Shown: positions 1 to 43,972 of the stretch, piece after piece
How positions within the stretch are numbered: the first letter of the stretch is position 1
Layout: every line of letters starts with the position of its first letter
DNA from: a virus
Direction: 5' to 3' (one strand)
Virus record (IMG/VR): IMGVR_UViG_3300038682_000184
Location: 1-43,972 of that record
Length of the DNA: 43,972 nt
Notes under the pieces: generated by a model
Databases searched by the model: none
Told to the model about the DNA's origin: nothing
Seen by the model: the letters and a program-made list of their open reading frames with translations, nothing else
Program-made: the position numbers and the translations under genes

Positions 1-2
1 TA

Positions 3-92
3 TTCCCCGGTGGGCGTGGTACTGCAAACATGCGTAAGCTTGCCAAAGAACACGGACTTGAAATACTATACGATGCGGAGGGTGAGAAATGA
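3..92 (+). CDS. DUF2493 / SLOG-like protein, C-terminal fragment
   Basis: Only the last 29 codons are in the window and the start lies to the left. The visible residues include FPGGRGTANM followed by a short alpha/beta tail (KLAKEHGLEILYDA). FPGGRGTA is the nucleotide-binding signature near the C-terminus of DUF2493 proteins of the SLOG superfamily, common beside phage packaging genes. The stop overlaps the next start (ATGA). The molecular role in phages is not established; binding of a nucleotide-derived ligand is inferred from the superfamily. Confidence 0.7.
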   Translation, partial: FPGGRGTANMRKLAKEHGLEILYDAEGEK

Positions 93-511
93 CACCAATA
101 AATCAATCAATTGTGGACAAGGGGGACGGTGACTGCTTCAGGGCTTCTACAGCCTCGCTATTAGATTTAAGCCTCGAACAAGTTCCGCACTTCGGAAGAT
201 ACAAAGAAAACTGGTTTCACATTTATTATGGATTTATGAGATTATTCGGATACGAGTATTCTGGAATATGTTCAATCAATTCAAAAAGAGGCATGAGACG
301 AGAAGACAGTATCAATGGATTTTTTGAAACCACAGTACCCTCGGCAACTTTTAAAAATGTGACTCATTCTGTAATAACAAACATTAACGGACTTATTGTT
401 CACGATCCCAATCCTAATAAAAAATACATGAATATCAATATCCACGACATCGAAGATAAAAGACATGTGTATTGGTATATGTTTGAAAAAGCGGAGTCTA
501 CAAAAAATTGA
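89..511 (+). CDS. papain-like cysteine-protease-fold phage protein
   Basis: 140 aa. The N-terminus has GDGDCFRASTASLLDL with Cys16, and the C-terminal half has THSVI (His93) followed by LIVHDPNPN (His105, Asp106). This Cys...His...Asp layout matches the small papain-like/C39-like proteins often found just upstream of phage terminases. Whether it cleaves anything is unknown. The ATG overlaps the previous stop, with GGAGGGTGAG as ribosome site, and its own stop overlaps the TTG start of the terminase, so the three genes are probably coupled. Confidence 0.6.
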   Translation: MTPINQSIVDKGDGDCFRASTASLLDLSLEQVPHFGRYKENWFHIYYGFMRLFGYEYSGICSINSKRGMRREDSINGFFETTVPSATFKNVTHSVITNINGLIVHDPNPNKKYMNINIHDIEDKRHVYWYMFEKAESTKN

Positions 512-2490
512 AATCTAAAATCATAACAGCAGAGCAAATCTACAGAGAAAAACAGCTTGATTACTTCGATAGCATAATCGATGCAATACCCGAAGAAATA
601 ATTATCCCCCTATTTTCTGAATGGGCAAGAGATAACAGAACTATTCCCGCTGGCGTGTCAGATTATGACGGACCATTCAAGCCCGAGATAGTACCTCATC
701 TGATGTATATCTTGGATTTACTTCATCCCGACAACCCTGCAACACATGTCTACTTCATGGCTAATGCTCAGTCAGGCAAAACCGTTTCTATCCTTGAGAA
801 TGCAATCGGTGCAATAATTCGGTATATGCTCGGGTCAATTTTGTATGTTACTTCCACTCAGGATTCTGTAAAAGTCAGGGGCGCTATAAATATCGATACG
901 CTGATAGACAACAGCGGGCTTGCCGATTATGTGAAGCCCGCATCAGGACGGCGTAAGAACGTTACAGGCGATCAAGGTGATTTTAAGCAGTTTGCAGGTG
1001 GTCTAAAATTGCGGATGACCTCATATAATACCATATCGGCCATGAAATCTGATAGTTACAACTACATATTTGAAGATGAACTTGATGAGGCAAAGGCAGA
1101 ACTAAAGGATCAGGGAGATATTGAAGGCATTTTAGAGGGTAGAACGAAAGGAAAAGCCGCCGGAAACTATAAGATATTTGGATTGTCAACGCCGACAAGA
1201 ATGGAAACAAGCCGGATATATCGCAATTTTTTGCGAGGCGACCAAAACAAATTGCATCTGCCGTGTCCGTTATGCGGAGAATATCAAGAGCTGATATTGA
1301 AACCGAGGGGCGGCGAATATGGTTTAACGTTCAGAGCTGAAAAGGATAAAGGCAACGGCAAAAAAGTTGTAGTGCCTGAATCAATACATTATATCTGTCA
1401 GCATTGCCGGGGCGAATTCCGAGAATCTAAAAAGTCATGGATGTTGAGGAATTTCAAATGGATTCCGCAAAACCCAGGGGCGGGCGATAAAATCAGAACG
1501 TTTCACGCATCGGGATTATCAGCGCCGGAGATAATGCTATCATGGGAACGTATCTGTTTTGATTTTGCTGATGCTGGATTCGGTGAGGATTTGCTCAAGT
1601 TTAAGGATTTCACAATCAACGATCTTGGCTGGCCGTGGGCTGGTGTGCAAAAACAAGCGGGCTGGGAAAAAGTAAAAGAAAAAGCAGAAGAGAATTGTCT
1701 CGGTGAAGTGCCGAAAGGTCATGTAGTGCAAATTGACGGGCAAGAAGTATATAAGGGCCCGCTTGTGCTATACAGCGGGTGTGATGTCCAGGGGGACCGG
1801 CTCGAATTAGGCGTTTTCGGTTTCGGCTATGACATGGAGATTTGGCAAGTAGACAAGCAAATATTCTATGGCAATACGGCGCAATTATCGAGCGCATGTT
1901 ATAAACAGCTCCATGATTGGGTGTATACTCATGCATATGAGATATGCGGCAAGAAGCGGACAATTGCATTATGTGCAATAGATGCGGGATATAACAATAA
2001 AAAGCTTGAGAGAATAAAGGATTTTGCCGATAAAGCCCGGATAATATACAATTTTGTAGGGAGAAGGCAGGACAAATTTAGAGCAGTTAAGGGACAGGGA
2101 CACGAAAAAGGAAGTGAATTATTCACGCCCGCACGTGTAAATGATGCAAAAAACCCGCTGAAAACGGTTTATAATTTGTATGTTTCGTCCATAAAAGAGA
2201 TAATAATGAACAGAATAACCCAGGCGGAGGATTTTGGAGCGCTGCATTTTCCGAAATACAAGAAAGATCCAGCGGGAAATAAAATAGAACGACCGGATGA
2301 GGATTGGAAAAGGCTGATAAGCGAGAGATATCAAGAGCTTGAGCCTAAAAAATACGGATGGAAAAAGATTCACGAGCGTAACGAGGATTGGGACACGCTA
2401 ATATATGCTTATGCGGCGGCGGAATTTGACGGGGTTTCATCATGGCCAACGGTGAGATGGATTATGTTGTGGAAAAGTTTGGTAGGGTAG
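508..2490 (+). CDS. terminase large subunit (GpA family)
   Basis: 660 aa, the usual length for lambda gpA-type terminases. It packages DNA into proheads by an ATPase motor and a C-terminal nuclease. A Walker A-like motif ANAQSGKT lies at 85-92 and a Walker B YIFEDELDEA at 186-195. A zinc-binding pair (CPLC ... CQHC, about 250-300) and the nuclease region beginning GCDVQGDRLELGVFGFG follow. The start is a TTG that overlaps the previous TGA, with GGAG about 12 nt upstream; no in-frame ATG lies nearby. No small terminase subunit is recognisable in the window. It may lie to the left. Confidence 0.93.
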   Translation: MKSKIITAEQIYREKQLDYFDSIIDAIPEEIIIPLFSEWARDNRTIPAGVSDYDGPFKPEIVPHLMYILDLLHPDNPATHVYFMANAQSGKTVSILENAIGAIIRYMLGSILYVTSTQDSVKVRGAINIDTLIDNSGLADYVKPASGRRKNVTGDQGDFKQFAGGLKLRMTSYNTISAMKSDSYNYIFEDELDEAKAELKDQGDIEGILEGRTKGKAAGNYKIFGLSTPTRMETSRIYRNFLRGDQNKLHLPCPLCGEYQELILKPRGGEYGLTFRAEKDKGNGKKVVVPESIHYICQHCRGEFRESKKSWMLRNFKWIPQNPGAGDKIRTFHASGLSAPEIMLSWERICFDFADAGFGEDLLKFKDFTINDLGWPWAGVQKQAGWEKVKEKAEENCLGEVPKGHVVQIDGQEVYKGPLVLYSGCDVQGDRLELGVFGFGYDMEIWQVDKQIFYGNTAQLSSACYKQLHDWVYTHAYEICGKKRTIALCAIDAGYNNKKLERIKDFADKARIIYNFVGRRQDKFRAVKGQGHEKGSELFTPARVNDAKNPLKTVYNLYVSSIKEIIMNRITQAEDFGALHFPKYKKDPAGNKIERPDEDWKRLISERYQELEPKKYGWKKIHERNEDWDTLIYAYAAAEFDGVSSWPTVRWIMLWKSLVG

Positions 2491-2499
2491 GGGGAGAAG

Positions 2500-2817
2500 A
2501 TGGAAGCAAGAATGTCGCCACTTGTAAGAAGGATATTAAACGATCCTGATGCAACAGAGCAGAGGAAAATATTAAGCAATCCAAGTTTAAGGCGTGATTG
2601 CACTTTTGAGTATAAAGGTAAAAGATACAGGGTAAGCAATAGGCCGCCGATAGAATTATTAGAGGAGAATAAGAAAATGAAAAAACACAAAATTATTTTG
2701 CTTGTAGTGATGGTATACATTAGTATAGTTTCACTAATCGGAAGATTTGCGAATCCTGAGTTATCAGAAACGCAATTATTTTTTAGAATACCGCATTTTG
2801 TGGTATTGGATTTTTAG
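2500..2817 (+). CDS. small membrane protein, unknown function
   Basis: 105 aa with no recognised domain. The N-terminal 59 residues are polar. From Met60 there is a basic start (KKHK) and a hydrophobic stretch of about 20 residues, so a single membrane span is predicted. GGAG lies 10 nt before Met60, so a shorter 46-residue membrane peptide could also be translated from 2677. The main start has GGGGAG 6 nt upstream. Confidence 0.6.
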   Translation: MEARMSPLVRRILNDPDATEQRKILSNPSLRRDCTFEYKGKRYRVSNRPPIELLEENKKMKKHKIILLVVMVYISIVSLIGRFANPELSETQLFFRIPHFVVLDF

Positions 2818-2826
2818 GGGAAAAAG

Positions 2827-3474
2827 ATGTCAACAAGTAGTTTTACGAGACCAATAGTTATTAGTGATCCGGCGGCTGTTAAAAAGCTGAAGGATATCGT
2901 TTACGGAGAAGAAGAGGAAGAAGAGATGACAATCGGAGAAGCATGGGACAAGAAGAAAACAGAAGCGATGATGACAGAAAAAGATTTTATTGAAATTACA
3001 CCAGAGAAATTATCTAAAATGGATAGACGTGTTTTGCGGCTTATGGCAATAAAGATTGAGACAGCTGAAAAGCTCATAAGGTATAGAGATTATCAAGAAT
3101 CCACAGAAAGACGATTTGTAGAAAAAAACAAGGAGAAACAAATGACAGGGAAAGAAGAGGAAGAAGAGATGAATGGAATAAAAGAATATGTTCAGAAAAA
3201 GTTTGAGGAAAAGTTTAGCTATAGATATGATATGCATAAAGAAGCCAAAACGGGCGCATACACATATAAGGATACGGCTAACCTTTGGCGGGGATATGAG
3301 GCGGCATATTATGATTTAGCTGAAGAACTACGCAAAGCATCAGTTACGGGAGAAGAATTACTTGACGCTAACAGATATCTTATAATCAGACATGATGAGT
3401 TGAAGGAAAAGCTTAAGAAGAAAGAATATGAAATAGCGCAAGAAAAAACACACAAAACACTTGACAAGAGTTGA
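2827..3474 (+). CDS. charged helical protein with two poly-Glu linkers
   Basis: 215 aa, highly charged, mostly predicted helix, family not recognised. Runs of five or six Glu directly followed by Met occur near residues 28-34 and 109-115. At DNA level both are GAAGAGGAAGAAGAG followed by ATG (about 2909-2929 and 3151-3171). Each purine tract resembles a Shine-Dalgarno element, so internal in-frame starts giving about 182 and 101 aa products are possible. The main start has GGGGAAAAAG upstream. Confidence 0.6.
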   Translation: MSTSSFTRPIVISDPAAVKKLKDIVYGEEEEEEMTIGEAWDKKKTEAMMTEKDFIEITPEKLSKMDRRVLRLMAIKIETAEKLIRYRDYQESTERRFVEKNKEKQMTGKEEEEEMNGIKEYVQKKFEEKFSYRYDMHKEAKTGAYTYKDTANLWRGYEAAYYDLAEELRKASVTGEELLDANRYLIIRHDELKEKLKKKEYEIAQEKTHKTLDKS

Positions 3475-3499
3475 CAACAGGGCTTATACTTAGATAAAT
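3461..3499 (+). promoter_or_regulatory. sigma70-type promoter for the zinc-finger gene
   Basis: TTGACA (3461-3466), 18 nt, then TATACT (3485-3490). A second TTGACA begins at 3471 with an ATAAAT-like -10 17 nt later. It overlaps the end of the preceding gene and points at the zinc-finger gene, suggesting that gene is an independently expressed accessory (moron-like) unit. Confidence 0.65.
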
Positions 3500-3519
3500 G
3501 AGATTAAGGAGGTCGGGTG

Positions 3520-4056
3520 ATGCCGAGAGCAGTAAACGGGATGAAAGAATGTAGCAAGTGTCATGAGGTTAAGCCGGTCGGAGAGTTTTGGAAATGCTCG
3601 AAGGTGAAAGATGGACTTGCATCTAAGTGTAAACAATGTTATAAAGCCTACTGTGAAGCAAATGAGGACAAGATTAAAGATTATAATAAAGCTTACAGAA
3701 AAGCCAACAAACACAAGATAGAGGCTTACAGAAAAGCCAACAAAGAGAAAGCAAAAGCTACGCATAAAGCCTGGCACGAAGCCAACAAAGAGAAAGCAAA
3801 AGCTACGCATAAAGCCTGGTACGAAGCCAACAAGGATAAGAGAAAAGCCTACCGTGAAGCAAACAAGGAGAAGAGAGCAGAATGGGCGAAAGCTCGTTAT
3901 GAATCTTTTCCAGATAAAATTGTTGCCGGAATCATTCGACAACAACTCGATTTATATATCGCAGACCTCCCAACATCAGCAATACCGCCCGAGTTAATCG
4001 AACTTAAACGTAAAGTTATTTTAGCAAATAGAAAAATTAAGAGCGTATGTTCTTAA
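3520..4056 (+). CDS. zinc-finger protein with ANxxK repeats
   Basis: 178 aa. Near the N-terminus CSKC ... CKQC forms a four-Cys zinc site followed by lysine-rich repeats with the theme A-N-x-x-K (about residues 45-125). Two adjacent 15-residue units are nearly identical at DNA level. The C-terminal tail has IPPELIELKRK and ILANRKIK. Such zinc/repeat modules occur in front of HNH nuclease domains in phages, but no HNH motif is present, so nuclease activity is not claimed. The ATG has AAGGAGG 7 nt upstream. A related gene lies at 29397-29774 on the other strand. Confidence 0.7.
   Translation: MPRAVNGMKECSKCHEVKPVGEFWKCSKVKDGLASKCKQCYKAYCEANEDKIKDYNKAYRKANKHKIEAYRKANKEKAKATHKAWHEANKEKAKATHKAWYEANKDKRKAYREANKEKRAEWAKARYESFPDKIVAGIIRQQLDLYIADLPTSAIPPELIELKRKVILANRKIKSVCS
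3736..3825 (+). repeat. 45-bp tandem repeat, two copies
   Basis: Two adjacent 45-nt units (3736-3780 and 3781-3825) differ at one base near the end and encode ANKEKAKATHKAW plus HE or YE. They lie inside the zinc-finger gene and are flanked by more diverged ANxxK units, suggesting recent slippage or unequal exchange. Confidence 0.9.
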
Positions 4057-4079
4057 AAAATATATTAAGGAGTCACAAG

Positions 4080-4295
4080 ATGACAAACAAGAAAATTTCA
4101 ATGAGAAACGCAGTAAACAGAATGGATGAAGCAACAGAAAAAGCTTTCAATGGAACGCTCAGCCCTGACATTGCAAAGACGGCAACCGGAGAAGTAAACG
4201 CAATAATAAGATTGCTCGGACTTCAGATTTCAGCCGCCCGCACCTCCGGTCAGCCGGTAAAACTTCCAACTATGGATTTTATCGATCTGTCATAA
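4080..4295 (+). CDS. small helical protein, unknown function
   Basis: 71 aa starting MTNKKISMRN, with AAGGAG 8 nt upstream. An upstream in-frame start at 4047 lacks a ribosome site and is not preferred. The central region (LSPDIAKTATGEVNAIIRLL) and the ending with a TSGQPVKLP-like motif resemble small helical phage proteins without assigned function. It ends directly before a terminator. Confidence 0.55.
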   Translation: MTNKKISMRNAVNRMDEATEKAFNGTLSPDIAKTATGEVNAIIRLLGLQISAARTSGQPVKLPTMDFIDLS

Positions 4296-4315
4296 ATTGC
4301 AGATTCACCACACTA

Positions 4316-4344
4316 AAGCGGTTCTACAAAGAGCCGCTTTTTTT
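4316..4344 (+). terminator. rho-independent terminator
   Basis: A 10-bp stem (AAGCGGTTCT with AGAGCCGCTT, one G-T pair) has an ACAA loop and runs into seven Ts. It separates the terminase/accessory block from the head gene block. Confidence 0.88.
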
Positions 4345-4357
4345 ACGCCCTAAATAA

Positions 4358-4387
4358 TTTCACAAAAACATACTACTTTTTGTGAAA
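4358..4387. repeat. perfect 11-bp inverted repeat, possible operator
   Basis: TTTCACAAAAA and TTTTTGTGAAA are separated by 8 nt and end 7 nt before a -35 box. The position suits a regulator binding site for the downstream promoter. The hairpin is AT-rich and lacks a following T tract, so a terminator is less likely. Confidence 0.55.
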
Positions 4388-4394
4388 AAAATCC

Positions 4395-4423
4395 TTGACA
4401 CCACTTAAAAACCGTATTAAAAT
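4395..4423 (+). promoter_or_regulatory. strong sigma70-type promoter before the head genes
   Basis: TTGACA (4395-4400), 17 nt, TAAAAT (4418-4423). It lies in the 213-nt gap before the head operon, preceded by the terminator and inverted repeat. A second, TTAACA-type promoter follows about 70 nt downstream. Confidence 0.7.
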
Positions 4424-4463
4424 AAATTAACCGAAAATATATCAAAAATCTCAGAACACATCT

Positions 4464-4491
4464 TTAACAAATCGCCTATTTCTGGTATTAT
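4464..4491 (+). promoter_or_regulatory. TTAACA-type promoter, late class candidate
   Basis: TTAACA (4464-4469), 16 nt, TATTAT (4486-4491), 17 nt before the ATG. The same -35 recurs at 18380 and 29899 ahead of other virion and lysis genes. Confidence 0.5.
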
Positions 4492-4508
4492 ATCGTATAG
4501 GGGTATAA

Positions 4509-5375
4509 ATGGCCGTAGGCGATATTGATTTCCGAGCAGATAACAATATAGATTGCACAATCGAAGATGCCAACGGCGTAAAGCAGGTTGCAACATTAAC
4601 CGTTAATGCTCAAGCGGCAGTAGGGAAGGGTCTTGATGTTAGCTTGCAGGACCAGACAACCCCATCGGTGATAGTTAAATTTCATAGAGTAGATGCAGTA
4701 ACAGATCTTGCCGCTTCAACCGAAATAGATGATTTAACAATTACCGTCACTTCTTCAACTGGTTTTGTAATCGGTGAGTATATAATAATTTACAGTAACG
4801 TAACCGACAGATATTATCTCGGGCAGATTTTAAATATAGCTGCAAACGTAATTACGGTTGACAGCCCTCTTGATTCGGCATTCCCGATAGGTGCATCAGT
4901 AACAACCGGACCATCTAATATGGCGGTCGACGGAAGCTCAACATCTCAAATATTCGGGCTGAGAGGTCAGGACGTTTTACCAGAAGGTGTAGATCTTGTT
5001 TTCGACATCACGAGAATCATTTTTCATTGTACCACTGCATCTTCCGTGGATTTGTCTAAATTCGCAGATATTGCAGGCGGAATTACAAACGGCCTTGTAT
5101 TAAGAAAACGAGACGGAACATATAATAATATTTTTAACGTGAAAACCAACGGAGAATTAGCCGGGATATTATACGACTTAACTATTTCACAGGCGACCAA
5201 CCCAGCGCAGGGTCAGGATGGGTTTTATGCCCGCTTAACTTTTGCGAGTCAAGGGAAAATAGGCGTTGCTATAAGATTACAGAAAGGCGAAGATTTGGAA
5301 TTGATAGTGCAAGACGCACTGCAAACAATAACGCTTTTAGAATGTACGGCTGAAGGCCATGTGGTAGAGGATTAA
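4509..5375 (+). CDS. beta-rich structural protein, unknown function
   Basis: 288 aa, beginning MAVGDIDFRADNNIDCTIED. It alternates beta-type segments rich in Thr, Val and Gly and has no signal peptide. Its place between the terminase and the gpW-like connector is not occupied in lambda. A virion decoration or appendage role is inferred from composition and position only. The start follows GTATAGGGG. Confidence 0.55.
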   Translation: MAVGDIDFRADNNIDCTIEDANGVKQVATLTVNAQAAVGKGLDVSLQDQTTPSVIVKFHRVDAVTDLAASTEIDDLTITVTSSTGFVIGEYIIIYSNVTDRYYLGQILNIAANVITVDSPLDSAFPIGASVTTGPSNMAVDGSSTSQIFGLRGQDVLPEGVDLVFDITRIIFHCTTASSVDLSKFADIAGGITNGLVLRKRDGTYNNIFNVKTNGELAGILYDLTISQATNPAQGQDGFYARLTFASQGKIGVAIRLQKGEDLELIVQDALQTITLLECTAEGHVVED

Positions 5376-5377
5376 AG

Positions 5378-5617
5378 ATGTCATTAACAAACGCTGAACT
5401 ATTAGCAATATACAACGCTGAATTACTTCTCCTGAATGCCGCAATAGCACACGTATATAAAACCGGACAGCGATATATAATTGGAACCGGCGCAAGCAAG
5501 CGAGAATTTGAATCCGACATAAATGCACTAAACGACCAGAGGCGCAAACTCATAGTACAAATAAATCAGCTCGATACTACTGTAAATAAAACCATTCAAA
5601 CAAAGGCGGGGTGGTAA
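5378..5617 (+). CDS. gpW-like head-tail connector
   Basis: 79 aa. Lambda gpW (68 aa) sits between terminase and portal and later joins the filled head to the tail. This protein has the same place and size and a similar pattern: an N-terminal helix, a QRYIIGTGASKREFES beta hairpin and a C-terminal helix. The stop overlaps the portal ATG (TAATG). Family assignment rests on pattern and synteny. Confidence 0.65.
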   Translation: MSLTNAELLAIYNAELLLLNAAIAHVYKTGQRYIIGTGASKREFESDINALNDQRRKLIVQINQLDTTVNKTIQTKAGW

Positions 5618-7080
5618 TGCCTATTATAGTTTTTAAAAACGGCAAAGCCTCAACAAAAGACACAAGTGGCGCTCAGTACTCCGGCGAGAAGATCCCCGGC
5701 GATCTCGAAAACTGGAATGTGCTATCATCGGACAGCAATTATATATTAGAATCAACATATGGTGATTTGTCTTCCAGGTCCATGACGCTTTTTCATACCC
5801 ATCCTTTTTGCAAAGGCGCAATAACCAAGCAGACCGAATATTCAGTGGGAGGCGGTCTGGCTTTTCGTAGTCAGCCCGATTGGTCAACGCTCGGTAAAAC
5901 AAAAGAATGGGGGAAAGATTGGGGCAAAGAGTTTCAGAAAATAGTCCATTATTATTTTCAGGAATTCGGTCTTTACGGCAAGCAGTCGGTTTTAATGCGT
6001 GGCGCTCTTGCCTCTGGCGGGTCAATACTCGATTTTGAACGGGACAGCAACGGCTATTTAACCGACTTAATCGATGTGGGCAACAATCAGATCGATTGGC
6101 AGCAGTCAACCGGCGATTATTATCTCGGAATTAAGGCCGACAAAATGAACCGAGGCACGGGTTTATTTCTTAGAAATGGCGAAAAACCCTCATATGTAGA
6201 CGCAAACGGCAATCAAAACCTTGTACATTTTTTTATCAAGGAATTACCCGAACAGCTCCGGGGCTATCCGATGCTTTACAGCATTATCAACCATGCAAAG
6301 CAGGACGACCGGCATACTGATGCAATAGTACAGCGGGCAGTCATGGAAGCTATTATGTGGGCATCGAAAGAAGGCAACGAAACCGATATGTCGGCTCAAT
6401 TTGACGACCTGAACAAGCGGACGCAAGAAAACACGATAGGCGGAAAGATTACAAGTGCAGTAGCGAAAATGTGGGGCAGTAAAGGCCAATCTCCAGGGGC
6501 AGTGCTACAGCTCGGACAGGGTGAAAAATGGAATGTTCACGACATAAAAACGCCGTCGAATAATTATGATCCTTTTAAACATTGGAATTTGCGTTATGTT
6601 GCAGGCGGAACAGGAACCCCGCCGGAAGTTATTCTCTCAGAATATTCAACGAGTTTTACCGCTCATAAAGGCGCATTAAATGATTTTGAAAAGTCGTACA
6701 TGTTTAAGCGTCGAATGTTTGCAGATACGGTAATGTATCCGGTAATAAAAGAAATTGCAAAAGACGCAATAATGCAGGGATTTATCAAAGCGCCGGGATT
6801 TTTTGACGGTGCATTTATGATTCAGCGGGCATATCTTCAGGGCATGTATTTAGGTCCAGTGCCGGGGCATATCAACCCATTGCAGGAAGTACAAGCGAAT
6901 ATTAAGGCCGTAGATGCGGCATTCAAACTGCGCTCAGATGTTGCAAGCATGAACGGCAACGAATGGGACAATTTTTTAACCGAGTGGCAAGAGGAATCTA
7001 TGGAATACGCAAAATACAGCCCCGAAGCAAGGGCGGCAGCAATACAAACACAAGAAATGGAGGCCGGAAGCGATGGCTAA
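5617..7080 (+). CDS. portal protein (lambda gpB family)
   Basis: 487 aa from the ATG at 5617. A GTG at 5611 is in frame, but the ATG fits GGCGGGG and the upstream stop better. The portal is the dodecameric ring at the head vertex through which DNA passes. Recognisable features are the N-terminal region, the central GGTGTPPEVILSEYSTSFTAHKGAL block typical of lambda-type portals, and the Glu/Ala-rich C-terminus. The end overlaps the protease start by 8 nt. Confidence 0.9.
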   Translation: MPIIVFKNGKASTKDTSGAQYSGEKIPGDLENWNVLSSDSNYILESTYGDLSSRSMTLFHTHPFCKGAITKQTEYSVGGGLAFRSQPDWSTLGKTKEWGKDWGKEFQKIVHYYFQEFGLYGKQSVLMRGALASGGSILDFERDSNGYLTDLIDVGNNQIDWQQSTGDYYLGIKADKMNRGTGLFLRNGEKPSYVDANGNQNLVHFFIKELPEQLRGYPMLYSIINHAKQDDRHTDAIVQRAVMEAIMWASKEGNETDMSAQFDDLNKRTQENTIGGKITSAVAKMWGSKGQSPGAVLQLGQGEKWNVHDIKTPSNNYDPFKHWNLRYVAGGTGTPPEVILSEYSTSFTAHKGALNDFEKSYMFKRRMFADTVMYPVIKEIAKDAIMQGFIKAPGFFDGAFMIQRAYLQGMYLGPVPGHINPLQEVQANIKAVDAAFKLRSDVASMNGNEWDNFLTEWQEESMEYAKYSPEARAAAIQTQEMEAGSDG

Positions 7081-8134
7081 AGTTATAGAATTATCAGGTG
7101 TAGTAGGTTACGACATAACCGCCGACAATATCAGAGAACAGCTAAAAGAATCAAGCGGAGAATCTGTTAGATTTGAAATCAATAGCCCAGGCGGGTCAGT
7201 GTTTGACGGAATAGAGATTTATAATATTATCCGTGGGCATGAAGGCGAAACCGAAACAAGATTGATAAGCCTTGGAGCTTCTATGGGTTCAATAATTGCG
7301 CTTGCCGGTGATAAAAAAACCGCAGAAGATACAGCCGTTTATATGATACATAATCCGTGGGGCGTCGGAATAGGCGACTATAGGGACTTACAAAAAGATG
7401 CCGATTTTTTCAAAGGGCTTGCTGAGCACATGGCAGCGCTATATTCCAAGGAAACAGGAATAGACAAGGCTGAAATAATCGCTATGATGGACGATGAATC
7501 ATGGTTTTTTGGTGCTGAAATGTCTAAATTTGGCATTGAAATAATAGAAACAGACACAGAAAAAGACAAGGAAACGGCATTAGGTTGTGCAAAACTCGAT
7601 TTTGAAGCATGTCTAAACCGAATGGAAAACGACAAAAAAGAATCAAAAAGCATGGATATTGCGGCATTATTTGGCAATATGCCTGATTTAAACGCTAAAA
7701 ACAGCAATAAACCCCTCGATTCGGGGGATAAATTAACGGAGGAAAGCATGGATAAAACCAAACTTAAAGCTGAATTCCCCGAACTCTATAACGAATTAGT
7801 AAAAGAGGGGAACGAATCAGCGGTAAAAGCGGCGATGGAAAACGTCAAAGAAATACTCTCGATTGCGGGAATTTCTGACGAAATCGCAGCGGATGCCACG
7901 AGCGGCATTGATTCTGGTGATTTTGCCAAAGCTGAAATTAAAAAACAGCGTGAAGCAAGAGCGGCAATCAAAGAACCGGCAGGCATCAAGGCGCTCGAAA
8001 AACCGGCAGAACTGCCGAAGGACACAGCACCGGAAGCAAAGAAGGTTGACGGAGTTCAGGGCGAAGTAAGCGCCGAGCAGAAAGCAGAAATTGACTTCTG
8101 GGACTCAGCATACAAAAAAAAGGAGGCTAAATAA
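7073..8134 (+). CDS. head maturation protease (ClpP-like) fused to scaffold
   Basis: 353 aa. The first ~185 residues are a ClpP/S14-type protease: INSPGGSVFDG (oxyanion region, about 37-46), the nucleophile Ser70 in GASMGS, His93 in MIHNPWG and an acidic DDESWF segment. Residues ~200-353 are charged, low-complexity helix like a scaffold. This reproduces lambda gene C, where gpC matures the prohead. An in-frame internal start at 7748 likely yields the scaffold alone. The start overlaps the portal end. Confidence 0.9.
   Translation: MAKVIELSGVVGYDITADNIREQLKESSGESVRFEINSPGGSVFDGIEIYNIIRGHEGETETRLISLGASMGSIIALAGDKKTAEDTAVYMIHNPWGVGIGDYRDLQKDADFFKGLAEHMAALYSKETGIDKAEIIAMMDDESWFFGAEMSKFGIEIIETDTEKDKETALGCAKLDFEACLNRMENDKKESKSMDIAALFGNMPDLNAKNSNKPLDSGDKLTEESMDKTKLKAEFPELYNELVKEGNESAVKAAMENVKEILSIAGISDEIAADATSGIDSGDFAKAEIKKQREARAAIKEPAGIKALEKPAELPKDTAPEAKKVDGVQGEVSAEQKAEIDFWDSAYKKKEAK
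7748..8134 (+). CDS. nested scaffold protein (Nu3-like), internal start
   Basis: In-frame ATG at protease codon 226 preceded by CGGAGGAAAGC, one of the best ribosome sites in the region. The 128-aa product (MDKTKLKAEF...) is acidic and helical with Ala/Lys/Glu-rich segments, as expected for a prohead scaffold. Lambda makes Nu3 from an internal start of gene C in the same way. The evidence is the ribosome site plus synteny. Confidence 0.75.
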   Translation: MDKTKLKAEFPELYNELVKEGNESAVKAAMENVKEILSIAGISDEIAADATSGIDSGDFAKAEIKKQREARAAIKEPAGIKALEKPAELPKDTAPEAKKVDGVQGEVSAEQKAEIDFWDSAYKKKEAK

Positions 8135-8745
8135 TGGCTAATCCAGTAACACAGGCATACAGCCAGGGTAACATTTTAGTTGCAGGACCTGTATCGACAG
8201 ATCAGGTTAAACTTGTAGCAGATACCTACTATCAGGGGATGCCCCTGAAATATGAAATTGACGGAACCGCCGCAGTCGTTGGAACCGGAAACGGAACAGC
8301 AACCGATATCACCGCAGGGCCTAAAGTACCCGCAGGCGCATGGACTTGCACATTTACCGCAGCATTGGTCTTTGACCTTGCAGATCCAGCCGGTAACATT
8401 GTAGGTCAGTTTTCTGTACCTAATGGCGGCGCACTTGATATTGATTACAACGGTCTTGTTTTTACAATCACCGATGGATCAACCGCATGGGTTGCAACTG
8501 ATGTTGTAACTATCACAATAGGAACCGCAGGGCTTTTTGAGTATACATCAGACCTGACCGAAACAGCGGCCATTTTTAACGGCCCGACAACCGTGCTTGC
8601 ATCCGCTGGTTATGGTTCAGTAATTAAATCAGGCGAAGTTTATGAAGCCGGAATAGTAGACGACAGCGGAGACGCTCTCACCCTAACCGAAGCAACACGG
8701 GCAGCGCTCGGCGTTAATGGCTTTGACGTAAGAAGGACGGCATAA
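8134..8745 (+). CDS. head decoration protein (gpD-like) with beta insertion
   Basis: 203 aa between the scaffold and major capsid, the gpD slot. The ends look like a decoration protein (N-term MANPVTQAYSQGNILV; C-term ALTLTEATRAALGVNGFDVRR). The middle (about 50-130) is a beta-rich module with GNGTATDITAGPKVPAG and an ITDGSTAWVATDVVTITI pattern that recurs as an insert in phage decoration proteins. It is nearly twice the size of lambda gpD, explained by the insert. The start overlaps the upstream stop. Confidence 0.75.
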   Translation: MANPVTQAYSQGNILVAGPVSTDQVKLVADTYYQGMPLKYEIDGTAAVVGTGNGTATDITAGPKVPAGAWTCTFTAALVFDLADPAGNIVGQFSVPNGGALDIDYNGLVFTITDGSTAWVATDVVTITIGTAGLFEYTSDLTETAAIFNGPTTVLASAGYGSVIKSGEVYEAGIVDDSGDALTLTEATRAALGVNGFDVRRTA

Positions 8746-8746
8746 C

Positions 8747-9814
8747 ATGGGAATTGAAACATTAAGCAGAGGAGCAAAACGCTCTTATGAAGAATTCAAA
8801 GCGCAGGAAGGCAACGGAATTGAAAACCTTCTTTTCCCGATCCTTGACGAAGATATTTCAAGCGCTTTCATGCTCGATAGACTTATTCAGACCGAATACG
8901 GTGTAATCTATCGAGATCGCGATAATCAGTCACACGTACGGCCTTATCAGCCCGGAACCGGTTATATCTATGATATACCCCGTGCAACTGAAAAAACTCT
9001 CATCGGTGAAGAACTCAGCGATGCGGCAGTAAGCGGGCTCAACGCAACTGACGATCAGGCATCCCATCTTAGAAAGATAATGGATGACATCGTAAAGCAC
9101 CATGTCGGCGGACATAACATCACCAAGCGCAAACAGGCTATTGACGTAATATTCGATGGTGAGTTTAACGCAGACGGCAGCGGCGGAACCGATTTAAATC
9201 TTGGTATTGATTATTCAAGAGCGGCTGGAAACGAGATCACCGCAGATTTCACCGCAACAGACACTCAGCCTATAGCACTTAAAGCGCTTCAGGATGTTCT
9301 TGTTGCTCAGGGTTGTTCACAGAATAACATGGTTGCACTCATGGGCGCAACATGGCTTGCTGATTTTATGGCCGACACCGCAGTTCTTGCATATCTCGAA
9401 GCAAATAGTGCTAATCAGCTTCTCGAACAGAAAATGATGCCCGATGAACTTATGAACACCAAAGGCGTAAAAGTTGTTGCAACTTACAGAGCGCCCGGAA
9501 TGATAGCTCCTGTTTATATTTGTTCTTATAGCCCCGGTTATGAGTACATAGCATACAACGGTGCATCCTCAAGCGCATGGATTACCGCAACAAAGTGCGC
9601 AATGTTTAGCCTCGACTCTCCAAGATTTAGGGTCAACCGTGGTCAGGACGTTATAAACGCAGCCGGAAGAAAAGCAAGAGCAGTCGGAGACGTAGTCTTT
9701 GATAGCTTCTCAAGCGATGATCCTGTAGGCGATTGGATGAGGTCTGGAACAAGACATCTTTATGTTCCTGGAAACGTCAATCATACAGCAGTATCAACCG
9801 GAACTTTTAGCTAA
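8747..9814 (+). CDS. major capsid protein (lambda gpE family)
   Basis: 355 aa, close to the lambda gpE length (341). It forms the head shell. Supporting features are its position after the decoration gene, the N-terminal FPILDEDISSAFMLDRLI region, the VMxALQD-like helix (ALKALQDVLVAQG), and the C-terminal SPRFRVNRGQDVI and RSGTRHLYVPGNVNH segments. No long N-terminal propeptide, consistent with separate scaffold in this type. Confidence 0.87.
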   Translation: MGIETLSRGAKRSYEEFKAQEGNGIENLLFPILDEDISSAFMLDRLIQTEYGVIYRDRDNQSHVRPYQPGTGYIYDIPRATEKTLIGEELSDAAVSGLNATDDQASHLRKIMDDIVKHHVGGHNITKRKQAIDVIFDGEFNADGSGGTDLNLGIDYSRAAGNEITADFTATDTQPIALKALQDVLVAQGCSQNNMVALMGATWLADFMADTAVLAYLEANSANQLLEQKMMPDELMNTKGVKVVATYRAPGMIAPVYICSYSPGYEYIAYNGASSSAWITATKCAMFSLDSPRFRVNRGQDVINAAGRKARAVGDVVFDSFSSDDPVGDWMRSGTRHLYVPGNVNHTAVSTGTFS

Positions 9815-9821
9815 AATTAAC

Positions 9822-9846
9822 GGCGGTCTTAACGGGCCGCCACTTT
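9822..9846 (+). terminator. hairpin after the capsid gene, weak terminator or attenuator
   Basis: GGCGG (9822-9826) pairs with CCGCC (9837-9841) and is followed by ACTTTT. The short T run makes full termination doubtful. A processing or attenuation hairpin lowering tail gene expression relative to capsid is possible. Confidence 0.45.
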
Positions 9847-9861
9847 TCAAGGAGTGAATAA

Positions 9862-10158
9862 ATGGATAAAGAAACAAGGGCAGAATTTGACCGGCAACAG
9901 GCAAAGAGAGAACAGCCCGAATGTTTTGGCAATTGGGAATCCTCTGCAAAATGTTCGCATTGTTGGTTTCATCCTGATTGTAAAGAAGTGAAACCGCAGA
10001 CATTTGTAAATGACAATGTATCTTTCGAGTCAATCAAAGAAGATCCTAAACTCTCAAGGCCCGAAATAATGAAAATGCTCGATGAGCTTGAAATTGAATA
10101 CGACAAGAGAGGCAAAAAAGCCGACCTTGAAATTATATTAAATGAGGCAATGAAATAA
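9862..10158 (+). CDS. small Cys-containing protein with HeH/LEM-like tail
   Basis: 98 aa. The N-terminal half has ECFGNWESSAKCSHC and a later Cys, a plausible zinc site. The C-terminal ~35 residues (RPEIMKMLDELEIEYDKR then KADLEIIL) match the helix-extended-helix pattern of small phage HeH/SAP-like domains. It occupies the lambda FI position between capsid and head-tail joining genes, but no FI likeness is evident. GGAG lies upstream of the ATG. Confidence 0.6.
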   Translation: MDKETRAEFDRQQAKREQPECFGNWESSAKCSHCWFHPDCKEVKPQTFVNDNVSFESIKEDPKLSRPEIMKMLDELEIEYDKRGKKADLEIILNEAMK

Positions 10159-10159
10159 A

Positions 10160-10480
10160 ATGTCTATATCGGCCATTGAATCGATGCAACAGCAATATGA
10201 CAACGTTATAGACGACGGAATATTCTCACAGAAATTTATACTCGATCCCGACGGGGCAGCAGTACCATTCAATGGCGTTTTTGATAATCCGTACCTAACA
10301 GAAAACGAAGACGGCGGTCATGTTAGGCAAGAAACTTTCGGGCCTAATATCATGGTAAAGGAGATCCTTTCTGGATTTACAAGGGACGCAGAAATCCAAG
10401 TAGTGGCTGATTCGTCAATATTGCATATTAGTAAAACAGGCAAGGATGATCGAGGGGTGCCGGTAGTATGGCTGTATTAA
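10160..10480 (+). CDS. head-tail joining protein, gpFII-like
   Basis: 106 aa. The segment FNGVFDNPY followed by a small beta barrel ending KDDRGVPVVWLY resembles the FII-type attachment proteins that plug the connector. Size and position between head and tail genes agree. The stop overlaps the next gene by 13 nt. Identity is inferred from a weak motif and synteny. Confidence 0.55.
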   Translation: MSISAIESMQQQYDNVIDDGIFSQKFILDPDGAAVPFNGVFDNPYLTENEDGGHVRQETFGPNIMVKEILSGFTRDAEIQVVADSSILHISKTGKDDRGVPVVWLY

Positions 10481-10896
10481 AAGCAGATGTTGATTTTAAT
10501 TTTCAGCCTCTAACAGGACTTGCGAAACAGTTTCCTGATTTCAGGGGCGGCTATCTTGGGTACTTGGGCAGAATCGGGCGCACAAGGTTAAAAAGTTTAG
10601 CCGGTGAAAATGGGGTCAATCTCGGCAACCGTACAAGAGGGCAGAGCGGAAAATATATCGTTACATCAGATGTTAACAAGCGCCGGACATCGGTCAAGAT
10701 TTATTCTTTTCCGCTAAACCTATTTGAAGAAAACCGCCGATGGACAAAGGGCAAGCATGAAGGCCGGTCAGAACAAGGGCGGCATATAATCAAGGTAAAA
10801 CTGAAAAATGATATAGCCGGTAAAATGGGCAATTATACCGATTACATTGAAACTAAACTTTTACCCGCAGATATCAAAAAGGTAGGGCTTGACTAA
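10468..10896 (+). CDS. minor tail / tail completion protein (gpZ-like)
   Basis: 142 aa, basic, with RGGYLGYLGRIGRTRLK near the N-terminus and a beta-rich middle, as seen in lambda gpZ/HK97 gp10-type tail completion proteins. It sits between the FII-like and U-like genes as in lambda. A GAGGGGTG ribosome site lies inside the preceding gene. Confidence 0.55.
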   Translation: MAVLKADVDFNFQPLTGLAKQFPDFRGGYLGYLGRIGRTRLKSLAGENGVNLGNRTRGQSGKYIVTSDVNKRRTSVKIYSFPLNLFEENRRWTKGKHEGRSEQGRHIIKVKLKNDIAGKMGNYTDYIETKLLPADIKKVGLD

Positions 10897-11309
10897 TGCT
10901 AACAACTAAGCAAATAAAAACTATCATTAGAGATAAGTTTGCCGCTGATTTGCCAGCACTACTGACGACCGCAGTTCTTTCAGATTTTGAAGATTATTTG
11001 ATAAGCCAGCCGTCAAATCGTGAAAAGAGACAGCTCGGAATGTACACCGAGGGCCGAACTAATTCAACCGATTTTAGAGAATTCCGGCTTATAATTCAGG
11101 CGCAATTGCCGAGAATAGCCGATTGGGAACAGAATTATGATGATGTAATTTTCCCTTATATAGAGGAGAATATAACAGCCGAATTGCTTGGATTTATTAC
11201 CAGGGAATCGGTCGAATCGGATTTATATCCGGTAGATCAAACGGGTACAAGTTTTTGTTTTTATGTATTGACATTCAACAGCCCGCTTGATGATTGCGAG
11301 GAGGATTAA
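10896..11309 (+). CDS. tail terminator protein (gpU-like)
   Basis: 137 aa in the lambda U slot, after the Z-like gene and before the tube. Lambda gpU (131 aa) caps the tail and sets its end. The sequence shows an N-terminal helix (TKQIKTIIRDKFAADLP), a beta strand pair around REFRLIIQAQLP and an acidic end. Assignment is by position and size. Confidence 0.5.
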   Translation: MLTTKQIKTIIRDKFAADLPALLTTAVLSDFEDYLISQPSNREKRQLGMYTEGRTNSTDFREFRLIIQAQLPRIADWEQNYDDVIFPYIEENITAELLGFITRESVESDLYPVDQTGTSFCFYVLTFNSPLDDCEED

Positions 11310-11555
11310 ATGAAGATAAAATTAGTTTTAAACAGTGGTAAAGAAGTAGAGTTTACCGAGCAGGAATTACGAGAACTAAAAGCATTTTTATCTGAAAAGG
11401 AAAGCGTATATGTTCCATATCCCACATACCCGAATATCCCAACATGGGAAAGTCCTGTAGTGACTTGTGAGATTACCGATGGATCTGAGTGGTCAACTTT
11501 TGATATGAGCAAATTCCAGACTTCGGATAATATTGCAGTTTATAGGAGCGCTTAA
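11310..11555 (+). CDS. small hypothetical protein
   Basis: 81 aa with no family recognised. An N-terminal beta hairpin (IKLVLNSGKEVEFTEQEL) followed by a helix and a Pro/Tyr-rich middle is seen. It starts directly after the gpU-like stop, with GAGGAGG upstream, and belongs to the tail operon. Confidence 0.55.
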   Translation: MKIKLVLNSGKEVEFTEQELRELKAFLSEKESVYVPYPTYPNIPTWESPVVTCEITDGSEWSTFDMSKFQTSDNIAVYRSA

Positions 11556-11556
11556 T

Positions 11557-11697
11557 ATGAAGACTGAGAAGAAAAACGGCGTAACGGTTTTTAAGTGTGG
11601 TAAAAAGCACGATAAACCCGTAAAACCGAAAAAAAACAAACAGGAGGCGGCAACCGCTTCTGAAATAATTATGGAGGAAAATAATTATGGCGACTAA
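11557..11697 (+). CDS. 46-aa basic peptide before the tail tube
   Basis: Hand translation gives a 46-residue peptide beginning MKTEKKNGVTVFKCGKKH and ending ENNYGD. AGGAG is 9 nt upstream and it overlaps the tube start by 11 nt. Its last codons include the tube gene's GGAGG ribosome site, so it may act mainly by translational coupling. Function unknown. Confidence 0.55.
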   Translation: MKTEKKNGVTVFKCGKKHDKPVKPKKNKQEAATASEIIMEENNYGD

Positions 11698-12388
11698 GAA
11701 ACTAAGCGGAAAACAGGCCGTACTCTACAAAGCAGACAAGGGCGCACTTATCGAAGGCGATGGAATAGCCGCACTTGCTGATGTGTCATGGTTTGAAATT
11801 TCATCTTATGCGGCAACAGGTTCACAGCTCCCAATAGGCGTTGAAACTGCGGTATTTAAAAGCCCTGACAGCGGAAATGCAATTACACCGATAGCCGATG
11901 ATGACGTTTACCCGCTCACATTGACTCAGCTTTGCAAGACTGACCTGTCAATCAGTGCAACAAAAGGCACTATTGATGTTACCGACGATTGCGACAACGG
12001 GTATAATTCATATATCGTTGACGGGTATACCGACTTGACTGGCTCGATAAACGGATTCATGAAGTTCAACGATCCTGTTTCGGGTCTTGTTACGGCGCAC
12101 AAAGATATCCTGAAAAGATTCTTTTCAATCACCGAAGATTCGGGCGCAGGCGTTTATACTGTAACCGACAAAACCGATGACAAGTATCTCCTGATGGTAT
12201 TGCTGAACAGCGAAGAGGCAACAGCGGCAGCGGACAAGCAGACATGGTTTATTCTTCCGGTCCACCTGACAGGCTCGGTTACTGACAAGCCTCTTAAGGG
12301 CGTGCAGAATCTTGACCTTACATGGTCAAAGGCAGAAGGATACGCACAGATTTACGAAAGAGTATTGAATGCTGAAGATGTAGCGTAA
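11687..12388 (+). CDS. major tail tube protein
   Basis: 233 aa in the lambda V position, just before the G/T chaperones. The tube protein polymerises around the tape measure. It shows an N-terminal ~145-residue beta domain (DVSWFEISSYA, SATKGTIDVTDD, then DLTGSINGFMKF) typical of siphovirus tube proteins. GGAGG precedes the ATG. Confidence 0.8.
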   Translation: MATKKLSGKQAVLYKADKGALIEGDGIAALADVSWFEISSYAATGSQLPIGVETAVFKSPDSGNAITPIADDDVYPLTLTQLCKTDLSISATKGTIDVTDDCDNGYNSYIVDGYTDLTGSINGFMKFNDPVSGLVTAHKDILKRFFSITEDSGAGVYTVTDKTDDKYLLMVLLNSEEATAAADKQTWFILPVHLTGSVTDKPLKGVQNLDLTWSKAEGYAQIYERVLNAEDVA

Positions 12389-12400
12389 CAGAGAAAGAGT

Positions 12401-12452
12401 GCCCGTCACGCCTCTGATTCAAGCGGACCAGGGCGGGCCTTCTTATATTTTA
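12401..12452 (+). terminator. long-loop hairpin after the tail tube gene
   Basis: GCCCGT (12401-12406) can pair with GCGGGC (12433-12438), followed by CTTCTTATATTTT. The stem is short and the loop about 26 nt. A partial terminator or attenuator is likely, lowering chaperone expression relative to the tube. Confidence 0.45.
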
Positions 12453-12476
12453 ACATTATTTGTATAGGAGCAAAAA

Positions 12477-12845
12477 ATGAAAATTAGAGCAGTAGAAAAA
12501 GAAAAGATTTTTATTCCCGAATGGAACGACAACCAGAATCAGCCCATCGATGAACAGATCAGAGTCAATTTAAAAGGTTTCCCGTCAGCCGGTGACAAAA
12601 CAAAATACATGACATTATCATTCGGCGACAAGGGCACTAATGTTGCATATGCTGAACGCTCAATTCTCAGGGCATTTGTTAAAAGCATAGAAAACCTTGA
12701 ATATAATGACAAGGTTGTTATGACTTCTGATGATTTACTTAATTCTGACTATATCGGATTCACGCCGCTTGTTTCGGAAATCCGTGATTATATTATGAAA
12801 GAGCAGGAACCCATACCAGAGGGGGAAAGCGAAGCCTCGAAATAA
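12477..12845 (+). CDS. tail assembly chaperone G
   Basis: 122 aa in the gene G slot, between tube and tape measure. Chaperone G and the frameshifted GT protein bind the tape measure and recruit tube protein in lambda. The frame ends with GEAGS-type acidic residues and a TAA at 12843. The downstream 360 nt lacks an ATG-led ORF but is open in the -1 frame, the hallmark of a GT pair. GGAGC precedes the ATG. Confidence 0.8.
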   Translation: MKIRAVEKEKIFIPEWNDNQNQPIDEQIRVNLKGFPSAGDKTKYMTLSFGDKGTNVAYAERSILRAFVKSIENLEYNDKVVMTSDDLLNSDYIGFTPLVSEIRDYIMKEQEPIPEGESEASK

Positions 12846-13204
12846 TATTTAAAGCTTTATTCTTTGGTTTTTTCGAGGCCAAATTCGAGCGGGGATTCGA
12901 GGATAAAATTGAAGAATTCCCAGGAGAAGAATACATAGAACAGCAAGAAATAAAAAACGCTGTTAGCGGTCAGCCGTTCGAGCTTTTAGCCGAAAGGGGC
13001 ACCGAAAAATTAGAAGGTATTCCGTTTAATGAGTTCTGGTATTATTATCAGATATGGGATGATTTCCATCATTTTGGATTAAACAGCGGAGTGCCTAAAA
13101 AAGAGCAAGCGTGGTATCTTGATTGGCTGAAAAGCTGTAACAGATGGCACGAAGAATGCAAGGCATATGCAAGAATGCAAACGATGCCGAAAATTGACAA
13201 ATAA
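12824..13204 (+). CDS. T extension of the GT tail chaperone (-1 frame)
   Basis: The -1 frame is open from 12788 to the TAA at 13202-13204 and has no suitable start of its own. From the likely slip region it encodes about 127 residues, including ALFFGFFEAKFERGFED, the aromatic block FNEFWYYYQIWDDFHHFG and an ending MPKIDK. It is expected as a fusion to G by -1 slippage near GAG GGG GAA AGC (12819-12830). The lambda heptamer GGGAAAG is present at 12823-12829 but sits in the destination register, so slippage on the G run is favoured. It ends 12 nt before the tape measure. Confidence 0.75.
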   Translation, partial: GKRSLEIIFKALFFGFFEAKFERGFEDKIEEFPGEEYIEQQEIKNAVSGQPFELLAERGTEKLEGIPFNEFWYYYQIWDDFHHFGLNSGVPKKEQAWYLDWLKSCNRWHEECKAYARMQTMPKIDK

Positions 13205-13216
13205 ACCGGAGGGCAG

Positions 13217-15433
13217 ATGGCTGCATCAATAAACTTAAAAATAGATACAAACTTTGCGCAAGCGTCTGCCGATTTAAAAGCTTTTGGGAATGTCTCGGAA
13301 GCCCAAGCCAAGAAGATAGAAAATTATGTAAAAAGTTTTAAGTCTGAACAGCTTGACGCATTCGAGCAAAGACAGAAAAGAACATCAGCGGCAATCAAGG
13401 CCACACGTGGACCGGTTGCGGCGCTCACTTCAGACTACAAAGCATATCAACGCAGAATTGAACAGCTAATTAGAAACGGCCTTGATCCTGAATCCGATGA
13501 AGTGCAGAGGCTTGTCAAGGAATATAAGAAGCTTTCAAAAGAAATAGATGACGCAACGGCAGCCGAAAACAAGCACAAGAAAGCATCGGCGCTCAATGCG
13601 GCATCGATGGTTTTTCTTGCGGGACAGGCGATAAATGTAGCCGAAAAGATATTCGACATGGGTAAGGTTTTTATTGATGCGGGAAGTGATGCCGAAGAGA
13701 CGCAGAACAAGTTTGATGTTGTTTTTCAAGGGATAGAAGCTGATGCAGTAGACGCAACCGAAGCATTAGCAACGGGATTTGGACTATCTCAGCAAGCGGC
13801 ACAGGACTTGCTTGCGGGTACAGGCGACCTTCTTGTCGGTTTCGGGTTCACTCGTGATGCGGCGCTCGAATTATCAACCGATGTCCAGGATTTAGCGGGC
13901 GATTTAGCGTCATTTCAGAATCTTGAAACTGCCGATGTCAGCGATAGAATCACAAAGGCATTGACCGGAGAAACTGAATCATTAAAAGCTCTCGGAGTTG
14001 TAATCAGGCAAGATACTAAAGAATACAAAGATCGGATTGCGGCAGTTATGGAAGCTGAAAACGTCTCCATAACTCAAGCAAAGAGCCTTGTAAATTTAGC
14101 CATAATTACGGAACAATCGGCTAATGCAATCGGGGATTTTGAGAGATCTCAAGATAGCTTTGCGAATCAATCTAAAATAACACAAGCAGCGGTTGAAGAT
14201 TTTAAAGTTGCGCTCGGTGATGCATTATTGCCCGCGGCAACAACAGCCGTAACGATATTCGGAGATCTGACAACTAAAGTAACTGGATTTTTGACAAGAA
14301 CACTGCAAGCGTGGAAAGCTCAAAGAGATTTAAATAAAGCGCTCAAGGGCGAAGGAACCGACTTAGAATCTGCACAACAAGCTTATGAAGAAGTTTCAGA
14401 TAAACTTGAAAATCTCAATGCTCAATATGAATTTGCAAATAGAGAATTAAGCGATTATGCAAAATCAATACCATCGGTAGTGTCTCAAAACGAAGGATTA
14501 AAAAACTCTCTTGCCGATGAGATTGAAAAGCGGAAAGAACAGCTTGTTGAAATCCAAAATAATATAGATAAGCTTTTAGAAGAAGAATCCATTAAAGCGG
14601 CATCGGTTGAAATAACCAATGCTCAAGTGGAAGCTATCGGAGAAGAAACAGAGAAAATAAAAGAAAATGCCGAATGGACACGGGAAGCCGCAGAAGCAAG
14701 AGCTAAAGCGTGGTCTGAGGCATATGAAGCCGAAATCCAAACACTTGCAGACCGAAGATCGGCAAACGAACAATACAACTCAGAACAATTAGCGGCATAC
14801 GACGAAATGAAAGAGGCTCAGATCGCCGCATCAGAGGAAGCGGCCGAAGCGGTTGAAGCCAATTTTAACGCTATTGCATCGGTTGCATCTTCAGTATGGA
14901 GTTCTTTGACTTCAATGTCCGATGCTTATTACACCTCTCAGCTATCACAGTACGACAAAGATTCTGAGGAATATAAAAAGTTACAGCTCGAACAGTTCAA
15001 TGTAAATAAGGCCGCATCAGCAGTTAATGCAGGGATAGCAGGCGCAGCGGGAGCAGTAGAAGCGTATAAAGCTCTTGCAGGTATTCCGGTAGTAGGGCCG
15101 GGGCTTGGAATAGCAGCCGCCGGAGCAATGGGCATATTCACGGCGGCGCAGGTCGGATTTATTTTATCACAGCAACCATCGTTTCAAACAGGAACATTGC
15201 CGAGTGGTTTTACCGTTCCAGAATCAACAAGCACAAGAGGCGACAACCAAACAATAGCCGTCAACCCCGGTGAAACCGTGAATGTTACACCCAGGGGCGG
15301 CGGCTCGGCATCGTCGCCAATGACGGTTAATGTAATGCTCGATTCTGATATAATCTTTTCAAAGATGCAAGAAGGCATTGACAGCGGTCAAGTGGTAGTA
15401 TCATCGGCTAATATCGTACAGCGGGCAGTATAG
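13217..15433 (+). CDS. tape measure protein
   Basis: 738 aa, the largest tail gene and directly after GT. It sets tail length and is ejected during infection. It is alpha-helical and Ala/Glu/Lys-rich, with coiled-coil stretches (about 385-560) and hydrophobic segments in the last third (AGIAGAAGAVEAYKAL, then GLGIAAAGAMGIFTAAQVGF) that may insert in the host membrane. GGAGGG lies 6 nt upstream of the ATG. Its length predicts a fairly short tail. Confidence 0.88.
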   Translation: MAASINLKIDTNFAQASADLKAFGNVSEAQAKKIENYVKSFKSEQLDAFEQRQKRTSAAIKATRGPVAALTSDYKAYQRRIEQLIRNGLDPESDEVQRLVKEYKKLSKEIDDATAAENKHKKASALNAASMVFLAGQAINVAEKIFDMGKVFIDAGSDAEETQNKFDVVFQGIEADAVDATEALATGFGLSQQAAQDLLAGTGDLLVGFGFTRDAALELSTDVQDLAGDLASFQNLETADVSDRITKALTGETESLKALGVVIRQDTKEYKDRIAAVMEAENVSITQAKSLVNLAIITEQSANAIGDFERSQDSFANQSKITQAAVEDFKVALGDALLPAATTAVTIFGDLTTKVTGFLTRTLQAWKAQRDLNKALKGEGTDLESAQQAYEEVSDKLENLNAQYEFANRELSDYAKSIPSVVSQNEGLKNSLADEIEKRKEQLVEIQNNIDKLLEEESIKAASVEITNAQVEAIGEETEKIKENAEWTREAAEARAKAWSEAYEAEIQTLADRRSANEQYNSEQLAAYDEMKEAQIAASEEAAEAVEANFNAIASVASSVWSSLTSMSDAYYTSQLSQYDKDSEEYKKLQLEQFNVNKAASAVNAGIAGAAGAVEAYKALAGIPVVGPGLGIAAAGAMGIFTAAQVGFILSQQPSFQTGTLPSGFTVPESTSTRGDNQTIAVNPGETVNVTPRGGGSASSPMTVNVMLDSDIIFSKMQEGIDSGQVVVSSANIVQRAV

Positions 15434-15450
15434 GACATAAAGGAGCAATT

Positions 15451-16104
15451 ATGTTAATTTTAATCGACGATAAAGTTCAATCATCAGACGCACCGGCGGC
15501 ACTTAAATCATCGGCGCTATCTGACACATACGAGGATAGCACATCAATAGCTATAAACCTTGACGCTTTTTATGATATAAATTGCATAGGGTTTGGCTAT
15601 ACCGATGCAACAGAAGTTACAGTTTCAGCTATCGGATTATCAGAAACTATCACAGTCAACGGCAACGGGCTTTATGTACTGCCCGAAACTAATAATCAGG
15701 TTTTTACAATCTCACATGATGGGTCTTACATCGGGCGTGTTGCGCTCGGTTTTTCACGGTCTCTCGGGGTGGCTCCTACCCGTGAGGCCGGTTTTTATAC
15801 TACGCATTCGCCAAGGACAACGCTATCAGGGCAAATTGTAGAAAGTGCGGGTGGTTACAACGGGCGGCGTATTGCGGTAGATTTTCGGTATAAAATAACC
15901 GAGGATATGTTTAATGATTTCCAGGCGGCGTTTACCTATATAGCAAAGGGCTTGCCGTACTTCTTGAAATTCACCGACAAGGAACTTGTAAGAATGCCGT
16001 TTGAAAGATTATACGCATCTCCGACCGATAACAATTTACTGTTTCAATCATCGGTTAATCGGTTTCTATATTCGTATCAGTTCGATTTTTATGAGAGGTT
16101 TTAA
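15451..16104 (+). CDS. distal tail / minor tail protein
   Basis: 217 aa, first gene after the tape measure, beta-rich. The pattern resembles distal tail or gpM/L-type proteins: the middle has LSGQIVESAGGYNGRRIAVDFRY-like strands (positions about 120-145) and the end YSYQFDFYERF. Role in the tail tip is inferred from position. AAGGAG precedes the start. Confidence 0.55.
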   Translation: MLILIDDKVQSSDAPAALKSSALSDTYEDSTSIAINLDAFYDINCIGFGYTDATEVTVSAIGLSETITVNGNGLYVLPETNNQVFTISHDGSYIGRVALGFSRSLGVAPTREAGFYTTHSPRTTLSGQIVESAGGYNGRRIAVDFRYKITEDMFNDFQAAFTYIAKGLPYFLKFTDKELVRMPFERLYASPTDNNLLFQSSVNRFLYSYQFDFYERF

Positions 16105-16108
16105 AGAG

Positions 16109-16474
16109 ATGTCAAAAGAAAAACTCACACATGTAAAGCCTAATTTTTATACTTATTGTTTTGAAGAGCTGAAAATAATTGCTAAAAGATATGGCTATAA
16201 TCTTGTCATACACGGGTCTATGAATCGTGATATGGATTTAATCGCTATTCCATGGGCAGAATATCTTTTCGGCACGGTAGATTCTATGATACAAGAATTT
16301 GCCGAATATCTTGACGGCCATATAATGCAAATGACAGAAAAACAGAAATATTGTTTTCCTCATGGTAGATATTCTTATGTTATCGAAATGAGAAGATCTA
16401 AAGATTATTTTGGTAACTGGACAGAAGATAAACAGTATTATCTTGATATATCAATAATTCCGGCGGATAAATAA
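16109..16474 (+). CDS. nucleotidyltransferase-fold-like phage protein
   Basis: 121 aa from the ATG at 16109 (GAGAGG upstream); longer upstream starts would overlap the tail gene. The segment LVIHGSMNRDMDLIAIPW resembles the G-S-x(n)-D-x-D core of minimal nucleotidyltransferases (MNT/DNA pol beta fold), and small phage proteins with this HGSxxRDxDLIAxPW signature are familiar to me as unassigned. Activity is not shown. Its place between tail tip genes is odd for an enzyme. Confidence 0.5.
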   Translation: MSKEKLTHVKPNFYTYCFEELKIIAKRYGYNLVIHGSMNRDMDLIAIPWAEYLFGTVDSMIQEFAEYLDGHIMQMTEKQKYCFPHGRYSYVIEMRRSKDYFGNWTEDKQYYLDISIIPADK

Positions 16475-18372
16475 TGGCTGAAATCCGCTACATATTAGAA
16501 CTATTTCTCAGGGATGATTTCCCGCCAGAGGCCGCAATTGCCGCTGATGATTACTCACGCACAAGCAATATTTATGTATTCGACACTGCGCCGCCGTTTG
16601 ATTCAAGCACATCGTATTGGGTAACAGCATTCGGCGGGAACTATGAAGATCTCACTGGAACCACAAACATACAGGTTATTATGGGCGAGTTTTTGCAGCT
16701 TGTCGATAATGCATCAGAGCTTGAGGCGGTAGAAAATAGCTTCTTCATCGACGGCACGAAAGTTTATTATTACACGACCTATAAGCCCTGGCAGTATTTC
16801 ACAACTGACACCGAAGTAGAGATTTTAGAAGGCTTTTCATCAGCGCCTAAAGATGCAAATAACCCGAGCGATATAAAATATTCGGGCGTTAAATATCCGG
16901 CAATCCTCAAAGCTCCATCGGCAGTAAACAAGCTGTCAGATTCAGCATCAGGTCTTGCGCTATTTCTCACGTGGTCGGCTACGCTGTATAATAACGATGG
17001 ACGATTTGATGATACAAACGAAAACAATTTTTTTAACGTACCAGCACGGCTCCTCAAGTCAAATGAAGAAAGCCCGTCAAGGTCTGATTTCAATATTATC
17101 CGTTATGGATTTGTAGACGATCAAAAAACTACTTTCTCAGACTTCACAGTAACATCGGCTGATTATTTGAGGTCATTTTCCGAAGAAGTATGCGACACTT
17201 ATACATCAACCGAGTTTTCAAATATCCCCGACGCGGCAGCTGATAAGCGCAAGCCTAAAATATGGGGAAGCGTTGACGGCGTATCATTAACGGCAATTGA
17301 TAGCACGGACTCAACAAAATATTATGCGGGTGATTTTGTAACAGCAGTATCAGCGGTCTATGATTCTGACGGTAATTCATTATCATTTTCTTTCGCATCA
17401 GGGACCGGTATAATTACCGAGTCGACATCAAGCGCAAGTTATGCAGATGTCACGGGCTCATCATCAAACATGATAGGCGAGATTGTGCGGGATGTTATAG
17501 AGGATAGAGGCGGCATAAATTATAGCGTATCATTTTGGGACATTGCCGAGGCTGATAATTACATTCTTGATAGCCCGAAAATAAATTACATCTACAGCGG
17601 CGGCACGGTCAAAAACTTTGTAACCGATGTATTATCAAATGATTTTGCTTTCCTGATTCAGAAAAATAGAGGCGTTTTAACCTTGAGAAAATGGGGCGAA
17701 GAATACGGCGTGCACTTTGTTGATTCATGGGAAGTCACACAAGCCCCGAGTAAAAACCACACAGCCGGTCAAGATAATTATATGTCGTCGGTCCTGATAA
17801 ATTATGACGAGAATCAGCAATCAGGCGAATACGGTAAAACGTTATTTTACGATGATGAAGAAGCAGTAATCAATGAAGAATTCCGCAAAAAGCAAACAGG
17901 CGAATATAATTTATCTCTCGCAGAAGATGCGGACGTGCAAGCATTCGCGGAACTTGCAATTGATAGATTCGGACGTGTACCCGAAACAATAACGATAGGC
18001 GTTAGCGCCGATACATCGGGTGTTGAACTGCTTGATTTATATCAATTATCAATGCAGATAAACGGGCGCACATTTAGTCAGAATATCGGATGGATAGTTA
18101 AGTCGATTGATCCGGCGCAAGATAAACTGATATTAGAAGCATCGACATATTACAAGAAAGCTTTTAATGACGGGCGGGCATCGCTGAACCGGTCGGAAAC
18201 GCAATATACGATTGATGTTGACGGATATGCGGCGCTTGACATTTACGCATCGTTTGACTTAGCGGCTCAAGTTTCAACACGGAATTTTATTACAACGGAT
18301 AACCCGCAAGCTGATGCAGTCTTTGATTATGCAGCACAAGTGCCGGGGGTGTTTAGATTTGAACAGGAATAA
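16474..18372 (+). CDS. tail tip / hub-like protein
   Basis: 632 aa, beta-rich, overlapping the previous stop by one base (TAATG). The C-terminal part (about 420-560), with an LINYDENQQSGEYGKT segment, a FGRVPETITIGVS stretch and SIDPAQDKLILEAS, resembles the hub domains of tail tip proteins, while the front is likely specific for this phage. Host contact or hub role is inferred from size and position between the distal tail and fibre genes. Confidence 0.5.
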   Translation: MAEIRYILELFLRDDFPPEAAIAADDYSRTSNIYVFDTAPPFDSSTSYWVTAFGGNYEDLTGTTNIQVIMGEFLQLVDNASELEAVENSFFIDGTKVYYYTTYKPWQYFTTDTEVEILEGFSSAPKDANNPSDIKYSGVKYPAILKAPSAVNKLSDSASGLALFLTWSATLYNNDGRFDDTNENNFFNVPARLLKSNEESPSRSDFNIIRYGFVDDQKTTFSDFTVTSADYLRSFSEEVCDTYTSTEFSNIPDAAADKRKPKIWGSVDGVSLTAIDSTDSTKYYAGDFVTAVSAVYDSDGNSLSFSFASGTGIITESTSSASYADVTGSSSNMIGEIVRDVIEDRGGINYSVSFWDIAEADNYILDSPKINYIYSGGTVKNFVTDVLSNDFAFLIQKNRGVLTLRKWGEEYGVHFVDSWEVTQAPSKNHTAGQDNYMSSVLINYDENQQSGEYGKTLFYDDEEAVINEEFRKKQTGEYNLSLAEDADVQAFAELAIDRFGRVPETITIGVSADTSGVELLDLYQLSMQINGRTFSQNIGWIVKSIDPAQDKLILEASTYYKKAFNDGRASLNRSETQYTIDVDGYAALDIYASFDLAAQVSTRNFITTDNPQADAVFDYAAQVPGVFRFEQE

Positions 18373-18379
18373 AGGCATC

Positions 18380-18408
18380 TTAACAATACGGCGAAAAAAT
18401 GATATAAT
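18380..18408 (+). promoter_or_regulatory. TTAACA-type promoter for the fibre genes
   Basis: TTAACA (18380-18385), 17 nt, TATAAT (18403-18408). It begins 8 nt past the upstream stop and is followed by GGGGG and the ATG at 18424. It gives the fibre genes independent expression within the virion operon and shares its -35 and a TGATATAAT core with the lysis promoter at 29899. Confidence 0.7.
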
Positions 18409-18423
18409 CTTACAGGGGGCAAT

Positions 18424-19389
18424 ATGGCAATTATAGACAAAAGAAATTATATTCAAGGCGACACCGAGACGATAACCGATCAGGACATCGGCACTTTTTC
18501 GCTAAATGTCGAAAGCTATGTTTCATTAGACGGGTATTTCAAGTTTCTAATCGGTGACGTGGTAATTAAGCTGAAATCAACATCGGCGGTATTGGTGCTT
18601 GGTAGCGATTATGAGCTTATAACCGACACGAGATACACAAACAAGGAAGCCGAAACCGGCGGAACGGGTAAAGACGTTTTCAGTCAGATTAAGATAATCA
18701 ACGCAACTTATGCGGGTGTAGATTTGACTTTTTCGGGAAGCAACTTCGGGACGTATACGGATAATGAGGCGGTGTGGTCAGTTGCCGCTAAATCATTTCA
18801 AGAGTATAATATAACTGCATCGGATGATGAAACGGTAGTGCTTTCGTTATTAGATACTTCAGTAGAATATACATTTAACAGGAATGGTGCAGGAAGCGGG
18901 TTTTTAATATTTAGTGGGGATATATATTGGGATGATGGAACATATACTACCGATCTATCAGTGAACGGATCAGCCCTGTTAACTATAATCTATACTGGCA
19001 GCAACTGGAAAATCAAAACATCAAGTATCCCAGTTAGGGCTGAATATACTGGGATAAGCACAACGTCCGGATACCTTAATTATGCCACAGAGGTTGAAGA
19101 TATTTATAGTGCTGTCACTGTTGGCACTAATTGGATATTTACTGCCCCAATATCCGGGGTTTATTGTGTTAGCGGGACATTTTACACAGCGGTAGATAAT
19201 CAAAATTTTAGATTTTATAAAAACGGGACGGTTGTTCATCAATTGGTATCCAGTGTTGTCTCGGGCGGGAGATGGTACAATTATAATTACTCAATACGAT
19301 TAGCGGCAACAGATTATATTGCGATATACAGCCCTGGGACATTTTCTGCCGTTAGTGATACTGTAATTGTAATTGATAAATTAAATTAA
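18424..19389 (+). CDS. fibre/appendage protein with C1q-like C-terminus
   Basis: 321 aa. The first ~200 residues are beta-rich with strand-forming Thr/Val repeats. The last ~110 residues (NWIFTAPISGVYCVSGTFY, later FRFYKNGTVVHQL and AATDYIAIYSPG) match the C1q/TNF-like jelly-roll pattern used at the tips of phage and bacterial trimers. It is likely a receptor-binding or fibre component. It has its own promoter and a GGGGG ribosome site. Confidence 0.6.
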   Translation: MAIIDKRNYIQGDTETITDQDIGTFSLNVESYVSLDGYFKFLIGDVVIKLKSTSAVLVLGSDYELITDTRYTNKEAETGGTGKDVFSQIKIINATYAGVDLTFSGSNFGTYTDNEAVWSVAAKSFQEYNITASDDETVVLSLLDTSVEYTFNRNGAGSGFLIFSGDIYWDDGTYTTDLSVNGSALLTIIYTGSNWKIKTSSIPVRAEYTGISTTSGYLNYATEVEDIYSAVTVGTNWIFTAPISGVYCVSGTFYTAVDNQNFRFYKNGTVVHQLVSSVVSGGRWYNYNYSIRLAATDYIAIYSPGTFSAVSDTVIVIDKLN

Positions 19390-19402
19390 AGGAGCAAACT
19401 AA

Positions 19403-20314
19403 ATGGCAGACGAACTACAAATAATTAACCAACCCGATAGCGTTCCTGGCCCCGTATCAACCGGCTACACTCAGCAAAACGTAATAGCCGAAGCAATGCG
19501 GAACGGTTTCGACGGCACGGCACCGAAAAGCAATACAAGCACAACGGTGCAAATTCCCATCGGCGGCCCTGTCGACGTTAACGGTGTTTTGTTTTCACTG
19601 GCATCAGCATCAACATTAACAATCCCCCTTGCAAATACCGATTATTATATCTATCTTGCAGCGGGGTCAACGGTCGATTTTCTAACTCCAACGCTCACAA
19701 CGTCGGCGGGTACTTTTGACGCATCGAAAAACGCAAGATATACCGGTAGTGGGGAACGAATATTGAATTGGGTTGTTAGGCGGGATGCATCAGCGAGCTA
19801 TGTTTACAAAATGCTCGATGTGCAGAATGTGCTTATATTGACAAACCAGGGATTACGGACGACAAACAATGTAACATTCGGAGATATAACAGGCGGCGCA
19901 ATTAGCGGAACATCCATAAATACAGGATTGGGGGTTACTGAAGTTTATCCTATGGATCAGTCAGTAGCAAGTACCGCATCCGTTGATTTTGCAAGAGCCG
20001 ATTTTTCGGGGTCGGGCGGAGTTGCAATAAATGTTCCCTTCATATCTGGTTCGATATGTCAATTTGATGCGGGCGCAAGAATAGGACTTCCCACAGAAGG
20101 CAGCATTTCGGTAGCGGCGGGAGGCTCTTCTACGCTCAGTACATCGGCAATATGGGTGCTCGGGGGGTTGACATCGACTCTTCTTGGTCAAATAAATGTT
20201 AGTGGTACGTGGCGAAATATAGCCGGTGGGGATGTTGTGTCAAATGGTGCCGATGCGAGAGTATCAAACACCGGCGGAACGGCAGCAACATTTTATTATA
20301 AAAGAACTGTTTAA
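19403..20314 (+). CDS. tail fibre / appendage protein
   Basis: 303 aa, low in charged residues and rich in Thr, Ser, Gly and Ala, beta-rich. Its N-terminus (GYTQQNVIAEAMRNGFDG) and repeat-like middle with LRTTNNVTFGDITGGAI fit fibre proteins that trimerise. It lies between the C1q-like protein and a small acidic protein. Function is inferred from composition and neighbours. GGAGC is upstream. Confidence 0.55.
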   Translation: MADELQIINQPDSVPGPVSTGYTQQNVIAEAMRNGFDGTAPKSNTSTTVQIPIGGPVDVNGVLFSLASASTLTIPLANTDYYIYLAAGSTVDFLTPTLTTSAGTFDASKNARYTGSGERILNWVVRRDASASYVYKMLDVQNVLILTNQGLRTTNNVTFGDITGGAISGTSINTGLGVTEVYPMDQSVASTASVDFARADFSGSGGVAINVPFISGSICQFDAGARIGLPTEGSISVAAGGSSTLSTSAIWVLGGLTSTLLGQINVSGTWRNIAGGDVVSNGADARVSNTGGTAATFYYKRTV

Positions 20315-20325
20315 AGGAGCATAAA

Positions 20326-20787
20326 ATGGCGTTAAGCATAAACGAAGGAACAAAACAAGAAGTAATGGAACTATTCAACATGCCCGCAGGATTTAAAGCG
20401 GGATATGTAAACATAAAGCATGTTGAGGTGCAATATCCTAACAGCATGGTTATAGTAGTAGTCGGCAAATACGCATCAGAGGAAGCCCGCAACGCTAACG
20501 AGGACAATTGCCTGATGGAAGGTATCGGCTTTCCGGCGACATTAGAACTGATGGAAGCTATAAAGACATCTGATAACCGTGATGTGTGTTATCCTTACAT
20601 CAAAGCGCAAGTGCAATATTTAGCGCTTGATAGCCCGCAAGAGAGTGAGTTTGCAGACGAGACAGATGAAGAAGGGAATATAATCACATCAAAAGAAACG
20701 CTTTACAACGAAGCAAAACAGGCTTATAATGATAAAGTACAAGCGATCTATGATGAATTATCGCTTGAAAATCCATATCAGGAGTAA
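20326..20787 (+). CDS. hypothetical protein at the fibre locus
   Basis: 153 aa, acidic, no family recognised. The first 50 residues may form a small alpha/beta unit (GTKQEVMELFNMPAG, then VEVQYPNSMVIVVVG), and residues 105-150 are acidic helix. Fibre assembly factors often occupy this position; that role is a guess. AAAGGAGC precedes the start. Confidence 0.5.
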   Translation: MALSINEGTKQEVMELFNMPAGFKAGYVNIKHVEVQYPNSMVIVVVGKYASEEARNANEDNCLMEGIGFPATLELMEAIKTSDNRDVCYPYIKAQVQYLALDSPQESEFADETDEEGNIITSKETLYNEAKQAYNDKVQAIYDELSLENPYQE

Positions 20788-20805
20788 GAACAATAGGAGC
20801 CAAAA

Positions 20806-21324
20806 ATGAACAGGAGCAGAAACAAAACAGTTAAAAAGTTAGCGGAGTTATGGAGGAATAGGCCGATAGTCAAAATCGCCTTATGACTCATCATGGTGTT
20901 TGCGATTATGGGTTGCTCATACGGATTTATGCCCGAAACCAGATGCAATGATATCGAAAGTTTATGCTACTACGTTAATGAGAATATAGATTATGTTTAC
21001 GATTGGGATTCTGTTTATGACACTAAAGAATATTATCAATCTCCAATGGAAACAGAATCATTAAGAACCGGTGATTGTGAAGATTTTACTATTTATTTTA
21101 TGTACATTGCATACAAAGAATTTGGAATAAAGCCTGATTTTGCAGTAGTCAAGGTAGATGATTTAGGCTATCACGCATTAGCAAAATACGATGGGTCTTA
21201 TTATGATTCAACAACCGGAATTATATTTGAAAGCCTTCCATGGGTATTTGAGGAATTATTCATTATAGATTACGACACAATAATGTTATTTTCAACATCG
21301 TTTTACACTAAGAGTATTGACTGA
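20806..21324 (+). CDS. transglutaminase-like lipoprotein, UGA inside the signal peptide
   Basis: Two in-frame parts: 26 codons from ATG 20806 (AGGAGC upstream), a UGA at 20884-20886, and an open frame from CTC to 21324. Read through, the product begins MNRSRNKTVKKLAELW, then a hydrophobic core spanning the stop, and a lipobox-like AIMGC. The mature part shows RTGDCEDF (Cys), GYHALAKYDG (His) and YDSTTG (Asp), the triad order of transglutaminase-like cysteine peptidases. ATG 20893 after the stop lacks a ribosome site and would give a signal with no basic start. Either a nonsense mutation or programmed UGA readthrough (UGA followed by C) explains it. Confidence 0.65.
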
Positions 21325-21345
21325 ATAGGTGTAAAATGGTAGTAT
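21317..21345 (+). promoter_or_regulatory. possible promoter for a short terminator-linked RNA
   Basis: TTGACT (21317-21322), 17 nt, TAGTAT (21340-21345), at the end of the lipoprotein gene. The only sequence downstream before the terminator is about 75 nt with no ORF. Confidence 0.35.
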
Positions 21346-21393
21346 ATTGATACAAACCTTTAGGCCGTGCAATGCGGTCACTCCTTAATCTTT

Positions 21394-21424
21394 GCCGTCG
21401 GATTCATCACCCGGCGGCTTTTTT
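21394..21424 (+). terminator. rho-independent terminator of the virion operon
   Basis: GCCGTCGG (21394-21401) pairs with CCGGCGGC (21411-21418, one T-G pair), then six Ts. It closes the plus-strand late region. Confidence 0.87.
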
Positions 21425-21471
21425 CTGTACAAATCATTACAAAAAGTGAAACAAAGTGTTGACCGTAACAT

Positions 21472-21508
21472 AAAAAATGCACCATAACAATTGAACTGTT
21501 ACAGTGCA
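21472..21508 (-). terminator. rho-independent terminator of the minus-strand operon
   Basis: Read on the minus strand, a 12-bp stem (TGCACTGTAACA with TGTTATGGTGCA, two wobble pairs) has a 7-nt loop and ends in TTTTTT. It lies 26 nt past the stop of the annealing-protein gene and faces the plus-strand terminator. Confidence 0.87.
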
Positions 21509-21534
21509 AAATCTGTTTATTGTACTTTACAGGT

Positions 21535-22872
21535 TCAGAATAATTCTAAATCAGAGTCTTTTTTCTTGCCATCTGCCGATTCCGATTCCCCGTTGACCAC
21601 ATTCTTTTCTTCCTCCGCATCTTTCGCCGGTCGGTCATTAGGGTTTTTGTCGGTGTTGTTCTCCTTATTTCCCCCGTCCATTTGTTTCTCTTTCTCATCT
21701 TCTCCCTCCTCCTCTATCTCAAATTCCGCTTCGATATCGTCGTCCATTTCAGCATCAACAAAATCGTCCTCTGCTTCCATTGCGCCAACCGTATCATTCA
21801 AGCCCTTCTCAAGCTGCTCTTCTTCGGTCATGCTGTTAATAACCATTGCCGCCGCTTCACTATTGCGTACTTTCATGTACTTGCGGAGAAACGATTTACC
21901 GGCAACTTTTGTGAGCATTTCCGACTGGTTGCCCGAATCTTCGGCGTATGGGTTTGTAATGTCTGATTCAAATATTTTTTTTGTCCATGTAGTGCCGTCT
22001 CGTTTCGGAATTTCCTTCTCCATGTAGTATTGACCGTTCATCTGCTTGAGCTTGCCCTCAGATTTGAGCTGCTGAAAATATTCTTTATCCGCTAAATACT
22101 GCCGATATGCCGGTGATGCTTTAGCCTTGTCAAGTAATGTCTGTTTGTCGTAAACATGGCCGATAATTTTTTTGGTTGATTTGAGCTGACCATAGACAAC
22201 CACCTGCACAATCTCGCCCCGTGGACATCCAGGAGTCACGCTAACAACCATATTGCCGTTAACTTTCGCTATTGTTGTTGAGCCGTAATATATTTCGCCG
22301 TCAGCATTTTTATTAGGCGGTCTGTCGTTTTTGTGTATCACCTCAATCTCTACGGTGTCTTTTTCAAATGGTGCCGCCGCTCCGGTCGTGAGACAAAACT
22401 TCTGAGCCTCAACCGATTCAATGAGTGATGCTTCATTGCCGAACGGTACTATGTCGCCTGATTTGCCAAGCGTTACAAGCATGCTGAATGCTTCCTCAAG
22501 TGCGTGCTGTACCGATTCAATGCCCTGCTCAGTGGTTAAAACCTTGTCAAGATGCGGGCTGTTTGTAACATAGCGGACATTATCATCATATATTTGAGTC
22601 AGTACGGATGTATCTACATCAGCGGGGCCGAGCTTCATAAGTCCGGTTTTGCGAGTTGTAAGAAACTGCATAACCTTCCGGCGGGCGGGCGGCAATACGG
22701 CAAGCGCTGTTGATTCAGGATTGTTGAATGCATTGAAAGTTTTAATCGATTCGGCGGCGTTCTTGCCGGTTGCCTTGCGGTTACAATTCGGGCAGAAAGC
22801 GATATAGCCTTTGCCGGTAGACTTGTCGGGACCGACTAAGATCGGCTTTCCACAGCATAGGGGTTTATTCAT
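21535..22872 (-). CDS. RecT/Red-beta-like single-strand annealing protein
   Basis: 445 aa from ATG 22872 (GGAG 8 nt upstream; an upstream TTG is less likely). The N-terminus has a zinc-like pair (LCCGKP ... CPNC). The centre follows the RecT pattern: SMLVTLGKSGDIVPFGNEAS, VEAQKF, VVVYGQLKSTKK, and a basic helix MLTKVAGKSFLRKYMKV corresponding to the MakKTaikr motif. The C-terminal ~90 residues are acidic and end SDLELF, resembling an SSB tip. It lies in the same operon as the exonuclease at 23717. It would pair strands resected by that exonuclease. Divergent; family call from motifs only. Confidence 0.6.
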   Translation of the reverse strand: MNKPLCCGKPILVGPDKSTGKGYIAFCPNCNRKATGKNAAESIKTFNAFNNPESTALAVLPPARRKVMQFLTTRKTGLMKLGPADVDTSVLTQIYDDNVRYVTNSPHLDKVLTTEQGIESVQHALEEAFSMLVTLGKSGDIVPFGNEASLIESVEAQKFCLTTGAAAPFEKDTVEIEVIHKNDRPPNKNADGEIYYGSTTIAKVNGNMVVSVTPGCPRGEIVQVVVYGQLKSTKKIIGHVYDKQTLLDKAKASPAYRQYLADKEYFQQLKSEGKLKQMNGQYYMEKEIPKRDGTTWTKKIFESDITNPYAEDSGNQSEMLTKVAGKSFLRKYMKVRNSEAAAMVINSMTEEEQLEKGLNDTVGAMEAEDDFVDAEMDDDIEAEFEIEEEGEDEKEKQMDGGNKENNTDKNPNDRPAKDAEEEKNVVNGESESADGKKKDSDLELF

Positions 22873-23134
22873 TATCAAGCTCCTCTATATATTCTTTAAA
22901 TGCTGTTCGTACTAATTTTCCAGCCTCATCTTTTACTTTTGCATCGGTCGATTTTTCTATATGTTTTTTTAAGTCGGCAACTTCAAGGCCGATAGCCATA
23001 AACACGAGCAAGAAGGCGGCTGCTATTTCGCCCCTAAACACGCAATAAAATGCACCGAGATACATGAAGTTTTCAAGTGTAAACTTTAGGATTTTAAGCG
23101 CAATAACGCCCGTTGTTTTAAGAATCTTTTTCAT
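22865..23134 (-). CDS. small membrane protein
   Basis: 89 aa from ATG 23134 (GGAGA upstream). A basic N-terminus precedes two hydrophobic segments (TGVIALKILKFTLENFMYLG and IAAAFLLVFMAIGLEVA), then a charged tail. Both ends overlap neighbours. Function unknown. Confidence 0.6.
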   Translation of the reverse strand: MKKILKTTGVIALKILKFTLENFMYLGAFYCVFRGEIAAAFLLVFMAIGLEVADLKKHIEKSTDAKVKDEAGKLVRTAFKEYIEELDNE

Positions 23135-23336
23135 TTGTGGTCTCCTTTTCGTATTTTGGGATTGACGATATTGTAACAACTTCATTTTCGTTTATGAAAT
23201 AATCCTCTCCGTCTGTTTCCGTGAATGTGAAAAATCCATTTGATCTACGTGGTGATTGAAGAGTGTCATATCGTATGTCTGAAATACAATCTTTTAATTC
23301 TACTGTTGTTTTATAACATTTTACTATTTTAGCCAT
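23118..23336 (-). CDS. hypothetical protein
   Basis: 72 aa, no recognised family. The pattern of short strands around FFTFTETDGEDYFINENEVVTI suggests a small beta domain. The ATG overlaps the previous gene and the end overlaps the next, so it is translated within the coupled early cluster. Confidence 0.55.
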   Translation of the reverse strand: MAKIVKCYKTTVELKDCISDIRYDTLQSPRRSNGFFTFTETDGEDYFINENEVVTISSIPKYEKETTNEKDS

Positions 23337-23500
23337 TTCCCTTCCTCCTCATAACAATTCGGCTTATCCCTAATATCGATAAGCAATCCGGCAAGGCTTG
23401 CGTCTGCCCTGACTTCCGGCGTTAATGCCCTTGTGCAATATTTGCCAAGCTTGCATGTATGGTAATATTCGCAGTACCAGCGGTCTTTGTAGCAGGTCAT
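23324..23500 (-). CDS. 58-aa Cys-rich protein
   Basis: Hand-translated gene starting MTCYKDRWYCEYYHTCKLG and ending EEEGKWLK. Cys3, 10, 16 and 22 are spaced like a small zinc or Fe-S knuckle seen in other phage proteins of this type. GGAGG lies 5 nt before the ATG and the end overlaps the next start (ATGG). Function unknown. Confidence 0.7.
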   Translation of the reverse strand: MTCYKDRWYCEYYHTCKLGKYCTRALTPEVRADASLAGLLIDIRDKPNCYEEEGKWLK

Positions 23501-23501
23501 A

Positions 23502-23711
23502 TTATGCCTCCGTTACCATTATTTGATCTATTGGGGACGATTTATTTCCCTCCTTGAATTCCATTACAGCTTTGCCAACTGCAAAACATTTTCCATCTTC
23601 AGTTGGCAAAAATCCTGTATCAAATCTATTCTGATACAACACTTTAACACCAGCTTCGCTATGTGAAGATATAGCAACTACGAATATTCTTTCTTTTATT
23701 ACACTTCCCAT
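23502..23711 (-). CDS. hypothetical protein
   Basis: 69 aa from ATG 23711, with GGAGGGAG 8 nt upstream. An earlier ATG at 23729 would lie over the exonuclease end. It is a small alpha/beta protein beginning MGSVIKERIFVVAISS; the last codons (VTEA then stop) contain the ribosome site for the next gene. No family recognised. Confidence 0.55.
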   Translation of the reverse strand: MGSVIKERIFVVAISSHSEAGVKVLYQNRFDTGFLPTEDGKCFAVGKAVMEFKEGNKSSPIDQIMVTEA

Positions 23712-23716
23712 CTCTT

Positions 23717-24910
23717 CTACTCCCTCCATTTAATCGCAACCGTCGACTTTCCATCTGCGGTTGTCGTCAACGCATCGTTTTTAGCCAAGTAACGATAAAT
23801 CTTGCCGTCCATTTTCTTTATCTCAGTCAATGATTTTACTTTCTCATATCCCTTTTTGCCCTTCGTCCATCCGGCTATATTGTTGCCCTCGTCGTCTTTT
23901 AACAGGTCACGATCTTTTAGCATAACGCTCATTGCGTCAACCGCTTCTTTTTTGCGTTCAGTCCACAGCTTTATATTGCCGTCAGCTTTGCGATATTCCT
24001 TTGCAATCTTTTTAGCCTGTTCTAATTCGTCGCCCTCAAGATAACTATAATCGCCGTCAGTTTCGGGATATATTTCTTTCACATCTTGAGCATTTAAAAT
24101 CATATCTTTCGGCGGGCGGCGGTCCTTAATGCACTTTGCAACATAATCGGCAGCTTTCATAATTAGCGCCTGATGATCTCGGTTCGCTTTGACTTCCCAC
24201 ATTTGATATTGATTTGTATCATATGTTAGCGCCAAATATGCAACGTCAACCTGGAACATTTTCAATTGAAACTGGACCTGAATATACTCTCTCCACGGGA
24301 TGCCGTGCCAGTCAAGCTCTTTCTTTTTGTAGTCATTTTTAAACGGCCAGTACCCGTGTGATTTGGCTTCAACCAAAAACGGCTTGCGAAGGTTGATTGT
24401 GATGCCGCCAACTATAGCTTTGCCTTTTTCATATGGGTTGCCGTTCGGGTCTTTCAGCGTGGTTTCTCCGCTCATAATCTCAGGCGTTGGATGATAAATC
24501 ATATCAGGATGCGTTATCATGTCCTCAGTAAAATATTGCGTGTTATGCTTGAATAACGGCACTTGAAAATCACGTGGGCTGTATTTTCCTGGGTGCATTT
24601 CAGATAGATATTCGTACTCTTCTTTTTTATGCCTGAATTCTCGCCCTGCCTGATAACCGAAAATATCACGGATGAATCTTTCAAGTGTTTTCGTTTCAAG
24701 AAAATGCCCCATTTCGGCCTGAAATCCTACAAAGTCTCGTTTTTTCTGTCCGGTCTTTTCGAGATACACCGTTGTTGGAGTGCGGTCGTATCCTGCAAGT
24801 GATTTATTCGGATGCAATGGGTCTTGAATCAGTGCGGGTGCATCTGATGCGCCGATTCGGGTTGAGCGGGTTTTGAAAAAGTCTGCTTCTATGTAGTGGT
24901 AGGGGATCAT
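23717..24910 (-). CDS. YqaJ/lambda-type recombination exonuclease
   Basis: 397 aa. It degrades one strand of double-stranded DNA ends and hands the other to the annealing protein at 21535. The PD-(D/E)xK core is visible: GASDAPAL (20-27), Glu72 in MGHFLE, Asp136 in HPDMIYH, Glu181-x-Lys183 in FLVEAKSHG, and Gln-rich QVQFQLKMF (211-219). The C-terminal ~130 residues are helical and lysine-rich, longer than in lambda exo (226 aa). The start overlaps the upstream stop (ATGA). Confidence 0.85.
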   Translation of the reverse strand: MIPYHYIEADFFKTRSTRIGASDAPALIQDPLHPNKSLAGYDRTPTTVYLEKTGQKKRDFVGFQAEMGHFLETKTLERFIRDIFGYQAGREFRHKKEEYEYLSEMHPGKYSPRDFQVPLFKHNTQYFTEDMITHPDMIYHPTPEIMSGETTLKDPNGNPYEKGKAIVGGITINLRKPFLVEAKSHGYWPFKNDYKKKELDWHGIPWREYIQVQFQLKMFQVDVAYLALTYDTNQYQMWEVKANRDHQALIMKAADYVAKCIKDRRPPKDMILNAQDVKEIYPETDGDYSYLEGDELEQAKKIAKEYRKADGNIKLWTERKKEAVDAMSVMLKDRDLLKDDEGNNIAGWTKGKKGYEKVKSLTEIKKMDGKIYRYLAKNDALTTTADGKSTVAIKWRE

Positions 24911-25317
24911 GATAATGCCTTGATTTTTTCAGTTAAATTGTCCACCTCTTGGAGCAACTTTTCTCTTGCTATTTCAAGATTTTTTACTGTCGATAATGAT
25001 TCTGAATCATTATATGGTGTAGAATCCTCAAACCCATTCTGCACGAGAAAAGACGTTAAATCATCAAGACTGATATCTTTTGAATCATTCTGGCAAAAGA
25101 TAAAATGAACATCAGAAAGCTTGTCAAACAATACTTTCCACGCATCATCATATACTTGAAGTTGTGGCGTGAATTTTCCGCTCAAATCCTGCCATTCGAT
25201 TTTAAACTCTCCACTAATTTCATCATCGGAATAATAAATATACAGTCTTAACGGTTCTATTCTATTTATCAGCTTGTTATACCACGCTCTTGAAGGTATA
25301 TAAAATGTCTTTTCCAT
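24907..25317 (-). CDS. hypothetical protein with C-terminal coiled coil
   Basis: 136 aa. The first ~95 residues are mixed alpha/beta with many aromatics. The last ~35 (TVKNLEIAREKLLQEVDNL) form a predicted coiled coil. It sits between helicase and exonuclease with an ATGA overlap to the latter. A recombination accessory role is possible but unproven. Confidence 0.55.
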   Translation of the reverse strand: MEKTFYIPSRAWYNKLINRIEPLRLYIYYSDDEISGEFKIEWQDLSGKFTPQLQVYDDAWKVLFDKLSDVHFIFCQNDSKDISLDDLTSFLVQNGFEDSTPYNDSESLSTVKNLEIAREKLLQEVDNLTEKIKALS

Positions 25318-25323
25318 CTTCCC

Positions 25324-26802
25324 TTACTCCTTAAATCCGGCAAGCGTTTCTTTCAATAGCTCCCGTCCGTAATTTGTGTTGAACATTCCTTTCCTCAACA
25401 CCTCAATTTTATCATATCCTTTTAGCGCATCTTCTGGTTCTGCGCCTCGCTCCTCTGCTTCAATCGCCTCCTTGTTTTTCAGCTTTTCAACTTGGATATA
25501 TTCGGTCATTTCATCAACGGTCGTATCGTCTACAAGCACCATATCACCATCAATCATTTTTGGCAACTTCCGGCCTTTTTTTTCTCCAGGCGGCACGTTG
25601 TCCATATCTCCACCACAGAAACAGCATATCACATTTTCAAGGTTATTTGCAACCCCGCAATACGGACACATGCGGCTTTTGATTGCATCGTCGTCAACAT
25701 CGCTGATTAGTTCGCCGGTGATTAAATCCCATTCAAGATCCCTATCAGGCCGTCCGTGCAAAACCATATTGCCGACAAAGTCAACACAAGCATAATATTT
25801 TTTTCCAGGTAATAGGCGCTCAGCCCGCCCGTTAAATTGCGTCCAGATGATAGGCGATTTCGTCAGTCGTAACCACATGACACCATACAGCCCGTCGATT
25901 GATAATCCTTCAATGCCGATGCCGACCGTGCATATGCCGTTAATTTTCCCCGCCGCAATATCATCAAGTATTTTCTTCCGCTCAAATGGTGCAAGGTTTG
26001 AATGAAGATGCTTGAAATTCCATCCTGCTTTATTGAATGCTCCGGTTGTTTCCTTTGCGTGTTTGTACGTGCAACACGGGACTATAACTTGAAGCCCGCC
26101 GAATACTTGCTCATACGTGTCGATAATGTTGCCGATTATCTGCGGTTCTCCGAGTAATTCAGCCTGTATTTCTACGTCAAAATCTTCGCCGTTTTGCGGG
26201 ATGTGCTGTTTGAATTGTTCAGCGATAATTGGCATAGGCGGGGTTATATAGCCAAGGCGGATAGCTTCTGATTTGTTTATCGTGCAAACAATGTTATCAT
26301 ACCATTTAATAAACGGTTCGCCTGATCCGTGGTGCAATGTTGCGGTAAGTCCAAGCCTGACAGCATCGGGGAAACCTTCATAGATAGATTCCCATGATGA
26401 CGCCATCGAATGTTGGCATTCATCTGTAATAATTATATCGGGATAAATTGAGCGGGGTAACAGTGGCATGATGTTTACAAGCGAAAGCGTCATGCAAAGA
26501 TAAACTTGACGTCCTCGACCTTGCACACCTTTGTCGCTGATGGTGCCAGGATTCAGCCCAAACGATATTAAATCTTTTAACCACTGCCGATATATTTCAA
26601 TCTGCGGACACAAGATGTAAACGGTTTTTAGCTTGCCGTTTTTGTTGCGGAGATTGGTTTGATCTTGGATTATCATGCAAGCGGTTTTTGTTTTGCCGGT
26701 CCCGCAAGGTGAGAGAAAAACAGTTGAGCGGGATGCGTTGAGATCGGTGTTAACGAGCGCTCGGGCTTGCTGTTGAAATGGGCGTTGTTGGAGTTTAGGC
26801 AT
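25324..26802 (-). CDS. SF2 (DEAD/DEAH-type) helicase with C-terminal zinc finger
   Basis: 492 aa. Motif I CGTGKT (33-38), motif II TDECQH, motif III GLTATL and a motif VI region NGRAERLLPG define an SF2 ATPase like phage UvsW/Res-type helicases. After the two helicase lobes a four-Cys finger follows (CPYC ... CCFC, about 385-405). It probably remodels replication or recombination intermediates. It lies upstream of the exonuclease and annealing protein in the same operon. Confidence 0.83.
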   Translation of the reverse strand: MPKLQQRPFQQQARALVNTDLNASRSTVFLSPCGTGKTKTACMIIQDQTNLRNKNGKLKTVYILCPQIEIYRQWLKDLISFGLNPGTISDKGVQGRGRQVYLCMTLSLVNIMPLLPRSIYPDIIITDECQHSMASSWESIYEGFPDAVRLGLTATLHHGSGEPFIKWYDNIVCTINKSEAIRLGYITPPMPIIAEQFKQHIPQNGEDFDVEIQAELLGEPQIIGNIIDTYEQVFGGLQVIVPCCTYKHAKETTGAFNKAGWNFKHLHSNLAPFERKKILDDIAAGKINGICTVGIGIEGLSIDGLYGVMWLRLTKSPIIWTQFNGRAERLLPGKKYYACVDFVGNMVLHGRPDRDLEWDLITGELISDVDDDAIKSRMCPYCGVANNLENVICCFCGGDMDNVPPGEKKGRKLPKMIDGDMVLVDDTTVDEMTEYIQVEKLKNKEAIEAEERGAEPEDALKGYDKIEVLRKGMFNTNYGRELLKETLAGFKE

Positions 26803-27193
26803 TTAGCAAATCCATATTTAAGCCTGATTTGATAAACTCAACACCTAAAGACATATTGGCTCCGCAGCCTAATTTTTGATAGATCACTTGTAATTCATCA
26901 TGAGTGAATACTTTCCTGAACCATCTATTTAATTTACGCTTGCACCATTCTGCTTTTGCTTTTATATAATAGTTATCGGCACAATAAAAAGACAAATATG
27001 ACAACAATTTATAATCAAATTCATCTGAAGTTATAGGCCTGCTACCTTCTTTAGGCCATAAATCAACAACAATTCTAAAATAAATATTCCATTTTTTATG
27101 CAAAATAAGCTCTTCATCTCTATGAAGGAATGATGTCTCAAACATGTCATAAATACGCTCGATTTTTTCTTCAACTCCTGCTTTTATCTTCAC
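26795..27193 (-). CDS. hypothetical early protein
   Basis: 132 aa if started at GTG 27193, which overlaps the nuclease stop as GTGA and has GGGGGA 7 nt upstream; ATG starts at 27208 and 27223 are alternatives. Helical, aromatic-rich (KWNIYFRIVVDLWPKEG, then LSYLSFYCADNYYIK). No family recognised. A replication accessory role is only suggested by neighbours. Confidence 0.5.
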   Translation of the reverse strand: MKIKAGVEEKIERIYDMFETSFLHRDEELILHKKWNIYFRIVVDLWPKEGSRPITSDEFDYKLLSYLSFYCADNYYIKAKAEWCKRKLNRWFRKVFTHDELQVIYQKLGCGANMSLGVEFIKSGLNMDLLNA

Positions 27194-27567
27194 CTCACTA
27201 TCCCCCATTCCTGCATTGTCCATACAGCTTCTTCTAAACTTCTAACGATGCCGTATTTTGCGCCGACTTCTAACGCCCGTCTTTCAAATATGCCTTGCAC
27301 TTTCGATTGCTTGCCCTTCTCGGTTTTTACTTCCATGAAATAAGCAAGGCCGTTTTTCACAAGGACTAAATCGCTAACCCCTGGAATTAAACCGGTTTTT
27401 TTCATTATGGCCATCATTGCCGCAACGATTGCTTTTTTCACTTTTGCAAGTCCCGCAGCTTTCATTACGCCCTCATTCGGCACTGAAAAATACATGAAGT
27501 TTTGCGACTGCGAAACCGTTGACATGTAGTCGACTATTTGAGTTTGTATTATTTGTTCGGGTTTCAT
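27190..27567 (-). CDS. VRR-NUC nuclease
   Basis: 125 aa from ATG 27567 (GGAG 9 nt upstream). It has the VRR-NUC core: a start helix with a conserved Gln (EQIIQTQIVDYMS), FSVPNEG, the long helix, GVSDLVLV and the FMEVKTEKGKQSKVQ catalytic ExK segment ending RRALEVGAKYGIVRSLEEA. Phage VRR-NUC proteins are structure-specific endonucleases acting in recombination, often beside an SF2 helicase, as here. The start overlaps the DUF551 stop. Confidence 0.85.
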   Translation of the reverse strand: MKPEQIIQTQIVDYMSTVSQSQNFMYFSVPNEGVMKAAGLAKVKKAIVAAMMAIMKKTGLIPGVSDLVLVKNGLAYFMEVKTEKGKQSKVQGIFERRALEVGAKYGIVRSLEEAVWTMQEWGIVR

Positions 27568-27740
27568 TTGGGCGGCTCCGGTAAGGGCATCCAATGAGTA
27601 ACCGCAGACGGAAAGCACGTTATCATATTATTACCTCTAATTAGTCTAACCTTATCACCGGCAATATCTTCGGAATGAGTCAAAAATAATAAGCTCCTAT
27701 TTTCCGGCAACCTATCTTTAACACTTATCCAATCGTTCAC
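27564..27740 (-). CDS. DUF551 protein
   Basis: Hand-translated 58-aa gene with a GTG start overlapping the upstream stop (GTGA) and a purine-rich AGGGGGGAAGG site. N-terminal NDWISVKDRLPEN and C-terminal VTHWMPLPEPPK are the two signatures of DUF551, small phage and bacterial proteins of unknown function. Its last codons carry GGAGCCGCCC, the ribosome site of the nuclease gene, repeated at 41698. Confidence 0.85.
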   Translation of the reverse strand: MNDWISVKDRLPENRSLLFLTHSEDIAGDKVRLIRGNNMITCFPSAVTHWMPLPEPPK

Positions 27741-28090
27741 CCTTCCCCCCTCATGGCCTTTATCGCCCCAATAACGCCGTCACAACTTTCTATCAGTGTA
27801 CTTGCAGTCAACGCATCAAGCCGTCCCGCAACCGACAGCGCAAGCAATGCCGGTTTATATCCATCGAGCAAAGTTTTAGTAACTTCGCCGATTCTCAGCC
27901 ACATTCTATCACGCTCGATATACTCTTTTAATATCCGCTCGGTTAATTCCGGCGGTATGTCCTCGACTATTTTGTCAGCAAGTGCGCCGATTTTATCCAC
28001 AGGTATTCCACAGGATTTTAACAGGTCGTCTGATTTTACTTCCGCTGTTTCATCAAGCCACTTGTCTATTTCTTTGTCGTATTCGTCCAT
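27737..28090 (-). CDS. hypothetical helical protein
   Basis: 117 aa, acidic, entirely predicted helix, no recognised motif. It includes SDDLLKSCGIPVDKIGALADKI and a C-terminal SLIESCDGVIGAIKAM-like helix. GGAGA lies upstream of the ATG. Its stop overlaps the DUF551 start. Confidence 0.5.
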   Translation of the reverse strand: MDEYDKEIDKWLDETAEVKSDDLLKSCGIPVDKIGALADKIVEDIPPELTERILKEYIERDRMWLRIGEVTKTLLDGYKPALLALSVAGRLDALTASTLIESCDGVIGAIKAMRGEG

Positions 28091-28324
28091 TTATTTTCTC
28101 CTTACTGGGCCCCACATTTTATTGTATTGCTTCATTTTCATTGCGGTACTAATTGCCATTGCGTACATTAAAGGATCTACGGGATCATAACTCTCATAAT
28201 ATTCACGACCTTTTATATTGACGCCTACACCATGATAATGTTTATCTGGCTTTGATTTTTCGGTAATTTTTACCTGCCGTTTCCGCTGAAATTCCGCCTT
28301 TGGAATTCGCTTTTTCTTTTTCAT
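28091..28324 (-). CDS. small basic protein
   Basis: 77 aa, strongly basic N-terminus (KKKKRIPKAEFQRKRQ), then GVGVNIKGREYYESYDPVDPL, which may be a small domain. Nucleic-acid binding is plausible from charge only. GGAG lies 4 nt before the ATG, which overlaps the previous stop. Confidence 0.5.
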   Translation of the reverse strand: MKKKKRIPKAEFQRKRQVKITEKSKPDKHYHGVGVNIKGREYYESYDPVDPLMYAMAISTAMKMKQYNKMWGPVRRK

Positions 28325-28485
28325 TTTCTCCTAATCCTATTAGTGCCTGCAATTATTTCACCTTCGCATTCCGGACAATCCCATGAATAATGCATCCGGC
28401 CTTTTGTGTCTTCATACTTAACAGCGTCATGACTGCTAACAGATATTTCTTTCTTGCAATTTGGACATGTTGTTTTATAGTTCAT
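28321..28485 (-). CDS. 54-aa zinc-ribbon protein
   Basis: Hand translation: starts MNYKTTCPNCKKE and ends TNRIRRK, with a second knuckle CPEC about 30 residues later. The CPxC...CPxC pairs define a zinc ribbon. AGGAG lies 7 nt upstream inside the preceding membrane peptide. Function unknown. Confidence 0.75.
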   Translation of the reverse strand: MNYKTTCPNCKKEISVSSHDAVKYEDTKGRMHYSWDCPECEGEIIAGTNRIRRK

Positions 28486-28595
28486 TTAGTTCTCCTGTAC
28501 CTCTTTTTAGTACCGCCCCTAACAATCACCCACACGATAAAAAAGTATACTGCTGAAATCGATATCAGCGTTATTATTCCTATTGCTACGCTCAT
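28482..28595 (-). CDS. 37-aa single-span membrane peptide
   Basis: Hand translation gives MSVAIGIITLISISAVYF, a continuing hydrophobic run, then a basic tail TKKRYRRTK. Positive-inside rule predicts an N-out/C-in span. GGAGGC is 5 nt upstream of the ATG and the stop overlaps the zinc-ribbon start (ATGA). Confidence 0.6.
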   Translation of the reverse strand: MSVAIGIITLISISAVYFFIVWVIVRGGTKKRYRRTK

Positions 28596-28596
28596 T

Positions 28597-28830
28597 TTAT
28601 GCCTCCGTTAAAAATCCGTTATTAGTTTCAATTTGAATTATCAATTTGTCTTTATAAAGATATTGTTCACACCCGCTATCTACATATATCAATTTATTGC
28701 CATGGGTTTTTATATCTTCTTCGGTTAGATTATTTTCAGTCATATATTTTAATATCGCATCCTCAATAATTGAGCGTTTTTGAAGCATGACATTTTTTGT
28801 AATATTGTTAATTCTTTCAGATAATTCCAT
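28597..28830 (-). CDS. hypothetical protein, NGFLTEA tail
   Basis: 77 aa from ATG 28830 (GGAGG 7 nt upstream; a TTG start is also in frame). Helical N-terminal half (SERINNITKNVMLQKR), then a mixed half ending IETNNGFLTEA. The last seven residues and their DNA are repeated at the end of the next upstream gene. No family recognised. Confidence 0.5.
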   Translation of the reverse strand: MELSERINNITKNVMLQKRSIIEDAILKYMTENNLTEEDIKTHGNKLIYVDSGCEQYLYKDKLIIQIETNNGFLTEA

Positions 28831-28832
28831 CT

Positions 28833-29000
28833 TCAAGCCTCCGTTAAAAATCCGTTGTATTCTATGAGATTGCCGAAATTAAAAGACATGTGATATTCAA
28901 CTCTTCCTAACGACTCGAATGTTTCTTTTTCTAACTTGCCATAATAAATACCGTTGTTCTGTGGATTTGATATTACAAATGGCCCTAAAAAATCTTTCAT
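28833..29000 (-). CDS. hypothetical protein, NGFLTEA tail
   Basis: 55 aa from ATG 29000, two bases after the upstream stop. Begins MKDFLGPFVISNPQNNG and ends LIEYNGFLTEA. Small and beta-rich in pattern, no family recognised. The last codons contain the AACGGAGG ribosome site for the next gene. Confidence 0.5.
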   Translation of the reverse strand: MKDFLGPFVISNPQNNGIYYGKLEKETFESLGRVEYHMSFNFGNLIEYNGFLTEA

Positions 29001-29002
29001 CC

Positions 29003-29221
29003 TCAAAACAACACCCCCTGCATCTCTTCGCTTTTCACTGCGCATTCGGTCGGCTCAACTCTCATAGGCTTTTTTGATACCTTTTCGGTTTTGCCGTTAA
29101 CCCGCATCAAGCATTCACAACATACTTTCATGTTGCCGAAATCATAACATTCCTGCATACATCCGCATTCATTACAATGCATCATTACTGTTTTCGCTTC
29201 TATGGTTTTGCCGTGGGTCAT
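29003..29221 (-). CDS. Cys-rich zinc-finger-like protein
   Basis: 72 aa. MMHCNECGCMQECYDFG followed by VCCECLMR puts seven Cys and one His in ~30 residues, enough for one or two zinc sites. The remaining ~35 residues are basic and polar. Start overlaps the preceding stop (ATGA). Function unknown. Confidence 0.6.
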   Translation of the reverse strand: MTHGKTIEAKTVMMHCNECGCMQECYDFGNMKVCCECLMRVNGKTEKVSKKPMRVEPTECAVKSEEMQGVLF

Positions 29222-29400
29222 GATTTATGCTCGATTTGCAAATCAGATCTTCCATCAACCGCTATAGCTATCATAATCCCTCTAAAAATAGTGCTTGTAG
29301 TTTCCTTAGTGAGTTTTAGCTGCGAAGCCGAAATCTCGCCGTTTCTGTACTTTTCAAGATCTTCCGCTAAATCTGCGGTCATTTCCATGATTGTCATCAT
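29218..29400 (-). CDS. small hypothetical protein
   Basis: 60 aa, helical first half (TADLAEDLEKYRNGEISA), hydrophobic patch near residues 40-50. No family recognised. Overlaps neighbours on both sides (ATGA), downstream of the zinc-finger paralogue, so probably on the same transcript. Confidence 0.5.
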   Translation of the reverse strand: MMTIMEMTADLAEDLEKYRNGEISASQLKLTKETTSTIFRGIMIAIAVDGRSDLQIEHKS

Positions 29401-29774
29401 TTGCTCCTTAATTCTCTGTTTACTAAAATCAATTGTCTTTTAAGCTCGGTCAACTCAGGCGGTATTTCGTTTATTGTTTTGCTACTGACACTTAAAGTAG
29501 CCTTTATTCTTGATAGCTGCATTCTGATTTTACTATTAACATATTGGTCTGTTAAGTTATAGCAGTTCACCTTATTTAAAAATCGTTGGTGTTCGTAAGG
29601 GTTGGCCGAGTCGGTAAACCGGGGCGGCGCAAACATAACCTTTTTACAATGTCGACAAATAGAGTCTCTACAATTTTGGTGAGTGACCATAAAGGGGAAC
29701 TCTTCCATTTTTTTAACCTTTAAACACTTATGACACATTTTTGTTTTAGATTCAGCCATCTTGACAACTTTCAT
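29397..29774 (-). CDS. zinc-finger protein related to the 3520-4056 gene
   Basis: 125 aa from ATG 29774 (GGAG 9 nt upstream). CHKC ... CRDSICRHC near the N-terminus, then no ANxxK repeats, and a tail IPPELTELKRQ with LILVNRELRSK. The same tail closes the plus-strand zinc-finger protein, in the same position. Both have their own TTGACA promoter. Function unknown; nucleic-acid binding is inferred from the zinc site and basic tail. Confidence 0.65.
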   Translation of the reverse strand: MKVVKMAESKTKMCHKCLKVKKMEEFPFMVTHQNCRDSICRHCKKVMFAPPRFTDSANPYEHQRFLNKVNCYNLTDQYVNSKIRMQLSRIKATLSVSSKTINEIPPELTELKRQLILVNRELRSK

Positions 29775-29803
29775 CTCTCTCATCTCCTCAATCTATTTAC
29801 TCT

Positions 29804-29832
29804 ATTTTACACCCGCAATTAAACCCTGTCAA
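29804..29832 (-). promoter_or_regulatory. sigma70-type promoter of the minus-strand cluster
   Basis: On the minus strand TTGACA, 17 nt, TAAAAT, then a leader ending AGATTGAGGAGATGAGAG. The same spacing, -10 and leader occur before the 34370 gene. It is divergent from the lysis promoter at 29899. Confidence 0.8.
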
Positions 29833-29898
29833 CTGTTTTTATTGTCGGTTTTGCATCTTTTTTCTTTAGCTTTTTACCCCATTTCCGCCCTGTCAATA

Positions 29899-29927
29899 TT
29901 AACATTTTCCGCCTAATATGATATAAT
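29899..29927 (+). promoter_or_regulatory. TTAACA-type promoter of the lysis island
   Basis: TTAACA (29899-29904), 17 nt, TATAAT (29922-29927), 16 nt before the first lysis gene. Its -35 and TGATATAAT core equal those before the fibre genes. Confidence 0.75.
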
Positions 29928-29943
29928 TAAGCATGGAGGATCT

Positions 29944-30249
29944 ATGTCAGAAAGTGAAGCAATCCAGCCGAAAGATCATCATGTGAACTGGAAACGAATA
30001 GGGCGAATTTCGACGATTATTGGCGCTTTGGCTATTGCTGGGACAGCCTTCATATGGGTCGGTCAGACAAGTGCCGAGGTGAGAGACAATGCTTGCGATA
30101 TTGACAGTTTAGAAATGTCAGTTGAAAAGATTGAGGACCATAATAACACGGTGGATGTTAATCAGGGCGTAATCCTAAACGAATTAAAAAACATCAGCGA
30201 AACATTAAGAGAGATTAAGGCAGATATAGAGATTATTAAGGGGCAGTAA
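29944..30249 (+). CDS. membrane protein with coiled coil, lysis cassette
   Basis: 101 aa. Polar N-terminus, one membrane span (about 20-42, STIIGALAIAGTAFIWVG), then a coiled coil to the end (IDSLEMSVEKIEDHNNT ... LREIKADIEIIKG). The layout is like XhlA-type lysis proteins with the order reversed. It is first in the lysis island. GGAGG precedes the ATG. Holin, holin regulator or membrane anchor are all possible. Confidence 0.5.
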   Translation: MSESEAIQPKDHHVNWKRIGRISTIIGALAIAGTAFIWVGQTSAEVRDNACDIDSLEMSVEKIEDHNNTVDVNQGVILNELKNISETLREIKADIEIIKGQ

Positions 30250-30699
30250 ATGACATATACGGTTAGATTTGCACATCTTCAAAAAAAGCCACATTTAGCA
30301 ATTGGTGATAGAATCTTGCGGGGTGATTATCTCGCAACTTGCGGGAATACAGGTGCTTCTATGGGGCGACACTTGCACATTGATTGCGTTGAGGGCTTGA
30401 GACCGTCCGTGTGGACATTGGCAAATTCCGAGCACGGTGTAGTAAAATCATCACCTCGGCAGCTAAACTATTTTATCGATAAAGAGCTATTCGGCGGGAA
30501 TGATTTTGTGGTCACTACTCCATACGGGGATTATGCATATCAAAATGAGCTGAAAAAGGTACATCTTGCATATGACTTGATTCCGGTTGACGGCATATCC
30601 TGGGAATTGTATTGGAATAGATCTGCTCAAGGTACGGTGATTTATAATGAACACCATGTAAATTATGGTAATTGTTTAATGATAAGTTTTGAAGCATAA
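30250..30699 (+). CDS. M23-type endopeptidase with circularly permuted motif order
   Basis: 149 aa. M23 peptidases normally read HxxxD (zinc), then YAHL, then HLH. Here the order is FAHL (His9), GNTGASMGRHLH (His41, His43) and only then VHLAYD (His105, Asp109) followed by GTVIYNEHHVNYGN. All five expected zinc and catalytic residues are present. The N-terminus starts exactly at the strand that in normal proteins follows the YGNxVxI strand now found at the C-terminus, so this is a clean circular permutation. Likely the lysis endopeptidase cutting peptide cross-links. It is translationally linked to the preceding gene (TAAATG). Confidence 0.75.
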   Translation: MTYTVRFAHLQKKPHLAIGDRILRGDYLATCGNTGASMGRHLHIDCVEGLRPSVWTLANSEHGVVKSSPRQLNYFIDKELFGGNDFVVTTPYGDYAYQNELKKVHLAYDLIPVDGISWELYWNRSAQGTVIYNEHHVNYGNCLMISFEA

Positions 30700-30710
30700 A
30701 GGAGCTTAAA

Positions 30711-30905
30711 ATGAAAAAGATACTTGAAAAGATAGGCGCATTTTTTGCGGTCAATAATGAGGTAAACGAGAATACCGTAATGGGCGTTATTGTACTTGTG
30801 TATATCTTTACGATGTACGCATTCGGCAATATAGAAACTGACGCTGAATTATGGACATGGCTTGGTTTTGATTCTCTGTTTTGGGGATTGAATTTGAAGA
30901 AATAG
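30711..30905 (+). CDS. small membrane protein, holin candidate
   Basis: 64 aa. A basic amphipathic start (MKKILEKIGAFFAV), a span around residues 23-40 (TVMGVIVLVYIFTMYAFG) and an aromatic hydrophobic end closing in KK. Size, charge pattern and position after the endopeptidase fit a holin. AAAGGAGC precedes the start. Confidence 0.5.
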   Translation: MKKILEKIGAFFAVNNEVNENTVMGVIVLVYIFTMYAFGNIETDAELWTWLGFDSLFWGLNLKK

Positions 30906-30907
30906 CC

Positions 30908-31024
30908 ATGATGGGGCATATGGAAAAGCTGAAAGACGGCGACGAATGGGATCTGCTTTATTGTAGACATGCGTTATGTGTTTTTTATAATAACACCATA
31001 GCGCACAAACCAAAAAGCGGATGA
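30908..31024 (+). CDS. 38-aa ORF in the lysis island
   Basis: Hand translation gives MMGHMEKLKDGDEWDLLYCRH to a TGA. No clear ribosome site apart from GAAGAAA. The stop overlaps a 22-codon basic ORF (ATGA) that runs into the spanin start. It could be a small regulatory ORF or chance. Confidence 0.3.
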   Translation: MMGHMEKLKDGDEWDLLYCRHALCVFYNNTIAHKPKSG

Positions 31025-31089
31025 GCCGTAGAAATCGCCATAAAAATAAACAGAAACTAAAGGAGCATTCATGTGTGGAAGAAAATTAA
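31021..31089 (+). CDS. 22-aa basic peptide overlapping the spanin start
   Basis: ATG overlaps the previous stop; sequence MSRRNRHKNKQKLKEHSCV then EEN. It contains the GGAG used by the next genes and ends 19 nt inside them. If translated, it probably serves coupling. Confidence 0.25.
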   Translation: MSRRNRHKNKQKLKEHSCVEEN

Positions 31090-31526
31090 ATCATGGTTTT
31101 CGAATAGCAAGCTTAAAGTTATCGGCGGTGTTATTCTTACTGTTGGCGGTTTCCTTATTGGCATATTCGCAGGAAAACGAGCTGACGGCGGAGGAACTGA
31201 ACCAACCGGCGGATCTAACGTTGGGCGAACTGCGGGCGATATTGTCAGAGAACGAGAGCATCAGGAGCGATTACAGCGAACTGAATCAGAAATATCAGGA
31301 CAGCTTGATAGAACATCAGATGAGCTTGATGAAGTTAGAGCAAGAAATAGCGCTGTTGAAAATAGAAAGCGAAATACGGATGCAATCATTAGAGACGTTA
31401 AAAAACGAAACAATCTGGAGTGATGTCTGGACATTTGCAAGCGGCATGATTCTCGGGTATGGTGTTAATGAGCTTGTAGGCGATATCATGGAAACGTATG
31501 AAAATGATAGCGGCGGGATATTTTAA
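31071..31526 (+). CDS. signal-peptide, coiled-coil, membrane protein (spanin-like, frame A)
   Basis: 151 aa from ATG with GGAG 5 nt upstream. A basic start then a hydrophobic core (KLSAVLFLLLAVSLLAY, about 16-33) with a possible cleavage after SLLAYSQ, a coiled coil (about 55-115) and a C-terminal span (FASGMILGYGVNELVG). Two membrane anchors with a coiled coil between recall unimolecular spanins, which fuse the two membranes at lysis, but no lipoprotein Cys is at the expected position. It fully contains another ORF in the +2 register. Confidence 0.55.
   Translation: MCGRKLNHGFRIASLKLSAVLFLLLAVSLLAYSQENELTAEELNQPADLTLGELRAILSENESIRSDYSELNQKYQDSLIEHQMSLMKLEQEIALLKIESEIRMQSLETLKNETIWSDVWTFASGMILGYGVNELVGDIMETYENDSGGIF
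31073..31423 (+). CDS. overlapping membrane coiled-coil protein (spanin-like, frame B)
   Basis: 116 aa from a GTG that shares two bases with the ATG of frame A (ATGTG). GGAG is 7 nt upstream. A basic amphipathic start WKKIKSWFSNSKLK, a span (VIGGVILTVGGFLIGIFAG), a Gly/Thr linker, then a charged coiled coil (about 58-112) looks like an inner-membrane spanin. Frame A also looks like a real protein, so dual coding as in Rz/Rz1 pairs is proposed. Confidence 0.5.
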   Translation: MWKKIKSWFSNSKLKVIGGVILTVGGFLIGIFAGKRADGGGTEPTGGSNVGRTAGDIVREREHQERLQRTESEISGQLDRTSDELDEVRARNSAVENRKRNTDAIIRDVKKRNNLE

Positions 31527-31572
31527 ATAAGGGTTTTAATCAGGTTACTTTGCCTGTATAAATAAAAAAGTT

Positions 31573-31599
31573 AGCCGCCCATATGGACGGCTTTTATTT
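31573..31599. terminator. bidirectional rho-independent terminator
   Basis: AGCCG-C-CCATATGG-A-CGGCT is followed by TTTTATTT on plus, and on minus by AAC and TTTTTT. It ends the lysis island and the minus-strand cassette gene transcript. Confidence 0.8.
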
Positions 31600-31689
31600 C
31601 ACATAACGTTTCGCGGTTATGCGCAGTTTCTAATTGCGCTTTAACCGCTGTTATGTGCTTGTTTGCGACTCGGCCACGGATGGCCGATC
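31600..31689. repeat. left inverted-repeat end of a one-gene cassette
   Basis: Contains ACATAAC/GTTATGT outer arms enclosing GCGGTTA/TAACCGC and GCGCA/TGCGC arms (31601-31657), then GTTATGTGC ... TTTGCGAC and a perfect hairpin TCGGCCA-CGGA-TGGCCGA. The same parts occur, mirrored, at 31998-32080 on the other side of the gene. Confidence 0.7.
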
Positions 31690-31992
31690 TTACTTATAAT
31701 CAAATTGCATATTAGACAGTATTGCCACAGTATCCAAGTGCCGTTCTCCTGCAACCTCTTCATATTCCTCATCAATATCGACCAACGCTTGATACAGAGC
31801 TTTGCAGTCTAATTCTATTTTTTTATTTTTTTTACTTAATTCCCGAAGCTTTAAAATTTCTTCCTCAAGATAATCACAATACACCTCCATCTTCTCTACA
31901 CTATCTGTTATAAATATTGGGACTGTTATTTGAACCACTTGGCCATATAGCAGCATGGTTTTTTTATGCTCTAATTTCGGTCTCCGTTTCAT
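31690..31992 (-). CDS. ZapA-like small protein in an inverted-repeat cassette
   Basis: 100 aa. A beta strand pair (QVVQITVPIFITDSVEK) leads into a long helix, and the C-terminus VAILSNMQFDYK recalls the ALNIA-type end of ZapA division proteins. The likeness is weak and the helix is charged, so a generic coiled-coil protein is also possible. GGGGAGGAAGAGG is its ribosome site. It is the only gene between two mirrored repeat elements. Confidence 0.45.
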   Translation of the reverse strand: MKRRPKLEHKKTMLLYGQVVQITVPIFITDSVEKMEVYCDYLEEEILKLRELSKKNKKIELDCKALYQALVDIDEEYEEVAGERHLDTVAILSNMQFDYK

Positions 31993-31997
31993 CCTCT

Positions 31998-32080
31998 TCC
32001 TCCCCGCGCCACGGACGGCGCGTCTGTCGTCGCAAATTGCACATAACTACGGGTTATACGCACTACATACACATAACCCC
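31998..32080. repeat. right inverted-repeat end of the cassette
   Basis: Hairpin CGCGCC-ACGGAC-GGCGCG, then GTCGCAAA and GCACATAAC (mirror images of TTTGCGAC and GTTATGTGC on the left side), then GGGTTAT ... ATAACCC. The ZapA-like gene starts just inside it, and an SSB-like gene ends just outside it. Confidence 0.7.
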
Positions 32081-32086
32081 TATTCC

Positions 32087-32395
32087 CTAAATAGGAATTT
32101 CGTCTTCAAACTCTTCATGGACTGATGCCGGTACGCTGTTGACGTTTACGGCTCCATTCTGCTGCCCGTCAGGTTTCCACGTGTCAACGGTGACATGATG
32201 TGAATTACCGTACTGATCAACCTCTCGGCGTTCTCCGACAATCAGCTTGATTTTCTTTTTTCCCTGGTCGGTATTAAAACCATATTCAGCAAATTCCCGA
32301 TTAAGCGTATCAAGGTCAACGGTGATATTTATTATCGATCCGCCGTTACCAAAGTTCTTAATCCGTCCGTTTCCGCAGTATATTTTATCTGCCAT
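32087..32395 (-). CDS. SSB-like protein, phage type
   Basis: 102 aa from ATG 32395 (GGAG 10 nt upstream). MADKIYCGNGRIKNFGNG, strand-rich middle (KKIKLIVGERREVDQYGN, then VTVDTWKP) and an acidic C-terminus ending EDEIPI, close to the SSB tip DDDIPF. I read it as a small OB-fold ssDNA-binding protein of the phage replisome; the fold is an inference from strand pattern and tail. Confidence 0.55.
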   Translation of the reverse strand: MADKIYCGNGRIKNFGNGGSIINITVDLDTLNREFAEYGFNTDQGKKKIKLIVGERREVDQYGNSHHVTVDTWKPDGQQNGAVNVNSVPASVHEEFEDEIPI

Positions 32396-32396
32396 T

Positions 32397-32555
32397 CTAT
32401 CTCTTCTCCTCAAATATTGATTTCTTGCATTTCATGCACCATACATCTTCAAAACTTGTTCCCCCGCAGAATTTGCATTTATACTGGCTTGTACTAAATC
32501 CGTACTTTTCGTTGTATATTTGTTTTTTTTGTTTTGTGGTTTTGGGGTTATTCAT
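32397..32555 (-). CDS. 52-aa zinc-ribbon protein
   Basis: Hand translation begins MNNPKTTKQKKQIYNEKYG; CKFC ... CMKC, 16 residues apart, forms a zinc ribbon. The end (FEEKR) overlies the ribosome site of the SSB-like gene. Function unknown. Confidence 0.7.
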   Translation of the reverse strand: MNNPKTTKQKKQIYNEKYGFSTSQYKCKFCGGTSFEDVWCMKCKKSIFEEKR

Positions 32556-32580
32556 CTATCCACCCTAAACCCTATACGCC

Positions 32581-32970
32581 TCAAAAAAGTGTAGCTTCTA
32601 CTACTTGGCCGATTTTTAAGCCAGTTTCCGATTCTCCATCCGATTGTCCGCTTTCTGCCTTTTGGCCGATTTGCTGCAACTTCTCCGAGTCGTTTGATTG
32701 TATCTTGTCTAAACTTTCTGCTGTATTCTTCGCAAATTCCGTCAACTTCTTTTCTGTCATTACGCCCCATATATCGCCTCCAAAAACCTTTTTTATGTCG
32801 TGAATCTGCCGATCCACTTCTAAGCCGTTTTGACTTAGTAATACCCATTCATTATGGTTATATAAAACCTTGTCATCTGTTAGAATATTAAATGATTTTG
32901 TATTCATTTTCAAGTCCATGTTTAATATATCGGAATGAATATGAATTACTTTAGGTAAAATAGATGACAT
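32581..32970 (-). CDS. hypothetical protein downstream of the tRNAs
   Basis: 129 aa from ATG 32970, with GGAG 7 nt upstream. N-terminal beta pattern (PKVIHIHSDILNMDL) then helix, Ser/Gln-rich linker, and an end GQVVEATLF. Family not recognised. A competing ORF at 32552-32848 in another frame is Arg-rich and looks like a shadow. It begins 17 nt after the tRNA-Glu gene. Confidence 0.5.
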   Translation of the reverse strand: MSSILPKVIHIHSDILNMDLKMNTKSFNILTDDKVLYNHNEWVLLSQNGLEVDRQIHDIKKVFGGDIWGVMTEKKLTEFAKNTAESLDKIQSNDSEKLQQIGQKAESGQSDGESETGLKIGQVVEATLF

Positions 32971-32986
32971 CATTTTACTCCTTATA

Positions 32987-33058
32987 CAGAGCTGACGGGA
33001 GTTGAACCCATATCCTCGGCTTGAAGGGCCGATGTGCTAACCATTACACCACAGCTCC
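32987..33058 (-). tRNA. tRNA-Glu (TTC)
   Basis: 72 nt on the minus strand, no encoded CCA. Acceptor GGAGCTG/CAGCTCT (one G-T), D-stem GTGT/GCAC, anticodon stem TCGGC/GCCGA with loop CCTTCAA, T-stem ATGGG/CCCGT with TTCAACT. Anticodon TTC. Position 33 is C where nearly all elongator tRNAs have U. Encoded with tRNA-Gln 6 nt away. Confidence 0.88.
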
Positions 33059-33064
33059 AAAATA

Positions 33065-33136
33065 CAGCGCAAGAAGGATTCGAACCTCCGCATCTCGGCT
33101 CCAAAAACCGATGTCTTACCGCTTGACGATTGCGCT
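33065..33136 (-). tRNA. tRNA-Gln (TTG)
   Basis: 72 nt on the minus strand, no encoded CCA. Acceptor AGCGCAA/TTGCGCT, D-arm with CAAGCGGTAAGAC, anticodon stem TCGGT/GCCGA with loop TTTTGGA (anticodon TTG, G37), T-arm GGAGG TTCGAAT CCTTC. Strongly like bacterial tRNA-Gln. Confidence 0.93.
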
Positions 33137-33140
33137 AAAA

Positions 33141-33180
33141 ATTGCAGGGCTTCCACCTGCTCCGAGGGCTTTCTCCTCTA
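33141..33180 (-). other. two small hairpins before the tRNA pair
   Basis: Minus strand GAGG...CCTC and GCAGG...CCTGC hairpins lie side by side, the second followed by AATTTTT. They fill the gap between the 33189 gene and tRNA-Gln and may be a processing signal or weak terminator. Confidence 0.35.
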
Positions 33181-33188
33181 ATGAACTT

Positions 33189-33551
33189 TTACGCTACAAC
33201 TTTTTCAGGGTCAAACGGTTCATACAGCGCAGCATTTGATCTGTAATAATCAGGGCTACCATTAGTCAGCATTACTGCAACTACCATGTTATACATAGTC
33301 AGAGGCTCCCCACGCTGAGGTTCACAGGCTATTTCAAAGTTATCTTTGACTTCAATGACCCTGAACGGTTTACCTCTGCCTTTTTCATTACCGTTTTTAA
33401 TGGGCGTTACGTAATCTCCGACCTTGAACGGGCAATTACCGGTTGAAATCTCTATCGCAGAGTCGAGCTTTGCGACCATCTCTTCTGCCGTTCCTGAAGG
33501 CTCCCATACTGAAGCCTCCATAGCACTTTTTAACATTTCTTCTAAATCCAT
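33189..33551 (-). CDS. hypothetical protein with KOW-like segment
   Basis: 120 aa. Helical start (LEEMLKSAMEASV), then FKVGDYVTPIKNGNEKGRG and PFRVIEVKDN, a small beta barrel pattern like KOW/SH3-type modules, ending YEPFDPEKVVA. Function unknown. Flanked by tRNA or tRNA-like genes on both sides, same strand. AAGGAG precedes the ATG. Confidence 0.5.
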   Translation of the reverse strand: MDLEEMLKSAMEASVWEPSGTAEEMVAKLDSAIEISTGNCPFKVGDYVTPIKNGNEKGRGKPFRVIEVKDNFEIACEPQRGEPLTMYNMVVAVMLTNGSPDYYRSNAALYEPFDPEKVVA

Positions 33552-33576
33552 TTTTTGCTCCTTAACTTTGGATTAT

Positions 33577-33649
33577 ATCCGGCCTACGGAATTGAACCGC
33601 AGAATGAGCCACCGTGCCTGATACGCACCCTCATATGGTCTCAACCGGA
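33577..33649 (-). ncRNA. tRNA-like element with one central hairpin
   Basis: 73 nt. Acceptor TCCGGTT/GGCCGGA (7 bp, two G-T), T-arm TGCGG TTCAATT CCGTA in canonical position. Normal D and anticodon stems do not form; instead ATGAG/CTCAT and GTGC/GCAC make one hairpin with loop GTATCAG, which could display ATC after a U33. A decayed tRNA or a tRNA mimic are both possible. Confidence 0.45.
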
Positions 33650-33667
33650 TTATGAAAAAAGAATTGT

Positions 33668-33889
33668 TTAATTCCCCTCCCCGATATTTGATATTAACCC
33701 ATTGGCAACGGATTCAATATAGTTTCTGCTAATAAAAACCCTACGGCGAACTCTAACGCAAGGTATTTCTTTAGATTCAGTCATCCTGTAAAGTGTTATA
33801 TAATGTATGCCTAAGATTTCTGCCGCTTCTCTAACCGAAAATAACGCCTTGTTAGGAAGGAAGTCTAAATTATTAGTTTTTTCATTCAT
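33668..33889 (-). CDS. excisionase/AlpA-type HTH protein
   Basis: 73 aa. ALFSVREAAEILGIHYITLYRM then PCVRVRRRVFISRNYIESV is the MerR-like winged helix of phage excisionases and AlpA regulators: helix-turn-helix, then a wing with basic residues. No integrase is in the window, so excision versus transcription control cannot be told. Confidence 0.75.
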   Translation of the reverse strand: MNEKTNNLDFLPNKALFSVREAAEILGIHYITLYRMTESKEIPCVRVRRRVFISRNYIESVANGLISNIGEGN

Positions 33890-33890
33890 C

Positions 33891-34370
33891 TTATTTTACC
33901 CCTTTATCGGTTACAAGATAATCCCATGTAACGCCGGAACCTACCGGATATTCGGTGCCATAATTTATGGCGTCTGTTATTTCTGTTTTACATTCTTCAA
34001 TATCAAAATCTCCATCATGTGCGGAGATGTCATCAATAGCGTCACCAATATCGCTGTAAATCTTCTTGCTAACCTTCTGCCCATCTGCATAAGATCTGAA
34101 CCTTACTATTTGATCTTCATTACAATTTTCGCAAAGACTATCTATAGCCTCTACCGTTTTTCTGAGTAAAACTTTGGCTATTTTGTTAGACACCCTTTTT
34201 TCTTCAGCAATCTTTGTTTTTGCCGCATTGGGCATTTTTGTTGTTTCAACATACTTTACTGATGCATGTTCGTTAATTTTTCCGTACTTTTTCGTGTAAG
34301 TTTTTAATACAGAAATTGTCCCGTCGCTGTTAATACATTCTTCAGCTTTAATCTCTTTCATGTTTTTCAT
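33891..34370 (-). CDS. hypothetical protein with own promoter
   Basis: 159 aa, no family recognised. Basic first half (KYGKINEHASVKYVETTK), acidic second half (DIGDAIDDISAHDGDFDIEEC). Cys pair ENCNED in the middle. GGAG lies 7 nt before the ATG. It is led by a strong promoter and is followed by the HTH gene, so it may head an accessory operon. Confidence 0.5.
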   Translation of the reverse strand: MKNMKEIKAEECINSDGTISVLKTYTKKYGKINEHASVKYVETTKMPNAAKTKIAEEKRVSNKIAKVLLRKTVEAIDSLCENCNEDQIVRFRSYADGQKVSKKIYSDIGDAIDDISAHDGDFDIEECKTEITDAINYGTEYPVGSGVTWDYLVTDKGVK

Positions 34371-34403
34371 CTCTTATCTCCTCAATCTCTTAATCTTATA
34401 TTC

Positions 34404-34432
34404 ATTTTAAGCCCATTCTATCGGCCTGTCAA
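34404..34432 (-). promoter_or_regulatory. sigma70-type promoter
   Basis: On the minus strand TTGACA, 17 nt, TAAAAT, then a leader AGATTGAGGAGATAAGAG nearly identical to that of the 29774 gene. It overlaps the last codons of the upstream gene. Confidence 0.8.
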
Positions 34433-34637
34433 GCGTTTTTATTTCAATTAAGCTACATTTATCGGTTTTTCTTGACCATAGGCAGCACCTGCATCCCATA
34501 CATCGCCCTGTGGCCTTGTATGCGCATTCTGCTTGGCTTTTAGGCTTGTTTGCCTCAGATGTATACAAGTGCAAAACATCAGGTATATACGGGCTTTTAA
34601 TCTTCTTCCTTTTTATCCCAAATATCATACTTTCCAT
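34407..34637 (-). CDS. Cys-rich hypothetical protein
   Basis: 76 aa. ECAYKATGRCMGCRCC followed by KTDKC gives six Cys within ~25 residues, like a small metal-binding knuckle. Basic start, no signal peptide. GGAGG lies 6 nt before the ATG. Its 3' end contains the next promoter. Function unknown. Confidence 0.55.
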   Translation of the reverse strand: MESMIFGIKRKKIKSPYIPDVLHLYTSEANKPKSQAECAYKATGRCMGCRCCLWSRKTDKCSLIEIKTLDRPIEWA

Positions 34638-34654
34638 TTTGCACCTCCTGCGCT

Positions 34655-34855
34655 TTACTTTTCCATCTCATTCGACAAATCAAAATCAAGCCCGTTGAGC
34701 TGTTCAAGCCAATCGGCCTCCCGTGATGTCATTTCAAATAGCCTATCTTCAAGCCATTCGGTATATACTTGATTGGGCGATTTGTCGATCTGAACTTCAT
34801 AATAGTCATGGAATTGTTTTTTAAGTTGTCGCCTGAAATTATCTGTTATGCTCAT
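34655..34855 (-). CDS. small hypothetical protein
   Basis: 66 aa, helical, acidic-basic mix (ITDNFRRQLKKQFHDYY, then EWLEDRLFEMTSREADW). No family recognised. The start overlaps the phosphoesterase stop by one base. Confidence 0.5.
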   Translation of the reverse strand: MSITDNFRRQLKKQFHDYYEVQIDKSPNQVYTEWLEDRLFEMTSREADWLEQLNGLDFDLSNEMEK

Positions 34856-36144
34856 TATTCGCCCTTTCCGTTTTCCGGTCTATAAATCATGCAATCAGTA
34901 ACGCCTTTTTTCTTGTCATATAAAAACGCCTGACCCTCAATAACCTTTCTGCCAAAATTACCTTTTGCCCATCTTGAATTATCCGTTAGCGAAGATAGAA
35001 CCCTTTGTGTGATTTTCTGGTTTGTTGTTTCTGCCGGTAATTCTTGTTTGTGTGGTTGGTGAAGATCTCCGCCGTGAATTTCAAAGTATTTTATGTTTTG
35101 AGTAATAAGCCCTTGATCTATCATTTCTTGAAGCATTAAAAGCGGTTGTGTTTCGATTTTTTTACTTAGCTTATGAACAAATGCGATTGCAGTTACTCCG
35201 AATATATGATACTTACGCTTGTCATATATCCAATCAACCTCAACGCCCTTTACTTTTTGAAACACATATTTAAGGCATAGCATTAACCATGTTGATGATT
35301 GCTCATCATGATTGCCTGGGAGTCCAATTACATGCACCGTTCGAGCTTTGCCCCTTAGCGTAGTGATGGTATCAATTGCCGTCTTCAGACCTACATCATA
35401 AATGCGATCATAAAACTCATTTACATCTTGCGGAGTGCCTTTTGCTGTTTCATTTTTATCAGCGTTGATAGTAAAATAATCGGACCCGAAAGTAATTATT
35501 ATTTCATCAAGCTTGATATTGTCGGTTCTTCTCACAAAGTCGGCAACGGCGTTTTTAAATCTATCGGCCTTATCTTCTACTGTTTCAGTATTATTATAAT
35601 TCATATCACCCATGTGTAAATCGGGCAATGATATTTCAAGGAGATAATCGCCCTTGCTGACTTTGGGTACTTTTATAACGACCGGATTATATGACTCTAT
35701 AATGCTTTGTGCTTTTTCGGCAAGCTCTTCTATCGTTCGGTCGCCCATCTGGCGCTTGCGGAATTTCCCCTCAACAATAAACCACGGGGTACTTGCATTC
35801 TGTGAAGCCCTGACGGTTTGTGAATAACATTCCCATTCATCAGGCGGCAGATTAGCCCAATCTCGAAGCCCCGCAACATCCTTGATGTCATATGACCTTA
35901 TTGCAATCTGTAAATCATTTTGCTTTTCGACCATATTTAAAAGCCGTGTTGCCCGCTCGGGATCTTCTGATATCAGCTTGTCTGCCTTAGTCAAAACTTC
36001 CCTAACCATGCGGGCATATCTTTTCACATAGTCTTCTGAAACGTCAGGTTTTCCAGATATCGGATCAATAAGGTATTCTGTCCATACCTCGGAATCGGTC
36101 AACCCTTCTTTGATTTTTGGAATTAGCCATTCTGCTATTGTCAT
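34855..36144 (-). CDS. metallophosphoesterase with helical N-terminal region
   Basis: 429 aa. The first ~160 residues are helical and HTH-like. From 170 the calcineurin-like core runs: LPDLHMGD (Asp175, His177), FGSDYF, LPGNHDEQ and IHGGDLHQPH, i.e. the DxH, GD, GNHD and GDxH motifs with the second as GSD. Phage enzymes of this type act on DNA ends or nucleotides; the substrate here is unknown. No close ribosome site except CAAGGGGAGA 5 nt upstream. Confidence 0.83.
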   Translation of the reverse strand: MTIAEWLIPKIKEGLTDSEVWTEYLIDPISGKPDVSEDYVKRYARMVREVLTKADKLISEDPERATRLLNMVEKQNDLQIAIRSYDIKDVAGLRDWANLPPDEWECYSQTVRASQNASTPWFIVEGKFRKRQMGDRTIEELAEKAQSIIESYNPVVIKVPKVSKGDYLLEISLPDLHMGDMNYNNTETVEDKADRFKNAVADFVRRTDNIKLDEIIITFGSDYFTINADKNETAKGTPQDVNEFYDRIYDVGLKTAIDTITTLRGKARTVHVIGLPGNHDEQSSTWLMLCLKYVFQKVKGVEVDWIYDKRKYHIFGVTAIAFVHKLSKKIETQPLLMLQEMIDQGLITQNIKYFEIHGGDLHQPHKQELPAETTNQKITQRVLSSLTDNSRWAKGNFGRKVIEGQAFLYDKKKGVTDCMIYRPENGKGE

Positions 36145-36186
36145 TCAATCTCCCCTTGTTCAGTGTACCATATCACGGCAATTAGT

Positions 36187-36435
36187 TCAATCAATATCAG
36201 GCGGCAAATGCTCAAGGCATCTAAGTACCATAGCGCCGGTTTGAATAAGCTCGTCCTGCAAACACTCGATAGGCTCACCATGGTAGACGTGATTCAAGGC
36301 CGACCGGATAGATTCTCCGGCCTCCTCATTCATTATTGAAACTTGATGAATTAAATCATCCGGCCAATCTGGATATTTGCGCTTTGCTGATGCAAGCTCG
36401 TTTCTTATTGCTGTTATTGCGTCATTGTTTGTCAT
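36187..36435 (-). CDS. MazG-like all-alpha NTP pyrophosphatase
   Basis: 82 aa, the length of a single MazG-like module. VSIMNEEAGESIRSALN carries the ExxE metal site and LQDELIQTGAMVLRCLEHL the DE...  second site. Such enzymes hydrolyse (d)NTPs to monophosphates, cleansing or altering the pool. Its start overlaps the methyltransferase end (ATGA). Confidence 0.75.
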   Translation of the reverse strand: MTNNDAITAIRNELASAKRKYPDWPDDLIHQVSIMNEEAGESIRSALNHVYHGEPIECLQDELIQTGAMVLRCLEHLPPDID

Positions 36436-37100
36436 ATGATTTTACCGCCCTCAAATGTGAATAATTCATCCTGTTGAGTATGTTTTTTAAAACGTGCTTC
36501 CTGTGCTTCAAAATAGTCCTTGTCAAGCTCACACCCATAAAGATCAAAACCCATGTCATGACAAGCTATTCGGATTGAGCCGCTTCCGATGTGGGTATCA
36601 AGGATTTTATCGCCGGGCTTGGCATAGTTTTTTAATAGCCATTTGTATAGGGCAACGGGCTTTTGAGTGGGGTGAATGCGTTGTTCTTTATGTTTCATGT
36701 TTCCCTGAAGCATACCACGCCATTCAAAATAATAAGAATCTATTCTATTGTAAAACGATTGAAAAGCAATATCACATGTTGACATGGGAGAGTCTTTTAA
36801 GCTTTTAATCCAAACTATTCTACCGCCCTTTAGTATAGTGTCATAATAATTAACGCCCCAAATTATTTGATTTTTGCTTATCCTGAACAATTCATTAAAA
36901 TATTTTTCATCAGGGATATCCCATGTGCCGGATACCGTTTTATAATCGCCGCCCTTACATTTTTGTTTTGTACCATCATAATATCCTTTTTGTTCAGGGC
37001 CATCAAAATAAGGCGGATCAACAATAGCAAGCTCAACCCATTTATCAGGAATATCTTTCATGTATTCCATGCAGTCTATGTTTAACACTTTATTTGTCAT
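36432..37100 (-). CDS. DNA methyltransferase, beta type
   Basis: 222 aa. Motif IV DPPYF near residue 29, then after a variable region HPTQKP and the AdoMet site DTHIGSGS near the C-terminus: the order of beta-class N6-adenine/N4-cytosine methyltransferases. It would protect phage DNA from host restriction. No restriction partner is present. The start abuts a second methyltransferase. Target sequence cannot be read. Confidence 0.87.
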   Translation of the reverse strand: MTNKVLNIDCMEYMKDIPDKWVELAIVDPPYFDGPEQKGYYDGTKQKCKGGDYKTVSGTWDIPDEKYFNELFRISKNQIIWGVNYYDTILKGGRIVWIKSLKDSPMSTCDIAFQSFYNRIDSYYFEWRGMLQGNMKHKEQRIHPTQKPVALYKWLLKNYAKPGDKILDTHIGSGSIRIACHDMGFDLYGCELDKDYFEAQEARFKKHTQQDELFTFEGGKII

Positions 37101-37897
37101 TAGAATAGTTCCTTATTTAATCTGTTTTTATTGTCTGGTAATTCTGTAAAAAGTGATGGTTCAGAGCGGGTGAGAATTAGCTCTCTTGCCTGTTTGCATA
37201 TGTCTTTTTGTATCTCAAAGCCGTAAGCTCTGCGATTCAGGTTTTTTGCCGCCAACAAAGTCGTACAACTTCCGGCAACGGGATCAATAACTATATCATC
37301 GGGATCGGTAAAAGTTTCTATCAAATATTCAAGCAATTTAACAGGCTTTTGCGTAGGGTGTACTTTAGGAGTTTCGTTATCCCTTGGCCAATCCATGCAA
37401 TTCATTACCATATTGCCGCCGTTTCGGAATTTGGGCAATTTGTCACGATATAGGATGAGCGCATATTCGGAATTGCCAACTACTCTCATATTAGCCTTGA
37501 GTACTTGCGGGCTAAAGTTTTTTCTAAACACAAGATTTATATAGTGTTTAAATCCGTTCTCCTTAGCGTGTTCGATAAGCTCGAACTGCTGTTCAAAGCT
37601 ACAAAATACAATCATGCACGGTGCAGAGCTTTTTTCTTTAGGCTCCTTTTTTAGCATTCTGGAACAGAAGAAAAAGAATTCAGGTATTTTAAATCTCATG
37701 TCAGTGTTGAAAAAAGCTTTTCCAGCAAGCTTGCTTTCTCCGTTTTTTCGGTCTCCACCCTCGTACCATGACGGATTAGAGCCGTAAGCATCTATGCCCA
37801 CATTATAAGGAATATCAGCAATTAGCAGCTGTGCTTTATGTAGACCGTATTTTTTATGATTCTGAAAATGGTCATTAAATAATTCTATCCTATTCAT
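37100..37897 (-). CDS. second DNA methyltransferase, DIPYN motif
   Basis: 265 aa, beta-type order: motif IV ADIPYN at about 27-32 (Pro of DPPY replaced by Ile), then HPTQKPVKLLEYLIETF and DPVAGSCTTLLAAKNL as the AdoMet site. The changed motif IV could alter base choice but many active enzymes have xPPY variants. It overlaps the first methyltransferase by one base. GGGAG precedes the ATG. Confidence 0.85.
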   Translation of the reverse strand: MNRIELFNDHFQNHKKYGLHKAQLLIADIPYNVGIDAYGSNPSWYEGGDRKNGESKLAGKAFFNTDMRFKIPEFFFFCSRMLKKEPKEKSSAPCMIVFCSFEQQFELIEHAKENGFKHYINLVFRKNFSPQVLKANMRVVGNSEYALILYRDKLPKFRNGGNMVMNCMDWPRDNETPKVHPTQKPVKLLEYLIETFTDPDDIVIDPVAGSCTTLLAAKNLNRRAYGFEIQKDICKQARELILTRSEPSLFTELPDNKNRLNKELF

Positions 37898-37908
37898 TCT
37901 CCCTTCCC

Positions 37909-38268
37909 CTATTCCTTAATCACTACATATTCTTTCCCGAAACACACTATGCGCACATCTCCATTTTCCATTACTTCGCCTTTTTTAATTGCGTTGAATA
38001 GCCCGACCGAATTTACATCACGATATCCAATCCATAAAACCGCCTTGCCTCTTGACTTAAAATGGTGAATTTCGCCCTCGCTGTCCATAATAGATATCGG
38101 CTTGCTATTATTGCGGTTTTCCCTCATGGTGTTGTCGTTATAAGCGTACGTTTTGTATTCTTGTACTCTACGTTTTGCTAAACATAACCAATTAGGATTT
38201 GCCCAATAATGCAAGCCTCGTTTATCTTCTGGTATATCCTGCATGATGTCGAATGTTACTTTAGGCAT
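37909..38268 (-). CDS. hypothetical protein
   Basis: 119 aa. N-terminal HYWANPNWLCLAKRRV and C-terminal VRIVCFGKEYVVIKE are readable, with a helix between (GKAVLWIGYRDVNSVGLFNA). No family recognised. A replication-associated role is possible because it lies between the primase-helicase and methyltransferases. Confidence 0.5.
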   Translation of the reverse strand: MPKVTFDIMQDIPEDKRGLHYWANPNWLCLAKRRVQEYKTYAYNDNTMRENRNNSKPISIMDSEGEIHHFKSRGKAVLWIGYRDVNSVGLFNAIKKGEVMENGDVRIVCFGKEYVVIKE

Positions 38269-38467
38269 TCAGGGATTCCTTAAAATTGCATTCTATAGCC
38301 CCGCTCAATTGTCCGCATATTCCGATCTCACCGCCACAATAGCAACAATCTTTAATGCATGTAGCGCTACCAACTTTAACAGGCCATCCATGATCATTCC
38401 AAGCGCCCCTCGGGCAATCCTCATTTATTAAACTTAAATTATTATCTCTTGTCCATCTTCTTACCAT
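38261..38467 (-). CDS. Cys-rich small protein
   Basis: 68 aa from ATG 38467 (GGAG 9 nt upstream; a longer ORF start lies inside the primase gene). CIKDCCYCGGEIGIC and two flanking Cys suggest a metal knuckle. Stop overlaps the next start. Function unknown. Confidence 0.55.
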   Translation of the reverse strand: MVRRWTRDNNLSLINEDCPRGAWNDHGWPVKVGSATCIKDCCYCGGEIGICGQLSGAIECNFKESLNA

Positions 38468-38480
38468 CTCTTCCCTCTCC

Positions 38481-41027
38481 TTAAAAATCATCTTCATCCG
38501 TAATCTCTTCTTCATAATTTATCTTGAAAAAATTACCCGCCATATTATGCACTTCTTCTATTTTATCATGCTCTCTAAGCTCGTCATAAAAACCTTTTTT
38601 GCCGTATGGCTTTCTGTCTTGTTCCTCACACCAATATTTATAAGCGCTGTATAATTCGTTTCGGTCAATCTGCTCTTTCTTGCCGGTGTTAAAATACACC
38701 TCATGCAAATAGTGCGATATGGTCGATGATTCAATCAGCCAAGTGTCTTTTGCAGTCTGGCACCAATCAGGCACTACAAATTCAAACTCATTATCAATAA
38801 ACAGTTTCCACCCTTCAAGCGCATATGCAAGCATACCGGGCCGCTCGTCGAACTTATGACCTTTAAAAACACCCGCCTCAATGCCTTTCTTTTTCTTGCC
38901 GGTAATCTTGTCCATCAGGAAAATATCTTTATGTTTTAGCCGGTCCCGATATGGGATAAAATGTACCCGCCTGTCAACGCCCTCAGTTTTTGAGCCGAAA
39001 TTGATTTTGTAATTACTGACAATAAACGCCGCAATCGATAAATCTACACCCTTTTGTGCTGTCTCGTATTTCTGTTCTATTGTTGCGCCCTTGATATGTC
39101 CGGTGATTTTCTTCAGAATATCATCGGACAGCACCACATTTGCCGATGCATCAGGTTCTATATAAACTTTACTACCCCACAGGTCATAAGCATAGTTTTT
39201 GTTTTTCTTTTCGTCCATCATTTCAATAGACCGCTCGACCACAAATTCCGAGCCTACAAGCTCCTTGATAAGATCGGTAAAAAACGTTTTTCCGGTATCA
39301 CCCTTGCCTGTCAGGATAAATGCAGCGGGGTTTTTCTTAATCGGCGATAAGCAGTATGCGAAAATCTGACTGATATACTGCCGTGTTTTTTCAAGCTCGG
39401 ATTGATAATACCCCCGCTCACTTTCAAGCCCTGATTTTTCAAGAGCCTTAATGCTTGCGGGCATAAGCTCGTCTATGTAATATCGGAGGCATGGAGTGTC
39501 TTTTTCTATGTGGAATTTCCGGTAATAATCCTCGGTGATTCCGTAGTCAAAACACATAATCGGGTATAGCTTTTTGAAATATGATTCCGGTTTTTCTTCT
39601 CTGGTAACAAATGTAAATTCCTCATCTGTTAATTCTATGCACCCATTTGCATGATGAATATACGGGCTGATAGCCGATGTTTTAAATGGATTATCATCTA
39701 TATAGCCCGCTGAATGCCGCTTAAGATATCCAAGTGAATCATTGGTAAACGTTGACGGCTTGCAAACCGCTTCACTTGCATCATGTAAACCTGACTCGAA
39801 AAACCACGTTTGAAAGTTGCATTCAAGATCCTTGTATATAGACTTCTTCCAATAATGCGCCGCCTCGTCATATATCCAAAACATGCCGTTAATCTGCTCA
39901 AGCCCATCATCGGGATAGCGCTGCTCGATAAATGCTTCATACACATTACGGGGTTTCAGCTTTATCGCCCGCCCTTCGATTTCAGCTTCCGGCACTTCCT
40001 TTTCTTCTTTCGGGACCGGAGGCATCATGCGTTTTATGCAGTCGTCAATATCAAGCCCTTCATCTCGTGCATCGGCGATATCCCATGAACCTGTCAGCAT
40101 TTCGATAGGTCTGATTTTATACGGGTTGAGAATTATGGCTTGCGGGAGAATCTTTTTAATCTCCGCTGCGGCCTTCATTCCAGGCTGTTTATTTTCGGGC
40201 AGAATTGCGCCGGTGTTTTTCTCTTTCTGACAATCAGCGTCCGGCCATATCAGGACCGCACGGCCTTCATCATCGGCAACCTCTCGCACAATCGTCCATT
40301 CGGTTTTATCGACATTCGAAGTGCCGCCTATCCATGATATGATTGCATATTTATCATCGTCAGGATATGCACACTTTTCGCCCTCAACAATCAGTATTGG
40401 TTTTTTCTCTTTCGGGCTTAATCGTTGTTCTTGATAAGGCGGATATGGCGCTTGATCTTCGGACCTGCCCGCCTGCCAACGTTCGCCGGTCCAGTAAAAA
40501 GGTATAACGTTTTTTGACGTGTTGCCATCATCATCGGTTTTGACATATCGTACCGTGATAAATTGCCAATCGCCGCTGATGTTTTTATACTGATAGATTT
40601 TCTCCGGCTGTCCGAATTTGGCCGTTGCCCATTCAGCTTTTACCGCTTTCGATGCTGATAGCAAGTTTTCACGGTTATCGGGTATCGGCCAAACTGACGG
40701 CGGTTTAGGTTTTGCGGGTTTTTGAGCTGTCGTGCTTTTTGCGATAGTCGCCGGTTTTCCCGCTATTTCTTCGGCGGCTTCAAGCTCGGATATTCCCCGA
40801 ACTTCCGCAAGCAGCTTGATTATATTGCTTCCCTCTTGCGATGCAAAATCATAGCATGTGCCATCTGTCAAATTAATTGAAAAACTTCCGACTTTGTTAT
40901 CACCCCTGACGGGATTTTTAATCCAATATTCACCGTCCTGAACGTAACCGCCTCCCGTGTCAAAAAGTGAATCAATCAGCCCTTGTGATGTTTTGTTTAA
41001 TGCTTGTTCAAAGATGTTATCTGTCAT
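38481..41027 (-). CDS. primase-helicase (TOPRIM plus SF3, D5-type)
   Basis: 848 aa. An N-terminal CHC2-like region (FSINLTDGTCYDFASQEGSN, but no full zinc set), a TOPRIM domain with VEGEK (214-218) and WPDAD (261-265), a D5_N-type linker, and an SF3 helicase with Walker A GKGDTGKT (574-581), EPDA Walker B and VSNYKI sensor. It should unwind and prime phage DNA. The C-terminus ends ITDEDDF, an SSB-like acidic tip. It is the largest early gene. Confidence 0.9.
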   Translation of the reverse strand: MTDNIFEQALNKTSQGLIDSLFDTGGGYVQDGEYWIKNPVRGDNKVGSFSINLTDGTCYDFASQEGSNIIKLLAEVRGISELEAAEEIAGKPATIAKSTTAQKPAKPKPPSVWPIPDNRENLLSASKAVKAEWATAKFGQPEKIYQYKNISGDWQFITVRYVKTDDDGNTSKNVIPFYWTGERWQAGRSEDQAPYPPYQEQRLSPKEKKPILIVEGEKCAYPDDDKYAIISWIGGTSNVDKTEWTIVREVADDEGRAVLIWPDADCQKEKNTGAILPENKQPGMKAAAEIKKILPQAIILNPYKIRPIEMLTGSWDIADARDEGLDIDDCIKRMMPPVPKEEKEVPEAEIEGRAIKLKPRNVYEAFIEQRYPDDGLEQINGMFWIYDEAAHYWKKSIYKDLECNFQTWFFESGLHDASEAVCKPSTFTNDSLGYLKRHSAGYIDDNPFKTSAISPYIHHANGCIELTDEEFTFVTREEKPESYFKKLYPIMCFDYGITEDYYRKFHIEKDTPCLRYYIDELMPASIKALEKSGLESERGYYQSELEKTRQYISQIFAYCLSPIKKNPAAFILTGKGDTGKTFFTDLIKELVGSEFVVERSIEMMDEKKNKNYAYDLWGSKVYIEPDASANVVLSDDILKKITGHIKGATIEQKYETAQKGVDLSIAAFIVSNYKINFGSKTEGVDRRVHFIPYRDRLKHKDIFLMDKITGKKKKGIEAGVFKGHKFDERPGMLAYALEGWKLFIDNEFEFVVPDWCQTAKDTWLIESSTISHYLHEVYFNTGKKEQIDRNELYSAYKYWCEEQDRKPYGKKGFYDELREHDKIEEVHNMAGNFFKINYEEEITDEDDF

Positions 41028-41031
41028 AGGG

Positions 41032-41223
41032 TTATAATTTTGCAGAGGTTATTCCGGTTAATTCTTCAAGGGTATCGGAGTCCACCAAAACCTTACCGCA
41101 CCTTGAACAAGTAATATACTTTACTTCATACTCAAAATTACACCCCGAAGAATATACCTTTTTTGTTATTATACATATTCCCGAGTTGTGATTACATAAA
41201 CTTCTATATATCTTTTTACTCAT
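41032..41223 (-). CDS. small zinc-binding-like protein
   Basis: 63 aa. Two CxxC/HxxxC-like pairs: LCNHNSGIC and TCSRCGKVL, the pattern of a zinc ribbon. The gene leads the primase transcript, 4 nt upstream of it, and has its own promoter. Function unknown. Confidence 0.6.
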   Translation of the reverse strand: MSKKIYRSLCNHNSGICIITKKVYSSGCNFEYEVKYITCSRCGKVLVDSDTLEELTGITSAKL

Positions 41224-41252
41224 CTTCTCAATCCTCCCTAATCGTGCTAATT

Positions 41253-41281
41253 ATCTTAATCTTGATTTGCGTTTGTGTCAA
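41253..41281 (-). promoter_or_regulatory. sigma70-type promoter for the replication operon
   Basis: On the minus strand TTGACA, 17 nt, TAAGAT. It lies in the 62-nt gap upstream of the zinc-like gene and primase-helicase. Confidence 0.7.
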
Positions 41282-41285
41282 GTGG

Positions 41286-41504
41286 TTAAATATCACTTGT
41301 GTACAACCCACAATCAACGGAGTTTTTCATTCCGATATAATTTATAAAATCTGTTACTACCGCAACCGCTTCAGCCTCTGTCAATTTTGAATCTTCAGGA
41401 ACACGATTCATATGGCTGTTTCTTTTTACAGATTCGACTATATCAGATTTTCTATATTCAACAGCATAATCTTTTAATGTTGACAACACTTCAATAACGT
41501 TCAT
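41286..41504 (-). CDS. small hypothetical protein
   Basis: 72 aa from ATG 41504 (GAGGAGAGGGAAG upstream). Helical; SKLTEAEAVAVVTDFINYIG is the most regular part. No family recognised. Downstream of the RHH gene. Confidence 0.5.
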   Translation of the reverse strand: MNVIEVLSTLKDYAVEYRKSDIVESVKRNSHMNRVPEDSKLTEAEAVAVVTDFINYIGMKNSVDCGLYTSDI

Positions 41505-41515
41505 CTTCCCTCTCC

Positions 41516-41698
41516 TCAATACATCTTATCCATTTCATCACAGAAAGCCTCTAATCCGTCAATGCCCTGTTCAAGCACTTCTTGGATAACGCTTTTTAAT
41601 GTAACCTTACGATCCTTGGTTTTTGCGTCCATTCGCTCGGCAGCTATTTTATAACGTGTTTTTAGCTCCGGCGGTATTTCTATGTTTAGTTGGATCAT
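41516..41698 (-). CDS. ribbon-helix-helix regulator
   Basis: 60 aa from ATG 41698. MIQLNIEIPPELKTRYKIA then VTLKSVIQEVLEQGI is the strand plus two helices of RHH (CopG/Arc-type) DNA-binding proteins. The ribosome site GGAGCCGCCCAAATGA lies in the end of the upstream gene and equals that at 27567. Target unknown; autoregulation is usual in the family. Confidence 0.72.
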   Translation of the reverse strand: MIQLNIEIPPELKTRYKIAAERMDAKTKDRKVTLKSVIQEVLEQGIDGLEAFCDEMDKMY

Positions 41699-42318
41699 TT
41701 GGGCGGCTCCTTGTGTTTGGTGAGAAAATCTGAAAACCACCGCTGTAAATGTTCCTCATAAATCACACTACCTTCGCAATTATCAATAAGATAACAAATA
41801 AACGCCTCAACCAACTCCGCTTTATCTGCTTTTAATTCTTCTATTTCTGCCTTCATAGGTAGGATTTCATGATTCTGCCTATCACATGCAACCTGTTTCC
41901 ATTTTATTACTTCGCCGATAATCCGTTCTTTATCTGCTTTCAACCGCTCCACCGAATCTATCAGCTCGTTTTTCTGCACTTTTAGATTGCTGATTATTTT
42001 ATCGCGAGTTTCAACGTCTGCTTTTAGTTGTTGGATTTCTTTATACTGTTCTCGATACTTTTCAGCAAGTTCTTTTTTTGATATCTCAATAAACGAATAC
42101 CCATCTGCACACCAATTACAGCTAAACTCTGCATTCAACATTATGTAACCACAATTTTTGCAGTAAAAGATTTCTTCATCCTGCACGCTCTCGGCTCCGG
42201 CTTCAAGCCATTCCACATATTCAGCAACTGCATTATCGTCAAACATATGTAAAGGCGTTAAAGGTGATAAATAATTACCAGTATCATTGTGGTACTTCTT
42301 TCTTAACTCTTCACTCAT
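41695..42318 (-). CDS. zinc-knuckle plus coiled-coil protein
   Basis: 207 aa. A four-Cys site CKNC ... CNWC (about 53-70) follows an acidic start; residues ~80-170 form a long coiled coil (QLKADVETRDKIISNLK, VERLKADKERIIGEVI). The end reads EPPK before the stop, like DUF551. Possibly a scaffold for replication or host takeover proteins; no family recognised. Confidence 0.55.
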   Translation of the reverse strand: MSEELRKKYHNDTGNYLSPLTPLHMFDDNAVAEYVEWLEAGAESVQDEEIFYCKNCGYIMLNAEFSCNWCADGYSFIEISKKELAEKYREQYKEIQQLKADVETRDKIISNLKVQKNELIDSVERLKADKERIIGEVIKWKQVACDRQNHEILPMKAEIEELKADKAELVEAFICYLIDNCEGSVIYEEHLQRWFSDFLTKHKEPPK

Positions 42319-42500
42319 CCTTCCCTCCTCAATTCCTCAACCTGTCTTTGCAATTTGCTTATTGTTAGCAAAATCATATTTATACTCACGCCTTTATCGC
42401 CTAATGTACGCTTCCATTTTATGCACAGAATTATAATTGTAATCGCTTCAGCAAACATTACAGCCCATATAATTATTAGCGTTATTAGGGGTAAGGTCAT
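42315..42500 (-). CDS. small membrane protein
   Basis: 61 aa. One long hydrophobic stretch (LPLITLIIIWAVMFAEAIT and on to IIILCIKW) then a charged helix (ISKLQRQVEELRREG). Start overlaps the upstream stop (ATGA). Function unknown. Confidence 0.6.
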   Translation of the reverse strand: MTLPLITLIIIWAVMFAEAITIIILCIKWKRTLGDKGVSINMILLTISKLQRQVEELRREG

Positions 42501-43015
42501 AATGATGCCTTTTTGTAACCGGCTATGTAGGCATGTTTAATATCTATTTCTTCAAATATTTTTGTTTCAAAGGGCGGTTCGTGTAATCTCATAGTACCCT
42601 TTAATGGGACATCCCCTGCATACTCCTCCGCCAATTCCTCAACACTCGGCTCATGCTTGCGTAGGCGGTAGCGGTATTTTATATGTTTTCCGATAAGGTT
42701 TTTAATCATATCAGGTATCATGTCAATTCTTAAATCGTACCATTTCCCATTGCCGAGCCATTGTGTTTCCCACATGTCATCAAGCAGCTCCTTTAATGGC
42801 GGCAAATTATCCACTTCAAGCGGTTTCCAGTCGTTGTCCATTTCGGCAAGTAGGCGTTTGGCTTCATGTCTTCTTTTAGCGCTATCGTTATTTGAACACC
42901 CTTCGTCTCCATTAGAGAGAAACGGACATTCACTACACACTATACCAGCACAAGGCGCTATAGTATCGGATTCTTTCCAATTTGCAAACTTTTCTAACTT
43001 CTCTCTATCTGTCAT
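42497..43015 (-). CDS. Cys-cluster early protein
   Basis: 172 aa. CAGIVCSECPFLSNGDEGC near residues 22-40 has four Cys in a spacing seen in small phage metal-binding modules. The middle (KYRYRLRKHEPSVEELAEEYAG) is helical and the C-terminus HAYIAGYKKA resembles that of the neighbouring 49-aa gene. Function unknown. Overlaps both neighbours. Confidence 0.55.
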   Translation of the reverse strand: MTDREKLEKFANWKESDTIAPCAGIVCSECPFLSNGDEGCSNNDSAKRRHEAKRLLAEMDNDWKPLEVDNLPPLKELLDDMWETQWLGNGKWYDLRIDMIPDMIKNLIGKHIKYRYRLRKHEPSVEELAEEYAGDVPLKGTMRLHEPPFETKIFEEIDIKHAYIAGYKKASL

Positions 43016-43161
43016 TTTGTTTTCTCCTTCTCTTTATTTTCACTATATTCTATACCAGCCATAAACGCAAGGTATATTTTTTCTGAAATACAACACCCCT
43101 CATAATAATGATCCTCACGATATTTGGAGGCTGCTATTTTGTCTTTAAGATTGTCGCTCAC
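43012..43161 (-). CDS. 49-aa early protein
   Basis: Hand translation from GTG 43161 (overlapping the upstream TGA; GAGGAGA upstream): VSDNLKDKIAASKYREDHYY, then EGCC, and YLAFMAGIEYSENKEK. The end overlaps the next start (ATGA). The AFMAGIEYS segment is like the end of the 42497 protein, suggesting a shared small module. Confidence 0.65.
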   Translation of the reverse strand: MSDNLKDKIAASKYREDHYYEGCCISEKIYLAFMAGIEYSENKEKEKTK

Positions 43162-43499
43162 TTTCTCCTCTCCTTTGCGACAAACCTATCGCATGGCATA
43201 TCTCCATCATTTAATACCCTTGGGATATTCCCCTTGCTACACATAGGGTAATTATTAAGCGTAGAATAATAGATGCAGTCACGACAGCTATATTCATTCC
43301 ATGCGGAATTCCGATGTTTCTTAAAGCTCTTACAATCGATAACACCCTTGCTTCTTTTGCCCCCAAACCAGTACTTACACCGCATACACCCATTACTACC
43401 TATCAGCTCATGCGGATATGTAGGGCATATTGTGACAGGCATACCGCCCCGCATCTCATAAGCCCTGGCATAATAGACGATATCATCAACGTTAATCAT
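43158..43499 (-). CDS. Cys-rich early protein
   Basis: 113 aa from ATG 43499. Eight Cys in pairs: CPTYPHELIGSNGCMRCKYW, DCKSFKKH, CRDCIYY, MCSKG and MPCDRF. Likely two metal sites. Start overlaps the RHH gene stop. No family recognised. Confidence 0.6.
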   Translation of the reverse strand: MINVDDIVYYARAYEMRGGMPVTICPTYPHELIGSNGCMRCKYWFGGKRSKGVIDCKSFKKHRNSAWNEYSCRDCIYYSTLNNYPMCSKGNIPRVLNDGDMPCDRFVAKERRK

Positions 43500-43644
43500 T
43501 GATGTTCTCAACAAGCCAATCGGTTATTATCTGAGTAGTCAACGCCTTGACGCTTACATCCCTCTTAGCCGCTTCAATCTTAATGGCTTTACGTAGGTTT
43601 ACATCTATATCAATGTATAACCCTATTCTCTTCTTATCGCTCAT
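43492..43644 (-). CDS. 50-aa ribbon-helix-helix regulator
   Basis: Hand translation: MSDKKRIGLYIDIDVNLRKA then KIEAAKRDVSVKALTTQIIT. The pattern is strand, helix, turn, helix as in RHH proteins, with a basic start. A very strong AGGAGG ribosome site and a promoter with a palindrome sit just upstream, so autoregulation of the leftward operon is likely. Confidence 0.8.
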   Translation of the reverse strand: MSDKKRIGLYIDIDVNLRKAIKIEAAKRDVSVKALTTQIITDWLVENIND

Positions 43645-43654
43645 TCGTACCTCC

Positions 43655-43672
43655 TTGAATGATATAATTCAA
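43655..43672. promoter_or_regulatory. palindromic operator candidate
   Basis: TTGAAT-GATATA-ATTCAA, between the -10 and the ribosome site of the RHH gene. RHH dimers commonly bind such 6-bp half sites at their own promoter. Confidence 0.5.
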
Positions 43673-43699
43673 TGTAACATATCTTGATATCATTGTCAA
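43671..43699 (-). promoter_or_regulatory. sigma70-type promoter of the leftward early operon
   Basis: On the minus strand TTGACA, 17 nt, TACATT. It overlaps the operator candidate and precedes the RHH gene. Confidence 0.75.
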
Positions 43700-43972
43700 T
43701 AGACATCATATACACCATTTAAGGCTGTTTCAATCATGATATATATATTGAATTGATAGCAATATACACAAACATACTATAGTAGACAGTTATACCTTAA
43801 TGAAAGAATGAAAGAACCGAGCCTAACAACCCTTAATATAATTCAAAATTAAGACATAGGAAAATAGGAAAATAGGAGAGTATATTGTAATTCATAATAA
43901 GTTTACGACTCTGATTCTTTCATTCTTTCAGATAATTATATATCTATACGTTTATTATATATTTCTTTATCT
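43700..43972. other. AT-rich non-coding region, no gene seen
   Basis: No ORF with a ribosome site is visible. It holds an inverted pair TTCAAT/ATTGAA (43729-43752), a tandem AGGAAAAT repeat (about 43858-43877) and a perfect 16-bp inverted repeat with arms at 43801 and 43915. A control region, replication origin or an attachment region are all possible. Confidence 0.5.
43801..43930. repeat. 16-bp perfect inverted repeat, 98 bp apart
   Basis: TGAAAGAATGAAAGAA (43801-43816) and its exact reverse complement (43915-43930). Each arm itself is a double GAAAGAAT-like unit. The spacer contains no gene. Confidence 0.85.

Follow-up and report, generated by a model that had tools for sequence, protein, structure and literature searches.

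A probable phage endolysin with a circularly permuted M23 peptidase domain

The locus and its gene products

The window, meaning the whole stretch of DNA analysed, is a metagenomic virus record of 43,972 bases that also encodes a gpA-type terminase large subunit and a lambda-family portal protein. At 20893-21324 it further encodes a 143-aa protein whose transglutaminase-like matches (DUF553, Peptidase_C93 and Transglut_core) are weak and sub-threshold. The gene of interest, here named cpM23, begins with an ATG that abuts the TAA stop of the preceding ORF (Table 1). The upstream membrane-protein gene and cpM23, together 29944-30699, share one reading frame, with exactly one TAA between them, right before the ATG.

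The N-terminus of the product, MTYTVRFAHL, holds His9. His41 and His43 lie within GNTGASMGRHLHIDC, in the motif GRHLH, and the C-terminal part contains KKVHLAYDLIP, with His105 and Asp109, as well as GTVIYNEHHVNYGNCLMISFEA. A sequence-only reading of this DNA had proposed an M23 lysis peptidase in which FAHL and GRHLH come first and HLAYD last, with the VIYNEHHVNYGN strand after VHLAYD. Both statements hold for the ORF, and the motif order recurs in all 27 family members.

Table 1. Features in and around cpM23 (positions are those of the window)
Feature	Position	Strand	Size, basis or remark
cpM23 (circularly permuted M23 peptidase, probable endolysin)	30250..30699	+	149 aa
Residues 1-49, matching the canonical M23 C-terminal half, with FAHL (His9) and GRHLH (His41, His43)	30250..30396	+	Pfam M23 positions 45-87; hhalign columns 75-142, P 8.9e-19
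Residues 50-84, connecting the former C and N termini, limits approximate	30397..30501	+	Predicted helices 57-61, 69-75, 78-81; invariant Q71, F75
Residues 85-149, matching the canonical M23 N-terminal half, with HLAYD (His105, Asp109) and NYGN	30502..30696	+	hhalign columns 13-71, P 8e-7; half alone P 1.4e-7
His9 codon, presumed catalytic	30274..30276	+	27/27 conserved; role by analogy (PMC9662197)
His41-Leu42-His43 codons (HxH): His41 presumed catalytic, His43 presumed zinc ligand	30370..30378	+	Both His 27/27; role by analogy
His105 to Asp109 codons (HxxxD), presumed zinc ligands	30562..30576	+	His and Asp 27/27; role by analogy
Holin-like protein: one hydrophobic segment and coiled-coil-like tail	29944..30249	+	101 aa; weak sub-threshold DUF7365 match
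Membrane protein, holin-like	30711..30905	+	64 aa; hydrophobicity; no Pfam or PHROG match
Spanin-like protein: signal-peptide-like hydrophobic N-terminus and long helical coiled-coil-like region	31071..31526	+	151 aa; no family match
Spanin-like protein, other frame of the same DNA: N-terminal hydrophobic segment and coiled-coil-like region	31073..31423	+	116 aa; GTG start 2 nt after the partner's start
Sigma-70-like promoter TTAACA-17-TATAAT before the cassette	29899..29927	+	Consensus match only; regional number of such sites no higher than in shuffles

Family membership and conservation

Homologues were collected by a scan of IMG/VR and a scan of one genome per prokaryote species. After repeats and truncated copies were dropped, 27 members were left, two of which are still identical to each other. 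All are permuted, with a median pairwise identity of 44 %. Besides the window gene, 26 sequences share the permuted order with the catalytic residues intact; nearly all are from virus contigs, and nearly all members derive from metagenomic contigs.

His9, His41, His43, His105 and Asp109 are invariant (27/27); the sequence-only reading had stated that all metal and catalytic positions are kept in the window protein. Poor conservation of the VHLAYD segment in homologues had been named as grounds for refutation; given the presence of His105 and Asp109 in every member, that refutation does not apply. Q71, F75, N123, R124, Y139 and G140 are likewise invariant, and Y97 is conserved in 26/27. Conservation thus extends to the joining segment (about residues 50-84), which carries Q71 and F75.

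Two irregular loci were noted. L018 (about 5917-6390, on a contig shared with L004) is the sole homologue with a disrupted 5′ part, a deletion or frameshift in the AHL region that may reflect error or decay. On SOIB01000205.1, copies of cpM23 lie at both ends (L023 at the start, L024 at the end); they differ, at about 84 % identical DNA, and may be alleles of one phage or two copies.

Evidence for circular permutation

Along the chain of an M23 peptidase the motifs run HxxxD, YAHL, HxH. All members of the present family run AHL, HLH, HxxxD instead, and cpM23 is therefore treated as a permuted variant rather than an ordinary M23 member. The Pfam M23 model covers only residues 3-46, equivalent to profile positions 45-87 of 96, at 33.3 bits and thus above the gathering cut-off of 28.7.

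Profile-profile comparison (hhalign) of the family with nine canonical phage M23 domains gave two matches in swapped order. The first paired query 4-71 with canonical columns 75-142 (P 8.9e-19); the second paired query 82-152 with columns 13-71 (P 8e-7) and placed HxxxD on HxxxD. After the family profile was re-indexed at the old termini, a single match of 128 columns was obtained (P 2.2e-25).

Searching with a rotated sequence had been suggested as a check, and re-indexing raised the matches in the PDB, GenBank phage, Pfam and hhalign comparisons. Against PDB sequences the unmodified family profile reached a best E of 7.2e-7, with query 2-76 on ShyA 304-376; a second piece, insignificant by itself, placed query 131-149 on ShyA 282-299, just before the first. 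The re-indexed profile reached 1.6e-10, with alignments crossing the junction. In four members the Pfam score rose by 10-13 bits on re-indexing, and the match widened to start at profile positions 19-21. Among GenBank phages, a re-indexed consensus, written by eye from the alignment, found 300 records (best 3e-11); its control, the same letters in native order, found 59 (best 7e-6), all of them partial, with no place reaching 80 % of the query.

Predicted fold

AlphaFold2, run on a 13-member alignment, gave a mean pLDDT of 95.3 and a pTM of 0.90, with 135 of 149 residues at ≥90. The predicted elements are strands 2-10, 27-31 and 42-48, helices 57-61, 69-75 and 78-81, strand 86-90, helix 95-101, and strands 108-112, 119-121, 128-136 and 140-148. 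Read through the profile alignments, the model supports the canonical M23 strand order in rotated form, the new ends lying between the last strand and the first. The suggestion that these ends fall at a beta hairpin agrees with the model and the alignments, in which they would lie between strands 140-148 and 2-10, neighbours in canonical M23.

Sequential Foldseek searches of PDB and viral models returned no significant match, the best M23 match spanning 55 columns of the protein. Because Foldseek needs sequential order, such a null is expected for a permutation, and it is not positive evidence. The central proposal of the sequence-only reading, a circularly permuted M23 core, is supported by the swapped two-piece alignments, the gain on re-indexing, the conservation across 27 members and the predicted rotated strand order.

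Lysis cassette and neighbouring genes

The gene encodes a putative wall-hydrolase domain with no signal peptide, its catalytic strand starting at residue 2, and is adjoined by genes that in the window are holin-like by hydrophobicity only. The holin and spanin candidates of the window matched no known family in Pfam or PHROG. In relatives, recognised holins adjoin cpM23: Phage_holin_1 in L042 and GTA_holin_3TM in L025. These holins and the spanin-like gene pair of the window agree with the earlier argument that the neighbours point to a lysis enzyme. Judged from cassette context and sequence, cpM23 is most likely a phage endolysin.

Spanin-like pairs that overlap fully in different frames, with starts 2-7 nt apart, were seen at 12 of the 13 loci checked (the window, L008, L009, L011, L013, L014, L021, L022, L029, L030, L051 and L052), the offset in L016 being 49 nt. 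In seven loci the offset is 2 nt (ATGTG). The long product has a signal-peptide-like N-terminus, a coiled coil and often a C-terminal hydrophobic segment; the short product has an N-terminal hydrophobic segment and a coiled coil, with a lipobox-like FSGC in L030. Some 70 % of embedded spanins have an o-spanin start at 0.4-0.5 of the i-spanin length (PMC6139136), and the start-coincident layout therefore looks unusual.

Two relatives, L010 (6664-7754) and L012 (6698-7728), have a serine-hydrolase or lipase-like gene downstream of cpM23 (in L012 Lipase_3, E 0.0047, below cut-off). In both, the gene after it encodes a protein resembling a unimolecular spanin, with a lipobox-like start and, at the C-terminus, a hydrophobic segment.

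Domain fusions in relatives

In L042 (5248-6459) a 403-aa protein combines a subtilase domain (Peptidase_S8, E 8.9e-10) with a C-terminal cpM23, adjoining the Phage_holin_1 gene. Behind cpM23 lies a phosphodiester-glycosidase (NAGPA) domain in L031 (6001-7221; E 6.4e-16) and, with a weak match, in L019 (6001-7200; E 0.0077). These subtilase and phosphodiester-glycosidase fusions point to modular use of the permuted domain.

Origin of the permuted family

In a tree of re-indexed sequences, the 27 cpM23 members fall on one side of a branch and the nine canonical domains on the other, with support 99/99; the order among the canonical domains is unsure, since several of their branches are long. 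One origin of the family is probable, given the single clade and the joining segment that its members share. The permutation would stem from a tandem duplication followed by loss of the outer halves. No tandem-duplication intermediate was seen, each locus holding one family-matching stretch, and a scan with the re-indexed alignment for a canonical-order sister returned only contigs already known to carry the permuted family. No missing M23 N-terminal half was found upstream of cpM23, neither in the window, where the stop abuts the ATG, nor in any relative. A long upstream frame in L042 was considered as such a half and rejected, the frame being the subtilase domain.

Two homologue-bearing contigs (L022 and L023) bear the labels of Cloacimonadota and Stahlbacteria MAGs. 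Searches of 125 and 147 genomes from these phyla yielded no additional copy, and the contigs may therefore be binned phage contigs.

It is likely that a single old permutation gave rise to a distinct, undescribed, virus-borne clade of active M23 endolysins that has spread over diverse phages and been reused as a module (subtilase-cpM23 and cpM23-phosphodiester-glycosidase).

Catalytic site and proposed mechanism

M23 peptidases bind zinc through H(x)nD and the second His of HxH, and the first His of HxH, together with a His about 30 residues earlier, helps to activate water (PMC9662197). His9 sits 32 residues before His41, in keeping with that spacing rule (PMC9662197). By analogy, the zinc ligands of cpM23 would be His105, Asp109 and His43, and the catalytic residues His41 and His9. 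Y97 might serve as the oxyanion-stabilising Tyr.

The best overall explanation of the observed permuted order, conservation, confident predicted fold and cassette context is a permuted M23 zinc endopeptidase serving as a phage endolysin (estimated probability about 0.85). The gene would encode a soluble zinc endopeptidase of M23 fold with a circularly permuted chain, in which a helical segment of about 35 residues would join the old N and C termini and the new termini would fall in the hairpin between strands YGN..I and YTVRFAHL. The protein would accumulate in the cytoplasm until released by the phage holin. With zinc bound by His105, Asp109 and His43, and water activated by His41 and His9, it would cleave peptide bonds in the host peptidoglycan, and the spanin-like pair would act on the outer membrane. 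The chemistry is expected to be ordinary; the topology is what surprises.

The enzyme could instead be an active permuted M23 peptidase that works from the virion, as an entry lysin or tail-associated protein. Many of the M23 domains of phages are parts of tape measure or tail proteins, and in several relatives the cassette comes after tail-like genes. However, in the window and in most relatives cpM23 is a small free-standing protein, beside holin-like and spanin-like genes, and no other peptidoglycan hydrolase was present among the ten window proteins scanned with Pfam. A virion role is accordingly considered unlikely.

Degenerate LytM factors such as EnvC and NlpD lose the metal and catalytic residues, whereas these positions of cpM23 are invariant in 27 divergent members. 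A permuted M23 fold acting as a non-catalytic regulator of the EnvC and NlpD kind is considered very improbable.

Less credible still is a fusion of a truncated C-terminal half of M23 with an unrelated domain that contains HLAYD by chance. The restriction of the Pfam match to residues 3-46 would suit this reading, as would the behaviour of the C-terminal half alone, for which Pfam gives no match even with E values up to 10 allowed. However, that half by itself matches the canonical M23 N-terminal half at P=1.4e-7, HxxxD on HxxxD, far beyond 200 column shuffles (best P 0.015) and the reversed profile (0.2), and the matches improve on re-indexing. A chance HxxxD in an unrelated domain is rejected on this match and on the 27/27 conservation of His105 and Asp109; by sequence comparison, cpM23 is an M23 domain whose two halves have changed places. 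An assembly artefact or chimeric contig, conceivable for a metagenomic virus record, is rejected as next to impossible, since 26 other sequences (two mutually identical) from many different records carry the identical order in frame on independent contigs.

Significance and comparison with known systems

A literature search, in a collection from which most subscription papers are missing, turned up no permuted M23, LytM, lysostaphin or endolysin domain; the sequence-only reading had likewise known of no described permuted M23 lysin. A 2022 review of M23 peptidases does not mention permutation (PMC9662197), and no permuted M23 was found in GenBank phages. If the interpretation is correct, cpM23 would be the first case of a natural circular permutation in the M23 zinc-peptidase fold. 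M23 enzymes are common cell-wall hydrolases and are in development as antibacterials. A natural permutant would reveal which chain connections are dispensable for the M23 active site, and would offer new termini for attaching other domains. Permutation would also explain why such genes give merely partial M23 matches and escape sequential fold searches.

The protein resembles the M23/LytM domain (PF01551; LytM, lysostaphin, ShyA and phage M23 endolysins) in having both halves, all zinc and catalytic positions and the predicted strands. Unlike canonical M23, it has HxxxD after HxH, a conserved helical segment joining the old termini, and new termini in a hairpin. Additionally, a conserved N-R pair (N123, R124) before the GxV strand is absent from the nine canonical M23 domains aligned. 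The nearest precedent is found in the permuted NlpC/P60 proteins (YaeF/G6R, LRAT, C92 and C97 groups), which have a permuted fold within a superfamily that includes peptidoglycan peptidases (PMC6403190, PMC10318531). NlpC/P60 is a cysteine-peptidase fold unrelated to M23, however, and the precedent is one of topology only. As a gene cluster, the locus resembles the holin-endolysin-spanin cassettes of tailed phages (lambda, P2 and T1 types), in which small membrane proteins lie side by side with a soluble wall hydrolase and a spanin-like pair, yet the overlapping spanin-like genes at cpM23 loci, with starts 2-7 nt apart, differ from typical embedded spanins (PMC6139136).
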